Made by a program: the position numbers and the translations under genes. 64,000 nucleotides of DNA, taken from the NCBI RefSeq assembly GCF_009729055.1, contig NZ_CP045484.1:2552872-2616871 (forward strand), read 5' to 3'. The notes beneath the pieces were generated by a model, which was not told where the DNA came from, did no database searches, and saw nothing but the letters and a program-made list of their open reading frames with translations. The stretch is from Sulfurisphaera ohwakuensis. Lineage in GTDB: Archaea > Thermoproteota > Thermoprotei_A > Sulfolobales > Sulfolobaceae. Of the stretch, positions 1 to 64,000 are shown piece by piece (the first letter of the stretch is position 1; every line of letters starts with the position of its first letter).

Positions 1-1050
1 GCTCTTCTCTTTCAAGACAGAACATTCTGTAGAACTATTTGTCCATTAAGCGCACCTTTGGCGATAAATACAATGATATCTCCATTAGGAACTTTTACCG
101 CAAAAGATCCTAATGTTTGTAAGAAATGTACTACCAAGGATTGTATGAAGGGAAATGATAAGACTCATGGATGCCCATGGTTTGCATCACCAGTAAGCGT
201 TTCTTCCTCGCCATTCTGTGGATTAGCTAGTGATTGTTATAAAGCTTGTCCACACGGAAATATAGATTGGCCCATAAAGAGGTTTCCATGGTTAGATGGA
301 TTATTTACTACTAGGAAAAGATACGATATAGCAGTGTCCGTATTAATACTTTTAGGAGTCGTATTCTTTCAATTCTTTAATGCATTACCATTATACTCTA
401 TGATAGATTCTTGGCTAAATACTGTTACAGGATGGATAAATATTGCTCAATCTCTCGGACCCGGACTAAGTAAATATGGTTGGAGTACTTCTGGTTATCC
501 AAACCCCCTTGATTACGCGTTTCTAAATTCAGTACCATTCCTAGTAGTTATCCCAATTGCTAAGCTTACTAAGAAATATAGGTTAGCTTTCACATCGATA
601 TCTTACTCACTAATACCATTATTTGCAGCAACTATTCTGACGAGGAATTTGCCAAAATTACTTGGAGGAGCGTTATTGATTCTTAACGAAATTACAAATC
701 CAGTTGGGGTTGGAATGCATAATTCTCAGATATATTCAACATTCTGGGGACATATACTTCAAATATTAGGAAGTAATCCTACTGAAGCAACTGCTGAATG
801 GTGGGTAATGTTAGTCATGGAAGCTGTAAACGTATTTGGCATTTACTTATCTTTAAGGGCTTCTAAGACATTATCAGAAGTTGACGAAATTCCAAGGAAA
901 TACTATTACGTTCCAATATTAGTGTTAGGAATTTCGTTCATTTTAATAACATATTGGATGTGTAGTCCAGCTTCACCATCTCTGCCGTTCTACAATAAGT
1001 ACTTAGGAAATCTAATTTATAACCCATTACAAGCACAACCACCATTCTGA
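1..1050 (+). CDS. Membrane polyferredoxin, NapH/NosR/CcoG-like (5' end outside window)
   Basis: The reading frame is open from base 1, so the gene begins upstream of the window; TTG at 58 is not the true start. Before it the frame reads [13 protein letters not shown], a cluster-type Cys motif. Further Cys groups follow: [32 protein letters not shown]. This pattern is typical of membrane 4Fe-4S proteins of the NapH/NosR/CcoG kind, which pass electrons between the quinone pool and periplasmic or cytoplasmic partners. The C-terminal two thirds holds about five or six hydrophobic segments and ends near residue 330 of the visible part. The next gene, a ferredoxin-CBS protein, starts 9 bases downstream, so the two are probably one operon. 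The electron-transfer role is inferred; the exact partner is unknown. Confidence 0.8.
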
Positions 1051-1059
1051 GGTGAGATT

Positions 1060-2058
1060 GTGGAACCTATAGTTATAATTGATGCTGATAGATGTGTTGG
1101 TTGTTTTATGTGTGAAAAAGCATGCGCATTAGCAAAATGTATAGAGGTGGATGAAGTTGATAGAATAGCTAAAGTAGTAAGACCCTGGGACTGTACGGGC
1201 TGTGGCGCATGTGAAAGGGTTTGCCCATATTCATGCATAATAGTAATATCCGATCCTACGGAAGTCAGTAAAAGAGCAAAGATAACGGTAAGTAGGGTAA
1301 CAAGGTATATGAATAAACCAGTAATTATGTGTAACGGAAACGAGAGAATATACGAAGTAGCTAAGATAATGAGTAATTTTAGTATAGCTTCTTTACCATT
1401 CTACAGAGAAGAAAAACTTAACATTATCACAGAGAGTGACGTAGTGAAACTTTATCTAAATAGAAAGGATGATATATCTAATTTTGAAAATCCTGCTATA
1501 ACTGTAACGGAGAAAGAGACAGTATTTGATGCCATAAAGATAATGTTAGAGAAAGATATAGGGCATCTTCCAGTAATATCTGTCAAGGGAGAGATTATTG
1601 GAATGTTATCTATAAGGGACTGTTTAAGGGGTATTAGTGTAACGGATATAATAAATACTAAATTATTGCCATTTAAGGGTACAGAATCTATAAGAGATGT
1701 AGTAAAAGATTTTAAACACATAGTAGTTGATGAAAATACTATTCTCATAGATGCGTTACAAATAATGAATAGAGAAAAAGTTAAAGCACTTATTGTACAA
1801 GGAGAAAAAATAGGTATCTTCACTATTAGAGATGCTATCAAAATGATAGGTAATAAGAGCAAGGAAGACGAGAAGATAAAGCCTAGGGAAGTACCTATAC
1901 TTTCTATTAATGATAAAATAAATAAAGCAGTAGGTATAATGCTACAGCACAATCTTAGGCATATAATAATATCTGATGAAAATAGTAATTATTACTTGAT
2001 GCAAGTTAAAGAATTAATAAAAGATATGATCTGGGTAGAGAAATCTATTACAGACTAA
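1060..2058 (+). CDS. Dicluster ferredoxin fused to four CBS motifs
   Basis: GTG start preceded by a good ribosome site (GAGGTGAG, 1048-1055). Residues about 10-65 carry two 4Fe-4S motifs, [11 protein letters not shown] and [15 protein letters not shown]. The remaining 260 residues contain four CBS motifs in tandem (starting near [26 protein letters not shown] and VPILSINDK), i.e. two Bateman modules, which in other proteins bind adenine nucleotides. No enzyme domain is present. The close spacing to the membrane polyferredoxin upstream suggests that the pair acts together, perhaps with nucleotide level gating electron flow; this is inference. The protein is soluble, with no signal peptide or membrane segment. 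It converges on the next gene with a gap of only 4 bases. Confidence 0.85.
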
Positions 2059-2062
2059 TTTT

Positions 2063-2374
2063 TTATGTGTTTACTTGTTGGAATATTTTGTGTGTTGGTC
2101 TACCCTCAATAATACTCCTACCATACTCAACAGTCTCCCTATAAGCAGTACTGTTGATAAAATTCTTATAAGACTCCAAATCCTCCCACTCACTATAAAT
2201 CAAATACTCAGAAGGATCATCAACACTCCTATAAAGCCTAGCACCCCTAAAACCCTTAAAATTAGACAAAAAAGAAGCAACTTCACCAAACTTCCTCTCA
2301 AACTCATTCTCAAAACCCCTCTTAACCCTATAATAAAAACCAACACTAATCAACCAAAAACACCCATAAACCAT
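2063..2374 (-). CDS. ABM-domain (ferredoxin-like fold) monooxygenase-type protein
   Basis: A 103-residue protein whose core (VGFYYRVKRGFENEFERKF ... EYLIYSEWEDLESYKNF) matches the antibiotic-biosynthesis-monooxygenase/heme-degrading type of dimeric alpha-beta fold: an initial strand, a helix, a strand with Arg-Tyr, a strand with YSEW, and a helix. Length is usual for the family. The first ten residues are hydrophobic, and a later start cannot be excluded. Substrate is unknown; members oxidise quinols or polyketides, or degrade heme, and many have no known reaction. The gene is convergent with the ferredoxin-CBS gene. The long region upstream (2375-2786) contains paired palindromes. The complementary strand also has a long open frame here, rejected because of its biased composition. 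Confidence 0.75.
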   Translation of the reverse strand: MVYGCFWLISVGFYYRVKRGFENEFERKFGEVASFLSNFKGFRGARLYRSVDDPSEYLIYSEWEDLESYKNFINSTAYRETVEYGRSIIEGRPTHKIFQQVNT

Positions 2375-2786
2375 TATATCAATATGTTATAAAAGATTAA
2401 CCACCACACATTACTAGTTTTTCTTGGTTTCAAGACTTTAAAATATCTGAAGTTAGCAGATACATAAAAATTTAATAAGTTTACAGCTTAATGTAAACAT
2501 TGCAATTTTTAGGAATAATTTTTAAAATTTCTAATAAATAAAATCATGGTTATGCTGTAGGTGGAATACAGCTCACTATAATTTTATGAAATTCATTTTA
2601 TAAAATTACGACTTGGCGTAAAACAATTCATATCTTTACGACATGGCGTAAAACTAAAATTGAATATACTCTTTCAATTCTTAATAACTAAACTATACCT
2701 TATAATCAATTCTAAAGATATTATCTACTATTTAGATAATCTTTTGCATAATTAAAAAGGTAAATAAAGAAAATAGTTATTGTAAT
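2375..2786. other. Intergenic region upstream of the ABM gene
   Basis: No open frame of note. The stretch is very AT-rich and contains the paired palindromes described separately at 2606-2654. It lies between the start of the ABM gene and the end of the next minus-strand gene, so any promoter here serves the ABM gene. Confidence 0.6.
2606..2654. promoter_or_regulatory. Two direct copies of a TTACG-N6-CGTAA palindrome
   Basis: The 19-mers TTACGACTTGGCGTAAAAC (2606-2624) and TTACGACATGGCGTAAAAC (2636-2654) differ at one base and start exactly 30 bases apart, close to three helical turns. Each contains an inverted repeat TTACG-N6-CGTAA. This arrangement is that of a dimeric repressor or activator site bound on one face of DNA. 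The pair lies 232-280 bases upstream of the minus-strand ABM gene. No regulator can be named. Confidence 0.5.
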
Positions 2787-3557
2787 TTATGATATTGTTT
2801 TAGCTCCTAAAGTTATTGTTTTAGAATAATAGAAAATCATGGAAATTATTATCATCGCATCATAAGGATATGGAGAAATAAAAACTAGTAGTGTAGTTAA
2901 TGCTAATAAGCCATAAATTATCTTCCAAGTTTTATCAGAGTTTAAAATTCCTATTATAGAGAAAATAACGGAAAATCCTATACTCGTGTAAACCCATTCG
3001 TAAAAACTGAATATAGTTGGAGGAAAAGTAGCTACGCCTATTAGCGCGAATAGATTTTTGAATATGTCACCCCTAATAAAATGATAAAGATAAAGACCTA
3101 ACATTTCAACCATCATTGGATAGAAAAACCATAAACTATTCACAGAATAATAAACTGAAGATAAAACTGTAGTAAAAAGTCCTCTTCCGTATTGTGCTAA
3201 TGTAAAAGTAGTACCCATAAGGATCTCATTTATAACGACTAATATGCCTAATGCTACTGAATGAAGTTTTAAGTTGTTAATTACTCTATTTGAGATATCT
3301 TCCGCGATCATAAAATAATATGCTAGAACGATAATCATGTAAATCATGTTAATTCCAAATGCTATTTCCAATGATTCTTGAGATGGAGAAAGCAGATAAA
3401 GTACAGCACCAACTAACATGAGCATCATCATACCTAAAATGAAGTATACGAAGAATACTCTGGTATAACTTCTTCCATTTATAGCAAAAATTAGTGTAGC
3501 AATTATTGCCATTACCATTATACTCGCAAGAACAGACAATATAATCAAGGATACCAT
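2787..3557 (-). CDS. Multi-spanning membrane protein, unknown function
   Basis: 256 residues with seven or eight hydrophobic segments spread through the whole length (for example MVSLIILSVLASIMVMAIIA at the N-terminus). Few charged residues occur outside short loops, such as AEDISNRV and NSDKTWK. I recognise no family motif. It stands alone: its 3' end faces the palindrome region and its 5' end is divergent from an MFS exporter gene 245 bases away, so a shared regulatory region is possible. The ATG start is plausible because no in-frame start lies just upstream. Confidence 0.7.
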   Translation of the reverse strand: MVSLIILSVLASIMVMAIIATLIFAINGRSYTRVFFVYFILGMMMLMLVGAVLYLLSPSQESLEIAFGINMIYMIIVLAYYFMIAEDISNRVINNLKLHSVALGILVVINEILMGTTFTLAQYGRGLFTTVLSSVYYSVNSLWFFYPMMVEMLGLYLYHFIRGDIFKNLFALIGVATFPPTIFSFYEWVYTSIGFSVIFSIIGILNSDKTWKIIYGLLALTTLLVFISPYPYDAMIIISMIFYYSKTITLGAKTIS

Positions 3558-3801
3558 ATTTTAAATGACGAAAATAGATATAATAAGCTTTGTTACAATG
3601 TGTTTAATAAATATCTAAAAAATTATTATAATGAATACATAGTTTTTAGATATTAACGATAAAAGGATAAATATATGCGAGAATATTGCGGTTAATATTT
3701 ATGTTACTGTTTAATTTTCTACTTATATTTATAGATAATATTAATATTATTTCTCTTCATGAAGGGTAAAGGTTTAGTAGTTTAATGTAGATATATCTTT
3801 A

Positions 3802-5244
3802 ATGGAGAGGACTTTTTTAAAATATGTCCCAATTCTTGCATTTATAACTATAATGACAATGTATGTGGAAATGGTGATTTTGCCTTCTTTACCAGAGATA
3901 GAGAACCAGTTTTCAATAACATCATCAGAAGCCTCATGGATATTATCTTCAGAGACATTAGCAGGAATGGCGCTTGCTCCTTTTCTCGGAAAATTAGCTG
4001 ATAATTACGGAAGGAAGAAAGTCTTAGTCTTTATTCTTATTGCGTACACGCTTAGTGTATTTCTAACTGCGATCTCACCCAATTATCCTATCCTTATTCT
4101 TTCAAGAAGCATACAAGGAATAGGTTTAAGCATAAACCCAATAGCTTATACCATATTACGAGAAAGAATACCAGACAGAGAATTACCAATAGCTCAAGGA
4201 ATTATTGCATCAACTTTTGCAGTAGGTGCTGCAATAGCGATCCCAATTGGGAGTTATATCTCACAGTATTTCTCATGGGAATTTGCATATGAAACAGCAA
4301 TTCCCTTATTAATTTTATCAATCATTATAACTTATGCAATATTACCTTCTTCTGAAAGTAAAATTGTGAGTAAAGAACTAGATACTTTAGGAATACTTCT
4401 TCTCTCCCTATCCTTCTTAGTCTTAGGTGTTGGACTAACTGAAGCACCTACATGGGGCTGGCTATCTTCACAATTTTTTACATCACTTGCAATTTCTTTC
4501 CTTCTTTTTTACATCTTCTCGTTACATATAAGCAAAACTGATAATCCCGTGATAAATCCTCAGGATTTCAAGAATCCTAACATTGCAGTTCCGCTCATCT
4601 CATCATTTATAACAGGTTTCGGTTTATTCCTCACGTTTCAATCCCTAGTATTCATTTTTGAACTTCCTAGTCCAGTTGGTTATGGAATGGATATTCTACA
4701 GACAGGGGAAACTATGGCACCTATTGCATTAATAATGCTAGTTGCCGGACCATTTTTTGGAAGTTTAGTACCAAAAGTTGGTTATAAAAAAGTAATATTA
4801 CTGTCCTCTTCTGTCTCGTCTCTCCTTCTTCTTCTCCTTTCGTATATTATTTCTATTAAAGTTTCAATAATAGAACTCATGGGTTTCTTGGCTTTAATTT
4901 TGTTTTTTATTTCTGGAATGAATGTGACTAGAGTAACTTTACTTATAGCTTCTTCAGATAGAGAAAGAATGAGTACCTTAACTGGTACTAATACTGCAAT
5001 GAGATTAATGGGAAATACTTTAGGACCAATAGTAGTTGGATCGTTAGAAGATACTTTTAAAACACCACTGTTTGAAGGTTATATAAATAACATACCGATG
5101 TTTGCTTTTATTCCTTCAAGACTAGCTTTTGAATACTCATTTTTAGTATCTATGGGGACAACTGTTTTAGTTTCTATATTAGCTACGAGAATAAAAGAAG
5201 AGATTCGTAATAGAAGAATCAGTGTATCTATCAGAACCTCTTAA
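3802..5244 (+). CDS. MFS multidrug-type exporter (DHA family)
   Basis: 480 residues with a repeated hydrophobic pattern of 12-14 segments. The N-terminal half carries the MFS motif A between segments 2 and 3 (GKLADNYGRKKV, residues 63-74) and a motif-C-like Gly-rich segment 5 (FAVGAAIAIPIGSYI). Length and the segment after residue 190 fit the DHA2 group of proton-coupled drug exporters. Substrate cannot be read from sequence. The gene is monocistronic in appearance: 97 bases separate it from the following metal-binding protein, which has its own TATA box. Confidence 0.85.
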   Translation: MERTFLKYVPILAFITIMTMYVEMVILPSLPEIENQFSITSSEASWILSSETLAGMALAPFLGKLADNYGRKKVLVFILIAYTLSVFLTAISPNYPILILSRSIQGIGLSINPIAYTILRERIPDRELPIAQGIIASTFAVGAAIAIPIGSYISQYFSWEFAYETAIPLLILSIIITYAILPSSESKIVSKELDTLGILLLSLSFLVLGVGLTEAPTWGWLSSQFFTSLAISFLLFYIFSLHISKTDNPVINPQDFKNPNIAVPLISSFITGFGLFLTFQSLVFIFELPSPVGYGMDILQTGETMAPIALIMLVAGPFFGSLVPKVGYKKVILLSSSVSSLLLLLLSYIISIKVSIIELMGFLALILFFISGMNVTRVTLLIASSDRERMSTLTGTNTAMRLMGNTLGPIVVGSLEDTFKTPLFEGYINNIPMFAFIPSRLAFEYSFLVSMGTTVLVSILATRIKEEIRNRRISVSIRTS

Positions 5245-5341
5245 CAGTTGTTTAAAAAATTTAATTTCTCCTAATGACATAAAAATTGATTTATAAAATA
5301 TAAAAAAGAAAGTTTATAATTATTCTTGAGATAGTAGTATT

Positions 5342-5605
5342 ATGCAAGAAATTAGCTTTAAAGTATCTGGTATATATTGTGAGAATTGCGTCAGAAAAGT
5401 GTATAAAGCTCTATCAACATTAAAGGGAGTAATTGATATCCAAATTATCCCTAACTTTAATGAAGAATACGCTGAAGTACATTTGAAATGCGAAAGAAAA
5501 ATACCTAGAGAAGAAATTGAAGATGTAATAAGTGAAGTTTCACAAGAAACTCCCTATCATGAATATAGGGTTATTTGGGTAAAGCGTAGATTACTCTTCA
5601 GTTAA
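5342..5605 (+). CDS. Heavy-metal-associated (HMA) domain protein, copper-chaperone-like
   Basis: 87 residues with one HMA ferredoxin-like domain. The metal-binding loop GIYCENC puts the Cys pair at residues 13 and 16 in the usual G-x-x-C-x-x-C context, followed by a helix (VRKVYKALSTLKGV). Known family members carry Cu(I), Zn or similar ions, or serve as domains of metal pumps. A TATA-like stretch TTTATAAT lies about 26 bases before the ATG, so the mRNA is probably leaderless. The C-terminus (about 20 residues, RVIWVKRRLLFS) extends past the normal domain. No copper ATPase or regulator is adjacent, so the ion is uncertain. Confidence 0.8.
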   Translation: MQEISFKVSGIYCENCVRKVYKALSTLKGVIDIQIIPNFNEEYAEVHLKCERKIPREEIEDVISEVSQETPYHEYRVIWVKRRLLFS

Positions 5606-5635
5606 ACATTTTATTGTTCGAACTAAAACAAATTT

Positions 5636-6628
5636 GTGAAGGCATTAGTTTTTGATAAAAGCGGAATCGAAAACCTTAAATACACGGATTATGAAGATCC
5701 AAAAATTGGTCCAAACGAAGTTCTAATTAGAGTAAGATATGCTGGAGTAAATCCAGTAGATTACTATACTGTAACAAGGCTTAATGTAAAACCACTTCCT
5801 CATATACCGGGTGTAGAGTTTGCTGGAGAAGTTGAAAAAGTAGGTGATAATGTAACTAAAGTTAAACCCGGTGATAGAGTTACAATCTACGGTAGAATAT
5901 TCGACGGTACTTGCGATATGTGTATGATAGGTTATGAGACTTTATGTAGAAGTGGTGGAAGAATAGGAGTAGATGCTAATGGTGGTTGGAGTGAGTACAT
6001 TTCAGTTGAGGAAAAGTATGTATTTAAATTGCCTAATGAATTTTCGTGGGAGTTAGGAAGTAGCATGACTGTTTCAGCTTTAACTGCTTATCATGCATTA
6101 AAAGAGGCTAATTTAAAGCCTGGAGAAGTTTTAGTAGTTTTTGGTGCATCCGGAAATACTGGAATGTTTGCAGTGCAGTTAGGTAAGAAATTTGGTGCTA
6201 AAGTTATTGCTGTAAGTAGGAAAAGCTGGTTAAAGGATTTTGGTGCAGATCTAGTTGTCGGATATGATGAAGTTGAAGAGAAGGTGAAAGAATTCACTAA
6301 CGGAAAAATGGCTGATGTTGTAATTGATTCCTTAGGAGGTAAGTTATGGAATAAGGGATTTTCTGTTGTTGGTGTGAAAGGAAGAATAGTAACTTTCGGG
6401 ACCCTTTTAGGTGCAGAGGTTAGTTTAAATCTATCTGAACTTTATTCTAAGCATATTTCAATATTGGGAGTTAATAGGGGAAATAGGAAGGATTTCGTTG
6501 AACTACTTGAATTATGCAAAGATTGCAAAGTAAAGACTCACAAAATTTACAAACTCGAAGAAGGTAAAGAAGCCTTAGAAGAATTGTTTAACGAGAAGAG
6601 GGATGGAAGAATTTTCCTCTCAACTTAA
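5636..6628 (+). CDS. MDR-family NAD(P)-dependent oxidoreductase
   Basis: 330 residues, usual for zinc-type alcohol dehydrogenase/quinone oxidoreductase proteins. The N-terminal GroES-like domain has GPNEVLIRVRYAGVNPVDYY and HIPGVEFAGEV; the Rossmann domain has VFGASGNTGMFAVQLGKKFGA. The Cys of the catalytic zinc site is replaced (NPVDYYT), as in quinone-oxidoreductase-type members. A Cys cluster (TCDMCMIGYETLC) resembles the structural zinc lobe but is incomplete by one Cys. A non-zinc reductase acting on quinones, enals or enoyl thioesters is therefore more likely than a classical alcohol dehydrogenase. GTG start, chosen because the first residues KALVFDKSGIENL are typical. Confidence 0.8.
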   Translation: MKALVFDKSGIENLKYTDYEDPKIGPNEVLIRVRYAGVNPVDYYTVTRLNVKPLPHIPGVEFAGEVEKVGDNVTKVKPGDRVTIYGRIFDGTCDMCMIGYETLCRSGGRIGVDANGGWSEYISVEEKYVFKLPNEFSWELGSSMTVSALTAYHALKEANLKPGEVLVVFGASGNTGMFAVQLGKKFGAKVIAVSRKSWLKDFGADLVVGYDEVEEKVKEFTNGKMADVVIDSLGGKLWNKGFSVVGVKGRIVTFGTLLGAEVSLNLSELYSKHISILGVNRGNRKDFVELLELCKDCKVKTHKIYKLEEGKEALEELFNEKRDGRIFLST

Positions 6629-6675
6629 TAGTTTTTTGAAACCATATTTATTAACATAAAAATGGATAATAATTT

Positions 6676-7581
6676 ATGCCAATTTGTCCTTCATGTGAAA
6701 TTAAATTTAACAATTGGTATGATGTTGCAGAACATATAGATCTCATGGCTAATAAGAGGAGTGATAAGTCTCATGTTATGTGGCTTAATAGGAACTTAAG
6801 TATAAAGAGACTTAGCAAAGAAGAGTTAGCAAAGAAATTAGAAGACTATTTCTCAACTCCAGAAGGTTTAGGAATGTGGATAAGAAAAAGATTCATAGAA
6901 AAATTCTATGGTGAGAACCCTCATCCTTTCATATTGGCAATGCAAAAACCTACCAGAGGTGTTCTTTTAGGATATGTCATAGAACATCAACATTTCTTAA
7001 AGAATTGGGTTAAGGTACTTTCTTCTATCGTGTTTAAAACTGACAAAGATGAAGTAGTTGAATATGAGTTGGAAAATATAGCTGTTGAATTTATAGGATA
7101 TAAAGGAAGACCTTCTCATTATGAGCTTCTATTAAGAATGGGAGAATCACTTGGAATGTCAAGAGAGAAAATACTTAATACGCAACCGTTACCAGATACA
7201 CAATTTGCTATTAATACTTGGAGAAGAATTGCTGAGGAAAAACATTGGTTAATTACTATGGCTTGTATGCATAGTTTAGAGTTAGTTGCAGATCGTAGTT
7301 TGAGAAATTATGGTGCAAAACTACACTATTTCGATCCACAAATATTAACGTCTGACGAATACTCTCAAGCAGTTAAGGATTTTTTGAGAGAGGGTTATGA
7401 AGCTGATGTTTCACATGCTGGAGAGGCTTTACACTTAGTTGAAAAATACGCTAAAGGAATAGAAGAAGAGATCCAAATAAATGTGTTAAAATCATTTGAT
7501 GCTTTCTCCAAGTATTTGTTTGCTAGATTGGAAAGGGGAATTGAGTTAGAACCACAACTTATGAGGGTGATCACAAGATGA
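6676..7581 (+). CDS. Zinc-finger protein with PqqC/TENA-like helical domain
   Basis: 301 residues. The N-terminus has a C2H2 pattern (C4, C7, H20, H33). The remainder is helical and resembles the heme-oxygenase-like fold of PqqC, TENA and CADD proteins: [49 protein letters not shown] and [16 protein letters not shown] carry His and Glu residues that could bind a di-metal centre. The reaction is unknown. A TATA-like box (CCATATTTATTAAC, 6642-6655) sits about 26 bases upstream of the ATG. The stop codon overlaps the start of the next gene (ATGA), so the two are translated together and probably act together. Confidence 0.7.
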
Positions 7582-7895
7582 AGATAATAGTAAATGGAAA
7601 AGAGGCTGGAAGTAAAGAAACCGGATGTGCATTATGCGGAGCTACTTGGGGAGAGTATTATGAAGAGATTGATGGTGACAGATTGTTCTTTTGTTGTGAT
7701 TTCTGTGCATTAGAATTTAAGAACATGGTTAACGAGGTTAAGAAAAGGACTGGATGGAGTAAAATAGACGAATTAATAATTAATGGTAATTATTACACTG
7801 GAAGAACTTGCATAGCTAAGTTAGGAGAAAAAGAATATAAATTCTATGTGAAGTTTAATGAAGAAGGAGATGTGGGAATATTTAAAGAAGTCTAA
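7578..7895 (+). CDS. Cys-rich TRASH-like metal-binding protein
   Basis: 105 residues. [14 protein letters not shown] ... [15 protein letters not shown] gives two Cys pairs about 20 residues apart, with Phe/Leu around the second pair. This matches the layout of the TRASH/treble-clef type of metal-binding module, and may belong to the small Thermoplasma Ta0938-like proteins, though I cannot confirm that. The rest is an alpha-beta tail without clear motifs. It overlaps the PqqC-like gene by four bases, which implies a tight functional link such as metal delivery to that protein (inference). Confidence 0.65.
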
Positions 7896-8050
7896 TTATG
7901 TGTACAATTTCATTAGGTAAGTTGTTTTCTTTTCTTTAAATAGATGATAATTTCTTCTATCATTTATGGTACTTTTTAAAAGTACATATAAACATATCTT
8001 GTAATTTCAATCAATCAATATATTATTAGAAAAATTAGATAAACAAAAAA

Positions 8051-8329
8051 TTATTTACTTTGTAGTTGTTGCTGTTTCTTTAATTCTTCGATTTGTTTTT
8101 GTAATTCTTCAATCTTTTTGACTAACTCATCACTCTTGTTTTGTTGAGATAATTGCTGTTGCATTTGAGCTAATTCCAACTCCGCCTCAAGTTGTCCCTT
8201 CTTAAATTCGCCGGTAGCTCTTCCTAATGATCTAAAGACTTCTGGTAACTTTGAAGCTCCGAAAAAGAGTAAAATTACTACAATAAGTAATATTGCAGTA
8301 TCAGTAATAGTTAGAGCCATATTTATCAT
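8051..8329 (-). CDS. tatA: Twin-arginine translocase subunit TatA
   Basis: 92 residues: a short N-terminal segment, a single membrane helix (about residues 7-24, TDTAILLIVVILLFFGASKL), the conserved FG hinge, then the amphipathic helix LPEVFRSLGRATGEFKKG, followed by a long Gln/Glu/Lys coiled-coil tail. Length and order are those of TatA/E. TatA forms the pore that exports folded proteins with twin-arginine signals; tatC is not in the window. A TATA-like box (ACTTATAAAC in gene sense) lies about 26 bases upstream of the first ATG, supporting that start, although ATG at codon 4 is possible. It is relevant to whether the nitrate reductase here is exported, since NarG lacks a Tat signal. Confidence 0.92.
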   Translation of the reverse strand: MINMALTITDTAILLIVVILLFFGASKLPEVFRSLGRATGEFKKGQLEAELELAQMQQQLSQQNKSDELVKKIEELQKQIEELKKQQQLQSK

Positions 8330-8426
8330 ATCAAATTCCTAAATTCATGTTTATAAGTCTTTCTCTTGAATTTTAGTTTAACTAAAAATCTCCATGTTAA
8401 AGCAAAAATGAGGATTTAAATAAGGA

Positions 8427-9098
8427 TAGCAGTTATTCTACTTTAACGTAACTTAAAAGTTTTCATCAAACCTAGAGCAACCCCATAAACGAATTTCAAC
8501 GAACCGGAGAAGCTTCCACGCTCTTCAAGTTAAGGGAGTTGATCAAATCTCTGACTGTGTTAACAACCATCATGAAGAGGAGCAAGTAGCCTTGAAGCCT
8601 CTTTAGGAAAGAGGAATCTTGCATACCCAAAGTCTTTACATCCCTGTGTAACTTCTCTATCTCCCACCTAACCTTCCAAGTTGCATCTATCTCCTCATCG
8701 TTTAGAGTAAGAGCAGTAGTGTATAAGTTTAGCCTATTAGCTTTATATTCCAGTATTAACAACTTTATAGTAATAACCCTATCTCCTAGGATCAAGTCAG
8801 CCAAGTAAGAACCTGGAGGGAGATCTCTGACGTGGGGTAGTTTAACCCGAACGTGATGGATGTGTTTCTAATGCTTGCCTCTTATCAAGGCCATGAGTGC
8901 TAAAATGATACGTTTCTGCTCAATCCGTTCATCTTCAGTATTCCAATCAGGTAATTGAAGGACTTAATGAACTTACTCCTTGTAACGTTCAGCTCCTTCT
9001 CGGACTTCACAGTTTTCAATCAACCAAGCGCCCAATTAAAAACTTTATCGATAGTACCATGAACTTTGTATTACCGAGAAAAAGTAGAACAACTACTA
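8427..9098 (-). mobile_element. Internally deleted copy of the 1.2-kb DDE-type IS (ISC1217-like)
   Basis: Bounded by TAGCAGTTATTCTACTTT (8427-8444) and its imperfect complement AAAGTAGAACAACTACTA (9081-9098). The same ends bound the complete element at 48503-49706. This copy is only 672 bp because about 500 bp of the middle of the transposase is missing. No target duplication was found, which suggests age or rearrangement. Assignment to an ISC1217-like group rests on size and general resemblance. Confidence 0.8.
8496..9022 (-). pseudogene. Transposase remnant of the deleted IS
   Basis: The longest open part (8496-8804) encodes residues such as KVRWEIEKLHRDVKTLGMQDSSFLKR, nearly the same as the C-terminal part of the transposase at 48519-49618. 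Bases 8935-9022 are recognisably related to its N-terminal coding part, but the centre with the first catalytic Asp is gone and the frame is broken. The product cannot be active. Confidence 0.8.
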
Positions 9099-9223
9099 TG
9101 AAAATAAAGATATTCTAAGTTTATATTGAAGATAAGGAAGTAAAGAAGATATTTGAAGAAGGAATAGAAATTATAGCATATCATATTATTTAAGTTAGAG
9201 ATTTTTATTTTAACATCACATTT

Positions 9224-9488
9224 CTATATAGTTTGAGTATCTGGATCTGGGTGTATTGTTACTAAAATTAACTCGCTGCTCCTTTTAGCTATTATGTATC
9301 TTATTTTCGCACAAGATCTAAAGTGAATAACTACCCTCCATCTTTCTGATTCGCCTAGGCGTAAATTAGGAGTTTGAGGAATTCCTTTTACTCTTTCTAA
9401 AAATGTTAATACTTCATTACTTAAGGGATCTATTGGATCATTAAATTTACTTAAATACCGCTTAATATCTTCTAAATGTTTTTAGCAT
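9224..9488 (-). pseudogene. RelE-like small protein gene broken by one extra A
   Basis: ATG at 9488 lies 2 bases after the stop of the upstream gene. After MLK the frame must shift by one base within an A5 run (9479-9483) to give HLEDIKRYLSKFNDPIDPL and continue to the stop at 9224, about 87 residues. The second half (RWRVVIHFRSCAKIRYIIAK then ELILVTIHPDPDT) has the basic beta-strand pattern of RelE/ParE-type toxins, though the match is weak. Removing one A restores a complete gene. Together with 9491-9814 it looks like a two-gene toxin-antitoxin-like operon. The cause may be mutation, sequencing error or slippage. Confidence 0.55.
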
Positions 9489-9490
9489 GA

Positions 9491-9814
9491 TCAGATAAGA
9501 TCAGTTTTTTTTAACACTTTCTCATTATCCATTAAATCTTTTATCTCTATTTCTATCTTTAATGGTCTATAGAGCTTATCAAAAGAAAACACAACCTCTC
9601 CCAAGAATTTTGTAAAATAAATAGCCTCACCTTCATTTAGATTTATTATAATTCTACCTTTTTCTGACCTTACCTTTAGTTTAGCTCTAATCCTAGAAGC
9701 CTCATCAATTAGTTCTTGTGGAGATAAGGGAATATCAATAATAGGTTTATTATTAAGTAAGTATTTCGCATAATCCTCAAGGAATTCAGCATACCTCTCT
9801 AATGAGTTACTCAT
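9491..9814 (-). CDS. Small acidic protein upstream of a RelE-like gene (possible antitoxin)
   Basis: 107 residues with a helical N-terminus (SLERYAEFLEDYAKYLLNN) and a beta-rich second half (KGRIIINLNEGEAIYFTKFLGEVVFSF). It is soluble and rich in Glu and Asp. I recognise no DNA-binding motif. Its stop codon is 2 bases before the ATG of the frameshifted RelE-like gene, and this order (small acidic protein, then basic small protein) is why it may be an antitoxin or partner protein. Another explanation is a conserved pair of unknown function. Confidence 0.55.
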   Translation of the reverse strand: MSNSLERYAEFLEDYAKYLLNNKPIIDIPLSPQELIDEASRIRAKLKVRSEKGRIIINLNEGEAIYFTKFLGEVVFSFDKLYRPLKIEIEIKDLMDNEKVLKKTDLI

Positions 9815-9847
9815 AGATGAGTATTTTTATTTTACGCTTAAAAATCT

Positions 9848-10005
9848 TTAATCTGACTTCCTTATATCCATCAAAATACCCGCATAATCCATTATATTTT
9901 TCTTATTACTCTTTATCAAACTTATAATAATGTCAGAAAAACTTTCCTTTCCCTCTTTTCACTAAGTAATAACCTATATGCTTCTTCTGAAATAGTAATA
10001 GTCCT
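9848..10005 (-). pseudogene. VapB-type antitoxin remnant
   Basis: In minus-strand translation TITISEEAYRLLLSEKRE is followed, after a frame change, by ESFSDIIISLIKSNKKNIMDY and a tail ending GILMDIRKSD. This is the typical order of the short VapB/DUF217 antitoxins of Sulfolobales. The start codon is missing (CAAAGG where ATGAAA is expected) and the frame is broken near the middle. No VapC toxin gene lies next to it. It is a decayed toxin-antitoxin unit. Confidence 0.65.
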
Positions 10006-10361
10006 TTGCTATGTTTAAACACATATTTAAGTTTTTAAAGACACTACTGGTTTAGTCTATATAGAGGATTTGCAACAGTAGGATGAGAGAGTATTCATAT
10101 TTCAAATAATTCGATAAATATAATAGAAATACAATATTATAATCTGTTAAGAATAAAAGGGATCACAGAGTTGTCACTATGTTATTTATATTTCTATATC
10201 AAAAACAGTGCATACAAAACATTATTTTATACTTACTGTTTGTAGAGATCTTTCCTCATTTGAGATAACGTAATGGCGACACTATGGACACATTAGAAAA
10301 ATTAGAAAAATAACTTTTAAAACAATTTATTTAAATACGCAAAAACTGGAATTTAGCTCAT
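10006..10361. other. Non-coding stretch
   Basis: AT-rich DNA with no open frame of more than about 30 codons that looks like protein, and no strong repeat. It lies downstream of the zinc-ribbon gene and upstream of the vapB remnant. Nothing further can be supported. Confidence 0.5.
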
Positions 10362-11009
10362 TTAGCTAATATCAGATATTAAGGACTCAACCTGTTGTAA
10401 TGACGCTGAATAACCGGAGATTCTTATTTGTATTAGTTCATTACCTTTTACAGCAGTTACGAAAGTATGGGGATAGGGAAACGTTGAAGAAACATAAAAT
10501 ATACTGTATCCATCATATGTTGTTATATCAGTATAGAACTGATTAGTATTAAATTGAAAACCGAAACCAAACATGTGATGGAACATAGTTATGTTTGAAG
10601 TATAAATTATTACCTTAACTATCATAGTTACATTAGTTGAGTTTAACTTTCCTATTAAGACTTCATGAATATATGTCTTTATTTGATGAGGATACGGAAC
10701 TGTAACATTAGTACCGTTAGCATATTCGATAGTTATTTGTTTTACTGGATATTTAGCTATATAGGTTTCATTAGTTACTACAGACCATTGACCTCCTAAT
10801 GTTGACTGAACAGTAGATGCTGAAAGGACTACTGGTGATGAATTTATAATTGCAAAGATAATTGGAACTGAAGCAATTATTGCTATAGCTATTACAACAC
10901 CAACTATTATTGGAAGTAATCTTCTCTTTTTAGGAAATGGTGTACCACAATTCATACAAAATTTTGCATCATCTGGATTCATATATCCACATTTAGGACA
11001 TTGCTTCAT
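10362..11009 (-). CDS. Zinc-ribbon membrane-anchored protein with external domain (paralogue of 52372-53094)
   Basis: From the chosen start (MKQCPKCGYMNPDD) there are 215 residues. The N-terminal zinc ribbon is CPKC ... CMNC, followed by a basic stretch (PKKRRLL), one membrane helix (LPIIVGVVIAIAIIASVPII), and an exterior domain with several N-glycosylation sequons (NVT, NST, NIT). The same layout, and the motif GG-x-WSV after the helix (GGQWSV here), occurs in the gene at 52372. An upstream ATG at 11033 would add MQRKRIRN; the later start is preferred because the zinc ribbon normally begins the protein. The gene overlaps the GH116 gene by 17 bases, so they are cotranscribed. Function unknown. 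Confidence 0.75.
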   Translation of the reverse strand: MKQCPKCGYMNPDDAKFCMNCGTPFPKKRRLLPIIVGVVIAIAIIASVPIIFAIINSSPVVLSASTVQSTLGGQWSVVTNETYIAKYPVKQITIEYANGTNVTVPYPHQIKTYIHEVLIGKLNSTNVTMIVKVIIYTSNITMFHHMFGFGFQFNTNQFYTDITTYDGYSIFYVSSTFPYPHTFVTAVKGNELIQIRISGYSASLQQVESLISDIS

Positions 11010-12957
11010 GTTCCTTATTCTCTTTCTTTGCATTTATAAGCTTTTTCACAATAAAAGACCACAGAGAGGGACTACCTATATAGTGGTCTAAATAACTCAC
11101 AACTGGATCTGGTAAACCGTTAAATGAATTTATTCTTGATGGCTGATCCCAAACAAGACCGTGAGAAACTAAGTTTTGCCATTCTTTTTCACATAACTGT
11201 AAGCCTTCAGAAATGCCTTTTTCTATTGAGAGCCAACAAATCGCAAAGACTAATCTAGGCCATGAAGAATAAGTTTGAGGTGAAAGTGAAACAATTTTAC
11301 CGTCTTCTTTAACTAAGTTAGGAGTGCAGTATTTTGACGCATTACCATTAACTTTTATTATCCATCTTAGAGCAGATCTTATTTTCTCTTCATCAGCTAT
11401 AGGTTCTAAACCAAGTAGCGTTGTCCACCACTCACCAAAAACTTGAGCAAGAAATACCGCATCCTCCATTCCTTCCCAAGCAATAAAATATTTACCATTA
11501 AATATTTTCTCAAACGTTTCTTTAGCTTCCTTTATCTTCTCGTCTAGGTTTAAATTATCACCAATAGCTTTGCTAATCTCTCTCATTGCAAGGAGTGAGG
11601 CTATGTACAAAGATAATGTGTAACTATTAACTCCCTTTATTGGTGTAACATCAAATGCACTATCCATCTTGCCTTCAAGACCATATCTAGAAAATTTGAG
11701 CTCCCACTCAAAGGCTTTTTTCACTTTTTCGTAAACTGATTTAAGGAACTCTATGTCTCCCGTAATTTTGTAATATCTATAGATTAGCAGAATGTAAGTT
11801 GGGTTTAAGTCTTTCCATTTTGGTGGTGCAGTTGTTCCATCAGTTGGTGAATCTAAAGAACAATAACCTAAATCATGAGGAACATATCCGTCTTCCCTTA
11901 TATAAGTAGAAAGTAGACTTAGAAAGGACTTTTCAAGTTCTGGAAAGAAGTAGAGTATTGGAAGGGAACCAAATTCATAACATGTCCCTATTGTTCCTTG
12001 ATAGGGAAAATTAGTGGGAGCTTCAAATATGCTAAATCTTCCCTTTTCATCTAACCAAGTGCTAGTAGAAAGAATATAAGCGGAGTTAATTATGGCATCT
12101 TTTAACCAACCATTAAAATCTATTTGATCTTGCCACTCTCTGGTCTTTCTTTCTAGGTAATCAAAGTTTTCAAGGAAATATTTTGCTACTTCTAAGGAGT
12201 TACTGAAGAAATTTTGATAATAGTGTCCATAGGGATAGAAAACATGTTTACTAATGAAATACCATGATAAGACGAACTTTACTTCTCTTTCGTACGGAGT
12301 AAACAGAATACTGGCTGGTATTTCTCTCAAACCACTTACTTCATGAGGATTGTCTTTTACTTTATCTAAATTAGTAACTATTTCATTAGCATCATATTGA
12401 ACAATCACTCTGTCAACTTCTTCCGAGATTAAAGTTATATCTCCTTTTGCAGGATCATAATCATTAGCCTTCATATTCTTAAAAATAACACCATTTTTCA
12501 CCCTCTCGTTTATTCTCCCGATTTTAGTACTACCAACTATATTTGGCATTGAAATTGCTATATAGCCTCCCTTACTTCCATTAACCCTTATTTTAAATCC
12601 CACTGCTGGTAGAGTTGAGTTTCTTAGATCATGAGGAATAAGTGAGGAAAAAGCAGTAAGATTAACTTCAATATCTTTCCTTCTTCCTTTTATGAAAACA
12701 AAGGGATAAAGCCCTTCATATATAATTCGCTCTACTTGAGGAAATAATGAGAGTCCCTTTTGCAATATGAAACCTTCTCCTTCATCTGGTTTTACGTAGA
12801 TGAAAAAGTTCTTAAGTTCCTTAATTGGATTTATCCAATTATTTGCAATTGTCACATTTATAATTCTAGCCTTATTATCAATTTCTATTTTTCCTGCACC
12901 AATTCCTCCCAAAGGTACTCCAGATGAGATTTTATCTTTGTCAGTATAAGTAACCAT
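10993..12957 (-). CDS. GH116-family beta-glycosidase
   Basis: 654 residues, in the range of archaeal GH116 enzymes such as the beta-glucosidase/beta-xylosidase SSO1353. The N-terminus has the family motif GVPLGGIGAGKIE (residues 13-25) leading into a beta domain, and the C-terminal part from about 270 is the (alpha/alpha)6 toroid. GTCYEFG (E328) is the likely nucleophile, and Asp residues in DSPTDGTTAPPKWKDLNP and EGKMDSAFDVTP (D432, D436) are candidates for the acid/base position. No signal peptide, so it is probably intracellular and hydrolyses imported aryl- or oligo-beta-glucosides and xylosides. It follows an MFS gene by 31 bases and overlaps the zinc-ribbon gene. Confidence 0.88.
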   Translation of the reverse strand: MVTYTDKDKISSGVPLGGIGAGKIEIDNKARIINVTIANNWINPIKELKNFFIYVKPDEGEGFILQKGLSLFPQVERIIYEGLYPFVFIKGRRKDIEVNLTAFSSLIPHDLRNSTLPAVGFKIRVNGSKGGYIAISMPNIVGSTKIGRINERVKNGVIFKNMKANDYDPAKGDITLISEEVDRVIVQYDANEIVTNLDKVKDNPHEVSGLREIPASILFTPYEREVKFVLSWYFISKHVFYPYGHYYQNFFSNSLEVAKYFLENFDYLERKTREWQDQIDFNGWLKDAIINSAYILSTSTWLDEKGRFSIFEAPTNFPYQGTIGTCYEFGSLPILYFFPELEKSFLSLLSTYIREDGYVPHDLGYCSLDSPTDGTTAPPKWKDLNPTYILLIYRYYKITGDIEFLKSVYEKVKKAFEWELKFSRYGLEGKMDSAFDVTPIKGVNSYTLSLYIASLLAMREISKAIGDNLNLDEKIKEAKETFEKIFNGKYFIAWEGMEDAVFLAQVFGEWWTTLLGLEPIADEEKIRSALRWIIKVNGNASKYCTPNLVKEDGKIVSLSPQTYSSWPRLVFAICWLSIEKGISEGLQLCEKEWQNLVSHGLVWDQPSRINSFNGLPDPVVSYLDHYIGSPSLWSFIVKKLINAKKENKEHEAMS

Positions 12958-12988
12958 GAAGTAAATAGTGATTTCCTTACGTATATTT

Positions 12989-14122
12989 TTACCTTCTTAC
13001 AGTTTCCTTTATTTTTAGATATAATAAGGAAGATAGAATTCTAAGGATACCTATCGTAATCATCATTAGGTTTATAGCCATTATTATGTTAATTCTTGTT
13101 AATAGAATTCCTAAAATAAGACTGGAAAATGTGGATCCAGATAGAGCTGAAAGACCGTTTATCATATTATAAAGTGCAATATTTACTCTTTTTTCACTAT
13201 AACTTGAATTATCAAAAAGAAACGCCGTATAGGAAATGGAGGCTGAGTTTGTAAAACCAGATACAATATAAGCTAAGTAAATTTGATAAACTGATGTGCC
13301 TAAACCATAAACTAATGGGAATGTAGCTAATCCTAATCTTCCTAAAAACATAATAAGCTTTTTTGATTTATCTACCAACCTCCCAATTACTCTCTGTAAT
13401 GAAAGAGTTGAAATTCCACTAATTAAATCAATGATTGCGATTTGTAATTCATTCATATGAAATTTATAAACTTGCGCCAATGGAAATAAAGGCCAAGCCA
13501 TCGACCATATAAACGTAAATATAAATGTTATCACAAATAATTTCTTTATTTCTGGGTTTCTAGTCAAAGTAATTTTACTCCCTTTATACTCTACATCAAC
13601 ATCCGATTTAGAAATAATAAAGGAGTTAATAATATAAATTAAACCGGAAATTACAAAGAAATATCTCATCATATAAAGATTATCCCTAACTATGAACCCT
13701 GTTATTAAAGTTGCGATAAAACCTCCAATTGTAGCATAAAAAGAATAATAAGCTAATATTCTCCCTCTTTTCGTCTCACTAACCTTATCCAAAATTAATA
13801 ACCAGCCAAAGTTAGCAACTCCTAAACAGACTGTAATTACTACATAAAAAATTACAAAAAATGAGTTAAAAATAGTAAAAGAACCTATTAATACCCAGAA
13901 TAAGCCGGTTAGGAATTCTCCTACTTCAATTATTCTTTTAGCCTTTATGAAAATCCTTGCTAAAATAAATTGTACAACACCAGGAAATGTGGTATTTGCT
14001 GAAGAGACAATTGCTAATAAAACTCCAGTAATTCCGTAAGATGCTGTGAAAAAGGAGACAAAGGGATTTATTAAACTTGATGCAAGATTATTTAGCACAG
14101 CATAAGTTCTTAGTGGCTTCAA
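12989..14122 (-). CDS. MFS transporter, probably sugar-linked
   Basis: 377 residues with about eleven or twelve hydrophobic segments and an MFS-like loop after segment 8 (RVIGRLVDKSKKLIMF). The first half lacks a clean motif A, which is common in diverged MFS proteins. The gene is the first of a minus-strand operon with the GH116 glycosidase 31 bases downstream, so import of a beta-glycoside or export of its product is the likely job (inferred from context only). A TATA-like AT stretch (14145-14158) lies upstream of its ATG. Confidence 0.75.
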   Translation of the reverse strand: MKPLRTYAVLNNLASSLINPFVSFFTASYGITGVLLAIVSSANTTFPGVVQFILARIFIKAKRIIEVGEFLTGLFWVLIGSFTIFNSFFVIFYVVITVCLGVANFGWLLILDKVSETKRGRILAYYSFYATIGGFIATLITGFIVRDNLYMMRYFFVISGLIYIINSFIISKSDVDVEYKGSKITLTRNPEIKKLFVITFIFTFIWSMAWPLFPLAQVYKFHMNELQIAIIDLISGISTLSLQRVIGRLVDKSKKLIMFLGRLGLATFPLVYGLGTSVYQIYLAYIVSGFTNSASISYTAFLFDNSSYSEKRVNIALYNMINGLSALSGSTFSSLILGILLTRINIIMAINLMMITIGILRILSSLLYLKIKETVRR

Positions 14123-14456
14123 CAGGGAATATGTGGTAATGTCGTATTAAAAAATTTTCCTATTAAAAAATTGAACTTTAGATTTTTAAAGGGTTCTCAG
14201 AGATAAAATGAAACCTACTAATTTATAGTAAGTAGATTCAATGAGTTTGCAAAATCTACCTTTTTATAAACGATAATTCTTCTTTATCGACATAGGCTAT
14301 TTACAAAAGTATGAAAAACAAGAAAATATGAAACCCACTAATTATGCATTAAGGATTAATATTCCAGCTATACAGTAAAGTTGAACAAATCTAAGTTCAG
14401 AGAGCACCCAAAGTAAAATAGAAGCATGTAAGAAAATGGAAGTTAAAAAATTTATC
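14123..14456. other. Intergenic region with a 120-bp spaced repeat
   Basis: No gene is supported; a 63-codon frame on the minus strand lacks protein character. It contains the promoter of the MFS-GH116 operon near 14145-14158 and the repeat pair listed separately. Confidence 0.5.
14208..14344 (+). repeat. Two copies of ATGAAACCYACTAATT spaced 120 bp
   Basis: ATGAAACCTACTAATT starts at 14208 and ATGAAACCCACTAATT at 14328; the flanking AGATAAA/AGAAAAT bases are also similar. They lie between the S53 protease stop and the MFS promoter. The meaning is unknown; a small duplication is the simplest explanation. Confidence 0.5.
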
Positions 14457-16256
14457 TTAAACAGAATAACCAGAGTATAATAGAATATCGTAGACCATAG
14501 CATATGCATCATAAGTTCCAGGTCCAGTAACATAGTTCCATCCGTAATGTGCCGGTGTTGGATTATTTCCAGAAGTTACTGGAATCCATGCTATTAAACC
14601 TTGAAAAGTTCCAATTGGTGAAACCACTATCCCGTTATAGGATATATGATAAAGTGCGTAGTTCAATGCACCAAATCTAACACCAGGTAATGATACCATA
14701 GCAGCAGTCATTGGAGCTGCACCGCTAGTACCATACCATAAAAATAGTTGTCCCTCAAAAACTAACGGCAAACCAAATCCGAACTCTGGAATATTGTACC
14801 CTCCAGCAGATACGAAAGCAATATCTGGATATGTTCTTACGTATGTAGGTGTAAATGGAATTAATGATGTTAGCTCGTAGTACTGAGCTGGGAATACTAC
14901 GCTATGTCCACCAGTACTATAATCCCAACCAGAGAAGCTAATAATACTCCCGTTAGATGATGCATTAATAAATATTCCACCCACAGAAGTTACATAGGGA
15001 TCGCTTTCTGGATACCAGATAGTATTATAAATACCAATTCTGAAGTTAGGTGGTGGATGATCACTTTCAAATCCCCAATCGCCAGAAGCAGCTAAGACAC
15101 TTATTCCTTCAGCAGCAGCTTGCAACATCATGTTGTGTATTAAATCTAACATTGCCGGATAGTAAGCTGCTAAATATGATTCTGGTACGCTAACAGATAT
15201 TGAGATTACATTAGGGTATAGATAGTTAACCATATAATAATACTCATACCAGTAGTTAAGTAAATTACCCACTAGGTTCACGCCACCTACATAACCATCA
15301 CTGAAAACTATTGTTACATTCGCTCCAGGGGCAAATGCTCCACTCCACTCAGCATCTAACTCATTCTCAGCAGATTGCCCGCCAGAAGTATCATTACCAA
15401 ACGTTATTACCTTTAAACTCCCAGTTCTTGGAATGTTGTATAATTTCCAAAATGCGTAAATGTCGGAAACATTAACATAACATTCTGGAACTCCTTCAAT
15501 TGCAATATCGCTTCCTTTGCCAGTAAAACCGTGCTCATAAGCTAAAGTGAAGTTAAAATACTGTTGTATTGTTATTGGTGAAATTACAACTTTAGATATT
15601 AATCCTTGTCCTACTCTGGTTATATTTAATTTCCATGCATCTTGTTTAATTAAACTTACTACTTTAGGATCTAAACTATCTATTCCTACAATTCCTAAAA
15701 CATATTTACCAACATTATAAGGTAATGACGGAGTAACATTGTTAGAGAAGTAATAGAATGGTCCTATATCGGTTATCCCTATTTGTCCAAACCAATATAG
15801 GTCCTTAAATGGGTAGTAATAGATATTTATATAAGTATTAAATGCTTTTTCAATTTCTCCGACATTTCCGTTAAAGACTAATGCTAAACCGTATTGTCCA
15901 TCATAATGTAATCCATAAGACTCCAGATAGTTAATTAAGGAGTTAATATAACTTTGAGAAGGATAGTAGTATTCTCTAAATTGGTATGGACTTAGCCATT
16001 TATGAAATAGTGAGGGTGAAAGATATATCTCGTTAAGATAATTAAGTAAGGATGAGTAATTAGTGAAGTTTAGCAGAACGGCTATATAAAGCTCCGTAGA
16101 AGTATTTAACGGTTGCACGAATATTGATCCTGGAACTATCGAATATGTTGGTGATGATGTTTGAATATAATACAATTGCTGTGATTGCTGAGCTATACTT
16201 ATTACTCCAGAGATCATTAGTAAAATTAAAACTAAAATTCCAACAATTCTAAGCAT
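14457..16256 (-). CDS. Secreted S53 (sedolisin) acid protease
   Basis: 599 residues with a signal peptide (MLRIVGILVLILLMISGVIS). Residues 30-190 form the pro-kumamolisin activation domain, and the catalytic domain follows. The S53 triad is visible: E297 and D301 in AENELDAEW, the oxyanion Asp D393 in ASGDWGFES, and the nucleophile S511 in YGTSGAAPM. Family members are pepstatin-insensitive serine-carboxyl endopeptidases most active at low pH, which fits extracellular protein digestion in an acid hot spring. No C-terminal membrane anchor is seen, so it is released or held by other means. It stands alone, flanked by an IS6-type element upstream. Confidence 0.93.
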   Translation of the reverse strand: MLRIVGILVLILLMISGVISIAQQSQQLYYIQTSSPTYSIVPGSIFVQPLNTSTELYIAVLLNFTNYSSLLNYLNEIYLSPSLFHKWLSPYQFREYYYPSQSYINSLINYLESYGLHYDGQYGLALVFNGNVGEIEKAFNTYINIYYYPFKDLYWFGQIGITDIGPFYYFSNNVTPSLPYNVGKYVLGIVGIDSLDPKVVSLIKQDAWKLNITRVGQGLISKVVISPITIQQYFNFTLAYEHGFTGKGSDIAIEGVPECYVNVSDIYAFWKLYNIPRTGSLKVITFGNDTSGGQSAENELDAEWSGAFAPGANVTIVFSDGYVGGVNLVGNLLNYWYEYYYMVNYLYPNVISISVSVPESYLAAYYPAMLDLIHNMMLQAAAEGISVLAASGDWGFESDHPPPNFRIGIYNTIWYPESDPYVTSVGGIFINASSNGSIISFSGWDYSTGGHSVVFPAQYYELTSLIPFTPTYVRTYPDIAFVSAGGYNIPEFGFGLPLVFEGQLFLWYGTSGAAPMTAAMVSLPGVRFGALNYALYHISYNGIVVSPIGTFQGLIAWIPVTSGNNPTPAHYGWNYVTGPGTYDAYAMVYDILLYSGYSV

Positions 16257-16320
16257 ATTTATAATCTCGCATAATAATTTATTAACTTTACTCTATGTTT
16301 TTAGAGTGTGGACAACAATT

Positions 16321-17029
16321 TCATTCGTTTGGAATATTTACATTTATTATCACTCCCCTATCTGGCAAATACACTGGAGCATAAAGCGCGTTATAAGCTA
16401 GGAAGAACACCGATAACCACCTCGTGAGCGTGAACCTATTAGTGTTCCACGGGAAGTGAAAATCCATTGAGGATATCCTATGTTTTAAGCTCCTGAACCC
16501 TTGTTCCGCGTAATCCCTCTCGTTGACCATCTTGTGTTCCACGTTTAGCCAAGTGAATGCGTTATAAATTGTTGCCCCATCGTGTATATAGACTACCTTG
16601 TCTATCCTCGTTTTAAACACTTTCTCAGCCTCCTTTTCCGCATTCTTCATATTCGTCAAGATTATCAATATATGCACCCCCACTCCTCGAACTCGTCACC
16701 ATAAAGAAGGGTATCGCACCCGTCCTTACGTCCCTCACAATCCAAACATAATAATACTCCCCCTTAACTACCATAGTCTCATCCACCGCATAAAAACCAC
16801 TAATAGGCACCACATACTTAATGTAACCCAACCTCCTCAAATAGTACAACAAAGTAGAATGAGGCAACAAAGTCCTCCAAGAAGACAAACCAGAGAGATA
16901 ACTAGCCAAAGCCAAGGCTACTACCTCACTAGAATAAAACCTAGGCTTAAGATTAATATACCCCATTAAAACTAATATTACTTGGGTGAGCACGGGAACT
17001 TTCCACCTAGTTCCCGTAGTATCACCCAA
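16321..17029 (-). pseudogene. IS6-family transposase split by one extra G
   Basis: The first part (16625-17029) has the helix-turn-helix-like start YLSGLSSWRTLLPHSTLLYY and first catalytic Asp in FYAVDETMVVKGEYYYVW. The second part (16321-16683) has the second Asp in VYIHDGA and the Glu in NERDYAEQGFRSLKHR. The two frames join at SSRSG/GVHILIILTN; removing one base from the G5 run (C5 on the plus strand, 16677-16681) restores one transposase of about 230 residues. The true start is probably inside the first frame near NLKPRFYSSE. Confidence 0.85.
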
Positions 17030-17051
17030 GTAATACTCCCGTGCTCACCCT
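16979..17051. repeat. Nested inverted repeats at the transposase start of the IS6 element
   Basis: ATTACTTGGGTGA near 16979 pairs with TCACCCAAGTAAT near 17020, and GGGTGAGCACGGGA pairs with TCCCGTGCTCACCC at 17038-17051. The two pairings compete because they share GGGTGA. The region overlaps the likely transposase ribosome site and could form alternative hairpins in the mRNA. Confidence 0.55.
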
Positions 17052-17286
17052 AAAAAGATATTACACCACATTCTATTAATAAAACACAAACAGTTCATAT
17101 AATTTATTTTGAATTAACAAAATTGTTGTCCACACTCTGTTTTTATAAGTTTGATTTAAATAGACTATTTAGTAAAAATCTTAACTCAATCACTAATTAT
17201 ATCCTCTTTATGAACATAGGCACTACACTAAATCTATTATTTTATGCCCTTCTTATCATATTTTCATACTAAACTCTATTTATAAT

Positions 17287-17470
17287 TAGGAGTTGTTCTA
17301 ATTTTCCTCAGTAATGCGAAATCCCCTATACTATCGATAAAGTTTTTAGTCTGGCGTTTTGTTAATAACGAAATGTGAGAAGGAATTCCTCAAATTAACT
17401 CAAATATGTTTATGGAATGCACTAGATTTGGTGAAAATCTTTAAGCCGCGTTAAAGTAGAACAACTACTA
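17287..17470. repeat. 184-bp MITE derived from the 48.5-kb IS
   Basis: Ends TAGGAGTTGTTCTAATTT (17287-17304) and AAAGTAGAACAACTACTA (17453-17470) are inverted repeats matching 16 of 18 bases. Inside the first end the sequence reading to ACTATCGATAAAGTTTTTA resembles the right end of the IS, and inside the second end the sequence resembles its left end (compare 8427-8480). The transposase gene is gone. TTATAAT flanks both sides (17280-17286 and 17471-17477), a target duplication. The insertion changes the last codons of the small gene at 17451-17621. Confidence 0.8.
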
Positions 17471-17621
17471 TTATAATCTTGGCTAAGGTAGCGAGAGCTC
17501 TAATATCCAAAGAGAAAGGGCAAGGATCGTCGTTCTTTTTGTCATTATGTTCTGCTTCTTCTTTAACTAGATCAAGACAACGCATATAAAGGACCCTGGA
17601 TTTGATGTAAGGTTTTTTCAT
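17451..17621 (-). CDS. Small protein whose C-terminus is supplied by the MITE
   Basis: 56 codons starting MKKPYIKSRVLYMRCLDLVK, then a charged middle (EEAEHNDKKNDDPCPFSLDI) and RALATLAKI. The last residues IIVVVLL come from the inverted repeat of the MITE. If the MITE and one copy of the duplicated TTATAAT are removed, the frame runs on to INRV and a stop, giving about 53 residues. The protein is soluble and of unknown family. It is too short for firm assignment, but the composition and the restored ending support a real gene before insertion. Confidence 0.45.
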   Translation of the reverse strand: MKKPYIKSRVLYMRCLDLVKEEAEHNDKKNDDPCPFSLDIRALATLAKIIIVVVLL

Positions 17622-17692
17622 GAAGTCTCTTTATAGATTCTTTTGAGTTACATGAATATCACATTACTTATTGTTCCAAAAGTTTAACTATA

Positions 17693-18424
17693 TTATAGTG
17701 GTTTAGCATCAGTATTCACAGATACCCATAATCTTTTCCAATATTCATTAAATCCAATCTTTTTATAAACATGGATGGCTGAAGTATTATCTTCCCTTAC
17801 GTAAAGAGATGCTATCTTACCTCTTTTAACTATATCTTCAGCAAGTTCGGATACTACTGAAGATGCAAAGCCTCTATTCCTAAACCCTTCTCTAGTGAAA
17901 ACCCCTCCTATAATGCCTGCATCCTTAGTTTCAATCCATGTATAAGCGGCTGAGACTAATTTGTTATCTATAAATAGACCGTAAGCAGTAGTTTTATTAT
18001 CCCTTAACATTTGCACTACGAAACCTCCTCTATCTTTTCCGTATAACTCAATTATCTTATCAGAATCCTTAACTGTAAGCCTCCTTACATCTTCCCTTCT
18101 AAATACTTTAGGAGATTTACAAATCATTAGGATTTCTGGGTATATCTTCATATTGGAAAAGTTTAGCAAATATTTCCATTTAGGTTCTATGAATAGTATG
18201 AATTTATCTTCTTTTATTAATGAAAGTAATTTAGTTACGGTATTTTCGTTTTCTCCATAAAGCATTATCGTAATAGGATTAATTTTTCTATAAATCATCA
18301 AATATCCTTCATTTGCTATTTTAAACTCCGTAAATTCGTAGTCAATCTCGGAATCATAAATCTCAAAAGCAAACTTAATAGGGTCTCTTAAGAAGAACTT
18401 CTTAAGTTGAATATCAATCATCAT
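17693..18424 (-). CDS. GNAT-family N-acetyltransferase
   Basis: 243 residues. The C-terminal 130 residues are a GNAT domain: VRRLTVKDSDKIIELYG, the acetyl-CoA binding motif A FRNRGFASSVVSELAED, and the ending NTSAIHVYKKIGFNEYWKRLWV. The N-terminal 110 residues form another alpha-beta module with weak similarity to the same fold, so a two-domain GNAT is possible. The substrate (protein N-terminus, amine or small molecule) cannot be told. It stands alone between the MITE region and the PaREP1 gene. Confidence 0.85.
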   Translation of the reverse strand: MMIDIQLKKFFLRDPIKFAFEIYDSEIDYEFTEFKIANEGYLMIYRKINPITIMLYGENENTVTKLLSLIKEDKFILFIEPKWKYLLNFSNMKIYPEILMICKSPKVFRREDVRRLTVKDSDKIIELYGKDRGGFVVQMLRDNKTTAYGLFIDNKLVSAAYTWIETKDAGIIGGVFTREGFRNRGFASSVVSELAEDIVKRGKIASLYVREDNTSAIHVYKKIGFNEYWKRLWVSVNTDAKPL

Positions 18425-18590
18425 AAGAACTTTAATTGGCTTTACTAAAAAAGTTGCCTATTCTGATTCCCAATGAATAATCACCTTCTCACAATGGCTA
18501 AACTTTCCTTATTTTTGTAAAGTAAATATCCTTAAAATTTTTATTACGGATCCAGTCACTATATATTTATATGTATTATGAATACGACGC

Positions 18591-19124
18591 TTAAATTTCA
18601 TTTAATTTTTTCTTTATCTTCTCTAAAAGTTCTCTTTCTTCATCTCCTAATTTCATTGAGCTTATTATCTCAACTTCAGCCCTCACTAACTCCTTTATTG
18701 ATATTATTGCATCATTTCGACTATGAAAGGGGCTTATATCCTCATCTAAACCATTATATGCATACTTGTGAATACCTAGCATTGCAGTTGTTAAAGTAAC
18801 TAACCCCTTAAACCCAAGGTCTTCAAGATCCCTAGAAATTCCCACTAAACCAGCAGTAGATGTAGAATATCCTATCCTTAAATACCATTTAACCTCATCT
18901 TCCTTCCCCTCCTTCTTTTTCTTTTCCACAATTTTGTTAAAGTTCGTAACAACGATTGAGCTTAAAAGTGCCTTCCATGAAAGAAAGAGCTTACTCGCAG
19001 AATTCCTACTATAACCAGCCTTAAGCATCTCAACACTTAAATAGAGCTCTTGCAAGGATTCAAGTAACCTTAACCTAGAATACTTCTCTGGCTCTTTGAT
19101 GAATTTAGGTAACTGTGACTCCAT
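18591..19124 (-). CDS. PaREP1-family protein
   Basis: 177 residues, nearly all helical. The pattern SRLRLLESLQELYLSVEMLKAGYSRNSASKLFLSWKALLSSIV is typical of the PaREP1 family found in many copies in Thermoproteota and related in fold to HEPN proteins. The function of the family is not established, though HEPN relations suggest RNA-linked or toxin-antitoxin roles. No nucleotidyltransferase partner is adjacent. The central stretch KKKKEGKED is a lysine-rich loop. Confidence 0.8.
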   Translation of the reverse strand: MESQLPKFIKEPEKYSRLRLLESLQELYLSVEMLKAGYSRNSASKLFLSWKALLSSIVVTNFNKIVEKKKKEGKEDEVKWYLRIGYSTSTAGLVGISRDLEDLGFKGLVTLTTAMLGIHKYAYNGLDEDISPFHSRNDAIISIKELVRAEVEIISSMKLGDEERELLEKIKKKLNEI

Positions 19125-19294
19125 AATATAACTTCTTTGTAAACTTATTTAAGTATTTAGATTAACATACTACTAATAAGCTTTGTTATAACTTCATAAA
19201 GGATACAAGTACGATTTTAATAACTAAATTATTATCTATTTTACCTAATGTTTAAGGTGCATATTTTTAATATGCTAATACCATCATTCCTTAC

Positions 19295-19624
19295 ATGCTG
19301 TTAATATATCTGACGTTAATCATGGTTATTATACATCTAGCAGGGACTTTGCTATCTTTTTCCAAAAGGACTTTCCCAAAATCAATTGGATATTTAATTG
19401 CAATTTATGAAATGATTTTTTATATCATTCTGGTATCTATATCAAAACTCTATTATAACGAAATTCTCATTATTATTGCATATATGTATCTTATAATTCA
19501 CGTCATAGGTGGAATAGCTTATTTGAAAGGATCTTTAAGCAAAATATATTCCCCAGTAAGACTCAAGTATTATGGAATCTATGAATTAGTTGAGATGATA
19601 TATTTACTCGTTATATTAATCTAG
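19295..19624 (+). CDS. Small membrane protein, unknown function
   Basis: 109 residues with three or four hydrophobic helices (MLLIYLTLIMVIIHLAGTLL; IGYLIAIYEMIFYIILVSI; EILIIIAYMYLIIHVIGGI; YELVEMIYLLVILI) and no recognised motif. It lies convergent with the nar operon but 283 bases from it, so a link to nitrate respiration is only possible, not shown. Confidence 0.6.
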   Translation: MLLIYLTLIMVIIHLAGTLLSFSKRTFPKSIGYLIAIYEMIFYIILVSISKLYYNEILIIIAYMYLIIHVIGGIAYLKGSLSKIYSPVRLKYYGIYELVEMIYLLVILI

Positions 19625-19907
19625 CTTAAAGGTTCGGTAATAGATTTTAAATGAGGTGATGCTATAAATTTAACAGATAAGCATTAGTAACTCGGGCGAA
19701 CACTTTGATTTATGTTTAGATTTTGTTATACTTTCTGAAATTTTAAAGGGCAAAATCTTCTTCTAAAAAGAGTATTTTTAAGGTTTGTTTTTCTCTTTAA
19801 ACTATGACTAAATATAAAAGCTTTGAATGCTTTTTATATAGAATTTTAATAAATTTATATAAAAAGATTTCAGCAAATAAGATAAAAAGAAGTATTAAAA
19901 AAATAAT

Positions 19908-20582
19908 TTACCTTTTTCTGACGACTCTAGAGTAACGGTATCCCCTATAAACTATGTAAGGTCTCCATAAATATGTTATTGGGAATGTGAACACATGGAC
20001 TAATCTAGAGAAAGGCCATAATGCATATAGTAGGAAAGACAATGCTACGTGAATTTGCAAGCTTAAAGGTGCCTTCTCTATTAAAGAAGTATTTGGATGA
20101 AACGTTATTAATCCCTGGAACCATGGTGCTACTGTAGTCATATAATCTGGGTGAACAATTAATGTGTTATATAATCCTGTAGCTATTACTAAGATTAATA
20201 CAATATATACTAAGTGGTCAGTAATGGAGAGAGATGCTGATGCTCTAGTTAAATACGATAATATAAGTAGCCAAACTAGTCCTATTATTGCTATAACTCC
20301 GAAGAGTGCTCCTAAATAGAATGCTACTGCTTCATGAAGACTATATGTGAGTCCTATTACAAGTAGAGCTGAGGCTGGTATAGCTATTCCTACTAAGTGC
20401 CCTAGTAAGACTATAACAATCCCGTAGTGAAAGAAGTTTGACGCATATGTATGTGTACGTTTTGCTAGTAGTTCAAAAGATCTTGCTGACCAATAATATC
20501 TCCTCGTTAAATATGTGTATATATATCCTCCGAAAAATATAGTAACAGCTACATAAGGATAAATTACCCAGAAGTAATTCAT
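19908..20582 (-). CDS. narI: Respiratory nitrate reductase gamma subunit (cytochrome b)
   Basis: 224 residues with five membrane helices. The four heme-binding His of NarI are in place: H52 and H62 (FFHYGIVIVLLGH, ten apart) and H178 and H196 (IHVALSFLLYALWPFSRLVH, eighteen apart), the same spacing as in the E. coli protein. NarI oxidises the quinol and passes electrons to NarH. It is the last gene of narGHJI and overlaps narJ by 4 bases. The basic C-terminus (YRGYRYSRVVRKR) is likely cytoplasmic. Confidence 0.95.
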   Translation of the reverse strand: MNYFWVIYPYVAVTIFFGGYIYTYLTRRYYWSARSFELLAKRTHTYASNFFHYGIVIVLLGHLVGIAIPASALLVIGLTYSLHEAVAFYLGALFGVIAIIGLVWLLILSYLTRASASLSITDHLVYIVLILVIATGLYNTLIVHPDYMTTVAPWFQGLITFHPNTSLIEKAPLSLQIHVALSFLLYALWPFSRLVHVFTFPITYLWRPYIVYRGYRYSRVVRKR

Positions 20583-21079
20583 CGCCTATCCTCACCCCCA
20601 TAAAGTTCTAAATATGCAGCAAGTACAAGAGGATAAAAAACAGAATTTTTTTCTTTAAGCCTATCCGAAAGAATTTTCATAGGTTCTTGTATTAACTTTT
20701 TAACTTCCTCGTCTTCAGTATTACTTAGGTATTTTAACAAAAGTGGCAGATAATCCGGTAGCTCATTACTATTAACCTTTGTCCTACTTTTTAGCCACGC
20801 TAATAAAAAACCTCTTTTAGGAGTCTTAGCCCTACTTTTTTCCTCTCCAGTTATATAATAAGTCATATAAAGTGTCGTATAATCACTATTATCAAAAGTA
20901 CTTACATAAATCTCCTCTAGATCAAGTTCTTTGTAATTTGACACACTCTTTAAGAATTCAAAAATAAGATATTTGTTAGGAGATAAACTCTCACTTACTA
21001 GATTCATAATAGTCTCTTTTCTTTTTATCCATTCTCTGGGATATTCGAGAAGATCCCCTATAACTTCCAACAAGTTCAT
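20579..21079 (-). CDS. narJ: Nitrate reductase assembly chaperone NarJ
   Basis: 166 residues, all helical, in the position of narJ between narH and narI with 4-base overlaps on both sides. LEVIGDLLEYPREWIK at the start, and the central ELDLEEIYVSTFDNSDYTTLYMTYYITGE, fit the NarJ/TorD-like chaperone family that holds NarG during molybdenum cofactor insertion and membrane docking. The sequence is diverged, so identity rests on operon position and length as much as on motifs. Confidence 0.9.
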   Translation of the reverse strand: MNLLEVIGDLLEYPREWIKRKETIMNLVSESLSPNKYLIFEFLKSVSNYKELDLEEIYVSTFDNSDYTTLYMTYYITGEEKSRAKTPKRGFLLAWLKSRTKVNSNELPDYLPLLLKYLSNTEDEEVKKLIQEPMKILSDRLKEKNSVFYPLVLAAYLELYGGEDRR

Positions 21080-22560
21080 GACTTCCTCAACCTCAAATCT
21101 CTTCTAATCGTTTGCTGTAATCCTCTGCTACCTTGGACATATTCTGGTGCTAAACTTTCTTCAAACATCTTTAGAGCTTTTTCCTTATGTGCTGTCGGGA
21201 TTACAAATCTATCTTCTAACCTAGCTATAGCTAAAACTCTGTACATTTCCTCAAGGTCTTTTTCCGTTAATGATACCTCTTTTAGTAACTCTTCATTAAC
21301 TTTTTTGCCTAGTCTCTTCTGTCTCATATAAATTCTCAGTGTAATTAGTTTCTTTAATACATTCTTCACCTTTTCAGTATCACCAGCAGTGAACATGCTA
21401 GCTAAATATTCTATTGGTATTCTCATATGGTCTACAATAGGGAAGAATTCCTCATCACTTTTTACTTTAATGTTTTCTACTAACGGACTTAAAGGTGGTA
21501 TGTACCATATCATCGGTAATGTTCTGAATTCTGGATGTAATGGTAAGGCTATTTTCCAGATCTTAACCATCTTATAAACTGGAGTTTTCTGTGCAGCTTC
21601 TATGAAATCACCTGTAACACCATTTTCTTTAGCATTCTTAATAACTTCTTCATCGAAGGGATCCAGAATTATTTGAAGCATTCTATCTATTATCTCTTTA
21701 GGATCTCTTGCAGAGGCAGCCCACTCGACTCTATCGGCATCATAAAGAACTACGCCTAAGTATCTAATTCTTCCAACACATTCATGGAAGCAAGCAGGAA
21801 TCTGACCAGTTTCTAATCTTGGATAGCACAATATACATTTTTCAGCTTTCCCAGTAGCCCAGTTATAATAGACCTTTTTGTAAGGACATGCTGCAATACA
21901 GAATCTCCATCCACGACACTTATTTTGGTCATTTAGAACTATTCCATCTTCTTCCCTCTTGTACATTGCTCCAGCTGGACAAGCAGCAACGCATGAGGGA
22001 TTAAGGCAATGGTTACATATCCTTGGTAAATACATCATAAAGGCATTTTCGAAATCTGTCTTTACCTTATTTTCTAATTTCTTGAAATTAGGATCCTTTA
22101 ATATTGCTTCTGTACCTCCAGCAAGATCGTCATTCCAGTTGGGTCCTAACCTCAGTTCTATTCTTTTACCAGTTATTAGCGAGACGGGTTCGGCTACTGG
22201 CTGTTTATCTGACTCTTTAGCATTAACCAAATTTTCGTACGTATAAGTGAAAGGTTCAAAATAATCATCAATAGTAGGTAAATATGGATTGTGAAAGAGC
22301 TCTAAAAGTCTTGCAATTCTTCCTCCTATGGCTAATTTTAGCTTACCATCTTTAGTTAAAATCCAACCTCCTCTGTATTTCTCTTGATCTTCCCACTCTA
22401 ATGGATATCCAGGTCCGGGTCTGGTCTCTACATTATTCCAATACATATATTCTGTTCCTTCTCTGTTTGTCCATAAGTTCTTACATGCTACAGTACAAGC
22501 ATTACAGCCTAAGCATTTGTCTAAATTAAATACACCCATAAATTGACTTAATACCTTCAT
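21076..22560 (-). CDS. narH: Respiratory nitrate reductase beta subunit
   Basis: 494 residues, very close in layout to E. coli NarH. Cys groups for four clusters are visible: CLGCNACTVAC (C16, C19, C22, C26), CNHCLNPSCVAAC, CRGWRFCIAAC with the Trp that marks the 3Fe-4S cluster, and CILC with later CFHEC. GPNWNDDLAGG and MMYLPRICNHC are further family signatures. It relays electrons from NarI heme to NarG. There is no export signal, as usual. It starts 1 base after narG and overlaps narJ by 4 bases, so translation is coupled. Confidence 0.97.
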   Translation of the reverse strand: MKVLSQFMGVFNLDKCLGCNACTVACKNLWTNREGTEYMYWNNVETRPGPGYPLEWEDQEKYRGGWILTKDGKLKLAIGGRIARLLELFHNPYLPTIDDYFEPFTYTYENLVNAKESDKQPVAEPVSLITGKRIELRLGPNWNDDLAGGTEAILKDPNFKKLENKVKTDFENAFMMYLPRICNHCLNPSCVAACPAGAMYKREEDGIVLNDQNKCRGWRFCIAACPYKKVYYNWATGKAEKCILCYPRLETGQIPACFHECVGRIRYLGVVLYDADRVEWAASARDPKEIIDRMLQIILDPFDEEVIKNAKENGVTGDFIEAAQKTPVYKMVKIWKIALPLHPEFRTLPMIWYIPPLSPLVENIKVKSDEEFFPIVDHMRIPIEYLASMFTAGDTEKVKNVLKKLITLRIYMRQKRLGKKVNEELLKEVSLTEKDLEEMYRVLAIARLEDRFVIPTAHKEKALKMFEESLAPEYVQGSRGLQQTIRRDLRLRKS

Positions 22561-22561
22561 T

Positions 22562-25500
22562 TTACCCCAACCTCCTAATTGCCACTATTGTATCTCTTTG
22601 AGTTCCTACGGGACCATAATAGTTTAAAAAGAAGGATAACTGTGCATAACCTCCTATGAGCCAAGTAGGCTTTATGTGAACTCTCGTTACTGCATTATGC
22701 GATCCGCCCATTTTTCCGTTTTTAGCCTCTTTAACATAAATTGTCCTCTCCTGCGCATGATACATTATCACCGTCCCTTTGGGAATTCTGTTAGTAACTA
22801 CAGCCCTAGTAACTATGACTCCATTCTCGTTAAATACCTCAACCCAATCATTATCTTTAACCCCAATACTTTTAGCATCTTCTTCATTTATCCAAATTAC
22901 CGGGCCTCCCCTGAATAAAGTAAGCATTCTAAGGTTATCCATGAAGGTAGTGTGGATTTGCCACTTACCGTGAGGAGATAGGTATCTAGCAATTAATACT
23001 CCTTCAGATTGGGATACTTTCACTATATCTAATGGAGGTTTATATACCGGTAATTGCTCACCTTGTTCTCTAATCCACGGATGATCTAAATAAAAGTGTT
23101 GCCTACCAGATAAAGTCCGCCATGGGACTTCGTATTCGACATTAAACGTAAATGCTGAATAAGTTCTACCTCCTTTAACTATCCCAGATTCTATTGGAGA
23201 ATCAACTACCCTACGTGGTTGTGCTGTAATATCATTAAACCTAATCTTTATCTCTTCTATCCCCTCTCTAAGATCTCCGAAGTTAAGTCCAGTCTTCTCC
23301 TCCAGATATTTGTATTCCCTAACAGAAACTTCACCATTAGTAGCTCCACTTAATCTTAACATGGTCTCAGCCACTTTCTTATCCTCATCTAATAATGGCC
23401 TTTCTTCTATGCTTCCTAGCTCTTCTTTTAACTCTTCATATTCTTTAGAGTAGTTAACCTCTATGCCAAAGAACGATAACTTTTTATCTTTAACTAAAGG
23501 CCCTAATGTTATCATCATTTCGTAAATCTTAGGATAGTGTCTCTCTATTAAGACTATATTACCCATATTCTTTCCGGGGATTAATTTTCCATCTCTCACT
23601 GTTAGAGCCTGGCCTGGCGGATCTAAGGGGTCTAATTCCGTTTCTGGACTGGCGAGTTCACCAAGCGTGTCATGAGTAAATGGTACATAAACAACATCTA
23701 CGACTTTATCTGATAAGTACTTAGAGGCCATTTCAGAGAATTTCTTTGCTAATCCTACAAAGATTTTCCAATCACTTCTAGCCTCCCATGGCGGATTAAT
23801 TGCCGGATTAAATGGATGAACAAAAGTATGCATGTCTGTAGAGCTTATATCATATTTTTCATACCATGTGGCTGCAGGCAGAACTATGTCAGAGTATAGT
23901 GCAGTACTATCCATCCTAAAGTTTATATCGATTAGCAAGTCTAGCTTACCTTCTGGAGCCGGCTCTACCCACTTTATCTCTTTTACATAACCCTTGGCAA
24001 CTTCATCTTTATTATCCACAGAATTTTCAGTACCCAAAACATGCTTTAAGAAATATTCACTACCCTTACCGCTTGAAAATAATAGATTACTTCTCCAAAC
24101 AAATAATATTCTCGGGAAATTGATAGGATTATCAACATCTGAAACAGAGAAAGATATCTCTCTATTCTCTAGTTTATTTGCTATTTCATCTGAGCTTTTA
24201 CCGAGATTTAACGGATTCGCGTTAAATTGAGGATAAAAGGGTTGCCAACCCTTCTTCACTGAAATTACTGCATAATCTGCTGGATGATCATACATAGTTT
24301 TTCCTATTGTAATCTTATCCATCGTGACCTCATCATATCTCCATTGATCAGTGTGCATATAAACCCATAATCCAGTGCTTTGTAGCCTAGTAACCGGTAG
24401 CCAGTCTTTAGCAAAGGCTATAGTATTCCAACCTTCAAAAGGCCTAACTTTCTCTTGCCCTACATAATGAGCCCAACCTCCTCCGTTAACCCCAATAGCA
24501 CCAATCAGCATTAGTATCGTTATAATTGCACGATAAATTAAATCACTATGGAACCAATGATTAACTCCAGCACCAAGTAATACTAGAGATTTGCCTTTTG
24601 TCTCTTCAGCATTTTGGGCAAACTCTCTAGCTATTTGGATAACCAGATCTCTCCTAACTCCAGTAATCTTCTCCTGCCAAGCAGGAGTATAAGGTACATC
24701 CTCATCATAACTACTAGGATATCCTTTTAAGTCTCCTCTTTTAACACCTAAGTTCGCCAAAAGTAAATCATAAACTGTAGTTACGTAAACTGTTCTTCCA
24801 TCAATCGTTTTGATTATTTTTACCGGAACTTCTCTTTCAACATATCCTTTCTGGTCAAATCTCGGGAAGCTTACACTTACTATCTTATCGTGTACATTTA
24901 ACATTGTAAGTGCTGGTTCAATATCTCTTTCAGTTATACTATCTTTAAGTTTCAAATTCCACTTCTTGTCATTACTCCATCTAAAACCTATACTACCATT
25001 TGGTATTGAAAGGGAATTGGTGTTTAAGTCAAATACTACTAATTTCCACTCACCCTTGTCTACGTTAGTGTATATATCTGAAGCCCTTAGATATCTTCCG
25101 GGCAATAATCTATTGTTTTCCTCTTCTAGTATTACAAGAAATGGAGCATCAGTATATTTCTTTATATAATTCTTAAAATATTCTACTTCTCTATCTACGT
25201 GAAATTCTTTAGCAATAACGTGAGCCATTGCTAAAGCAAGAGCACCATCAGTACCAGGCCTAGGATGAATCCATAAATCTGCAAACTTTACGTATTCAGC
25301 ATAGTCTGGAGCTATGGCAACCACTTTAGTACCTCTGTATCTCACCTCAGAATAGAAATGAGCATCTGGAGTCCTAGTTTGTGGAATATTAGTTCCCCAG
25401 TCAATAATATACGTAGCATTAAACCAGTCAGCACTTTCTGGAACATCTGTTTGTTCTCCCCATACTTGAGGTGAGGCAATGGGCAAATCAGCATACCAAT

Positions 25501-26134
25501 CATAAAAACTCATTACTACTCCTCCTATTAATGATAGGAATCTTGTTCCTGCAGCGTAACTTACCATAGACATTGCGGGAATAGGTGTGAAGCCAAATAT
25601 TCTATCTGGTCCATATTTCTTAATAGTATATATTAAGGCTGCAGAAATTATTTCGTAAACTTCGTCCCACGAAGCTCTAACAAACCCGCCTTTTCCTCTC
25701 GATACCTTATATTTTCTAGCCTTATTATGATCTTCTATAATGTTCTCCCACGCCTTTACGGGATCATTTGTCTTTCGTAGTTCATCTCTCCATAGTTCAA
25801 GCAGTGCTCTTCTAACATAAGGATATTTTATTCTATGTGGTGAGTATTCATACCATGAAAAACTAGCTCCTCTAGGACATCCTCTAGGCTCATAAGGAGG
25901 TATCTCAGGATTAATAATAGGATAATCTAAAGCTTGCATTTCAGTCATTATAACGCCATCCTTAACGTAAATCATCCAACTACAAGAACCAGTGCAATTA
26001 ACACCATGAGTACTTCTTACTACCTTATCATACTGCCATCTGTTCCTATAAAAGGACTCCCATTCTCTGTTATCATAATTAAATTTCTGCCATGGCATTT
26101 GATAGTAAAATCTCGTTTTAGTTATTAAAAACAA
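22562..26134 (-). CDS. narG: Respiratory nitrate reductase alpha subunit, without Tat signal
   Basis: 1190 residues. The N-terminal FS0 cluster ligands are H43, C47, C51 and C86 (HGVNCTGSC ... RGCPRG), and the Mo-binding region is FYDWYADLPIASPQVW followed by GEQTDVPESADW, nearly the same as in E. coli NarG. The catalytic subunit reduces nitrate to nitrite at a Mo-bisMGD centre. The annotated TTG start gives FLITKTRFYYQ; ATG at codon 13 (PWQKFNYDNRE) is the alternative. An in-frame stop lies two codons before the TTG. Neither start leaves room for the twin-arginine signal found on many archaeal NarG proteins. First gene of narGHJI, divergent from narK. Confidence 0.97.
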   Translation of the reverse strand: MFLITKTRFYYQMPWQKFNYDNREWESFYRNRWQYDKVVRSTHGVNCTGSCSWMIYVKDGVIMTEMQALDYPIINPEIPPYEPRGCPRGASFSWYEYSPHRIKYPYVRRALLELWRDELRKTNDPVKAWENIIEDHNKARKYKVSRGKGGFVRASWDEVYEIISAALIYTIKKYGPDRIFGFTPIPAMSMVSYAAGTRFLSLIGGVVMSFYDWYADLPIASPQVWGEQTDVPESADWFNATYIIDWGTNIPQTRTPDAHFYSEVRYRGTKVVAIAPDYAEYVKFADLWIHPRPGTDGALALAMAHVIAKEFHVDREVEYFKNYIKKYTDAPFLVILEEENNRLLPGRYLRASDIYTNVDKGEWKLVVFDLNTNSLSIPNGSIGFRWSNDKKWNLKLKDSITERDIEPALTMLNVHDKIVSVSFPRFDQKGYVEREVPVKIIKTIDGRTVYVTTVYDLLLANLGVKRGDLKGYPSSYDEDVPYTPAWQEKITGVRRDLVIQIAREFAQNAEETKGKSLVLLGAGVNHWFHSDLIYRAIITILMLIGAIGVNGGGWAHYVGQEKVRPFEGWNTIAFAKDWLPVTRLQSTGLWVYMHTDQWRYDEVTMDKITIGKTMYDHPADYAVISVKKGWQPFYPQFNANPLNLGKSSDEIANKLENREISFSVSDVDNPINFPRILFVWRSNLLFSSGKGSEYFLKHVLGTENSVDNKDEVAKGYVKEIKWVEPAPEGKLDLLIDINFRMDSTALYSDIVLPAATWYEKYDISSTDMHTFVHPFNPAINPPWEARSDWKIFVGLAKKFSEMASKYLSDKVVDVVYVPFTHDTLGELASPETELDPLDPPGQALTVRDGKLIPGKNMGNIVLIERHYPKIYEMMITLGPLVKDKKLSFFGIEVNYSKEYEELKEELGSIEERPLLDEDKKVAETMLRLSGATNGEVSVREYKYLEEKTGLNFGDLREGIEEIKIRFNDITAQPRRVVDSPIESGIVKGGRTYSAFTFNVEYEVPWRTLSGRQHFYLDHPWIREQGEQLPVYKPPLDIVKVSQSEGVLIARYLSPHGKWQIHTTFMDNLRMLTLFRGGPVIWINEEDAKSIGVKDNDWVEVFNENGVIVTRAVVTNRIPKGTVIMYHAQERTIYVKEAKNGKMGGSHNAVTRVHIKPTWLIGGYAQLSFFLNYYGPVGTQRDTIVAIRRLG

Positions 26135-26309
26135 ATCCTAATGTATGAGGAGAAAGATTTTTAATTAAGAATAAATAAGACTACTAATCTACAAAGAACA
26201 AATAGTATGTATAAATGTACAGAAAAGTATATAAAGGTGCAGATAGATATACTTTTTCAGATATAAACCTTTTATATCATAAATTACGAAAATTGTTTAA
26301 AAACTTTTC

Positions 26310-26366
26310 CCTAATTGATTAGGAATCACCAATATAAATATAGAAAAGGAATTATTTCTCGGTGAT
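26310..26366 (+). promoter_or_regulatory. narK promoter with a 14-bp palindrome, TATA box and ribosome site
   Basis: CCTAATTGATTAGG (26310-26323) is a perfect palindrome with a 2-base centre. It sits directly upstream of a TATA-like AATATAAATA (26331-26340), where an activator or repressor would touch the transcription factors. GGTGAT (26361-26366) is a ribosome site 5 bases before the GTG of narK. The regulator is unknown; control by nitrate or oxygen is inference. Confidence 0.6.
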
Positions 26367-26371
26367 AGAAC

Positions 26372-27679
26372 GTGGATGTAAGAGGTAGAGGGCTAACAGC
26401 AGGAACAATAGCGTTTTTTGCTGGATTTGCAGCTGTTGCCCTATTTGGAACAACAACACTTAAGATTAGTCCAATTCTTCATTTAACATTAGTAGAGAGT
26501 TCTTGGTTAGTGGCTATTCCTTTAGTTACAGGGGCGTTTTTAAGGATTCCATTTTCACTTTTAGTAGATAAGTTAGGAAAACATACCCTAACTATTCAAT
26601 TAGTCATAGGTCTTATAGGAATGATTGGTATAATCTTTACCCTTGAGCAAATAAAAACACTTCTTAGTGACATAGTATATGGTCTTCTCTTATTCTTTGG
26701 GGCACTTGCAGGTACTGGAATTTCTACGTTTTCAAGCGGTATAACGTATGTTTCTTACTTCTATCCACAAAAGAAGCAAGGTACTGCTTTAGGAATTTAT
26801 GCTGGGCTAGGTAATACAGCCCCAGGGATCTTTACAGTAATTCTTCCATTTGCTCTAGCATCTATAGGTTTAGTTTACGCCTATGTTGCTTGGGCTATAT
26901 TTCTAGTCATAATGATTATTATCTACAATATAATCGCAATTAATCCACCTTTTATTCAATACATTAAGGAAGGTAAAAATTGGGAAGAAGCTAAGGCTCT
27001 TGCCTTAAAGGAAGGCTATGATGTGATACCGGCTGAATCTCTTTCAGCATCAATTAAAAGAAGTGCCAAAAACCCTGTAACCTGGGCACTAGTATTCATG
27101 TACTTTACATCTTTCGGCGGTTTCGAAGCATTAACTGAATGGTTACCAACATATTGGAAAGAATTCTTACATGTTACTCCTATAGAAGCAGGGCTATTAA
27201 CCGGTGTTGTATATTCATTAATTACAGCATTAATTAGAGTTTACGGTGGTTATATGTCTGATAAGGTTGGAGGAGAGCTGGTTTCCACAATTTCATATTC
27301 TATAATGATCGTGGGAAGTTTGATATTTATATTCTCATATGCCTTACCGACTTCAATACTTGCTGAAATAATTATGGCTATAGGAATGGGTATTGCTAAT
27401 GGAGCTGTATATAAACTTGTTCCTAAATATTCACCAGATGCCGTAAGCGGATCATCTGGATTAGTAGGCGGACTAGGATCTGCTGGCGGTCTACTAATTC
27501 CACCAACAATGGGATATATTGCATCAATAATCAATTTCCCAATGGCTTTTACAGTGTTCTTCTCAATTAGTATCGTCTCAACAATTCTCTCTATGGTATT
27601 ATGGGTTAAGTACGCAAAAAGTCATGTCATACAATATAAGGAAACTAATGTAACTCATAAAGAAGCTCACGTAAAATAA
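26372..27679 (+). CDS. narK: Nitrate/nitrite transporter NarK (MFS)
   Basis: 435 residues with twelve hydrophobic segments. FRIPFSLLVDKLGKHT is the loop after segment 2, with a matching conserved Arg in segment 2, and GTGISTFSSGITYVS then PQKKQGTALGIYAGLGN form the nitrate signature of NarK/NRT proteins in segments 4 and 5. GSSGLVGGLGSAGGLLIPP is the second signature in the C-terminal half. It imports nitrate, exports nitrite, or exchanges them. GTG start chosen because of the ribosome site just upstream. The divergent position to narG supports a joint role and suggests nitrate is reduced inside the cell. Confidence 0.93.
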   Translation: MDVRGRGLTAGTIAFFAGFAAVALFGTTTLKISPILHLTLVESSWLVAIPLVTGAFLRIPFSLLVDKLGKHTLTIQLVIGLIGMIGIIFTLEQIKTLLSDIVYGLLLFFGALAGTGISTFSSGITYVSYFYPQKKQGTALGIYAGLGNTAPGIFTVILPFALASIGLVYAYVAWAIFLVIMIIIYNIIAINPPFIQYIKEGKNWEEAKALALKEGYDVIPAESLSASIKRSAKNPVTWALVFMYFTSFGGFEALTEWLPTYWKEFLHVTPIEAGLLTGVVYSLITALIRVYGGYMSDKVGGELVSTISYSIMIVGSLIFIFSYALPTSILAEIIMAIGMGIANGAVYKLVPKYSPDAVSGSSGLVGGLGSAGGLLIPPTMGYIASIINFPMAFTVFFSISIVSTILSMVLWVKYAKSHVIQYKETNVTHKEAHVK

Positions 27680-27885
27680 CTCTAATTTTATCTTTTTTTA
27701 ATATTTAAATTAGTTAAATTTATATCATAAAATAATAGGAAAAAATTAAGAAACACAGAAAAACTAACTACTAAATTATAATAATAGACTAAGATCTTAA
27801 AATCCTATTAAGTCATTTTTTAAGTATTATTTAATTTCTGTCCTCGTTTACTCCTTAGAAAGGAAAACGTTAAAAAAAAAGTTAA

Positions 27886-28161
27886 TTAGAAAAATGATTT
27901 ATGCTCGTATAGCGTTTGAGGTACTATGGGTGTAATTTTCCATGAAATGTTAAATTGTTTAGCCGCTTGCATCAATAGATCCAGATTATCTACATCCCAT
28001 TCACAAATAGCTATTTTTGAATCATTAGCAATACTAATCTTTTCCAATTTCATACCCTTCGGAAGCTTCTTCTGTTTTGTCATATCAATTAGTTGAGTGA
28101 AGAAATTATTCACTGCATCTTTTTGATTATCTTCCCATTGGTGTATGACAATTACTTTCAT
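27886..28161 (-). CDS. Small alpha-beta protein next to hemerythrin gene, unknown
   Basis: With the ATG at 28161 the protein is 91 residues (MKVIVIHQWEDNQKDAVNNF ...). A TATA-like ATATAAATATTTG in gene sense lies about 26 bases before this ATG, which favours it over a frame extending 24 codons further up. The sequence alternates strand and helix (VIVIHQW; IAICEWDVDNLDLLMQAAKQ), like ferredoxin-fold proteins of the muconolactone or DUF3303 kind. Divergent from the hemerythrin gene with a 121-base gap. Confidence 0.6.
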   Translation of the reverse strand: MKVIVIHQWEDNQKDAVNNFFTQLIDMTKQKKLPKGMKLEKISIANDSKIAICEWDVDNLDLLMQAAKQFNISWKITPIVPQTLYEHKSFF

Positions 28162-28282
28162 ACTAATATCTTTGAAAATCAAATATTTATATCTTATTGT
28201 AATCTTCAATTTATTCAATATCTGAAATATCACTCATTTATTTAGGTGTTTAATATAAAAAAGCATGAAAATCAAAATTTTA

Positions 28283-28781
28283 ATGTCTAAATTTATTGAA
28301 TCCTTAAGGGAAGACCACGAGGTTATATTAAAAGCATTAAACGTATTAAACAATGTAGAAGCTATTGATGCTATTAAAAAAATTGTAGATTTTATAAAAA
28401 ATTTCGTTGATAACTGTCACCATATGAAGGAAAAAAGCGCTATTCCCTTTCCTAGAACAAAAGGGATTAGTTAGAGGGCCTATTCAAGCTATGGTTTATG
28501 AACATAATGAGCTACGAGACTTACTAACTAAAATCGAAAACGAATACAGCGAACCGAAAGAACTTAAGAAAAATTTAAGTTATCTGGCTTATCTTTTATC
28601 GGGACATATAGGCAAGGAGAATACCGTGTTATTTCCTTTAGCGGAAAATATGATAACAGAGGAAGATGATAAAGAATTATATGAAGGATTTGAAAAGGTG
28701 GAAGAGAGAATTGGCGTTAATAAACATAAGGAATACGTGAATTTAATTAACAATCTTTACGCGAAATATTTCCCGAAGTAA
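28283..28781 (+). pseudogene. Hemerythrin-like HHE-domain gene broken by one extra A
   Basis: The first frame gives MSKFIESLREDHEVILKALN ... FVDNCHHMKEK. The second gives ALFPFLEQKGLVRGPIQAM then VYEHNELRDLL and SGHIGKENTVLFPLAENM. They join without loss if one A is removed from the A6 run at 28431-28436. The His and Glu of a di-iron hemerythrin site (H in EDH, CHHMKEK, EHNE, GHIGKEN) are then all present. Such proteins bind oxygen or nitric oxide, or repair Fe-S centres, and often accompany DUF2249 genes in denitrifiers. ATG at 28283 fits a TATA box near 28250-28260. Confidence 0.8.
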
Positions 28782-29204
28782 GGACTATAACTTTATTATA
28801 TGGTAATCTGCCGTAATCAATAATTTCACTAATAAGCAAATTTGGGAAATTCATGGATCTTTCACGCTTTCTATTTATATTAATAGAGTTAAATTATTGT
28901 TATTAAATATATACTAAGTAATATTAATACGCAGAATTGTAAAAAAATATTATAGTGAGGCCACAACTTGTATTACCAATACTGAATTATTTGTGTACTG
29001 AATTATACTAATTTAATAGAGAATACTATAATTTACAAAGAATATCTAAAAGATCCAAATTTATCTTTATTTGATCATATATCTTAATATACTAAGATTC
29101 TAGTAAATATCTATAATATTATTATAGAAATTAGAATTTTAGTTAAAAATAATATAATATTAGTTCTGGTTTAACCTCTTAATTTATATACAAGTGTAGT
29201 GCTA
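28782..29204. other. AT-rich non-coding stretch
   Basis: Very AT-rich with no credible gene. AGAGAATACTATAATTTACAAAGAA (29019 onward, partial) resembles a stretch near 35310 that also precedes AAAAGATCC/GAAAGATCC, but the match is short. Confidence 0.45.
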
Positions 29205-29453
29205 TTATGAAGTAATATAATTTTGTATTCTCGAAGGTCGTGCAATTATATATACTATCCATTCTTTTGAAGTTTTTCGCTCTACTATTATATCGACCTT
29301 TCGCCTAGTTTTTATCTTCCTTAATATTCTTGATGGATCTTCATTAGAAAATAAAACCATTACCTCATCTTCTTTCATCTTATTAATTTTCATTTCGATT
29401 ACTTTGAATGTGTAATCTCCTAGAACTCGCATATCTATCAGATAAGACTTCAC
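29205..29453 (-). CDS. DUF2249-like small protein
   Basis: 82 residues. MKSYLIDMRVLGDYTFKVIEMKINKMKEDEVMVLFSNEDPSRILRKI follows the DUF2249 pattern: L-D-x-R near the start, a helix, a strand with DEVM, then N-x-x-P leading to a helix (compare ELDLRNVEP ... GEELVVIADHYPAHLL in the next gene). It is shorter and more diverged than the typical domain. The fold is related to TusA, but the TusA Cys is absent. It is divergent from the DUF2249-cupin gene. Role unknown; the neighbourhood suggests nitrogen-oxide metabolism. Confidence 0.6.
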   Translation of the reverse strand: MKSYLIDMRVLGDYTFKVIEMKINKMKEDEVMVLFSNEDPSRILRKIKTRRKVDIIVERKTSKEWIVYIIARPSRIQNYITS

Positions 29454-29586
29454 ACCATCTTTTCCTTTACACTCGTTTTATATCATTAGCCTAATATATA
29501 GCCTATAAGGCGAAAAATCCACAAACTAGGCTACACCTTATACTTTAGTATTCCATTTTTTATACACCTTAAAATAATTGCTATTC

Positions 29587-30177
29587 ATGGAATTAGATCT
29601 CAGAAATGTAGAACCACAATATAGGCACAAACTAGTGATAGATGCTTTTAGTAAGATAAAGGATGGTGAAGAGTTAGTAGTGATAGCAGATCATTATCCT
29701 GCCCATTTATTACAAATTTTATCGGGACAAATTGAAAAATATAAGGTAGATCAGACAGAAACTGGAGACTTCATTTTGAAAGTTATAAAGAAAGGTTCCA
29801 AGTCAATTATTGCTCATATTTCAGAATATAGGAAAGTAGGGGATACATTTACACCAATACCAGTATTAAGAAAGGATGAATACGGCGTTATTTTAGTTTT
29901 CTTTAAAGCGGGGCAATATATACCAATACATGCTCCAGATTCTGACCTAATATTCTATGTACTTCAAGGAAAAGGTACGGCTTATGTAGATAACAAAGAA
30001 GTTGAAGTAAGAGAAGGTTCTATAATTATAGTACCTAGAGGAGTTAAGAGAGGAATAAAAGCAGAGACTTACATGGAAGCACTTCATATAGTTATTCCTA
30101 GTCCTTCAGCAGAAGACCATGAGAAAGTAATGAAAGCAGCTAGGGAAGGTATAGAAGAAGTAGATTTGAAACATTAG
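29587..30177 (+). CDS. DUF2249-cupin fusion protein
   Basis: From ATG at 29587 the protein has 196 residues. Residues 1-75 are a DUF2249 domain (ELDLRNVEPQYRHKLVIDAF, GEELVVIADHYPAHLLQIL). Residues 95-185 are a cupin: GQYIPIHAPDSDLIFYVLQG and EVEVREGSIIIVPRGVKRG, with only part of the usual His set (H in IPIHAPDSD). A TATA-like TTTTTTATACACC lies about 26 bases before the ATG, so the TTG nine bases earlier is not preferred. DUF2249 proteins commonly sit with hemerythrins and nitric-oxide genes. A sensor or metal-dependent role is plausible but not shown. Confidence 0.75.
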   Translation: MELDLRNVEPQYRHKLVIDAFSKIKDGEELVVIADHYPAHLLQILSGQIEKYKVDQTETGDFILKVIKKGSKSIIAHISEYRKVGDTFTPIPVLRKDEYGVILVFFKAGQYIPIHAPDSDLIFYVLQGKGTAYVDNKEVEVREGSIIIVPRGVKRGIKAETYMEALHIVIPSPSAEDHEKVMKAAREGIEEVDLKH

Positions 30178-30969
30178 AATTTAAAAAAAGATAATTGTTT
30201 TTTATCTTATTGTATATCTTTAGTGAACCTCAAAAAATTGATTATAAGTTGTACATTCTCTCTGGACATTAAAAATCTCTGTATAAATTCTTGGTTACAA
30301 GTAGGAGTTGGATTTGTTAAAAGAAGGCATAAAGGAATATTCCATATAATTATCTCAACCTTTATTTAATACAATTTTTGCTTTTTAAATTAATTATTTA
30401 AATTTGTTAGAAATTAAAAACTCGATATTTAAGTAGTTTATTATGAATTGTAATATTCTCCTTTAAATTAACATAATTTGGTGTACGAATAATACAATAT
30501 TACGTAAAAGATATTCTTGTAAGCTAAATTATAACCCCTTCTCATACACTTTTACTTCTTCATGTTATACTTGCTCATAACTTAAAGTACAATAAGGTTT
30601 CTAATTTCATAAAAACCTTAAGAGGAATATCTTGTTCTGTAAAGCTTAACAGAGTTATTACTTATTAAGTATAAATCTTGTCCTTTAAGATCTGACCTAG
30701 TATAATATTGCTTAGTATGTATTTAATAGTTAAAATCTCATTTACTTAGACAAATAAAAATCCAAAGACTAAGAATCATTATATAAAGTATATTACGCCT
30801 TGTTGAATCCTCCAATTTTCTCAGCTAATAACCCATCAATTTTTATAAAATTCAAAATTAAGCATTGATTTAAAAGTAAATTTCATCTTAACTTTAATAA
30901 AAATTGAGATAACCTACAAAACAATTGTATTATTAATCCTTAAATATTAGATATCATATATTTTAATTT
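30178..30969. other. 790-bp AT-rich gap
   Basis: No open frame with protein-like composition on either strand and no clear repeat. The last part (30939-30947, CTTAAATATT) is a TATA-like box about 26 bases before the ATG at 30970 of the zinc-finger gene. The size of this gap is unusual here and may mark a decayed gene. Confidence 0.45.
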
Positions 30970-31201
30970 ATGCCTAAGCGAGTTTTTATTAAAATGTGAA
31001 GTGTGCGGTGAAGTCTTCAATAATAATTCACTATACTATCAACATAAGGTTTTACAACACTCAGAATATAAACCAATAGTTAAAGGGGACAGTTATGAAT
31101 GCCCAATATGTCATGAAACTAGAAAAAGACTTCCTACGCTTCTTACCCATATAGGATTACATCATCTAACAAACAATCCAATTAGAGTAGAAGTTGCTTA
31201 A
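30970..31201 (+). pseudogene. C2H2 zinc-finger protein, N-terminus out of frame by one T
   Basis: ATG at 30970 gives MPKR and then, if one T is removed from the T5 run at 30983-30987, VLLKCEVCGEVFNNNSLYYQ and on to the stop at 31201. Two fingers result: CEVC-x12-H-x4-H and CPIC-x12-H-x4-H. As the sequence stands, the frame can start only at GTG 31001, which loses the first Cys of finger one. A TATA-like CTTAAATATT about 26 bases before 30970 supports the upstream start. Small C2H2 proteins of this type in archaea are DNA- or RNA-binding regulators. Confidence 0.65.
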
Positions 31202-31324
31202 TAATATTTTTATGATAATATCTTTTTTATCTGTGATATACAATAAAATTGTTTCTTCTAATGTCATTATATTATAAGGAGTATCTAGAGAAAATATAAA
31301 ATAGTGAATTAGTAGAATTATATA

Positions 31325-31546
31325 ATGCATAAAAAACCTTTAGAGGTTACTATTTTATTTGAGAATCATCCATGTGAAATAATGAAAATAATCTCATCTA
31401 CTGGACTGAAAGCCAATGTTGAAAACATAAGATTAGGAAAGCAAACAACAGATTATATATTACGTTTCGATAAAGATGTTGAAAAGAGCGATATACTAAA
31501 ATTAAAATCAAGTAATGTAAAAGTTTTAAGGTTAAGTAAAAGATGA
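31325..31546 (+). CDS. Small protein related to the N-terminal domain of HTH_10-type regulators (weak)
   Basis: 73 residues starting [21 protein letters not shown] strand with a His-Pro-Cys near the start resembles the sensor part of archaeal bacterio-opsin-activator-like (HTH_10) proteins, but no helix-turn-helix follows. AAAATATAAAATAG about 26 bases before the ATG indicates a leaderless transcript. It is basic and soluble, with no firm function. Confidence 0.55.
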
Positions 31547-31714
31547 GTATTTCTCTTTTCTTTAACCGCAGTTAGTAAAATCGTCATAGTTATGTTTTAT
31601 ATAATACGTTTAGATTTTCAAGTTATTAATATATAGAAATAATATTTTAATTTTTAAACAAAAGATTGGCCTCGAAATCTCTCATTTATATCTTATAAAA
31701 ATAAAAAAGAAGAC

Positions 31715-34700
31715 TTAATGTGTTTTTAACAAAACTACCGCAATTGCTACAGCTGCAGCTATTACAACAGCTATGGTAATTAAGACTGGATAGTTAGGAG
31801 TTTCTACTAATTTCTCATATATCGGACCGTTAACAGTTATTACTGTTCCTGGTGAGACATTATATGTCCCTATATATTTACCTATAAGATAGAACGGAAC
31901 TGATGCGTTAAGACTGATTCTCGTTTCTTCATTGTACCAATTTGACACTCCGTTTACTGTAACTAGGAATTGCTTAACTACCTTTACTGTAATGTTTGTT
32001 GGACTTTCAACGGTCACTGACTTAGACGATATATTTGTTATTACATATCTTTCCTCATTGTTAACATAGTAAGTATAGTTTATTATCTCTATTTTAGTTC
32101 CTTCATTTATCCATGAGGAGTTGAGGATAGTCTCAGTCCCATTAATCAAGGCCTTAACCGGAATTTTGGATGAGACTGATACATAGAACTGTAATACCGC
32201 ATATATTGTAACGTTATAAGGTTTATTTACTATAAGCGTTGCTGAAGGTGATATTTGAGTAATTACGTATCTTGACTCTGACGAGGGATAGTAAGTGATA
32301 TTTAGAATCTCTATTTTTATCCCCTTGTTATACCATCCTGTTGCTAATGTAGTATTTGTTCCATTAATTATAGCATGAACTGGTATAGGAGATGATAGCT
32401 TTAAGTAGAACTGTTCTAATGTCGAGACTTTTATCGTTAACGGGCTTTCTACTGTCACTTCTTTAGGTGTAATGTTCGTAATTACATATCTGGTAAATGG
32501 GGTGGGATAATAAGTGATGTTTTCTACACGTATAACCGAACCAACATTATACCATCCTGTTGCTAATGTAGTATTTGTTCCATTAATTATAGCATAGACT
32601 GGAATAGGAGATGAAACTATAACTGGGAATTGTTTAACTGTTGAAATTATGACATTTATTGATGAGTTTACCGTAAAGGAAGATGAGGGTGATATTGATA
32701 CTATTACACATCTCTCATCAGAGCTCGGGTAATATGTTATATTGAGCACTTCAACTGTAGTTCCCTCATCATACCATCCTGTTGTTAGTGTAGTATTTGT
32801 CCCATTGATTATAGCATGAACTGGAATAGGTGATAATACTGTAACACGGTATTGGTTATAATAATATATGGTAATTGTAGAGGGTATTGTCACTGTACCT
32901 GAATAAGAGTAGGCTATCCATCGTTCTTGTGAATTAGAACCGGGCAGAGTTTGAGAATATACATAAGTGGAGTCATAATCTACCCAAACAGTATTTGGTG
33001 CAGTAATTGTTTGCGGTAATCCGAAGTAATAATATGTAACTTGTGGAGGGCTGTAACCAACTCCTCCTTGTACTTTATACTCAAAATTAACCATTAGTTG
33101 TTCATAGTAAACAAAGAATATTGTTAATGTACTGTTTATTACACCTTCAGTTTGATTATCTGTAGCCCATCTAATTCCATTGTTACCGTAAATTATCTGC
33201 TGGATTGTGTAAATAGTCCCCGCGGGTAATTTAAGGGACGTCATGGAAGTTAGGTATATTGTTGTTATTGTCTGATTGGGGAATTCTAAGGTTATTTGAG
33301 GAGATTGTGGTAAAGGTTGACCTATTACGTCATACTCAAAAGTTACAAAATAATATCTTGGAATAATAGTCAGTGTAATATTTACAATCTTATAGAAACC
33401 TGGAAACAGTGAGGCATTAATTATAATTGGGTAAGTACCCGGTGGTATTTGATTAGCATATATTGTCAGTATATCTGTACCTTGGCCATTAACATATATT
33501 GGATTTTCAATATTATACGTTACACCAGCGGGAGTAAGGATGTTAATTTTTACATCACCATACGCATTTATTGTAATATCTATTAAGGCAGAGGAATTAG
33601 GATGTAAGCGTATTGAAGTATTTGATACCATAATGTTGAACTGTGTAACATCAGTAGTGTAACTTCCAATTGTCTTCAAAACGTTTGCTTCTCCAATAAG
33701 CTGACCATTAGAATTGTATACCAGAATTGCATAGTTTGTTGGTTCTAAGGATAATATTGCCTCACCACCATTAAATGGAATTTTGAACTGCGTATATGAT
33801 GGTGAATAGGTATAAGTCATATTATAGACTAAAATGTAACCACTACTTATCCCGGTGTCTACAGTCAAGTTTAATATATTGTTCTGTTCCCACAATACTC
33901 CGAGACTTCCGGGACCAGTAGTTATATGACTTACCAGTGTACCGTTAAATGGTATGTCTGTATAAGTTGCTACTACGTTTTGAACAGTCTCTGCAGTGTC
34001 TGATCCGAAATTATATGCGTTTTCTACAGTTTGAAAGTTATGGCCATTCCAGTATTCAAGAGTCATATATATGTTTGCTGAGTAAACATAGGCGTTAAGT
34101 CCTCCGTATGCTCCTCCTAAAACCAATTCTGCATCGTAAAATGTTCCCCATCCGGTATATTCGTTACCGTTAATCATGAACTCTATGTTACTTGCACCTT
34201 CAACGTTTGTAACTACTACAGTGTCATATTTCACCCAACCATAGCCATCGTTATACCAGAAGTTGATCACTGGTTGACCTAAACTGTTTACTGATACATT
34301 TACTAAGACTAAAATCGTAGTAGGGAGTGTTACCGTTACAAAACTTCCTGGATAATTATTAGCCCAATCGTAGTAATACTCGACTGCATGAGAACCATAG
34401 TAAACAATACCTATTTGTCCGTTACCCGATAGACCGCTTGCATTAGCATATATTTGCGTATAATTCCATATGTTATCTAAAAATGCAACTTCGTTATTTG
34501 CTGTATCAAACCTCACTATATTCTGAACCCACAGGGAATAAGTTATTCCATTATAATTATAAGTTAGGACAGCATTAAGCTGGAAGCTGACACAGTTACT
34601 AACCAATTCAGTACCGTTAAATGTTTGTGCTGACAAATCTATAATGTTAATGTAACCTAGGAACTGTGTAGTAGTTAACACATACGGACCGTTTGGACCT

Positions 34701-34903
34701 ATACCGTAATCAGCTATTCCCATGGGTGCTGGTTCTGACGAGTAAAATGCATTTATATTTACATAGCCATAATTATTAGTGACATTTCTATAGTATTTAC
34801 CAACAACTGGTATTGAGGCTGTTCCTATTTGATGTGTTGTATACAGAGGTGTTGTATAAGTCAATAGTGAAATGAGCAAAAAGATTACAAGAAGTTTCTC
34901 CAT
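31715..34903 (-). CDS. Thermopsin-type (A5) surface protein with tandem repeats and C-terminal anchor
   Basis: 1062 residues. Signal peptide (MEKLLVIFLLISLLTYT), then a thermopsin domain: APMGIADYGIGPNGPYVLTT, VSFQLNAVLTYN, YSLWVQNIVRF, VAFLDNIWNYT, and later LGGAYGGLNAYV and NFGSDTAETVQNVV. These segments match those of the second thermopsin here (56222-58438). From about residue 500 follow beta domains, then four repeats of roughly 74 residues centred on SPIPVHAIINGTNTTLATGW, and a C-terminal helix (YPVLITIAVVIAAAVAIAVV). Thermopsins are acid proteases active near pH 2. Many N-glycosylation sequons are present. It is much longer than classical thermopsin (about 340 residues), so the repeats probably extend it from the S-layer. 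Confidence 0.85.
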   Translation of the reverse strand: MEKLLVIFLLISLLTYTTPLYTTHQIGTASIPVVGKYYRNVTNNYGYVNINAFYSSEPAPMGIADYGIGPNGPYVLTTTQFLGYINIIDLSAQTFNGTELVSNCVSFQLNAVLTYNYNGITYSLWVQNIVRFDTANNEVAFLDNIWNYTQIYANASGLSGNGQIGIVYYGSHAVEYYYDWANNYPGSFVTVTLPTTILVLVNVSVNSLGQPVINFWYNDGYGWVKYDTVVVTNVEGASNIEFMINGNEYTGWGTFYDAELVLGGAYGGLNAYVYSANIYMTLEYWNGHNFQTVENAYNFGSDTAETVQNVVATYTDIPFNGTLVSHITTGPGSLGVLWEQNNILNLTVDTGISSGYILVYNMTYTYSPSYTQFKIPFNGGEAILSLEPTNYAILVYNSNGQLIGEANVLKTIGSYTTDVTQFNIMVSNTSIRLHPNSSALIDITINAYGDVKINILTPAGVTYNIENPIYVNGQGTDILTIYANQIPPGTYPIIINASLFPGFYKIVNITLTIIPRYYFVTFEYDVIGQPLPQSPQITLEFPNQTITTIYLTSMTSLKLPAGTIYTIQQIIYGNNGIRWATDNQTEGVINSTLTIFFVYYEQLMVNFEYKVQGGVGYSPPQVTYYYFGLPQTITAPNTVWVDYDSTYVYSQTLPGSNSQERWIAYSYSGTVTIPSTITIYYYNQYRVTVLSPIPVHAIINGTNTTLTTGWYDEGTTVEVLNITYYPSSDERCVIVSISPSSSFTVNSSINVIISTVKQFPVIVSSPIPVYAIINGTNTTLATGWYNVGSVIRVENITYYPTPFTRYVITNITPKEVTVESPLTIKVSTLEQFYLKLSSPIPVHAIINGTNTTLATGWYNKGIKIEILNITYYPSSESRYVITQISPSATLIVNKPYNVTIYAVLQFYVSVSSKIPVKALINGTETILNSSWINEGTKIEIINYTYYVNNEERYVITNISSKSVTVESPTNITVKVVKQFLVTVNGVSNWYNEETRISLNASVPFYLIGKYIGTYNVSPGTVITVNGPIYEKLVETPNYPVLITIAVVIAAAVAIAVVLLKTH
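32331..32850 (-). repeat. DNA-level repeats inside the thermopsin-type gene
   Basis: TACCATCCTGTTG occurs at 32331, 32550 and 32772, each followed by a near-identical run of about 60 bases that encodes IPVHAIINGTNTTLATGW. Spacing is 219 and 222 bases. A fourth repeat toward 32130 is diverged at the protein level. Such high DNA identity points to recent duplication or gene conversion between repeats. Confidence 0.8.
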
Positions 34904-35353
34904 AAATATGAGTGTGAATGTTCATATATAAAATTTTTGTTAATATATGCTTTATTGATACTTCAATTTTCTTAGCAGGTGTTGTAAATTTTTGTTAAAT
35001 TCAAGAGTGTTAATTTAAAAACAAAGTCTAACGTTATCTCTGATAAAAACTTAATCAATCTACAAAGTAAGTTATAGAAAGATATTTATATTTTATAATG
35101 CTTAAGTAAATATTTTTAACTCTAAAAGTATATTATAATTAAGGTAAGAAAGGAGATTCACGGCTCTTTTGCGAATTCATTTTATTTTATTATTTTGAGG
35201 TTAAATAATTGATTATACATTGGCAATTGAAGGTACTAAGGAGTTTATACCATTATGGAGATAATGACATCTCATCAATTATTTCTTTATACAATTATTC
35301 TAATTCTAAGAGAATATTATAATTCGCAAAGAAGGCATGAAAGATCCTATTTC
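34904..35353. other. Non-coding stretch with small hairpin
   Basis: No gene supported; an open frame across 35255-35506 is antisense to the regulator. CATTATGGAGATAATG (35251-35266) is a 6-bp-arm hairpin. The thermopsin promoter must lie near 34920-34950. Confidence 0.45.
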
Positions 35354-35677
35354 TCACTTCTCTTCTTCTCTCAAATTCTTCACATACTTGAGATATTTCC
35401 TTATTATTTCTCTGCCTTTATCAGTAATATGTATCTCTGTTCTAATACCAGCTATTGTGAATACCTTATTAATCTTTATAAGACCTTCATCCTCCAGAAT
35501 CTGTAGGTGAAACAGAAGAGAACTTTTTGGTAATCCACTAAAGTTAAGCAATTCAGTAAAGCTCATCTTTTTCTCGTAATAGAGGGCTATCATAATTCCT
35601 AGCCTAGCTGAGTTAGAAAACGCTTTACTGTTCAATAACTCCATTAATCCTTTTAGATCGTTATCTTCACTGTTCAT
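35354..35677 (-). CDS. Winged-helix transcription regulator
   Basis: 107 residues from ATG 35677. SARLGIMIALYYEKKMSFTELLNFSGLPKSSLLFHLQILEDEGLIK is a clear winged HTH, and GIRTEIHITDKGREIIRKYL forms the wing and dimer helix, like small ArsR/HTH_27 regulators. No metal ligands are evident. The start overlaps the end of the upstream membrane protein by 11 bases (ATGAACAGTGA), so the two are coupled. It is the last gene of the ABC ATPase operon and the natural candidate to bind the palindrome at 37107-37121. Confidence 0.85.
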   Translation of the reverse strand: MNSEDNDLKGLMELLNSKAFSNSARLGIMIALYYEKKMSFTELLNFSGLPKSSLLFHLQILEDEGLIKINKVFTIAGIRTEIHITDKGREIIRKYLKYVKNLREEEK

Positions 35678-36245
35678 CTTCTGACCCCTCATAGCTTTCA
35701 ACTATAGATTTTACTCCAGCATAAATCCAGAAGAAGAAGTAGAGATAATAAAAAAGAGAGTTAAATGGTCCCAATAGCATCGATATTATGAATGTTATTA
35801 TAGCTACGTAATCGTAGTATCTAACTTTCCCAGTATCTCTTGCAGTATCATAAATAAAGATCGAGATTATGGTTGTGTATACTGCATCAGAAACGATATA
35901 GTAGGAGAAGTCATTTAACGTAATAAGTGTGTAAACCCATAATCCGATAATACTCAACATTAGTGCTGTGAAAAGGATATCCCTTAACCTATTCTTAGAA
36001 GAGTGAAGAAACTCTCTTTTTGAATATGCTTTGTGGAATATTACCGATGTATATGCTATATATATCAATAATAAAGGGATTAAAAAGTAAATGAGCAAGG
36101 AGTGAATTGATGAAATAGAATACAAAAGTCCTTCAATAACTACATAAGTGGACCAAAAAATGTAATACTCGCCAAGCGATTTTCTTATTTTATGCGTTAG
36201 TATTCTTTTAGCCAACTTTTCAGCATCTTTGATGGTCTGATTCAT
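35667..36245 (-). CDS. Membrane protein of the ABC operon
   Basis: 192 residues with about six hydrophobic helices (from YVVIEGLLYSISSIHSLLIYFLIPLLLIYIAYT to FIISMLLGPFNSLFYYLYFFFWIYAG) and a soluble N-terminal helix (IKDAEKLAKRILTHKIRKSL). No family recognised. It lies 28 bases after the ABC ATPase and overlaps the regulator gene. It may be an accessory membrane subunit or an immunity/sensor partner of the regulator (inference from position). Confidence 0.7.
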   Translation of the reverse strand: MNQTIKDAEKLAKRILTHKIRKSLGEYYIFWSTYVVIEGLLYSISSIHSLLIYFLIPLLLIYIAYTSVIFHKAYSKREFLHSSKNRLRDILFTALMLSIIGLWVYTLITLNDFSYYIVSDAVYTTIISIFIYDTARDTGKVRYYDYVAIITFIISMLLGPFNSLFYYLYFFFWIYAGVKSIVESYEGSEDEQ

Positions 36246-36273
36246 TGGAAAGCACTCTCGGTATTATATTTAG

Positions 36274-37065
36274 CTACGCACTTATTATACCATATAGCCT
36301 GTTTAGAGAACCTAAAGCACCGAATTTCATTCCCGTATCTCCCTTAACTATAGATATCTTTTTCCCCATTACTTCCAGTGTTAATAAAGCATCCCTTCTC
36401 TCACCTTCTACTATAGAACTCTCCAATAATTCAGATACACTCACTGGGCCTTGCAACTTATTCCCTACCAGAAAGTAAGCCTTATAATCCTTATATAAGC
36501 TTAACATATCCAATTCATGTGTGACTAATATCCCTTCTTTACCGTATTCTTTAATATATCTAGATATAACGAATCTTCTTGCAGCATCTACATTTTCAAA
36601 AGGTTCATCCAATCCAAATATTTTAGGTCTAGAAGCTAGTGCTAAAGTTGTCCTAACTAAGACAGACTGTCCCGCAGATAATACGTAAAGTTTTTTATTT
36701 AAAATTTCGTTACTTAAGTTTAAGGCCTTAATGATCTCGAGAAACAGCTCACTATCCAAACCTTTAAACTCCTCGTACAAATAGACCACGTCTTTTACAG
36801 TTATACCAATCTCATATGCTTCCTGCAGATTAGTAGAGTACCCCGTATAATTTCTTATCTTCCTTACCTCATTCCCATCTATTAAGATACTTCCAGTATA
36901 AGGTAATAACCCAGAAATAGCCCTTATTAGAGTAGTTTTCCCGCTCCCGTTAGGTCCTAATATTATTACCTTTTCTCCATCAACCTTCAAGTTTATGTTC
37001 TCCAAACTAAATTTTTCAGAGCCTTTACTGGATAACGTAATCCCTACATTTTTTAGTTCAATCAT
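36274..37065 (-). CDS. ABC transporter ATP-binding protein
   Basis: 263 residues. Walker A GPNGSGKT (37-44), signature VLSAGQSVLVRTTLALASRP and Walker B IFGLDEP, then the switch His in VTHELDML. The signature is LSAGQ rather than LSGGQ. Length and context fit the ATPase of an ABC-2 type exporter. The permease gene is divergent, 76 bases away, with a palindrome between them. The last 50 residues (SIVEGERRDALLTLEVMGKK) form a small extra domain. It is the first gene of a minus-strand operon with a membrane protein and a regulator. Confidence 0.92.
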   Translation of the reverse strand: MIELKNVGITLSSKGSEKFSLENINLKVDGEKVIILGPNGSGKTTLIRAISGLLPYTGSILIDGNEVRKIRNYTGYSTNLQEAYEIGITVKDVVYLYEEFKGLDSELFLEIIKALNLSNEILNKKLYVLSAGQSVLVRTTLALASRPKIFGLDEPFENVDAARRFVISRYIKEYGKEGILVTHELDMLSLYKDYKAYFLVGNKLQGPVSVSELLESSIVEGERRDALLTLEVMGKKISIVKGDTGMKFGALGSLNRLYGIISA

Positions 37066-37106
37066 AATATAATGTATACTTGAAATATTTATAAAACGTC
37101 ATAAGA

Positions 37107-37121
37107 GTTCAGAAACTGAAC
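37107..37121. promoter_or_regulatory. Palindrome GTTCAG-AAA-CTGAAC between divergent ABC genes
   Basis: Perfect 6-bp arms with a 3-base spacer, located in the 76-bp region between the ATPase operon and the permease gene. TTTATAAATATTTCAAG in minus sense, nearby at about 37080-37095, is the likely TATA box of the ATPase operon. The winged-helix protein encoded at the end of that operon is the likely binder. Both directions could be controlled from one site. Confidence 0.6.
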
Positions 37122-37141
37122 CGTTTAGACTGAATATATAC

Positions 37142-37993
37142 TTGAACACATTATTAAAGCTCATGAGATTGCAAATTTACCTCACAAAAAGGCTCCTAAC
37201 CAATCCATATTTAATAGGCTGGGGAATACTGTTTATGATATTCTGGGCAATAATCGGTGCATTTGTGGAGAGCGGAGCAATACCATCTAACCTACCACAA
37301 GAGGCATATAAATTCTATACTTCAGGCTGGTATGGAGTGCTTGTCCTTCTCTCCTTTTCAGCTATTGGAGTTGGATTAACAGCCTTCATAAGATATCATA
37401 CTGGCTCTATTCCATATCTATTAAGGTATAGTAGAATGAAATCAGCTGATTATATATCCGGAATAACAATTGCAAGCGTGATAACTTCTTTGGTTTATAG
37501 CCTGATTTTACTAGCAATAGTAGATTTATTATTCTCTTATCATTTCGGTTTCCAAATTTCACCAGCTAATATACCGCTGATATTATTAACAAGTTTGCTG
37601 GCAGGACTTTTCTTCCTTTCCTTTTCATTATTCGTTGAATTACTAATAGTTAAATACCTAGGTCTTAATCCCGCTACAAGTCAGATTGTAAACTTCATTC
37701 CATTAATCTTAGGATACGGATTCGGATTTGCAGCTTTATATTCAAATTTAGGTAATATAGTATATGCTTCCCCTTTTGCTGACATTGAATACTTGCTAAC
37801 CGAGGGATATTACGGACATCATATCTATTTAAACGCTCTCGTTAATGCTACGAGTGTTTCATCAAATGGGATATTTTCTGTAGGAATAGGCTTTTTAGCA
37901 CTAATTGCATGGATAGCTATCCTTTTCGCTATCTCGTTACCGCTATTTAATAGGATATACTATAGAAGTATATACGAAGAAAAAATAGTATAA
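37142..37993 (+). CDS. ABC-2 type permease
   Basis: 283 residues with six hydrophobic segments and the ABC-2 layout: an amphipathic N-terminal helix (LLKLMRLQIYLTKRLLTNPYLIGWG), paired central helices, and a short loop before the last helix. The TTG start is read; ATG at codon 8 (37163) is possible. It lacks its own ATPase on this strand, and the divergent ATPase gene supplies one. The cargo is unknown. Confidence 0.75.
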   Translation: MNTLLKLMRLQIYLTKRLLTNPYLIGWGILFMIFWAIIGAFVESGAIPSNLPQEAYKFYTSGWYGVLVLLSFSAIGVGLTAFIRYHTGSIPYLLRYSRMKSADYISGITIASVITSLVYSLILLAIVDLLFSYHFGFQISPANIPLILLTSLLAGLFFLSFSLFVELLIVKYLGLNPATSQIVNFIPLILGYGFGFAALYSNLGNIVYASPFADIEYLLTEGYYGHHIYLNALVNATSVSSNGIFSVGIGFLALIAWIAILFAISLPLFNRIYYRSIYEEKIV

Positions 37994-38268
37994 ATTCCTT
38001 TTTATTCTTATTTGGACTGTCTCATGCAGTCATAAAACTAGAATATTATTTATTATGTCAAATTACCAATAATGTGTTTGATCGTCTTCAAATAAGTTTC
38101 TCTAAAGGTATTAACTAACTCAAGAAGATCCGAGGATAAATAACCTTTAGTTATTATTTAACCCTACAAGGACATCATAACCTTTACACACAAATGTTTT
38201 ATAAAAACAATATTTACTCTTCAGTGACTCAAGATGGTAAAATAATTTTTACCATTACTACAATATTT

Positions 38269-38430
38269 TTATAATAACTCATCGAATTTCATGACTGTTT
38301 GGGAACACCCCCTCCACCTACCGTTGATTTCTATAGCCTTAATTTTACCCTCCCTAATCCATTTTATTACCCCACTCATACTCATCTCGAATATCTTCGC
38401 TACTTTACTGGGAGTTAAGTATCTCTCCAT
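38269..38430 (-). pseudogene. IS607-type TnpA N-terminal fragment
   Basis: MERYLTPSKVAKIFEMSMSGVIKWIREGKIKAIEINGRWR is the MerR-like DNA-binding part of IS607 serine resolvases. After GRWR the sequence leaves the family (GCSQTVMKFDELL, stop), so the catalytic domain is missing. The upstream bases (38437-38465) match two other places in the window, see the repeat entries. It points away from the tnpB gene that follows and so is not part of that element. Confidence 0.7.
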
Positions 38431-38436
38431 ATAATT

Positions 38437-38465
38437 AGAAGTGATTAAAAACATTTAAAAGTTAT
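38437..38465 (-). repeat. Short repeat, copy 1: AGAAGTGATTAAAAA ... AAAAGTTAT
   Basis: AGAAGTGATTAAAAA (38437-38451) then AAAAGTTAT (38457-38465). It lies directly upstream of the tnpA fragment, so it is probably the left end of an IS607-type element. Copies 2 and 3 are near 45726 and 47800. Confidence 0.55.
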
Positions 38466-38622
38466 GTAAGATGTTATAGTCTCATAAGACTAGTCTAGTA
38501 AGACTAGTTTATAAAGATTTTATAAAGTTTAGGGGTTCAAAGGGGGCGAAAAACCTCGCCAGTGGGGATGGATAGCCCCCTTTGTAGAAATATTTTTTAA
38601 TCCACTCTCGAACATTTTATTA

Positions 38623-39855
38623 ATGCCCAACGTAGGGTTCCGCTTTCGTGCGTATGCTGACGATCAAACAATTAGGGCGTTAAAAGCCCAGTTGAGGTTA
38701 GCATGTGAGATGTACAACACCCTACGCTGGGCAGATATCTATTTCTACCAAAGGGACGGAAAGGGTCTTACACAAACGGAGTTAAGACAGCTCGCTCTAG
38801 ATCTAAGAAAGCAAGATAAGGAGTACCAACAACTCTACTCACAAGTAGTACAGCAAATTGCCGATCGTTATTACGATGCTAGGGATAGGTTCTTCAAAGG
38901 TCTAGCACACTTTCCTAAGGAGAAGAAACCCCATAAGTACTACTCTCTTGTTTACCCACAAAGTGGATGGAAAATACTTGAGAGCAGGGAAATAAGGACT
39001 AAGAGTAGGAAGAGTAAGAAGAAGCTGGTGTTATTGAGGTTATCAAATCTCGGCGTGTTTAAGGTCATTGTTCATAGGGACTTCCCGCTTGACAAAGTAA
39101 AGAGGGTGGTAGTTAAACTAACACGTTCAGAGAGAGTATATGTCTCCTTCATAGTTGAAGGTGTTGGATTCCCTCAACTCCCAAAGACTGGTAAGGTAGT
39201 TGCAATAGATGTTGGGATAGAGAAACTCTTAACCACGAGTGATGGATTCTATTTCCCTAACTTGAGACCTTATGAGAGGGCACTTGAGAAGATAAGGAAA
39301 CTCCACAAGGTTCTCTCGAGGAAAGAGTTCTTGTCGAAAAATTGGTTTAAAGCAAAAGTGAAGTTAGCTAGGGGTTATGAACACTTGAAGAACTTGAGAC
39401 AAGACCTCTATATGAAGTTGGGTAAGTGGTTTGCACAACATTATGACGTTGTAGTAATGGAGGATATAGATGTTAAACAACTGGTGGAGGAGTCAGAAAG
39501 GAAGTTGAGGATGAGGTTGCACGATGTTGCATTCCATGAGTTGAAGAGAATACTAGAATATCAGTTGGAAAAATATGGAAAGAAACTGTTGTTAATAAAT
39601 CCAGCATATACTTCAAAGATGTGTGCTAAATGCGGGTACGTAAAGAAAGAGTTAACTTTGACTGACCGTGTGTTCAGCTGTCCTAAGTGCGGTTGGGTTA
39701 CTGATCGTGACTATAACGCTTGCTTAAACATATTGAAGAGATCGGGGTGGGAGCCATCCTTAGTGCCTGTGGAGCTCCACCCTCTACCCGTAGCGAAAAG
39801 CTACGGGCAAGGTGGGGCTATGAAGCAGGAAGCTCCGCCCTTCAGGGCGGGGTAG
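38623..39855 (+). CDS. tnpB: TnpB RNA-guided nuclease, copy 1
   Basis: 410 residues. RuvC residues are D196 ([14 protein letters not shown]), E280 ([10 protein letters not shown]) and D363 ([12 protein letters not shown]). The zinc ribbon is C334/C337 and C353/C356 (CAKCGY ... CPKCGW). The N-terminal wedge part ([20 protein letters not shown]) is complete. TnpB proteins use the RNA from the 3' end of their own element to cut DNA and help retain the element. The last 35 residues ([20 protein letters not shown]) are encoded by the RNA scaffold region. It differs from copy 2 at about seven residues, and all catalytic positions are kept. Confidence 0.95.
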
Positions 39856-39860
39856 CTCAC
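39700..39860 (+). ncRNA. Probable omega RNA of TnpB copy 1
   Basis: The 3' end of tnpB and the right end of the element contain two strong hairpins: CCCGTAGC-GAAAA-GCTACGGG region (39787-39807), and AGCTCCGCCCTTCAGGGCGGGGTAGCT (39832-39858, described in part). In known TnpB systems the RNA scaffold ends at the element border and the bases beyond it are the guide, here AACTCTAAGCCCCTAAAG. The 5' limit is a guess. Confidence 0.55.
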
Positions 39861-40093
39861 AACTCTAAGCCCCTAAAGCTAATTAGTTCTATGGACGTAG
39901 AAATTATATGGAAATTAACTTACCTAAGAAATTATTCTCAGAGAAAACCTTTCCAATATCGAAAATGGTTACTTAGTGTACTTTATATAATATTTAGACG
40001 ACACTAATTTATTATTCTTATGAGCTAGACACATGAAAATAGAGAACGATTATTTTACGCAAAGAATTTAAATTCTAAAACTATAATATTATT

Positions 40094-40705
40094 GTGGATA
40101 GGAAAGAGAAGATTGGTTTAATACTTCTAGTCCTTGCTAATCTATTTCAAATTATAGGACAGTTTTATGGTTCACTTTATGTGAGTGTTATTTACGGCTA
40201 TGAAGGGTTTGGCGGTGTTCTTTACCCGTCGTTGCAAACAGCTAAGCAAATATTCTCCACAGTAGATATATCACTTATTCCCCTTTTCATCTCCGCATAT
40301 CTCCTTATAGCCGGCTTTGTTTATATCAGACAGGCTAACATAGATGTAGATATAGGAGTTATTGGAGGAGTAATCTTACTTGCGGTCTTCCTCCTCCTTG
40401 TTATTGTAGCCCCCTTAACTATAATAGTGTCTCCTTTTACCGTCAGACTAGGGCCATTAACCATTAGTAATAACTCCGGCACATACCTAGACTTAATATC
40501 GGCAATGTTTACAGCCTATGCAATTGGTGTAGTTCTCATTGGTATAGATTACTTCAGACTGGGTAAAAGATATAAAAGTACGTTAATAAAAGCTGGTGGA
40601 ATTTTGACGGGCTTAGCTATTTTAGAACCACTAAGCCCTATCTTCTTGTCCCTAGCAAGTATAATTAATATTTTGGGGATAATCCTAAAGATATTAAGAC
40701 ATTAA
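40094..40705 (+). CDS. Membrane protein, unknown
   Basis: 203 residues with a GTG start. Hydrophobic segments at about 7-30, 60-78, 87-115, 135-155 and 170-200, and a more polar loop (SPFTVRLGPLTISNNSGTYL) between the third and fourth that may face outside. No family motif recognised. It lies after the tnpB element and 135 bases before a secreted-protein gene in the same direction, so co-expression is possible. Confidence 0.65.
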   Translation: MDRKEKIGLILLVLANLFQIIGQFYGSLYVSVIYGYEGFGGVLYPSLQTAKQIFSTVDISLIPLFISAYLLIAGFVYIRQANIDVDIGVIGGVILLAVFLLLVIVAPLTIIVSPFTVRLGPLTISNNSGTYLDLISAMFTAYAIGVVLIGIDYFRLGKRYKSTLIKAGGILTGLAILEPLSPIFLSLASIINILGIILKILRH

Positions 40706-40840
40706 ATAATATTTTATACATGTTTTTTAAATTTAATTTTCTAGTATATCAATAATGCTTTATTAATTAATATTTTGATTAGCATAACTAAAATTTTCTT
40801 TATGAATAAGTTTTTAGATTTAACCATCTAAGAACTAATC

Positions 40841-41677
40841 ATGAGAAAGAAGATAGCTATCGTAAGCACAATTCTTATATTAATTATAGTAGGATCATTT
40901 TTTGCATTTTACTACTACACTATGGTTAAACCGAATTCTCAAGCCTCTAGTATCGACTTAAAACCTCCAATCTCTATCTCCCTAGTAGAAAACTACTTTG
41001 AGATAACTTACAATTCATCCCTTAAACTGTTCTCTGTGTGTCCGTTCTCAGATACGTATTATATAGAAAGCGATAATTTGCTTGCTGTAATTGTGTTAAA
41101 GTACTTAAACAACTCCCTATGGGAAACAGTTTGGCAAAACATTGAAAGGAACATCACTACATCCCCATATTTAGTCCTAATGAATGTGCATAACTTTACA
41201 TGGAAGTTCAAGACCCCTATAAGTGTCCACGTTTATGGTCCTATCTATACCATTGAGTTCAACGGCTCATCCTATTTATCGTGGTACGAATATGCTGATA
41301 CCTCATTCCTCTATGCTATATATGAATCTGAGAACGGAAATATAAGTATAGCTGAGAAAGTGTTCGCCATGACAGTTAGTAACTTTTGGAATGGTTCAGG
41401 GTTTATTGATGCCGCTTTTAACGGCGGTACGTTTGATTCATATAAATTAGCTTTAGCAATAATAGCCTGGAAATATATAGCTCATTATAATGAAACTTTT
41501 GCATTACAATACCTTCCGATAATAAAGCAGATATATAACATTTCATCACATCTTCAATTCAGTATAGGAGGATTCTTCACTAACTACGTTATCAATGACG
41601 GTCACGTAATAGCTGAAGGTAATGTAAATACAGAAACTACATCACTCTTTGTAATAGCGTTCTTAATGCAATCCTGA
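40841..41677 (+). CDS. Membrane-anchored glycoprotein, unknown
   Basis: 278 residues. One N-terminal membrane helix (IAIVSTILILIIVGSFFAFYYY), after which the protein is outside the cell, as suggested by many N-glycosylation sequons (NNS, NIT, NFT, NGS, NIS, NET). The second half is helical with aromatic residues (FLYAIYESENGNISIAEKVF; SYKLALAIIAWKYIAHYNET), a pattern like alpha-toroid glycosidase-type domains, but no catalytic motif can be named. The distance to the upstream membrane-protein gene is 135 bases. Confidence 0.65.
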   Translation: MRKKIAIVSTILILIIVGSFFAFYYYTMVKPNSQASSIDLKPPISISLVENYFEITYNSSLKLFSVCPFSDTYYIESDNLLAVIVLKYLNNSLWETVWQNIERNITTSPYLVLMNVHNFTWKFKTPISVHVYGPIYTIEFNGSSYLSWYEYADTSFLYAIYESENGNISIAEKVFAMTVSNFWNGSGFIDAAFNGGTFDSYKLALAIIAWKYIAHYNETFALQYLPIIKQIYNISSHLQFSIGGFFTNYVINDGHVIAEGNVNTETTSLFVIAFLMQS

Positions 41678-41789
41678 TCATTATGTAGAACCGTAACACG
41701 AGAGTGAAGTAAAAGAAAATAAACACAGTTAAGCTAATGAGTTTATTAGGATTTTAAAAAAGGAAGAGGAAAAAAGATGAACTAAAACT

Positions 41790-43127
41790 TTAGACCTTCT
41801 GTGCTTCTTCTACTAATTTAGTCCCTAGAGTTTCAGGCCCTAAATACTGGCCTATTCCTACAAGAACTGCTCCTATCATTAATAATACAGCAGTGGAGAA
41901 CCATACATTAGTAGGTGTATCTATCGATTTAAACAGATAGTTATGCATTAAAGGTACATATATGCTGAACCATCCTCCTATGAATATACCAGAAGAGTAT
42001 CCGAAACCTACTCCAGAAGACCTCATAGAAGCCTTAAATCTTTCTGATAGGTAAATCGGTATAATTCCCCAGGGTCCTTGAGTTATTAATCCTATAATGA
42101 CTGAGGCAATACTGGCAAGTATATAATTTCCAACAGAAGCGGATGAGAACAATAAGTAATATACTGGAACAGATATTATGAACGTAATAATCGCCCATAT
42201 AATGGTAAGCCTTCTCCTCCCTATATATTGAGATAAAGCACCAAATATTATTGCACCAGCAAAAGCAGCATAAGTACCGTAATAATATATCTGTTCTGCT
42301 GTACCAACAGAAAACACTGAAGGCATATGTTGTAAAATTGCAGGAACAAACGCAAATAGTGAATACGCAAAGAAGAACATACCAGTCATATATAGCATTA
42401 CTTGGAAGAAATCCCTCCTGTATGGTTTTCTGAATAAATCTAAAAAGGGTGTTTTCCTAACTAGATTTTTCTTTTTCACATCTTCAAATACCGGTGTTTC
42501 TCTCATTGCTAATCTAACAGCTAATGCTATCACAGCTGGGGCTAAAGCAGTTAGGAATACATACCTCCAAGCAAAATTTTCAACACCACTAACACCGTAA
42601 ATTCCGATAAAAGCAGCTTCTACTAATGCAGCTAATCCCGCACCAAATGAAAACCCTCCTTGAACAATTCCACTTACTAATCCTCTCCATTTATATGGAG
42701 TCCATTCCATTGCAAAAGGATGTCCAGCAGCATACTCACCTCCAGCAAATATTCCTACTATTATTCTAATTAAAACAAATAGGATAAACGACAATATACC
42801 TACTTGCGCATAAGTAGGTAATGCAGAAGTTAAAGCACTTGCTAACCCTAAACCTAAAACTGTAATTATTAGATCAGCCCTCCTACCTATTTTATCTCCT
42901 AAGTTACCGAAAATTGCAGAGCCTAATGGTCTAAATATTATCGTAAGAGAGTAGGAAAGTATTATGTTGAATGTAGCTAATAGTGGTGATTCTGGAGGTA
43001 ATAAAACCTTAGCTAATAGTGGTGCTATTCCTAGTATCATTGTTAAATCATAAGAATCTAACAGAAACCCTATGAATTGAGATACAATTGCCTTTGTGGT
43101 ATCTACATTAAATTTTTCCGGCTCCAC
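41790..43127 (-). CDS. MFS transporter, metabolite:H+ symporter (MHS) type
   Basis: 445 residues with twelve hydrophobic segments. [14 protein letters not shown] between segments 2 and 3 is motif [17 protein letters not shown] and [21 protein letters not shown] in segments 4-5 are typical of the MHS group that carries dicarboxylates, sialic acid, proline or similar solutes. [19 protein letters not shown] is the equivalent loop in the second half. The start with [25 protein letters not shown] also fits. The substrate is unknown, and no catabolic genes flank it. Confidence 0.85.
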
Positions 43128-43490
43128 AAAGTTTCTGTCTTAAGGATTATATTTAAAATTTTCTTTATACATTAATGTTTTATCTTAATGTTCTAATTTA
43201 AAATTTTATTTGTAGTACTTCAATAATAAGTTATCAAGACAAAACTCTTACAGCTCCTTGATGAACTACTTATAGATAACCAGTGAAAAAAGTGTTTTGT
43301 GCTATATCTTCAAACGAGTTCATACTTTGTTATGATAAAAACTACTATATGCATACTAGAAAATTCTATCCTCACCAATCGGTTACTTTAAGCCTTAAAA
43401 GTAAGTTATCAAACATTAATGAACAGTAATCCGTTATGTTCTAATTTAGGAAAACTCGACAAGCAAAAGAGGAAGTCCTTCTTATTTTTA
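43128..43490. other. Non-coding stretch
   Basis: No gene is supported. It contains the promoter side of the MFS gene (about 43128-43200) and the 3' side of the MNT gene. An open frame crossing 43419-43760 is the complement of the MNT gene. Confidence 0.5.
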
Positions 43491-43832
43491 TCAAATTTCT
43501 CTGTAAACATCTATGAACCTAGAATACCATCCCTTATACTCTTCTTCATTGATTACATGGATTTCAAAGGGATTCGGGCTACCAATAACTTCATTTATCT
43601 CATGATAAATTTTCAGTCTATCATAAATATCCTTCACGTTAGCAATTATCAAAACGTCGATATCACTATCCGGTCTAAAATTTCCCCTAACGTAACTGCC
43701 AAAGAGTATTACCCTAGCTGTGGGGTCTATATTTCTCGCTACTTCTTTTATCTTTTTTAAGTAATAATCCACTTCTTTTAAATACCTCTCCCTCCTCTTC
43801 ATGTTCTCCTCAAGAATGTCGATCAGAGACAT
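43491..43832 (-). CDS. MNT-type nucleotidyltransferase (antitoxin of HEPN/MNT pair)
   Basis: 113 residues with the pol-beta-type motif ILFGSYVRGNFRPDSDIDVLII (G45, S46, D57, D59). A long N-terminal helix precedes it. In HEPN/MNT modules this protein modifies the HEPN partner with AMP residues and so silences it. It overlaps the HEPN gene upstream by 10 bases. The third acidic residue is probably E in PFEIHVINEEE. Confidence 0.88.
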   Translation of the reverse strand: MSLIDILEENMKRRERYLKEVDYYLKKIKEVARNIDPTARVILFGSYVRGNFRPDSDIDVLIIANVKDIYDRLKIYHEINEVIGSPNPFEIHVINEEEYKGWYSRFIDVYREI

Positions 43833-44191
43833 TTTATCTCCTTCATAAGATTCTCTACAAACTTTAAAACTTTTTCAGCCGTCTCTTTGGAAAATACATA
43901 AGGTAAATATCGCGTGGAAATGTAGGACTGTGTAAGGAAGTCAAGCATTAGTGGATCAACACTCACGTTTTCAAATCTCTTTAAAGCTTCTAAAAGCTCC
44001 TTTAAATTATGGGTTTTAGGATAATCTCCCAGATAAGTATATAGCTTATACTTAACACAAAGTTGAAGTGCTTGCCCAGAATGAAATATAGATAAGTTCC
44101 ATATTCCCTCTTCAAAGTCCCTATTTGCATCATGAAAGAAGTTTTTCGCATTATTTAAGAGAAAGCTCACAATTAGATTTTTGATCGCCAA
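43823..44191 (-). CDS. HEPN-domain protein (toxin of HEPN/MNT pair)
   Basis: 122 residues, all helical: NAKNFFHDANRDFEEGIWN, SIFHSGQALQLCVKYKLYTYLGDYPKTHNLKELLEAL, and YISTRYLPYVFSKETAEKVL. The last segment is the usual HEPN ending, but the R-x4-6-H RNase motif is not clear (no His follows R in TRYLPYVFSKE), so RNase activity is uncertain. It is encoded first, overlapping the MNT gene, the common order for this module. Confidence 0.82.
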   Translation of the reverse strand: MAIKNLIVSFLLNNAKNFFHDANRDFEEGIWNLSIFHSGQALQLCVKYKLYTYLGDYPKTHNLKELLEALKRFENVSVDPLMLDFLTQSYISTRYLPYVFSKETAEKVLKFVENLMKEIKCL

Positions 44192-44741
44192 TATAAAAAA
44201 TGATTATGTTACGAATCTTATCTTCACATAGAAATCTAAATTCGCTTACTTGCTCACATCTTAAATCAACCATTTTTCCACATTCATAAAGCATTAAGAA
44301 GAACATCTCGTCTCTTAGAATTTGATAGGATATATTCTATGTGAAAAGAGTAGTTTTCATAGATTTTATACATTGAAAAATCATAATATATGTTAATCAA
44401 CTAATGAAGGAATACTTTTATATAACATTTCTTTCTTTTTCTTATACAATTAAAGAATATTCATATAAATCGGAAATTTATTAACATATTTTTTAACGCA
44501 ACTAAAGTACAATCAACATAAGATTTCTTTATTTAAAGAATATTTGCTTCTTTCACACAGAAAGTTTTTATGTAGCTTTCATTACTCCTTAAACTACAAT
44601 CAACAGATATTCTTAATTAACTGATTTCAACAGATATCTCTCATACTCTCACGATTTTTATAAGCGTTGAATAGACAATCCGTTAGATGTTTGTGATATG
44701 ATTTCGCCTCCAGCATTCACATCATAAATAACGTATTTCGT
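44192..44741. other. AT-rich stretch with weak ACAATCAACA repeats
   Basis: AAGTACAATCAACATAAGAT (near 44505) and AACTACAATCAACAGATATT (near 44595), plus a third ATTTCAACAGATAT (near 44625), share a core. They are irregular in spacing and without spacer structure, so not a CRISPR array. Otherwise nothing is seen apart from the tiny frame listed next. Confidence 0.4.
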
Positions 44742-44744
44742 CAA
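44658..44744 (-). CDS. Very small possible protein downstream of HAD gene
   Basis: 28 codons from TTG: TKYVIYDVNAGGEIISQTSN then GLSIQRL and stop. The residues alternate as in beta strands and read like real protein, and the frame starts 4 bases after the HAD stop. Too short to assign; it could be a remnant of a longer gene. Confidence 0.25.
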   Translation of the reverse strand: MTKYVIYDVNAGGEIISQTSNGLSIQRL

Positions 44745-44748
44745 ATCT

Positions 44749-45411
44749 CTACTCCTTGCCTATTTCTTCAATTCTCTGTAATGCTTCCTTTAAATTTCTA
44801 ACCCTATCCTTTATATCTGGGTAAAAGTCATATCTATCTAGAAGAATAGGATCTACATAACTCCTTTTAGCTCCTACATAATCCAATTCATAAATATCAC
44901 CAATGTGAACAGCAGGATAACCAACCTTCGCTATAGCAAAACTGAATATTTTAGGATTGGGTTTTACAGCCTTAACCTCATATGACAAAGCCAAAGCATC
45001 AAAATACTTCTTAAGATCGAATTTCTCTAGGAGCATCTTAACCCTAGGAGAGGCATTGCTTACAAGGGCTAATTTATAACCATTACTCTTTAATCCCTCA
45101 AGGAATTCTAAAGTATCATCATAAAGGAAAGCTTCACCATCCCTTATATTAGCCTCACTTAACTCCTTAATCAGACGTTCACTAGGATATATACCTAAAA
45201 TGTAAAGTAACTCTTTAGGGTCTACATGCTCAAGCCCATCCTCATTCGGGTAATTGATCATACCCATAGCTTTAGCATAAGCTCTAAAGACCTTTCTAAG
45301 CTCTAAATTGTATCCATTGTCCTTTAAGATTTGGTGAACTTTCTCATAAAACACTGGCTTAAAACCAACTAAGGTATTTCCGAAATCTACCATAACAGCC
45401 TTATATTTCAT
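44749..45411 (-). CDS. HAD-superfamily protein with altered catalytic motif
   Basis: 220 residues with HAD motifs: I = VDFGNTL (D9), II = [11 protein letters not shown] = K in [11 protein letters not shown] = [14 protein letters not shown] helical cap (residues 17-95) is inserted after motif I. Motif I normally reads D-x-D-x-T; here the second Asp is Gly (DFGNT). That Asp is the general acid/base, so phosphatase activity may be weak or replaced by another role; phosphonatase- or haloacid-type members also lack it. No operon partner. Confidence 0.85.
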
Positions 45412-45540
45412 AAAGTAATATGAAGAAAGCTTACTTTAATACTTTTTTCATAATTCAATAAATAGATCTATTTAGTTATATAGAGAATTTAGATATGAAG
45501 GGAAATCGCCTAGCAGTACATTGATTTCTGTTTACAAAAT

Positions 45541-45608
45541 TGGGGGGCGGAAAGCTTCGTCAAGATATGGGTAGCCCTCATCCCTTCCAGGGCGGGGGAG
45601 AAAGTCAG
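45541..45608 (+). repeat. 68-bp mini-element joining left and right ends of a tnpB-type IS
   Basis: GGGGGGCGGAAAGCTTC ... GGGTAGCCCTCATCC (45542-45583) matches the left-end hairpin seen at 61145-61193 (opposite strand) and, less closely, at 38539. It is followed directly by CCCTTCCAGGGCGGGGGAG and AAAGTCAG (45582-45607), a right-end hairpin and border. No coding sequence is left between. The right-end part is the same sequence type that the IS110 element at 59688 has entered. Confidence 0.65.
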
Positions 45609-45679
45609 CTTATATTGAATGTATATACTACGATATAACAGGGAGATTAAAATAGGAAACCAAAGACAGTGTTTTATCC

Positions 45680-45757
45680 GTGGTATAACTTACGCTTTGT
45701 AATTCTATCACATACACCTGTGACGAGAAGTGATTAAAAATGCAATTAAAAGTTATA
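45680..45757 (-). repeat. Short repeat, copy 2
   Basis: AGAAGTGATTAAAAA (45726-45740) then TTAAAAGTTAT, as in copy 1. The preceding stretch AACTTACGCTTTGTAATTCTAT is similar to that near 47745. Probably an IS607-type left-end remnant. Confidence 0.5.
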
Positions 45758-46082
45758 CAAAACTGCTATATTCTATTTCAGTTTTTATCACCTAAGCAAT
45801 TTATTATAGTTTTATACTAGAATTTAAGTCGCAATTATTTCTTAGAAACTCATTGAATAGATAATGTCAATATCAATATCAAAATTTATTAATTCATAAA
45901 AATCTACATAATAAATAATTATAGATTATGTTAGTTATGTCTGTTAGATCTTGAGAGAAAAACATTATATTCTTCTGTAAAATTTCTTCTTACTAAAAGT
46001 TCTTTAGCATTTACAATATATCTATAAGTAAAAAATTTAATTAATTTCATACTACATTGCATAAATCCGATAATAGTAATGG

Positions 46083-46682
46083 TTAAAAGGTTAAGTTGAA
46101 CTTCATTTTTACGTAATTGAGCTTATTAAAAGGATCATCAACGTTAGGTACTATAATCTCACCTCCATCAACCCTCAAAATATGCCAATCACCTATTTCC
46201 TTATACACTGGGTTAACAATATCCGCAATTAAGCTTGGCCTGTTTGCTACGTTTTCCTGTCTGACGTTAACTACAACTATATTTTTCACCTGAGACCAGG
46301 GTATTATAAGCTCTCCTTCAACATAATTTATCCTTACACTCTTAGCAAACTTGATTAGTCTTATTATACCGTAAATTCCTCCAGTCATAATTAGAAGTCC
46401 TATACTTGTGGGTATTAAAGTAAAAAGCGAAATACCGGAAATAATTAAAAAGTAAATTGAAAATACACCAATGATAACCAGTAGTGAGAGTAAAATTATT
46501 CCAACGGAAGCTATGACCACTTTCCCAAAGCCCAAAAGTCTCTTACCTCTGTTCATTCTATATATCCCGTCATTTGCTGCAGCATATAAAGGGATAAATA
46601 CCCTTTGAGAAAACATCTGGTAGCGAGTCTGAAGGGGATTTAAAATTACGATATCCCCCTTAGCTAAATCAAATACTCTCAT
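46083..46682 (-). CDS. Membrane protein with PH-like C-terminal part, unknown
   Basis: 199 residues. N-terminal 50 residues soluble, two or three hydrophobic segments (VVIASVGIILLSLLVIIGVF; LIISGISLFTLIPTSIGLLI), then a beta-rich tail (NYVEGELIIPWSQVKNIVVVNVRQENV ... HILRVDGGEIIVPNVDDPF) like bacterial PH-type domains (compare 55052-55492). No recognised family. Single gene with gaps on both sides. Confidence 0.65.
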   Translation of the reverse strand: MRVFDLAKGDIVILNPLQTRYQMFSQRVFIPLYAAANDGIYRMNRGKRLLGFGKVVIASVGIILLSLLVIIGVFSIYFLIISGISLFTLIPTSIGLLIMTGGIYGIIRLIKFAKSVRINYVEGELIIPWSQVKNIVVVNVRQENVANRPSLIADIVNPVYKEIGDWHILRVDGGEIIVPNVDDPFNKLNYVKMKFNLTF

Positions 46683-47216
46683 AGTTCTTAATTTAGATCT
46701 GGCTATTATATTCTTTACGGTATAACTTCTTGAGCCTTAATTAACAGAGTGTTTTCTTTCATATCTTAAACCACTTATTTCCTTTATAATATCTCAAATT
46801 CAATAATGTCAAAGGTAGAGCACTTATACCTTAATTAAGTGCAACTGTGTTAACATCTTTTTCAATCTTAGTTAAATTAATCTTGGTCTCCATGAAATAA
46901 ACGAAAAAGTGTAGAGTAAAACACATTCGCATAAAACTACTTTCCATTAATAACCTGTAAAATTATATCTATTATCCAGGAAAACAAGGGTTTATACTTT
47001 TGACTGTTCGCATTATATATCCCTAGGTCATTAAAATTTATTCTAAAAAATGTAATAAGTTAATTCCTTGAGAATTACACAGTGTAGCTTAGAAAATACT
47101 ATATAGAATTTATCCGTATTTAATCCGATAATCTATATATTCTAGATATACAAATAAACCCGCTCATCATTAAGTTAGAAAGATGGAAAAAGACTCATCA
47201 AGAGAAAATCAACTAA
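46683..47216. other. Non-coding stretch
   Basis: AT-rich, no credible gene or repeat on either strand. The promoter of the gene ending at 46083 should be within the first 60 bases. Confidence 0.45.
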
Positions 47217-47513
47217 TCAAGCTGAACTACTACCTATCATAAACAGCATAGCAAGAGCAAAAAGAATAAGCCCTATAAAAAAATTAAGAAGCGGGACGAT
47301 AAGTGAAAAATAGTGCTTTCTCTTCAAGAAATAAATTGAGAATAAGAGGGCATACAAGGCTGGACTGAAAATAGTATAAATCAACGTGCCTAGACTGGGA
47401 TAGAATACCTTTTCGTAAAGGGCTATAAATGAACCTATATCTATAGCCCAAGATAAAAAGAAAATTCCCACATAAATTAAAGCCCTAAACCATGCATGTT
47501 GAGTTAGAGCCAT
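47217..47513 (-). CDS. Small membrane protein, related to the gene at 63843
   Basis: 98 residues with three helices. The start (ALTQHAWFRALIYVGIFFLSWAID) resembles that of the protein beginning at 63843 (GLVQRLWFRVPVYFGIFFLSWGIE), so they belong to one small family that I cannot name. No other motif is seen. Flanked by long non-coding DNA, which suggests an accessory region. Confidence 0.6.
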   Translation of the reverse strand: MALTQHAWFRALIYVGIFFLSWAIDIGSFIALYEKVFYPSLGTLIYTIFSPALYALLFSIYFLKRKHYFSLIVPLLNFFIGLILFALAMLFMIGSSSA

Positions 47514-48502
47514 ATAATTGAATATTAGAATAAAGGAATTTATATTTTAGCATTTTAAGGATTTAGGCGTTAAACATCTCATTAGGTTTTATTATCAACG
47601 GAAATTTTCATTGCAACAAAATTAGATACAACTTTCTTTTCATTATATCTGCAAACTGATCAAGTTAAAGACACTCTTATTTTTTCACCAGCCGATTTAC
47701 TCACTAAATTTGATAATGTTTACCCATGGCGCAACTTATGCTTATTTTACTTCTAATTCCACTATAGGCATTTATATAAACATAATAAAGATGGTGTCGA
47801 GAAGTGATTAAAAATAGCTAAAAGTTATGCTAAAATGCCACAATCTGAAATTATGTAAATACTATAGAAAGACTTTTCTCTGGTAGATTATATAATAAAC
47901 ATTTACATCAAAATCTTATTGTCTTTACGTTAAAATTATATAAGAGAAGACGTATTATACACTGAAAATAACTTAACAGTACGCAAAGAATTAATAAGTT
48001 ATAAATTAAAAATATTTAATAATCTGGATTAATACCACAATTTTTCATAACAAGAGAACATTTATACATAAATTACTATATATGGAACCCTAATCCCTCT
48101 TAGTCTTTGCATAGCGTATTATCTCGCTTGCCAAAACCGTATATATGGAAAAATATGTATGAATCTTTTCAGTGAATTGAAATTTTTATTGCTACGTCAA
48201 AACTGATGTGTTTTACTATGCTAATAAAACAAGATTATTCATTTTCCCCTTTGATTATTTACTCATTGTAGAACTCTCAAAATTTTACTAGGCGAAATAT
48301 ATGATTTAGATTTTGACGAAGCTGTAAAAACAAGACGGTTAATTGTAACAATTACTATATGTGCTTTCCAGTTCTAGGAAAAACATGAGTATAAATTTTC
48401 AGCAATATCTTTACTAACTACTCATTATTTATATGAGGGCTAGAAAGTTATGAAAATGCGATTGTTTATAGGAATATTTCTTGAAGATTATATTAAAATT
48501 AA
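47514..48502. other. Almost 1-kb gap before the complete IS
   Basis: Contains repeat copy 3 (47708-47828). A fragment reading LKILLGEIYDLDFDEAVKTR in plus sense (about 48280-48340) looks like a piece of a former gene but has no start and ends soon after. Nothing else is seen. Confidence 0.45.
47708..47828 (-). repeat. Short repeat, copy 3
   Basis: AGAAGTGATTAAAAA (47800-47814) then TAAAAGTTAT to 47828, as in copies 1 and 2. AACTTATGCTT near 47738 parallels AACTTACGCTT in copy 2, so copies 2 and 3 share a longer, gapped similarity. Confidence 0.5.
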
Positions 48503-49706
48503 TAGCAGTTATTCTACTTTAACGTAACTTAAAAGTTTTCATCAAACCTAGAGCACCCCCTAAACGAATTTCAACGAACCGGAGAAACTCCTCCACACTC
48601 CTCAAGTTAAGGGAGCTAATCAAATCTCTAACCGTGTTAACAACCATCACGAAGAGAAGCAAGTAACCTTGAAACCTCTTCCTCTTTAAGAAAGAGGAAT
48701 CTTGCATACCAAGAGCCTTAATATCCTTGTGAAACTTCTCTATCTCCCACCTAATCCTCCAAGTAGCCTCTATCTCCCCATCACTCAAGCTAAGATCAGT
48801 AGAGTACAAATTCAGCCTATTAGATTTATATTCCAGTACTAACAACTTTATAGTAATAACTCGACTCTCAAGGGTTAGGTCAGCCAAGTAAGAGCCTGGA
48901 GGGAGATCTCGGACGTGGATGTGCCCCTCCACATCCAACGTCCCCCTCCCTCCAAACACCTAACCCTTAAGAGCCTCCTATTAGACCTCAACTCAGAAAC
49001 AACACAACCCCTCACCAACTTCTCAGACCAATACCAAGAATCAAACACAACCCTAGCTATAGTGAATTTACTCTTGAGTATCTCAATTATTTCTGCAGCC
49101 ATCTCTATCTTTGTCTTGAATTCGCTCACCATCCCGCTTTCCCACATTTTTCTTGTTGCGTATGGGAAAGCGCCGACCAAGTAGTTTTTTCCCGTGGCTA
49201 AGTCGTGTAGTGCTATTGTGAGTATTTGTATTCCTGGTTCGAATTTCTTGTGTGTGGAGCAGTAGAAGATGTAGTTCCCGTATTTGCTTGCTATTTCTTC
49301 TATTCTTGAGTATGGTTTGTGGTCGAATGTGTCGTCTATTATAATCACTACGGATCCTACTATTGTTTTGCTTAGTGTATCAAGGTAGTGTTTCCATGCT
49401 TCTTCAAGGCGTTCTAGTGCTTCTAATAGGTTTGTGTAGTTTAGTCCGAATGTTATGGCTGTGTTTCTTATGCTTGCTCTTCCTCCTATTAGTGTCATGA
49501 GTGTTAGGCCTAGTGCTACTTTTCTTTTGAGTCCCTTCATTCTCAGTATTCCAACTAGGTGGTTGAATGCCTTGATGAATTCGCTCCTTGCAACTTCTAG
49601 TTCTTTCTCGTTCTTCATACTTTTTAATCAATTATGTGGTAAATTAAAAACTTTATCGGTAGTACTGAAAGTCTTGTATTACCAAGGCAAAGTAGAATAA
49701 CTGCTA
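48503..49706 (-). mobile_element. DDE-type insertion sequence, 1204 bp, complete ends and 8-bp target duplication
   Basis: Ends TAGCAGTTATTCTACTTT (48503-48520) and its perfect complement (49689-49706), flanked on both sides by AAAATTAA (48495-48502 and 49707-49714). Size and transposase fit the ISC1217-like group of Sulfolobus. The perfect ends and duplication indicate recent insertion. Deleted relatives lie at 8427-9098 and 17287-17470. Confidence 0.9.
48519..49618 (-). pseudogene. Transposase of the complete IS, in two frames
   Basis: The first frame (48875-49618) holds GRASIRNTAITFGLNYTNLL and the first Asp motif VVIIIDDTFDHKPYS, then ARVVFDSWYWSEKLV with a second Asp. The second frame (48519-48959) holds the C-terminal ATWRIRWEIEKFHKDIKALG with the Glu. 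They overlap by 85 bases around a GGAGGGAGGGGGA run in gene sense. One more G, or a -1 frameshift by the ribosome, would join them into about 365 residues. I cannot tell which applies; the otherwise perfect element makes programmed shifting worth considering. Confidence 0.8.
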
Positions 49707-49977
49707 AAAATTAAATATCTCCTAACTGTTATTTGCCATCATATAACTCAAAAAATCATTTCAGCCGAAATGATTAAAACCCCATTTCAAATCTTCCTAG
49801 AACATTTTTAGGTACTAAATGACCTACTCAACTATAGTTATATCAAATTTAGCCAATAAAAAAGTATTAATTTTTCTAGCATCTTAATGTTGAAACTATA
49901 ATGAATTGACGTTTAATAAAGATCTTCTAATACTGCCTATACATATTCATTAATGGTTATAAGAGGAGAAAAAAGAT

Positions 49978-52077
49978 TCATCTTCTTCTAAGGGCTATTA
50001 TTACACTCGCAATAACTACTATCATTACTACTATAGTTATAATGATTAGGAATGACGAACTCCCTGAACTACTTGATGATACTGCTGACTCAGTCGAAGA
50101 ATAGATTTGAGTTGTAGTCTTACTACTTATAGACGTGCTAGTATATGTAAATGTTGTAGTCGAACTCGTTGTAGTAGTGGTTGATAAAATTGGTGGAGTT
50201 GAAATGAGATTGTTAAAAGATATGGCATATATCTGATTATAAGGATATTCTTCAGTAATATATATCAAACCTTCATTGGGATCTATAGTTACTGATGTTG
50301 GAAAACTCACGTTTACGCTCTTTTCGCTAACTATTTGTCCATTAGAGGGATTAACTACGAGTAGTTTTACAAGATTGAAAAGCCCACTAGTAGTTATGAT
50401 CGCATATCCCTTATAATAAGCAATGAACTCTGGAGTACCATTTAATTCTATAGTAAATTGAGTTTTTCCGCCTTCAATACCAGCTAAGTAGTAATTTAAT
50501 ACGACTGGGTAAGAATAGGGTTTACTGACTACTTTTTCTCCACCAACTAAAAGTATTCCATCACCATAAGCTACTGCTGTAGGCTTAAATGGTACCTCTA
50601 TTGTTGTTATTAACTCAGTCCCGTTTATAACTGACAAAGACTCATTGTTATAATTTGCAACGTAAACTAGTCCATTCTGAGGATCATAAGTTAAAGCTAC
50701 CGGATTATTCCCCACTTGTATTGCTGAGATCACAGACCCATTTGAAGGGCTTATGGCTAAGACAAGATTAGAAGAATTATCTGCTATATATATCAAGTTA
50801 TCTACCGGGTCGTAAAGTAGCGCAACTGCATCTTTCCCAGCACTCGCTTTCCAAAGTATACTACCATTATATGGGTTTTCTGCCACTAACTCTCCTCCAT
50901 TAGTAATATAAAGTACTCCATTATACGTGTTATAGGTAATTAATGAAGGACTATTTATGCTAGGAATTATACCTATCACCTTACCATCATTCAAAACATA
51001 TATTGAATCAGCTTGATAGTTTGCAACATATAGGTCTCCAGATACATTATCATACACAGCATATTGAGCTTGTATTTGCGATCCTATAGCTAGATAGGCA
51101 CCAGTTATAGGGTTAATCACATAGATTGGATTAGGAGGAGTTCCAGTAACATAAAGCATGTTAGTTTTAGGATCATAAACTATATCAGATATTTGTCCAG
51201 GCAATGAAAAACTTAGCGAAAAACCTACATATATAACAGATGGCGTTAGGGTTGAGACTTGTCCATTAGATACGTTTATTGCATATACTGCCTCATAACC
51301 CTCTGAAAATGCATAAATATTACCTAAAGCATATACGACAGCACAAGGAAAACTTAATACTAGACTCAGGCTATGCGTAGTGTAATTTGAAATATTATAA
51401 GGATTAAATACATTAAGTGATGTAATACTTATACCATAAATCTCATTATTTCCAACAACAAGCTGTGATGGTGCATAAATAAACATTGAAACGTTACGTA
51501 GTATCGTCGTACCGTTAATTTGGGAAACGATATTGTTTGGTATCATAAACGGGTTATTTCCTGCAACATATACTAAGCCAGTATAGGGGTCAAATACAAT
51601 TGAGGTAATAATGAAACCTTTGAGAAGTGTAGCTACTTCTTGTCCACTTTGGGTAAAGATTTCTATGCCATTATCGACTACATACAAGTATCCGTTCTTG
51701 GGATCAACAACAACACTTTGTGGAGACCCTCCAACATAGATAGTCTTTACTAACGTGTTTGTCTGTGGATTTATGACACTTATAGTCCCCGATTTATTAT
51801 TAACTACATAAAAGAATCCGTTGGCATAAGTAATGTATATTGGCTCAACACCTACATTAATAGTACCAATAAATGAGTAATTGTAGGGATCGAAGATGAC
51901 CACATCGTTATGTTGTGAGTCAACAGCATATATATAACCGTTACTGGGGTTAACAGCAGCCGATACGAGATACCCTATAGACGGACCAGTGTAAAGATTT
52001 ATTGTTAATGAAAATGCTTGGAGAGATTCAGCTAGTAACATAGCTACCAATAGGAATAAAGCCTTCTTTCCACTCAT
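49978..52077 (-). CDS. YVTN-type beta-propeller surface protein
   Basis: 699 residues. Signal peptide (KKALFLLVAMLLAESLQAFS), then repeats of about 40-45 residues with the pattern VDPKNGYLYVVDNG / YVGGSPQSV / VNPQTNTLVKTI (YVTN family), enough for one or two propellers. A Ser/Thr-rich stalk (STTTTTSSTTTFTYTSTSIS) and a C-terminal membrane helix followed by RRR complete a surface-anchored layout. Such proteins bind other surface or extracellular molecules; no ligand can be named. Single gene, with the complete IS downstream. Confidence 0.9.
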   Translation of the reverse strand: MSGKKALFLLVAMLLAESLQAFSLTINLYTGPSIGYLVSAAVNPSNGYIYAVDSQHNDVVIFDPYNYSFIGTINVGVEPIYITYANGFFYVVNNKSGTISVINPQTNTLVKTIYVGGSPQSVVVDPKNGYLYVVDNGIEIFTQSGQEVATLLKGFIITSIVFDPYTGLVYVAGNNPFMIPNNIVSQINGTTILRNVSMFIYAPSQLVVGNNEIYGISITSLNVFNPYNISNYTTHSLSLVLSFPCAVVYALGNIYAFSEGYEAVYAINVSNGQVSTLTPSVIYVGFSLSFSLPGQISDIVYDPKTNMLYVTGTPPNPIYVINPITGAYLAIGSQIQAQYAVYDNVSGDLYVANYQADSIYVLNDGKVIGIIPSINSPSLITYNTYNGVLYITNGGELVAENPYNGSILWKASAGKDAVALLYDPVDNLIYIADNSSNLVLAISPSNGSVISAIQVGNNPVALTYDPQNGLVYVANYNNESLSVINGTELITTIEVPFKPTAVAYGDGILLVGGEKVVSKPYSYPVVLNYYLAGIEGGKTQFTIELNGTPEFIAYYKGYAIITTSGLFNLVKLLVVNPSNGQIVSEKSVNVSFPTSVTIDPNEGLIYITEEYPYNQIYAISFNNLISTPPILSTTTTTSSTTTFTYTSTSISSKTTTQIYSSTESAVSSSSSGSSSFLIIITIVVMIVVIASVIIALRRR

Positions 52078-52371
52078 ATAGACACCCCTTTTTAATCTAG
52101 TTATAACTAATGAGTTTTATAAAAGTTTCGTTTTTCCTTATGAAATATACATTATAATTATTAGAAGATATATGAATAGCCAAAGTAATAAAACCAAAAA
52201 ACTACCATGTTATTTTGTCATTGTAAATTGAAGGATAAGAGAAATATATAACTAATTATTCCTTTAGTAGCATTATAATTATGACCATTTATTTATAGTA
52301 AATAATTCGCTTAAAATCAGTGATTAAGGACCTCAAAATTTATAAGATTGAGTGAATTATAATTAGAACTA

Positions 52372-53094
52372 ATGATAAAGTGTCCAAGATGTGGATACGA
52401 TAACCCAGATCATGCCTTATACTGTGCAAGATGCGGTTATCCACTTACAACACAACCGCCATATTATCAACAACCTAATAAACGATCCCTCAGAAAGATC
52501 ATTATCCCAGTTATTGCAATAGTAGTAGTAGTGATAGCAGTCATTGCGGCATTACCATTTGTACTTCATTCTGGTCCCTCTTCAGCAGAACTAATTACAC
52601 CATCAAAGGCAGCATCAGTAGTTGGAGGCCCTTGGAGTGTAGATTCAACCAACACTTATTCATTCACTATAAGTAACGATGTAGTTACTGAAAAATTATT
52701 AAATGGCTCCACAGAAACAATCTCCCTCAACTCATTTTATAGTACAATGGGAGGAGAACCATTACCTGGTGTAACTTCAGGCTACGTTGAATATTTAAAT
52801 GGGAATGTTAGTGGAGAACAAGGACAAATTATGGCTATGTATATAGTTTTTTCCTCATCAACTAATGCTAAAAACTTCTTCTCCCAATCTGAAGCAACTT
52901 TACAGATATCTTCTAGTAATTTTAATAAAATCTCAAATAATGAATTCGTAGCCTATACTCCAGGGGGATTATTCGGCGAAGAATACGATTCAATAATACT
53001 TGTACTCAACGGTAATAGTGTAAAAATAGTCTCAGTCACAGCACCAAATCCTCTAGGAACTTCACAACTTGAAAGCTTAGTAAATAGCTTCTGA
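52372..53094 (+). CDS. Zinc-ribbon membrane-anchored protein (paralogue of 10362-11009)
   Basis: 240 residues. N-terminal zinc ribbon CPRCGYDNPDHALYCARCG, a Pro/Gln-rich linker (TTQPPYYQQPNKR), one membrane helix (IIIPVIAIVVVVIAVIAALPFVL) and an outer domain beginning SSAELITPSKAASVVGGPWSV. The GG-x-WSV motif and the ending TSQLESLVNSF match the first paralogue (GGQWSV; LQQVESLISDIS). Function unknown; the zinc ribbon is inside and the larger domain outside. It may be monocistronic. Confidence 0.75.
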   Translation: MIKCPRCGYDNPDHALYCARCGYPLTTQPPYYQQPNKRSLRKIIIPVIAIVVVVIAVIAALPFVLHSGPSSAELITPSKAASVVGGPWSVDSTNTYSFTISNDVVTEKLLNGSTETISLNSFYSTMGGEPLPGVTSGYVEYLNGNVSGEQGQIMAMYIVFSSSTNAKNFFSQSEATLQISSSNFNKISNNEFVAYTPGGLFGEEYDSIILVLNGNSVKIVSVTAPNPLGTSQLESLVNSF

Positions 53095-53429
53095 TACAAA
53101 GTAAATTCTTTTTTAAGAACTTCTTTAATGAGTTAAGACATATATTTATCTTTAACAGACTTAAAGAAAATATATACACCTTCTTAAGTTACAATATTTA
53201 CTATGTTTAATCCCTAGCATAATTTACCCACATTATTAGTTTTTATAATAATTGTAATGCAATAAAACGTTAGTTTTGGCCTTAGTGTCGTCATTGAGCT
53301 ATTTATATTTCTATGAATTTTTACACATAGAATATGTTAATTCGATATTTATACTCTTTATAAAGAAAGGTCATTTAGTAAATTTATATACAAATGACAA
53401 CACAATCGTTTTGGCTAAGGATATCAAAA
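53095..53429. other. Non-coding stretch up to the tnpB element
   Basis: AT-rich. A frame opened by TTG at 53276 runs into the right end of the tnpB element and is probably chance. Nothing else is seen. Confidence 0.45.
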
Positions 53430-53590
53430 GTGAGCTACCCCGCCCTGAAGGGCGGAGCTTCCTGCTTCATAGCCCCACCTTGCCCGTAGCTTTTCGCTAC
53501 GGGTAGAGGGTGGAGCTCCACAGGCACTAAGGATGGCTCCCACCCCGATCTCTTCAATATGTTTAAGCAAGCGTTATAGTCACGATCAGT
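53430..53590 (-). ncRNA. Probable omega RNA of TnpB copy 2
   Basis: Mirror of the structure in copy 1: GCTACGGG/CCCGTAGC hairpin and CCGCCCTTCAGGGCGG hairpin next to the element border at 53430. The bases just beyond the border, TTTTGATATCCTTAGCC in gene sense, would be the guide. The 5' limit is a guess. Confidence 0.55.
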
Positions 53591-54667
53591 AACCCAACCA
53601 CACTTAGGACAGCTGAACACACGGTCAGTCAAAGTTAACTCTCTCTTTACGTACCCGCACTTGGCACACATCTTTGAAGTATATGCTGGATTTATTAACA
53701 ACAGTTTCTTTCCATATTTTTCCAACTGATATTCTAGTATTCTCTTCAACTCATGGAATGCAACATCGTGCAACCTCATCCTCAACTTCCTTTCTGACTC
53801 CTCCACCAGTTGTTTAACATCTATATCCTCCATTACTACAACGTCATAATGTTGTGCGAACCACTTACCCAACTTCATATAGAGGTCTTGTCTCAAGTTC
53901 TTGAAGTGTTCATAACCCCTAGCTAACTTCACTTTTGCTTTAAACCAATTTTTCGACAAGAACTCTTTCCTCGAGAGAACCTTGTGGAGTTTCCTTATCT
54001 TCTCAAGTGCCTTCTCATAAGGTCTCAAGTTAGGGAAATAGAACCCATCACTCGTGGTTAAGAGTTTCTCTATCCCAACATCTATTGCAACTACCTTACC
54101 AGTCTTTGGGAGTTGAGAGAATCCAACACCTTCAACCATGAAGGAGACATATACTCTCTCTGAACGTGTTAGTTTAACTACCACCCTCTTTACTTTGTCA
54201 AGCGGGAAGTCCCTATGAACAATGACCTTAAACACGCCGAGATTTGATAACCTCAATAACACCAGCTTCTTCTTATTCTTCCTACTCTTAGTCCTTATTT
54301 CCCTGCTCTCAAGTATTTTCCATCCACTTTGTGGGTAAACAAGAGAGTAGTACTTATGGGGTTTCTTCTCCTTAGGAAAGTGTGCTAGACCTTTGAAGAA
54401 CCTATCCCTAGCATCGTAATAACGATCGGCAATTTGCTGTACTACTTGTGAGTAGAGTTGTTGGTACTCCTTATCTTGCTTTCTTAGATCTAGAGCGAGC
54501 TGTCTTAACTCCGTTTGTGTAAGACCCTTTCCGTCCCTTTGGTAGAAATAGATATCTGCCCAGCGTAGGGTGTTGTACATCTCACATGCTAACCTCAACT
54601 GGGCTTTTAACGCCCTAATTGTTTGATCGTCAACATATGCACGAAAGCGGAACCCTACGTTGGGCAT
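53435..54667 (-). CDS. tnpB: TnpB RNA-guided nuclease, copy 2
   Basis: 410 residues. Differences from copy 1 include YVDDQ for YADDQ, RKNKK for [14 protein letters not shown] for [15 protein letters not shown] for ERALEK, EHFK for EHLK and VKREL for VKKEL. The three RuvC acidic residues (D196, E280, D363) and the four zinc Cys are unchanged, so both copies are probably active. Because no Y1 transposase is present, TnpB activity may serve mainly to keep the element in place (known for the family). Confidence 0.95.
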
Positions 54668-55051
54668 TAATAAAATGTTCGAGAGTGGATTAAAAAATAT
54701 TTCTACAAAGGGGGCTATCCATCCCCACTGGCGAGGTTTTTCGCCCCCTTTGAACCCCTAAACTTTATAAAATTTATATCATTATACATCCCCTATCCGC
54801 CTGGATTATTATTATATCCTAAATAACATAGATAAAATACTAATTATTTCTATTTTTTTAAATGAAAAAAGCTACTTATTCTTTTCAGTTTAAGGGAATA
54901 TTTAAACTTGTACTTTCTACCAATAATAGTCTGACTTTCATAAATTCTTTCTATATCAGAAATGTGAAAAGGAAAATATTCTCTTTTCAAATGAAAGAAA
55001 AAGAGTATTATGAGGAAAACTTTATAAATTAATTATTCTGTTATTATATTG

Positions 55052-55492
55052 ATGAAGTTAGAAATAGGAGAACAAATAATTTGGGAAGAATTCCCTATGA
55101 GTAGATTCAGAAGAAATGCCACAATAGGACTTATAATACTCGGTATAATCTTCCTACTAACGGTATTTTTAGCCGCTATAGGCATAATGTTCATAGTCTT
55201 AAGTTTAGTACTATACTTCGGACTAAGGTGGGCAAACAGATACGTAGTGACTAACAAGAGAGCAATGCACATTAAATTCGGTAAAATTGTAAAGGAAGTA
55301 CCCCTAAATACGCCAAACCTATTAATATCTACTGTAAATCCGCAATACTTTGAGACCAGCTTAGCGGGTCAACATGTAGTACAGGATGTAGTATTCTTAC
55401 AAAACGGAATAGAATTATTGAGATTTAGCAAGGTACATAAAGGTGACGAGTTAATGGCTAAACTGAAAAGTATGGGATTTGTTTCAGCATGA
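55052..55492 (+). CDS. Membrane protein with bacterial PH-like domain
   Basis: 146 residues from ATG 55052 (a TTG directly before is not needed). A short N-terminal strand (EIGEQIIWEEFPMSR), two adjacent membrane helices (TIGLIILGIIFLLTVFLAAIGIMFIVLSLVLYF), then RYVVTNKRAMHIKFGKIVKEVPL, the typical start of bPH_2/DUF304-type domains, with hydrophobic strands and a last helix (DELMAKLKSM). Function unknown; such proteins are membrane-associated scaffolds. Single gene. Confidence 0.75.
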   Translation: MKLEIGEQIIWEEFPMSRFRRNATIGLIILGIIFLLTVFLAAIGIMFIVLSLVLYFGLRWANRYVVTNKRAMHIKFGKIVKEVPLNTPNLLISTVNPQYFETSLAGQHVVQDVVFLQNGIELLRFSKVHKGDELMAKLKSMGFVSA

Positions 55493-56221
55493 CCTTGTAA
55501 AAAAGTGACAAATAATTTTTTAAAGGTTTTTAGTATTTTCCTAAACTAGCCCTTAAATAAGTCTATCTTGTCACTACTAATGAGTTCCATGATATTACCT
55601 CACGCTCGTCCCTTATTAATGTTACTTGAAATGCAGAATCAATCATTCTTAATATGAAAATAAATTGAATTCACAATGGACTCATGTTAATTATATATGG
55701 AGTTAACACATGAAGTTGTTATATAGCTTAAGAATTTCCAAGAGTAAATAATTTTTGTACAAGAAAGAATTTTGGAGCAGTTTACAGAAAACTTACACAT
55801 AATTGCTTCGCCCAAAGTTTCTAACATTATAGGAATGATTTTAATTACTCTAATATTTTTACAAACACCTTCGAATTAGGACTGTGTAAGATCAGCCTAA
55901 ATTTAGATTAACAAACCAGAACACTCTTCTAATTATTTGTACATTCAGTCGTAAAATTTAAACTCATAATTAATCATAAAATCGCACTTTTCACGGCGTA
56001 AAAAGTTTATATTTCGTAGTAGTGATTGTAACCGTTTACTAAAATTTTTTATTTTTAGTTTAAAGTATATAGAAATCATAAACAATATTCACTGAAAAAA
56101 GAGGTTTTGCTTTAAAAAGTCCAAATCTATCACTATTTTGAGATAAAAAGTAGCCAATTTATGAAACAGTAGTATGAACGAAGAGAATATTTAAATAGAG
56201 GAGAAGTGGAAAAATGCTCCT
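55493..56221. other. 730-bp gap before the second thermopsin
   Basis: No gene supported. Near the end ATATTTAAATAG (about 56188-56199) is a TATA box about 26 bases before the thermopsin ATG, with GAGGAG as an added ribosome site. CACGGCGTAAAAAG (55993) recalls the GGCGTAAAA half of the palindromes at 2606 but lacks the other half. Confidence 0.5.
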
Positions 56222-58438
56222 ATGAAAAAGCCTTTACTTATCTTGGCCCTGATCCTACTCTCTCTACCCCTACTCCAACCTAAGGCATATATATCTCCGT
56301 TAAACTTCATCCTACCGCCAAATTATTACGAAGAAATCCCAGTTAACACCAATGGTGGTCTTTACGTCTATCTTTACGCTAACTCTACTGTCTATTTCGC
56401 AATAGAAGGGACTAATTATAGTGATGTTGCCTCATCCTTTTACTCCTACTTCCCTTTACCTCCGGGATCTTATTACATAATCGTGAGCAACAATGTGAGC
56501 AATAGCGTAGTTGACGTTCAGATTTATTACGGCTCTGGTAGACCTGCACCTACTGGAATAGCAGATTACGGCATTGAGTTAAAAGGCGGAACCGTTAAAC
56601 CTTACGTGGAGGAGTTTAATGGAGTAATCGGCGTGGCACAAATTTACTCCATTTCTGCAGTGAACGGTACTGATTACGGTGCTAGCTTACAGTTGAACAC
56701 TGTACTTCAAGTAAACACTGTACAAGGTACCCAGCAATACTGGTTACAGAACGTAATACAGTTCATTACTAATGAGAGTATATACCGCTATGTAGATAAC
56801 ATTTGGAACTACACTTCCTCTCCCAGCGAGCTGAACTCCAGTCTTATACAAGGAGAGGGTTACGTATACAATGTGGGTCTACTCTCCCCTAGTTCCTATT
56901 ATGCCTACGCTACACAAGGCTTTAATATGACTTATCCCTTTTACGCTGTCCTTTTCATATCCGTACAGACTATACCGCAAGGCGTTTTAGTCCACTTCGG
57001 TTATTTAAACGATAGTATGACAATTTGGTACGATAACGTTACCATAAAAATTTCCAATGTTGAATCAGCTTACCTCTTAGTTGACGGCTATAATGTAACT
57101 GGTAGTGGTAACGCTTACGATACCGAACTCGTTTTCGGAGGAATAAGTAACGGTGAAATAACTTACTATAACTCCCTCAACGCTATGCTCTACTTAGCCT
57201 ACGTTAACTCTACCAACGTCTTTACGCCTAAAGCCCTTTTACCATTCGGTTTAGATACTGCAGAGGCTTCTGATAACTTATTCACGACTTCTTATCAAGG
57301 GGCTTATAAAGTGAAAGTTGGTAACGGTGAAGAGACTTATATACCCACTATTTCAACCCCCTTTAAAGCGCAAATAATTAACGGAAGTAAAGAAATAGAT
57401 TTAGGGCAGAGGGATTACATTACCGTTAATGTAACAGGCGGCCAACCTCCATATTTCATAAATATAGGTAATAAGAGTTTTATTGATTTCTACGTCGGGA
57501 ATTACACAATAAGCTATGAACCGAGTCTAGGTAATCAATCCCTCCAAATTAACGTTTACGACTTAAAGGGCGAGAAGAACACTCTTTACTATAACCTTAC
57601 TGTTAACCCAGATCCTGTTGTTGGAGTTAAAATAAGTAACGTCACTGACCTGGGAATACCTATAGTGGCAATAGCAAACTCGAGTTTGGGTACTAAACCT
57701 TACCACTTTGCATGGTACGTTAATGGTAATTTAGTGAGCAAAGAGAACGTTTTAAAATTCAATTTCAGTTCAGTTGGGGCTTATAACGTGACTTTTGTGT
57801 TTACTGACTCAGCAGGATATGAGATAGAAAAAGAGTTCAAGATTACGGTTAATCCAGATCCAGTAGTTAACGCGAGCTTAAGTGCCAATAAGACCGACGT
57901 AGGAGTTCCGGTGAATTTGAGCTTAAATTACAGCCTCGGTACACAGCCTTACAAGACTTACGTTTACTTAAACGGTAGTCTAATAAATGAAAAATTGATA
58001 AACTTCAGTAAAACTGGTCTTTATAACCTTACTGTAGTAGTAATAGACTCAGCAGGATATAAAGTGATTCGCACATTCTACGTGACTGTTATTAAAGACC
58101 CTCAGTTATCTGTAAACGTTGCGACTACGGGTAATTTCTTCATAGAGAACAGCGGTGTAACGCTCAGCGGAATTACTTCAGGCGGAATCCCTCCTTACAC
58201 TTATTATGTTTACTTAAACGGTAAATTAGTATACACAAAGAATTCGCTGAGTGGCTATAGCTTATCATTAAACATAGGAAATAATAATGTGACCGTAGTA
58301 GTCAAGGACTCTTTGGGAGTAGTTTCAGAACAATCGTATCTGTTAAAGACGTCTTATAACTTAACAGACATAGCTGTAGTGGCAATATTGATTATCGTGG
58401 CCATTGTAGCAATAGTAGTGATAGTAAAGAGGAAATAA
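56222..58438 (+). CDS. Thermopsin-type (A5) protease with PKD-like repeats and C-terminal anchor
   Basis: 738 residues. Signal peptide (MKKPLLILALILLSLPLLQP), then a short N-terminal pre-domain and a thermopsin domain: RPAPTGIADYGIE, GASLQLNTVLQ, YWLQNVIQFI, RYVDNIWNYTS, YDTELVFGGISNGE, PFGLDTAEASDNLF. Three Ig/PKD-like domains follow (each with PY-x-F/Y-x-x-YVNG or VYLNG and DSAGY), and a last membrane helix (IAVVAILIIVAIVAIVVIV) with KRK. Thermopsin is an acid protease of unusual type, with no classical aspartyl motif visible. A TATA box at about -26 suggests strong leaderless expression. Related to 31715-34903 but with a different stalk. Confidence 0.88.
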   Translation: MKKPLLILALILLSLPLLQPKAYISPLNFILPPNYYEEIPVNTNGGLYVYLYANSTVYFAIEGTNYSDVASSFYSYFPLPPGSYYIIVSNNVSNSVVDVQIYYGSGRPAPTGIADYGIELKGGTVKPYVEEFNGVIGVAQIYSISAVNGTDYGASLQLNTVLQVNTVQGTQQYWLQNVIQFITNESIYRYVDNIWNYTSSPSELNSSLIQGEGYVYNVGLLSPSSYYAYATQGFNMTYPFYAVLFISVQTIPQGVLVHFGYLNDSMTIWYDNVTIKISNVESAYLLVDGYNVTGSGNAYDTELVFGGISNGEITYYNSLNAMLYLAYVNSTNVFTPKALLPFGLDTAEASDNLFTTSYQGAYKVKVGNGEETYIPTISTPFKAQIINGSKEIDLGQRDYITVNVTGGQPPYFINIGNKSFIDFYVGNYTISYEPSLGNQSLQINVYDLKGEKNTLYYNLTVNPDPVVGVKISNVTDLGIPIVAIANSSLGTKPYHFAWYVNGNLVSKENVLKFNFSSVGAYNVTFVFTDSAGYEIEKEFKITVNPDPVVNASLSANKTDVGVPVNLSLNYSLGTQPYKTYVYLNGSLINEKLINFSKTGLYNLTVVVIDSAGYKVIRTFYVTVIKDPQLSVNVATTGNFFIENSGVTLSGITSGGIPPYTYYVYLNGKLVYTKNSLSGYSLSLNIGNNNVTVVVKDSLGVVSEQSYLLKTSYNLTDIAVVAILIIVAIVAIVVIVKRK

Positions 58439-58842
58439 GGCTTTTTAGAATTGTTGTAGGAAAAAGTTCATTGTAAGTGATATTATTTTTCTTTTTAAAA
58501 ACTGGAAGCGCTTAGCGTAAGCGTAAAGCCAGATTATACGTGAATAGTAATTTAAGGAAATTCCCTCACCATAAAAGATTAGAATATTTGCTTTTGAACT
58601 AATAAAAACTTTTATTTCATTCCCTTGTTTCATCTTTAATATAAAACGAAATTTTTAGTTAACTAAACAATATTTCTTATACATTTTAACGTAACGTAAA
58701 AATGAAGCGATTTTCCTATAAGTGCTAACGTGGAGTGCTCTAAAACAGTCATGAATTTTTATCAAGAGAGCAAAGAATATGTAACTAATTTTACGTGGTT
58801 AGAAAGGGTTGCATGGAGTTAGTTGAAGTTCATGAAAATCAA
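58439..58842. other. Non-coding stretch
   Basis: No convincing gene; a 62-codon minus-strand frame (58445-58633) lacks family signals. ATTTTAACGTAACGTAAAAATG (58682 onward, in part) contains a direct CGTAACGTAA repeat. Nothing more is seen. Confidence 0.45.
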
Positions 58843-59143
58843 CTTATATAAAACATATTAGTCAGATCTGTGTAATACAGATCTGACTGGGGTGAAGACC
58901 GTTGACTTCCTTGGGCTCGAAGTTCGATGTGGAGTTTGGCCCGCTTCCAAACCGGAAGTTGGGTTTGAAGCCCGAATAAGGGTAAATTTGGAGGACCCAG
59001 TCGCGGGAAATAGGTATAAGATAAATTCGTAATGTATTATAATAAACCCTTTAACGCTAGTGAGTAAAAAGCTGGTTTCATCACTTGCGTAAGTAGTGTG
59101 GACTATGCTTGATTTTCAAGGAAAGGTTTTTATACCGGAAGCT
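58843..59143 (+). mobile_element. 301-bp internally deleted derivative of the IS110-type element
   Basis: It starts CTTATATAAAACATATTAG and ends TTTTTATACCGGAAGCT, the same ends as the full element at 59688-60876. It keeps the whole 5' non-coding RNA region and about 45 bases of the start of the recombinase gene, then joins the last 45 coding bases and the 3' end; about 890 bp are missing. Without a recombinase it could move only with help from the full copy. It lies 545 bp upstream of it in the same direction. Confidence 0.85.
58861..58980 (+). ncRNA. Bridge-RNA-like region of the deleted IS110 derivative
   Basis: The 27-base hairpin GTCAGATCTGT-GTAAT-ACAGATCTGAC (58861-58887) is unchanged. 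GACTTCCTT (58904-58912), ACCGGAAG (58951-58958) and ATAAG (58976-58980) match the guides of the full copy. The hairpin of the target loop is damaged (GGGCTCGAAGTTCG) and the right-target guide reads GTGGAG rather than GGGGAG. Target guides do not match its own flanks. Confidence 0.5.
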
Positions 59144-59265
59144 CTCTGGCTTGAGAGAAAGCTTGTGCAACAACCTCCTAATGATATGAGACATCATTCT
59201 TATATTTTAATATTGTATACAAATGCTTCCATAAAGGGCGTTAGCGGTTAAACTATTTCCAAAGT

Positions 59266-59640
59266 TTAGTTAATGTTGTATACAAATGCTTCAAAAACTT
59301 TATAAAGACGAAGTATTTGCACCGTATCGTAATAATTTGCCCCTAATGTTACTAAGGTGACCGGGACCAGTCCTAGCCATTTAAACTTGCTAACGTTAAA
59401 TTTATCGAAGAGTTTTAAGAACCAATACATACCAACAAAGAGGTAGATTTTGATACCGATTAAGGCTAAAAAATAATAAACATTATAACTAGCTACAGTA
59501 TCAGAAACGAGATAGTACCAGTTACCAAACTCAAATACGTTAAAATAATCCCCACCTATCCATGTTATTATCACATCGTAAATGTTACCTGCAATAAACA
59601 GAGCCCACAAAACCTTAAGGAGTCTACTCATCATAACCAA
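59266..59640 (-). CDS. Small DUF5658-like membrane protein
   Basis: 124 residues with four helices. The start SRLLKVLWALFIAGNIYDVIITW resembles that of the protein at 61410 (KVKILWLIFIVANIYDALFSF), the pattern of DUF5658-type membrane proteins (N-x-x-D in helix 1). Function unknown. It lies between the two IS110-type elements. The end of the gene (TTGTATACAAATGCTTC, near 59275) is repeated once at 59211-59227. Confidence 0.6.
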   Translation of the reverse strand: MVMMSRLLKVLWALFIAGNIYDVIITWIGGDYFNVFEFGNWYYLVSDTVASYNVYYFLALIGIKIYLFVGMYWFLKLFDKFNVSKFKWLGLVPVTLVTLGANYYDTVQILRLYKVFEAFVYNIN

Positions 59641-59705
59641 CTTAAGTTAAGTAGATATTATGTGTTATCCAAACACTATCTGACTTCCTTATATAAAACA
59701 TATTA

Positions 59706-59837
59706 GTCAGATCTGTGTAATACAGATCTGACTGGGGTGTAGGCCGTTGACTTCCTTGGGCTTGAAGCCCGTCGGGGAGCTTGGCCCGCCTCCAATTCGG
59801 ACCGGAAGTTGGGCAAAAAGCCCGAATAAAACATAAG
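59706..59837 (+). ncRNA. Probable bridge RNA of the IS110 element
   Basis: A perfect 11-bp hairpin (59706-59732) is followed by two internal loops topped by hairpins GGGCTTGAAGCCC (59758-59770) and GGGC-AAAAA-GCCC (59811-59823). Guide matches: TGACTTCCTT (59748-59757) equals the left flank 59681-59690; GGGGAG (59774-59779) pairs with CTCCCC at the right junction (60875-60880); ACCGGAAG (59801-59808) equals the right end (60867-60874); ATAAG (59833-59837) pairs with CTTAT at the left end (59688-59692). This is the layout known for IS110 bridge RNAs: target loop first, donor loop second. Confidence 0.7.
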
Positions 59838-59848
59838 GGTGAGTATAC

Positions 59849-60799
59849 ATGGAGGCCCCAGTCGCAGGAATAGACGTATCAAAAGATAAATTAGTAGTAT
59901 ATTTCCAAGGCAAATACTACGAGTTTCCTAATGATAGGCAAGGTTATGAGGAGATAATTAAGATCTTGCCTAAGGGTTGTAAAGTGGGTATTGAAAGTAC
60001 TGGAATTTACCACATTAACCTAGCAAAGTACTTGATGGGAGAGTATGACGTTAGGATTATTAATCCCTTCATACTCAAGAAGTTCAAGGATTTTAGGGGT
60101 AAGAAGAGTGATAAGAATGATGCTAAAAAGCTTGCTGAACTAGTTGTAAGTATGGGTAGTGAGTTTACAACAAGTGATGCTAGGGAGTTAACTAGCCAAT
60201 GGGATTTTGTTACTAGGAGTATTGCTAGGGTTAAGAATAGGTTGAGGAGGGATTTGACACTTTTGGGCTATAAGGATAGTTTGTCCAAGAAGAACTTAGA
60301 GGAGGTTTTGAGGGGTGGGGATAGTATTGTCTTGGTTGAGGTTAGGTTTCTTTTGGAGGAGTTGGAGAGACTTGAGGTTAGGAAGAGGGAGATTGAGGAG
60401 AAACTTGAGGATCTTGTTCCCAAGGATAGTTTGATTTTCACCATTCCTGGTATTGGTAAAACCTTGGGTTGTATAATTTTGGCTAGGGTTGGTGATATTA
60501 GGCGCTTTAGTGATAAGAAGAGGTTTGTTGCTTATTGCGGTCTTGACCCAGTTATTGAGTCTAGTGGTAAGAGTGTTGTTTCTAAGGGTATTTCTAAGAG
60601 GGGTGATGCTGTTTTGAGGAGAGCTTTCTATCTTGCAGCTTTAACTGCTATTAGGGTTAATCCTGTTATCAAGCGTTTTTATGAAGAGCATAAGGGAAAG
60701 TTGAAGGGTAAGAAGTTGATTATTGCCTGTGCAAGGAAATTAGCTGTTATTACTTGGGCTGTGCTGTATTATAATAAACCATTTGATGCTAGCGAGTGA
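59849..60799 (+). CDS. IS110-family DEDD recombinase
   Basis: 316 residues. N-terminal RuvC-like domain with D9 (GIDVSKDKL), E49 (VGIESTGIYH), D88 and D91 (KKSDKNDAKKLAEL). A coiled coil (about 160-195) follows, then the Tnp_20 domain (IFTIPGIGKTLGCIILARVG, FVAYCGLDPVIESSGKS, RRAFYLAALTAIRVNP) with the conserved Ser. Members use a bridge RNA to pair donor and target DNA. The ATG is preceded by a ribosome site (GGTGAG). All expected residues are kept, so the enzyme is probably active and could move the 301-bp derivative too. Confidence 0.95.
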   Translation: MEAPVAGIDVSKDKLVVYFQGKYYEFPNDRQGYEEIIKILPKGCKVGIESTGIYHINLAKYLMGEYDVRIINPFILKKFKDFRGKKSDKNDAKKLAELVVSMGSEFTTSDARELTSQWDFVTRSIARVKNRLRRDLTLLGYKDSLSKKNLEEVLRGGDSIVLVEVRFLLEELERLEVRKREIEEKLEDLVPKDSLIFTIPGIGKTLGCIILARVGDIRRFSDKKRFVAYCGLDPVIESSGKSVVSKGISKRGDAVLRRAFYLAALTAIRVNPVIKRFYEEHKGKLKGKKLIIACARKLAVITWAVLYYNKPFDASE

Positions 60800-60876
60800 T
60801 AAGGAGAGCCTTACTTTTCCATAAGTAGTGTGGACTATGCTCGATTTTTCATGGAAAGGTTTTTATACCGGAAGCT

Positions 60877-61201
60877 CCCCACCCTGGAAGGGTCGGGGGT
60901 TCCCTTCCAGAGGGTTCATCGTTCCCACCATCGATTCGGGATTACATCTCTCATTTGGTGGGCAGTCGGGTGGGGCAGAGACCCACCCCCAAAATTAGAG
61001 TAGGGGATCCGTCATCCATATTGTCCGAATCCCGTGAAAGAGAGAAGAGGAATGATAGTTGCCCCTCCCTCAGTCCCATCGAGCTGGGGAAGAGCGTCAT
61101 TAACATCACTAAAAGATATCTCGATAAAGGGGTTATATAAATATAAGGGGGCTATCCATCTCCACCCTGAAGGGTGAAGCTTTCCGCCCCCTTAACCCCC
61201 A
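60877..61201 (-). mobile_element. tnpB-type element relic interrupted by the IS110 element
   Basis: In minus sense, bases 60880-60940 translate to DGGNDEPSGREPPTLPGWG, a typical C-terminal tail of TnpB proteins that overlaps the RNA scaffold. Strong hairpins follow (ACCCTGGAAGGGT; GGGTGGGG-CAGAGA-CCCACCCC). At the other side AAGGGGGC ... GCCCCCTT (61145-61193) is the left-end hairpin of the same element class (compare 45542). Most of the gene is gone. The right border (CTGACTTC, before 59688) lies on the other side of the IS110 element. The stretch is far more GC-rich than its surroundings. Confidence 0.7.
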
Positions 61202-61409
61202 TTTTGTAAAGTCGTATTTATAAACGTGGAGATCAGTAGCAAATCTTACGAACATTACTTGGCTTCTAAATTTTTAACCTAAATGATAACAAGGACGGAG
61301 TTAAGACAAAATAGGCAAGCAATAGAGTTATAGGAAAGAATCTTAAACTATTTAACGCTTAACAGTGTTTGGAAAAAACATAATATTTACTTAGTTTAGG
61401 TTAGTTATA

Positions 61410-62231
61410 ATGAACAAGGTTAAGATTCTTTGGCTAATCTTTATCGTAGCAAATATTTATGATGCACTGTTTTCATTTATTGCCTGGCATTATCCTTCCG
61501 TTGTAGAATTGAACCCCATAATAAACTTCTTCAGAGTAGATGGTTATTTGTCAATGCTTAAAGTAACCTTGGGGCTGAAGCTAATGCTATTCTCGGCAGT
61601 ATATTTTATAACCCAAAGAGTCAAGCATAAAACGCCAATATTAACTATAGCCGTAGCAGTGATATTGCTTGCAGTAATATGGGATACCTTAGATTTTTTC
61701 ATTTTGGGCTCTTTTAAAACAGAAGAAAACGCAATTATCATCAAAGCAGTAAACGAGCCTTATATAGTCTGGAGTTCCCCCGCCATTATCACCATATCAG
61801 ACTACCTCTATTACTCTCCGCCACCTTGGTATGTTCAAATAGCCCCAGACTTAATCCTCTTATTGGGGATCGTAAGCGTTGTTTTAATTTTATTGAGGAA
61901 CTTCTCTAAGTTTGAAGGATTCCCACGGAACATATTTCCTCTTCTTAAAGACAAGTTAAAAGTGTCCAGTTTAGTTCTAACTTCAGCAGTATTTTTAGGA
62001 CTTTCTCTTTATCTCTATCATCTTCATCTGAGTTACTCTCATGAGAGATACTCTAATACGATTTATAAATATGTAGCAATCGGCAACATGTTTACTAAGT
62101 TGGATCCTACATATATGAAGTATTTTACTGTGCCTTGGTACGTTAATTTATGGCCTGAGTTTTTAGTAATTGGCTTAGTACTATCGGGAGTATCGATATA
62201 CATCTGGATTAGGTTATGGGTCATAAGATAA
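61410..62231 (+). CDS. DUF5658-like membrane protein with two PWY modules
   Basis: 273 residues. The N-terminal part has the DUF5658-like start VANIYDALFSFIAW and ELNPIINFF. After the first four helices a module with PPPWYVQIAPDLILLLGIVS occurs, and again at the end VPWYVNLWPEFLVIGLVLSG, i.e. an internal repeat of an outer loop plus a helix. A total of about seven helices. Function unknown. Related to the small gene at 59266 and to broken copies downstream. Confidence 0.65.
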   Translation: MNKVKILWLIFIVANIYDALFSFIAWHYPSVVELNPIINFFRVDGYLSMLKVTLGLKLMLFSAVYFITQRVKHKTPILTIAVAVILLAVIWDTLDFFILGSFKTEENAIIIKAVNEPYIVWSSPAIITISDYLYYSPPPWYVQIAPDLILLLGIVSVVLILLRNFSKFEGFPRNIFPLLKDKLKVSSLVLTSAVFLGLSLYLYHLHLSYSHERYSNTIYKYVAIGNMFTKLDPTYMKYFTVPWYVNLWPEFLVIGLVLSGVSIYIWIRLWVIR

Positions 62232-62302
62232 CCCATTATGAATACGCTCTCTTTTCTAGCTCCAAATCTTAGAGGAAAAACTTGTAAAATTCTTCTTTAT
62301 GA

Positions 62303-62395
62303 AATAAGGCTATCTTTCTAACATCAGTCAGTGTTGTACTCTTAGGTCTAAGTTTTTTACTTGTGTTCGATAGACCCTACAGTTTGTGTTACTAG
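62303..62395 (+). pseudogene. Fragment of a DUF5658-like membrane protein
   Basis: NKAIFLTSVSVVLLGLSFLL then VFDRPYS and stop. It resembles the SSLVLTSAVFLGLSLYLY segment of the intact protein just upstream. No start is present. Confidence 0.45.
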
Positions 62396-62809
62396 AAAAT
62401 ATAACTACTAAATTTACTCGCCTAGAAGAAATGGTAAGAGAAGAAAATTACCAGAATATTAAATTTACTTCGCCTCTGGAATTAACTCAGAAAATATCTA
62501 ATGATGAGAGCTATTACCACAAAACACTATATACTCTTCATTAAGAAATTGTTTTACCCCTTGTACGAAATCTATACCAATTAAGATAATTCCTACACCA
62601 CGGTACACTAATTAATAGCTGGATACACTGAGTATTTGTTTTGCTGCTCTAGTTATAGACTAGATAAAGAGATCTATCATGATTTGTTACATAAGAAGTG
62701 GTATGACTACAAATTTCGCTCGTTTAAAGTCCAGTAGATAATGAGTATATCCTATCCTTAGCACCTTAAAAGCTATACTTTATCTTTGGATCAGATTTAT
62801 AAGTCCAAG
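62396..62809. other. Decayed stretch
   Basis: Between two fragments of the same membrane-protein family. No open frame is supported; probably former coding DNA. Confidence 0.4.
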
Positions 62810-63109
62810 TTCATAACCAGTCTAATAAAAGGTTCACTGCTATACTTATAGTTTCTGTAGTTATAATAGCGATAGGAGTTTACTTATTTATGATAGATAA
62901 ACCTACTATCATTCATCCTCCTAAAATACCAGTAGCACCATTTAATAAGTCGATAATTAATTATGGTGGCCCACCGGCTGGTACAGTTCTCCAATCCCGC
63001 CACCTTGGTACGCAAACTCCTGGCCAGAAACAGTTGCAGTAGGAATAATACTCCTAATATCGGCCCTTTCAGTAAGACGTAATTCGCAAACACTATACAG
63101 CATACTTTA
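62810..63109 (+). pseudogene. C-terminal fragment of a DUF5658-like membrane protein, frameshifted
   Basis: SNKRFTAILIVSVVIIAIGV then LFMIDKPTIIHPPKIPVAPF in one frame, followed after a shift near 62985 by SSPIPPPWYANSWPETVAVG and IILLISALSVRRNS in another. The second part matches the PWYVNLWPEFLVIGLVLSG end of the protein at 61410. No start codon or N-terminal part is found. Confidence 0.6.
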
Positions 63110-63272
63110 GCTTCTCAGTTTCAGGATATTGATATTGGTATTCCTGCAGATGTACAGTTAGCTGAAAATGTAGTTAGGTACCCGGATAACGTACCGGGAG
63201 TTGAAGGTGTATGGATATATGAAGATGATGAAGATCTGTAAAAAGATATAAAACCGTTTTTTATTTTATATT

Positions 63273-63671
63273 ATGGGACACAGGTATACGGGATATGGAT
63301 ACGTAGTCCAGTTTTGGGCAGTAAAGGATTTTAAGCCCAAACCAAAGGAGTTCTTTATAAAGGTTCGCAGACTAACCGCTGTCCCATCCTTTAGGACATT
63401 TAGCCTTCAACCCGGGAAATATGTAGGAGGGAAAAGCAGTATAAAGTTTCGGCTACGTAAAAAACCTCTTATACCCCATCACGGAACAATATATCCAATA
63501 TACTTATATGTGTCATTAAGAATCAAGGATGTGCCATTAAGGCTTATAATAGGAAGGAAAAGTGGTATTTGTATTATAACAAGACGGGAAAATGTGAAAC
63601 CGGAATTTTTGCAAAAGCATAAAGAGATCCCGACAATATATTTTGCTATTTTTAAAGACGATAAACCCTGA
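63273..63671 (+). CDS. Basic soluble protein, unknown
   Basis: 132 residues, rich in Lys, Arg and aromatics (MGHRYTGYGYVVQFWAVKDF; RLTAVPSFRTFSLQPGKYVG; IIGRKSGICIITRRENV). Strand-rich in prediction by eye, with no membrane segment or known motif. AGATATAAAAC (63244-63254) places a TATA box about 24 bases before the ATG, so it is probably expressed from a leaderless mRNA. It could be nucleic-acid binding because of its charge, but this is speculation. Confidence 0.6.
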   Translation: MGHRYTGYGYVVQFWAVKDFKPKPKEFFIKVRRLTAVPSFRTFSLQPGKYVGGKSSIKFRLRKKPLIPHHGTIYPIYLYVSLRIKDVPLRLIIGRKSGICIITRRENVKPEFLQKHKEIPTIYFAIFKDDKP

Positions 63672-63811
63672 ACCGGCCATTAATAAACCCACACTCTTTT
63701 TTCACTCTAAATATAGTTGCAGTACAGGCTTTAGCGATGTTCTTATACTATTATTACGGAATACCGTTAAGTACTTCTCTAAGTCCGTATAACGCATTCC
63801 TAATTCCGTAA
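63665..63811 (+). pseudogene. Possible remnant of a membrane protein
   Basis: An open frame without a good start reads LNIVAVQALAMFLYYYYGIP then LSTSLSPYNAFLIP and stop. It looks like the last helix and tail of a membrane protein. Low certainty. Confidence 0.3.
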
Positions 63812-63842
63812 AAGATAAATCCTTTTTTTCTTATTATTTTGT

Positions 63843-64000
63843 ATGGGTTTGGTACAACGTTTGTGGTTTAGGGTACCGGTCTATTTCGGTATCTTCTTCC
63901 TATCTTGGGGAATAGAAGCATTATATCTTAAATTTATGAATAATGAGTTGGCGTATAATTTAGGTATTTTTGTCTTAGGTGCATATGTTCCTGCTTTGGT
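63843..64000 (+). CDS. Membrane protein, cut by the window end, related to 47217-47513
   Basis: ATG at 63843 opens GLVQRLWFRVPVYFGIFFLS and continues to the window end (52 codons visible). The start matches the 98-residue protein at 47217-47513 (QHAWFRALIYVGIFFLSWAI). Two helices are visible so far. Function unknown. Confidence 0.55.
   Translation, partial: MGLVQRLWFRVPVYFGIFFLSWGIEALYLKFMNNELAYNLGIFVLGAYVPAL

What the first reader, a model, noticed from the sequence alone, without database searches (positions are those of the whole stretch)
58843..59143. A 301-bp IS110 derivative that keeps the RNA and both ends but no recombinase
The derivative retains the RNA hairpin, donor guides (ACCGGAAG, ATAAG) and both element ends, while about 890 bp of coding sequence is gone. 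It has the form of a MITE of an RNA-guided recombinase. Its target guide loop is partly mutated (GTGGAG in place of GGGGAG) and does not match its flanks, so it either arrived with an earlier guide or used the RNA of a complete copy.
Basis: partly seen in the sequence, partly recalled or inferred. Interest (0 to 1): 0.7.

Follow-up and report, generated by a model that had tools for sequence, protein, structure and literature searches.

The report
Recombinase-less IS110 elements carrying guide RNA
The 301-bp stretch is one of at least a dozen stripped-down copies of an RNA-guided jumping gene (IS110 family) scattered through hot-spring archaea; they have lost the enzyme gene but keep the ends and their own guide-RNA region, so they probably jump by borrowing the enzyme of complete copies.

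Summary
Window 58843-59143 is a precise insertion of a 299-bp unit plus CT core, with both ends of the 1,189-bp IS110 element at 59688-60876, a bridge-RNA (bRNA) region with intact donor guides, and no recombinase. Uninterrupted paralogues of its target repeat show the empty site. It is not a lone local deletion: paired ends in related genomes are bimodal, 13 at 270-317 bp and 38 at 1,087-1,189 bp, none between. Twelve small copies keep the bRNA region; they lie at different sites in four genomes of two genera. The window copy's closest relative is a 312-bp copy in another genus. Small copies form several lineages with at least two deletion origins. Their two most variable blocks are the two target guides. 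Several carry guides matching their own flanks; one site fits all 14 scored positions of another small copy's guide. Complete copies with open recombinase genes coexist. Best reading: non-autonomous, MITE-like IS110 elements carrying their own bRNA, moved by recombinase in trans. The window copy's left guide does not match its flank, so its own insertion is unexplained. I found no description in the literature held; movement itself is inferred.

The parts
58843..59143 (+). Small non-autonomous IS110 derivative (299-bp unit plus the second CT core)
   Evidence: precise insertion shown by uninterrupted paralogues of the target repeat
58843..58863 (+). Left end CTTATATAAAACATATTAGTC: core CT, right-donor half, TATA-like box
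   Evidence: identical to the left end of the complete copy; promoter role inferred
58860..58888 (+). Hairpin AGTCAGATCTG/CAGATCTGACT at the 5' side of the bridge-RNA region
   Evidence: sequence; folds
58903..58911 (+). Left target guide plus core, TGACTTC-CT
   Evidence: alignment column of the left target guide; does not match the own left flank AAATCAA
58928..58934 (+). Right target guide TGTGGAG (would pair with CT-CCACA)
   Evidence: the same guide matches its target exactly in a complete copy of G002 (L158)
58951..58958 (+). Left donor guide ACCGGAAG
   Evidence: identical to the right element end at 59134-59141
58976..58980 (+). Right donor guide ATAAG, reverse complement of the left end CTTAT
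   Evidence: sequence
59026..59036 (+). Deletion scar joining the first codons of the recombinase gene to its last codons
   Evidence: junction comparison; same form as in the 312-bp copy of G024 (L056)
59127..59143 (+). Right end TTTTTATACCGGAAG-CT
   Evidence: identical to the complete copy
58751..58842 (+). Left part of the target repeat (multi-copy in G000 and G002) interrupted by the small element
59144..59178 (+). Right part of the same target repeat
59688..60876 (+). Complete IS110 copy, 1,189 bp, possible source of recombinase in trans
   Evidence: its guides TGACTTC-CT / CGGGGAG match its flanks TGACTTC-CT-CCCC at all positions scored
59849..60799 (+). Intact IS110 recombinase gene, 316 aa
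   Evidence: Pfam PF01548 and PF02371; NCBIfam NF033542; PDB matches ISCro4 and IS621

Best explanation
The 301-bp element belongs to a group of non-autonomous, MITE-like derivatives of one IS110 element of Sulfolobaceae. They keep the two ends (donor site) and a bridge-RNA region, and have lost the recombinase gene. Shown: precise insertion at a CT core; multiple copies at different places in several genomes of two genera; lineages made only of small copies; intact donor guides in the window copy; target guides that vary far more than the rest of the small element; target guides that match the own insertion site in several small copies; open recombinase genes in complete copies of the same genomes. 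Inferred: the small copy transcribes its bridge RNA from the left end, the RNA joins recombinase made by a complete copy, the small element circularises by its donor guides and is inserted where its target guides (or those of another copy's RNA) direct it.
For: Bimodal sizes: 13 paired-end elements of 270-317 bp, 38 of 1,087-1,189 bp, none between. Different flanks at every small copy. Empty-site paralogues with a single CT core. The relative G002 lacks the small element at the orthologous place. Tree: small copies cluster far beyond shuffled labels (5 changes, shuffled mean 10.6, 0 of 500 as low); window copy pairs with L056 of another genus (96/86); L170 and L106 pair (100/99); L122, L123, L124, L130 group (88/100). 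In small copies the two guides are the most variable 8-column blocks, 0.45 against 0.15 differences per site, 0 of 100,000 permutations. Own guide against own flank: small copies exceed shuffles among themselves (P = 0.008); L106 27 of 28 points, L126 24 of 28, L124 23 of 28, L170 left guide 16 of 18. Uninterrupted copies of L126's target repeat include TGAGAACA-CT-CCCC, which fits both of its guides (L276). Open recombinase genes of about 316 codons in G000, G002, G016, G024, G044 and G045. Precedent: IS621 recombines a 298-bp RE-LE donor carrying its bRNA in plasmid assays, and also works with bRNA in trans (PMC11208160); ISEc11 and ISEc21 move when the non-coding RNA is supplied in trans, and ISEc11 ends with cargo move when transposase and RNA are both in trans (PMC11187229).
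Against: No two small copies are nearly identical, so recent movement is not seen. The window copy's left guide does not match its flank. Only 4 of 11 small copies match their own guide at P < 0.01, against 29 of 36 complete copies, so many small copies may be old and decaying. Against the pool of all flanks the combined guide test for small copies is weak (P = 0.086; left guide alone 0.018). No covariation support for the RNA fold in small copies. Transcription and mobility were not tested.
Confidence: 0.82

Rival explanations
1. Each small copy is an independent internal deletion of a complete copy at a deletion hotspot (short repeats near both ends of the gene), and none moved afterwards.
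For: At least two origins are forced by supported branches; junctions lie near short shared words such as GTAT; L126 groups with a complete copy (L139); L171 is a clear separate deletion without bRNA.
Against: Lineages that hold only small copies at different sites; the window copy and L056 share junction and other changes across two genera; no intermediate sizes.
Confidence: 0.12
2. Small copies move, but only with the bridge RNA of complete copies; their own RNA is not functional.
For: The window copy, L130, L056, L107 and L128 do not match their own guides; bRNA in trans works experimentally.
Against: L106, L126 and L170 match their own sites in whole or in the left half; the left guides of L106 and L170 are not found in any complete copy examined; guide columns are hypervariable among small copies.
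Confidence: 0.2
3. Small copies spread by gene conversion or duplication of the repeats they sit in, not by transposition.
For: Several sit in multi-copy repeats, and L056, L106 and L170 sit in related targets.
Against: Members of one lineage (L122, L123, L124, L130) lie in unrelated flanks; flank similarity of L056, L106 and L170 is limited to a short stretch.
Confidence: 0.05

Closest known systems
IS110-family elements with bridge RNA (IS621, ISCro4; Durrant et al. 2024, PMC11208160)
   Same: Recombinase family PF01548/PF02371 in the parent, RNA region upstream of the gene, CT core, separate target and donor guides
   Different: The small element has no recombinase gene and would depend on another copy; archaeal host
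Engineered minimal IS621 donor (298-bp RE-LE with bRNA) and ISEc11/ISEc21 trans assays (PMC11208160, PMC11187229)
   Same: Ends plus RNA region as the moving or donor part, enzyme supplied from elsewhere
   Different: Built in the laboratory; here the arrangement occurs naturally and in many copies
Sulfolobus MITEs SM1-SM4, SMN1 and SM3A
   Same: Short non-autonomous elements in the same group of archaea, thought to be moved by transposases of complete elements
   Different: SMN1 is linked to ISC1733 and SM3A to ISC1058, not described as IS110 in the text read (PMC3718332); no guide RNA described. The original SM1-SM4 paper was not available

Membership tests
IS110 family | DEDD and Transposase_20 recombinase in the parent element | tested here: met
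   Pfam and NCBIfam matches above cut-offs, PDB matches to IS621 and ISCro4
IS110 family | Recombinase gene in the element itself | tested here: not met
   Longest open stretch in the small copy is 56 codons; it is a derivative, not an autonomous member
IS110 family | Non-coding region between left end and gene with target and donor guides | tested here: met
   Guides match flanks in 29 of 36 complete copies; donor guides of the window copy match its ends
IS110 family | Insertion at a CT core | tested here: met
   Empty-site paralogues show one CT, the inserted copy has one at each end
IS110 family | Bridge RNA is transcribed and bound by the recombinase | not testable with these tools
   No RNA or protein data
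MITE | Short, no transposase gene, several copies at different sites, ends of an autonomous element | tested here: met
   13 copies of 270-317 bp in five genomes
MITE | Terminal inverted repeats and target-site duplication | tested here: not met
   Ends CTTATATAAAAC and ACCGGAAG are not inverted repeats; only the 2-bp core is repeated. Hence called MITE-like
MITE | Moved in trans by the autonomous relative | not testable with these tools
   Needs an experiment or strain comparison

The most novel reading that the evidence does not exclude
The small elements are self-standing guide-RNA parasites: they carry and evolve their own target guides, redirect the IS110 recombinase of complete copies, and can direct each other's insertion (L056 lies in a site that fits all 14 scored positions of L170's guide).
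Probability: 0.45. Interest if true: 0.78.

Novelty: new variant of a known kind. Interest (0 to 1): 0.62.

Why it matters
It would be a natural case in which the enzyme and the guide RNA of a bridge-RNA system have come apart, with small elements supplying their own guide and donor to someone else's recombinase. It gives natural minimal donors, a set of natural guide-target pairs from thermophilic archaea, and a way to study how guides change between jumps.

Tried and rejected
Local deletion after tandem duplication: rejected, because the neighbouring complete copy is not the closest relative and the target repeat has uninterrupted paralogues. Small copy L123 as an old insertion shared with G022 and G016: the loci there hold unrelated sequence. 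Covariation in small-copy RNA: none beyond shuffles. Rfam: no match near threshold. Plasmid, phage and viral collections: no match. A 37-aa reading of L056's target gave no Pfam family. The first version of the guide test used one fixed register and lost matches with a one-base shift (L126); it was redone with two registers.

Full report
What is there. The window belongs to a 2.80-Mb archaeal genome (G000). A relative of the same genus, G002, has one contig of 2,694,756 bases, the size I remember for Sulfurisphaera tokodaii; G020 shares a contig length with Metallosphaera yellowstonensis MK1. So this is Sulfolobaceae; genus names other than Metallosphaera are my inference. At 59688-60876 lies a complete IS110 element of 1,189 bp with an intact 316-aa recombinase. 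At 58843-59143, same orientation, lies the small copy: same left end, hairpin, guide region and right end, with 888 bp missing between the first and last codons of the gene.

It is an insertion. Joining its flanks and searching showed that it interrupts a dispersed repeat of about 125 bp. Uninterrupted copies in G000 and G002 mostly read ...AACAA-CT-CCCC..., with one CT; the window has ...AATCAA-CT[element]CT-CTCT.... In G002 the orthologous region has flanking matches but no small element.

It is one of many. Searches of the family found small paired-end copies in other genomes. Collecting every left end with a right end within 1.5 kb in the loci fetched gave 51 elements: 13 of 270-317 bp and 38 of 1,087-1,189 bp, with none between. 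Small copies: G000 one, G002 one (L171, without bRNA region), G024 four, G044 six, G045 one; further broken ones were seen in G044, G045 and G020. One copy (L140) has lost its first bases and one (L128) has a damaged right end.

Relationships. On the shared end regions the small copies do not form one clade, but they cluster strongly. Small-only groups are L107 with L170 and L106 (G024; 97/87), the window copy with L056 (G000 and G024, two genera; 96/86), and L122, L123, L124, L130 (G044, G045; 88/100). Junctions differ between groups. I read this as a few deletion events followed by spread of the deleted forms.

Guides. Using the bridge-RNA rules of Durrant et al. (PMC11208160), the guides of complete copies match their own flanks far better than shuffled ones (none of 20,000 shuffles as good) and 29 of 36 match at P < 0.01. 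Among small copies the match also exceeds shuffles within the group (P = 0.008), but against all flanks only the left guide is above chance (P = 0.018; combined 0.086). Single cases are clear: L106 27 of 28 points, L126 24 of 28, L124 23 of 28. Uninterrupted copies of the repeat in which L126 sits include TGAGAACA-CT-CCCC in G024 (L276), fitting both its guides. L056 does not match its own guide but fits all 14 scored positions of L170's guide in the same genome; both sit in related targets, so this shows that L170's RNA could direct an insertion there, not that it did. L126's left guide also occurs in a complete copy of G045 (L139); the left guides of L106 and L170 were not found in any complete copy examined.

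Guide turnover. In nine aligned small copies the most variable 8-column blocks are the left and right target guides (0.45 against 0.15 differences per site; 0 of 100,000 permutations). This fits guides that change while the rest stays, but part of it could come from separate origins out of complete copies with different guides.

The window copy itself. Its donor guides are intact. Its left target guide does not match its flank; its right guide TGTGGAG is found with an exactly matching target elsewhere (L158 of G002). Seven of 36 complete copies, including one in the same genome (L014, flank AGATCAA-CT), also fail to match their guide at P < 0.01. How the window copy came to this site is not settled: earlier guide, RNA from another copy, or a weak match.

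Source of enzyme. Complete copies with open reading frames of about 316 codons exist in G000, G002, G016, G024, G044 and G045.

Known or new. The held papers on bridge RNA and seekRNA contain no natural non-autonomous IS110 element by the terms searched, and a 2024 review of prokaryotic MITEs does not mention IS110. A 2007 review of archaeal insertion sequences (PMC1847376) could not be opened, and the 2001 paper on Sulfolobus non-autonomous elements was seen only as a citation. So novelty is probable, not proved.

Noticed in passing
L021 1501-1563 (G000:C1:1054618-1054680); L228-L231 (G044): About 63-bp palindromes made of two left ends head to head, each side flanked by what looks like a left target half, as if two inverted copies fused at the left-end hairpin.
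   Followed up: partly
L269 256-4463 (G024:C2:604055-608263): A left and a right end of this IS110 lie 4.2 kb apart with no IS110 recombinase between them; the interior holds two short genes that resemble a HEPN/nucleotidyltransferase pair (my reading of the translations) and others. The place is orthologous to the 309-bp small copy of G045.
   Followed up: partly
L171 1500-1769 (G002:C1, about 1179878-1180147): A 270-bp derivative with the left end joined directly to the last part of the recombinase gene, without guide RNA.
   Followed up: partly
window 58545-58728: A dispersed repeat of about 185 bp with dozens of copies in G000 and G002, just upstream of the target repeat.
   Followed up: no
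window 38511-39860 and 53430-54779: Inverted repeat of 1,350 bp, 99% alike, holding a gene that looks like TnpB (53435-54667; my reading).
   Followed up: no
window 60875-61000 and many complete copies: Complete copies often sit next to the same sequence CTCCCCACCCTGGAAGGG, which looks like the end of another multi-copy element.
   Followed up: no
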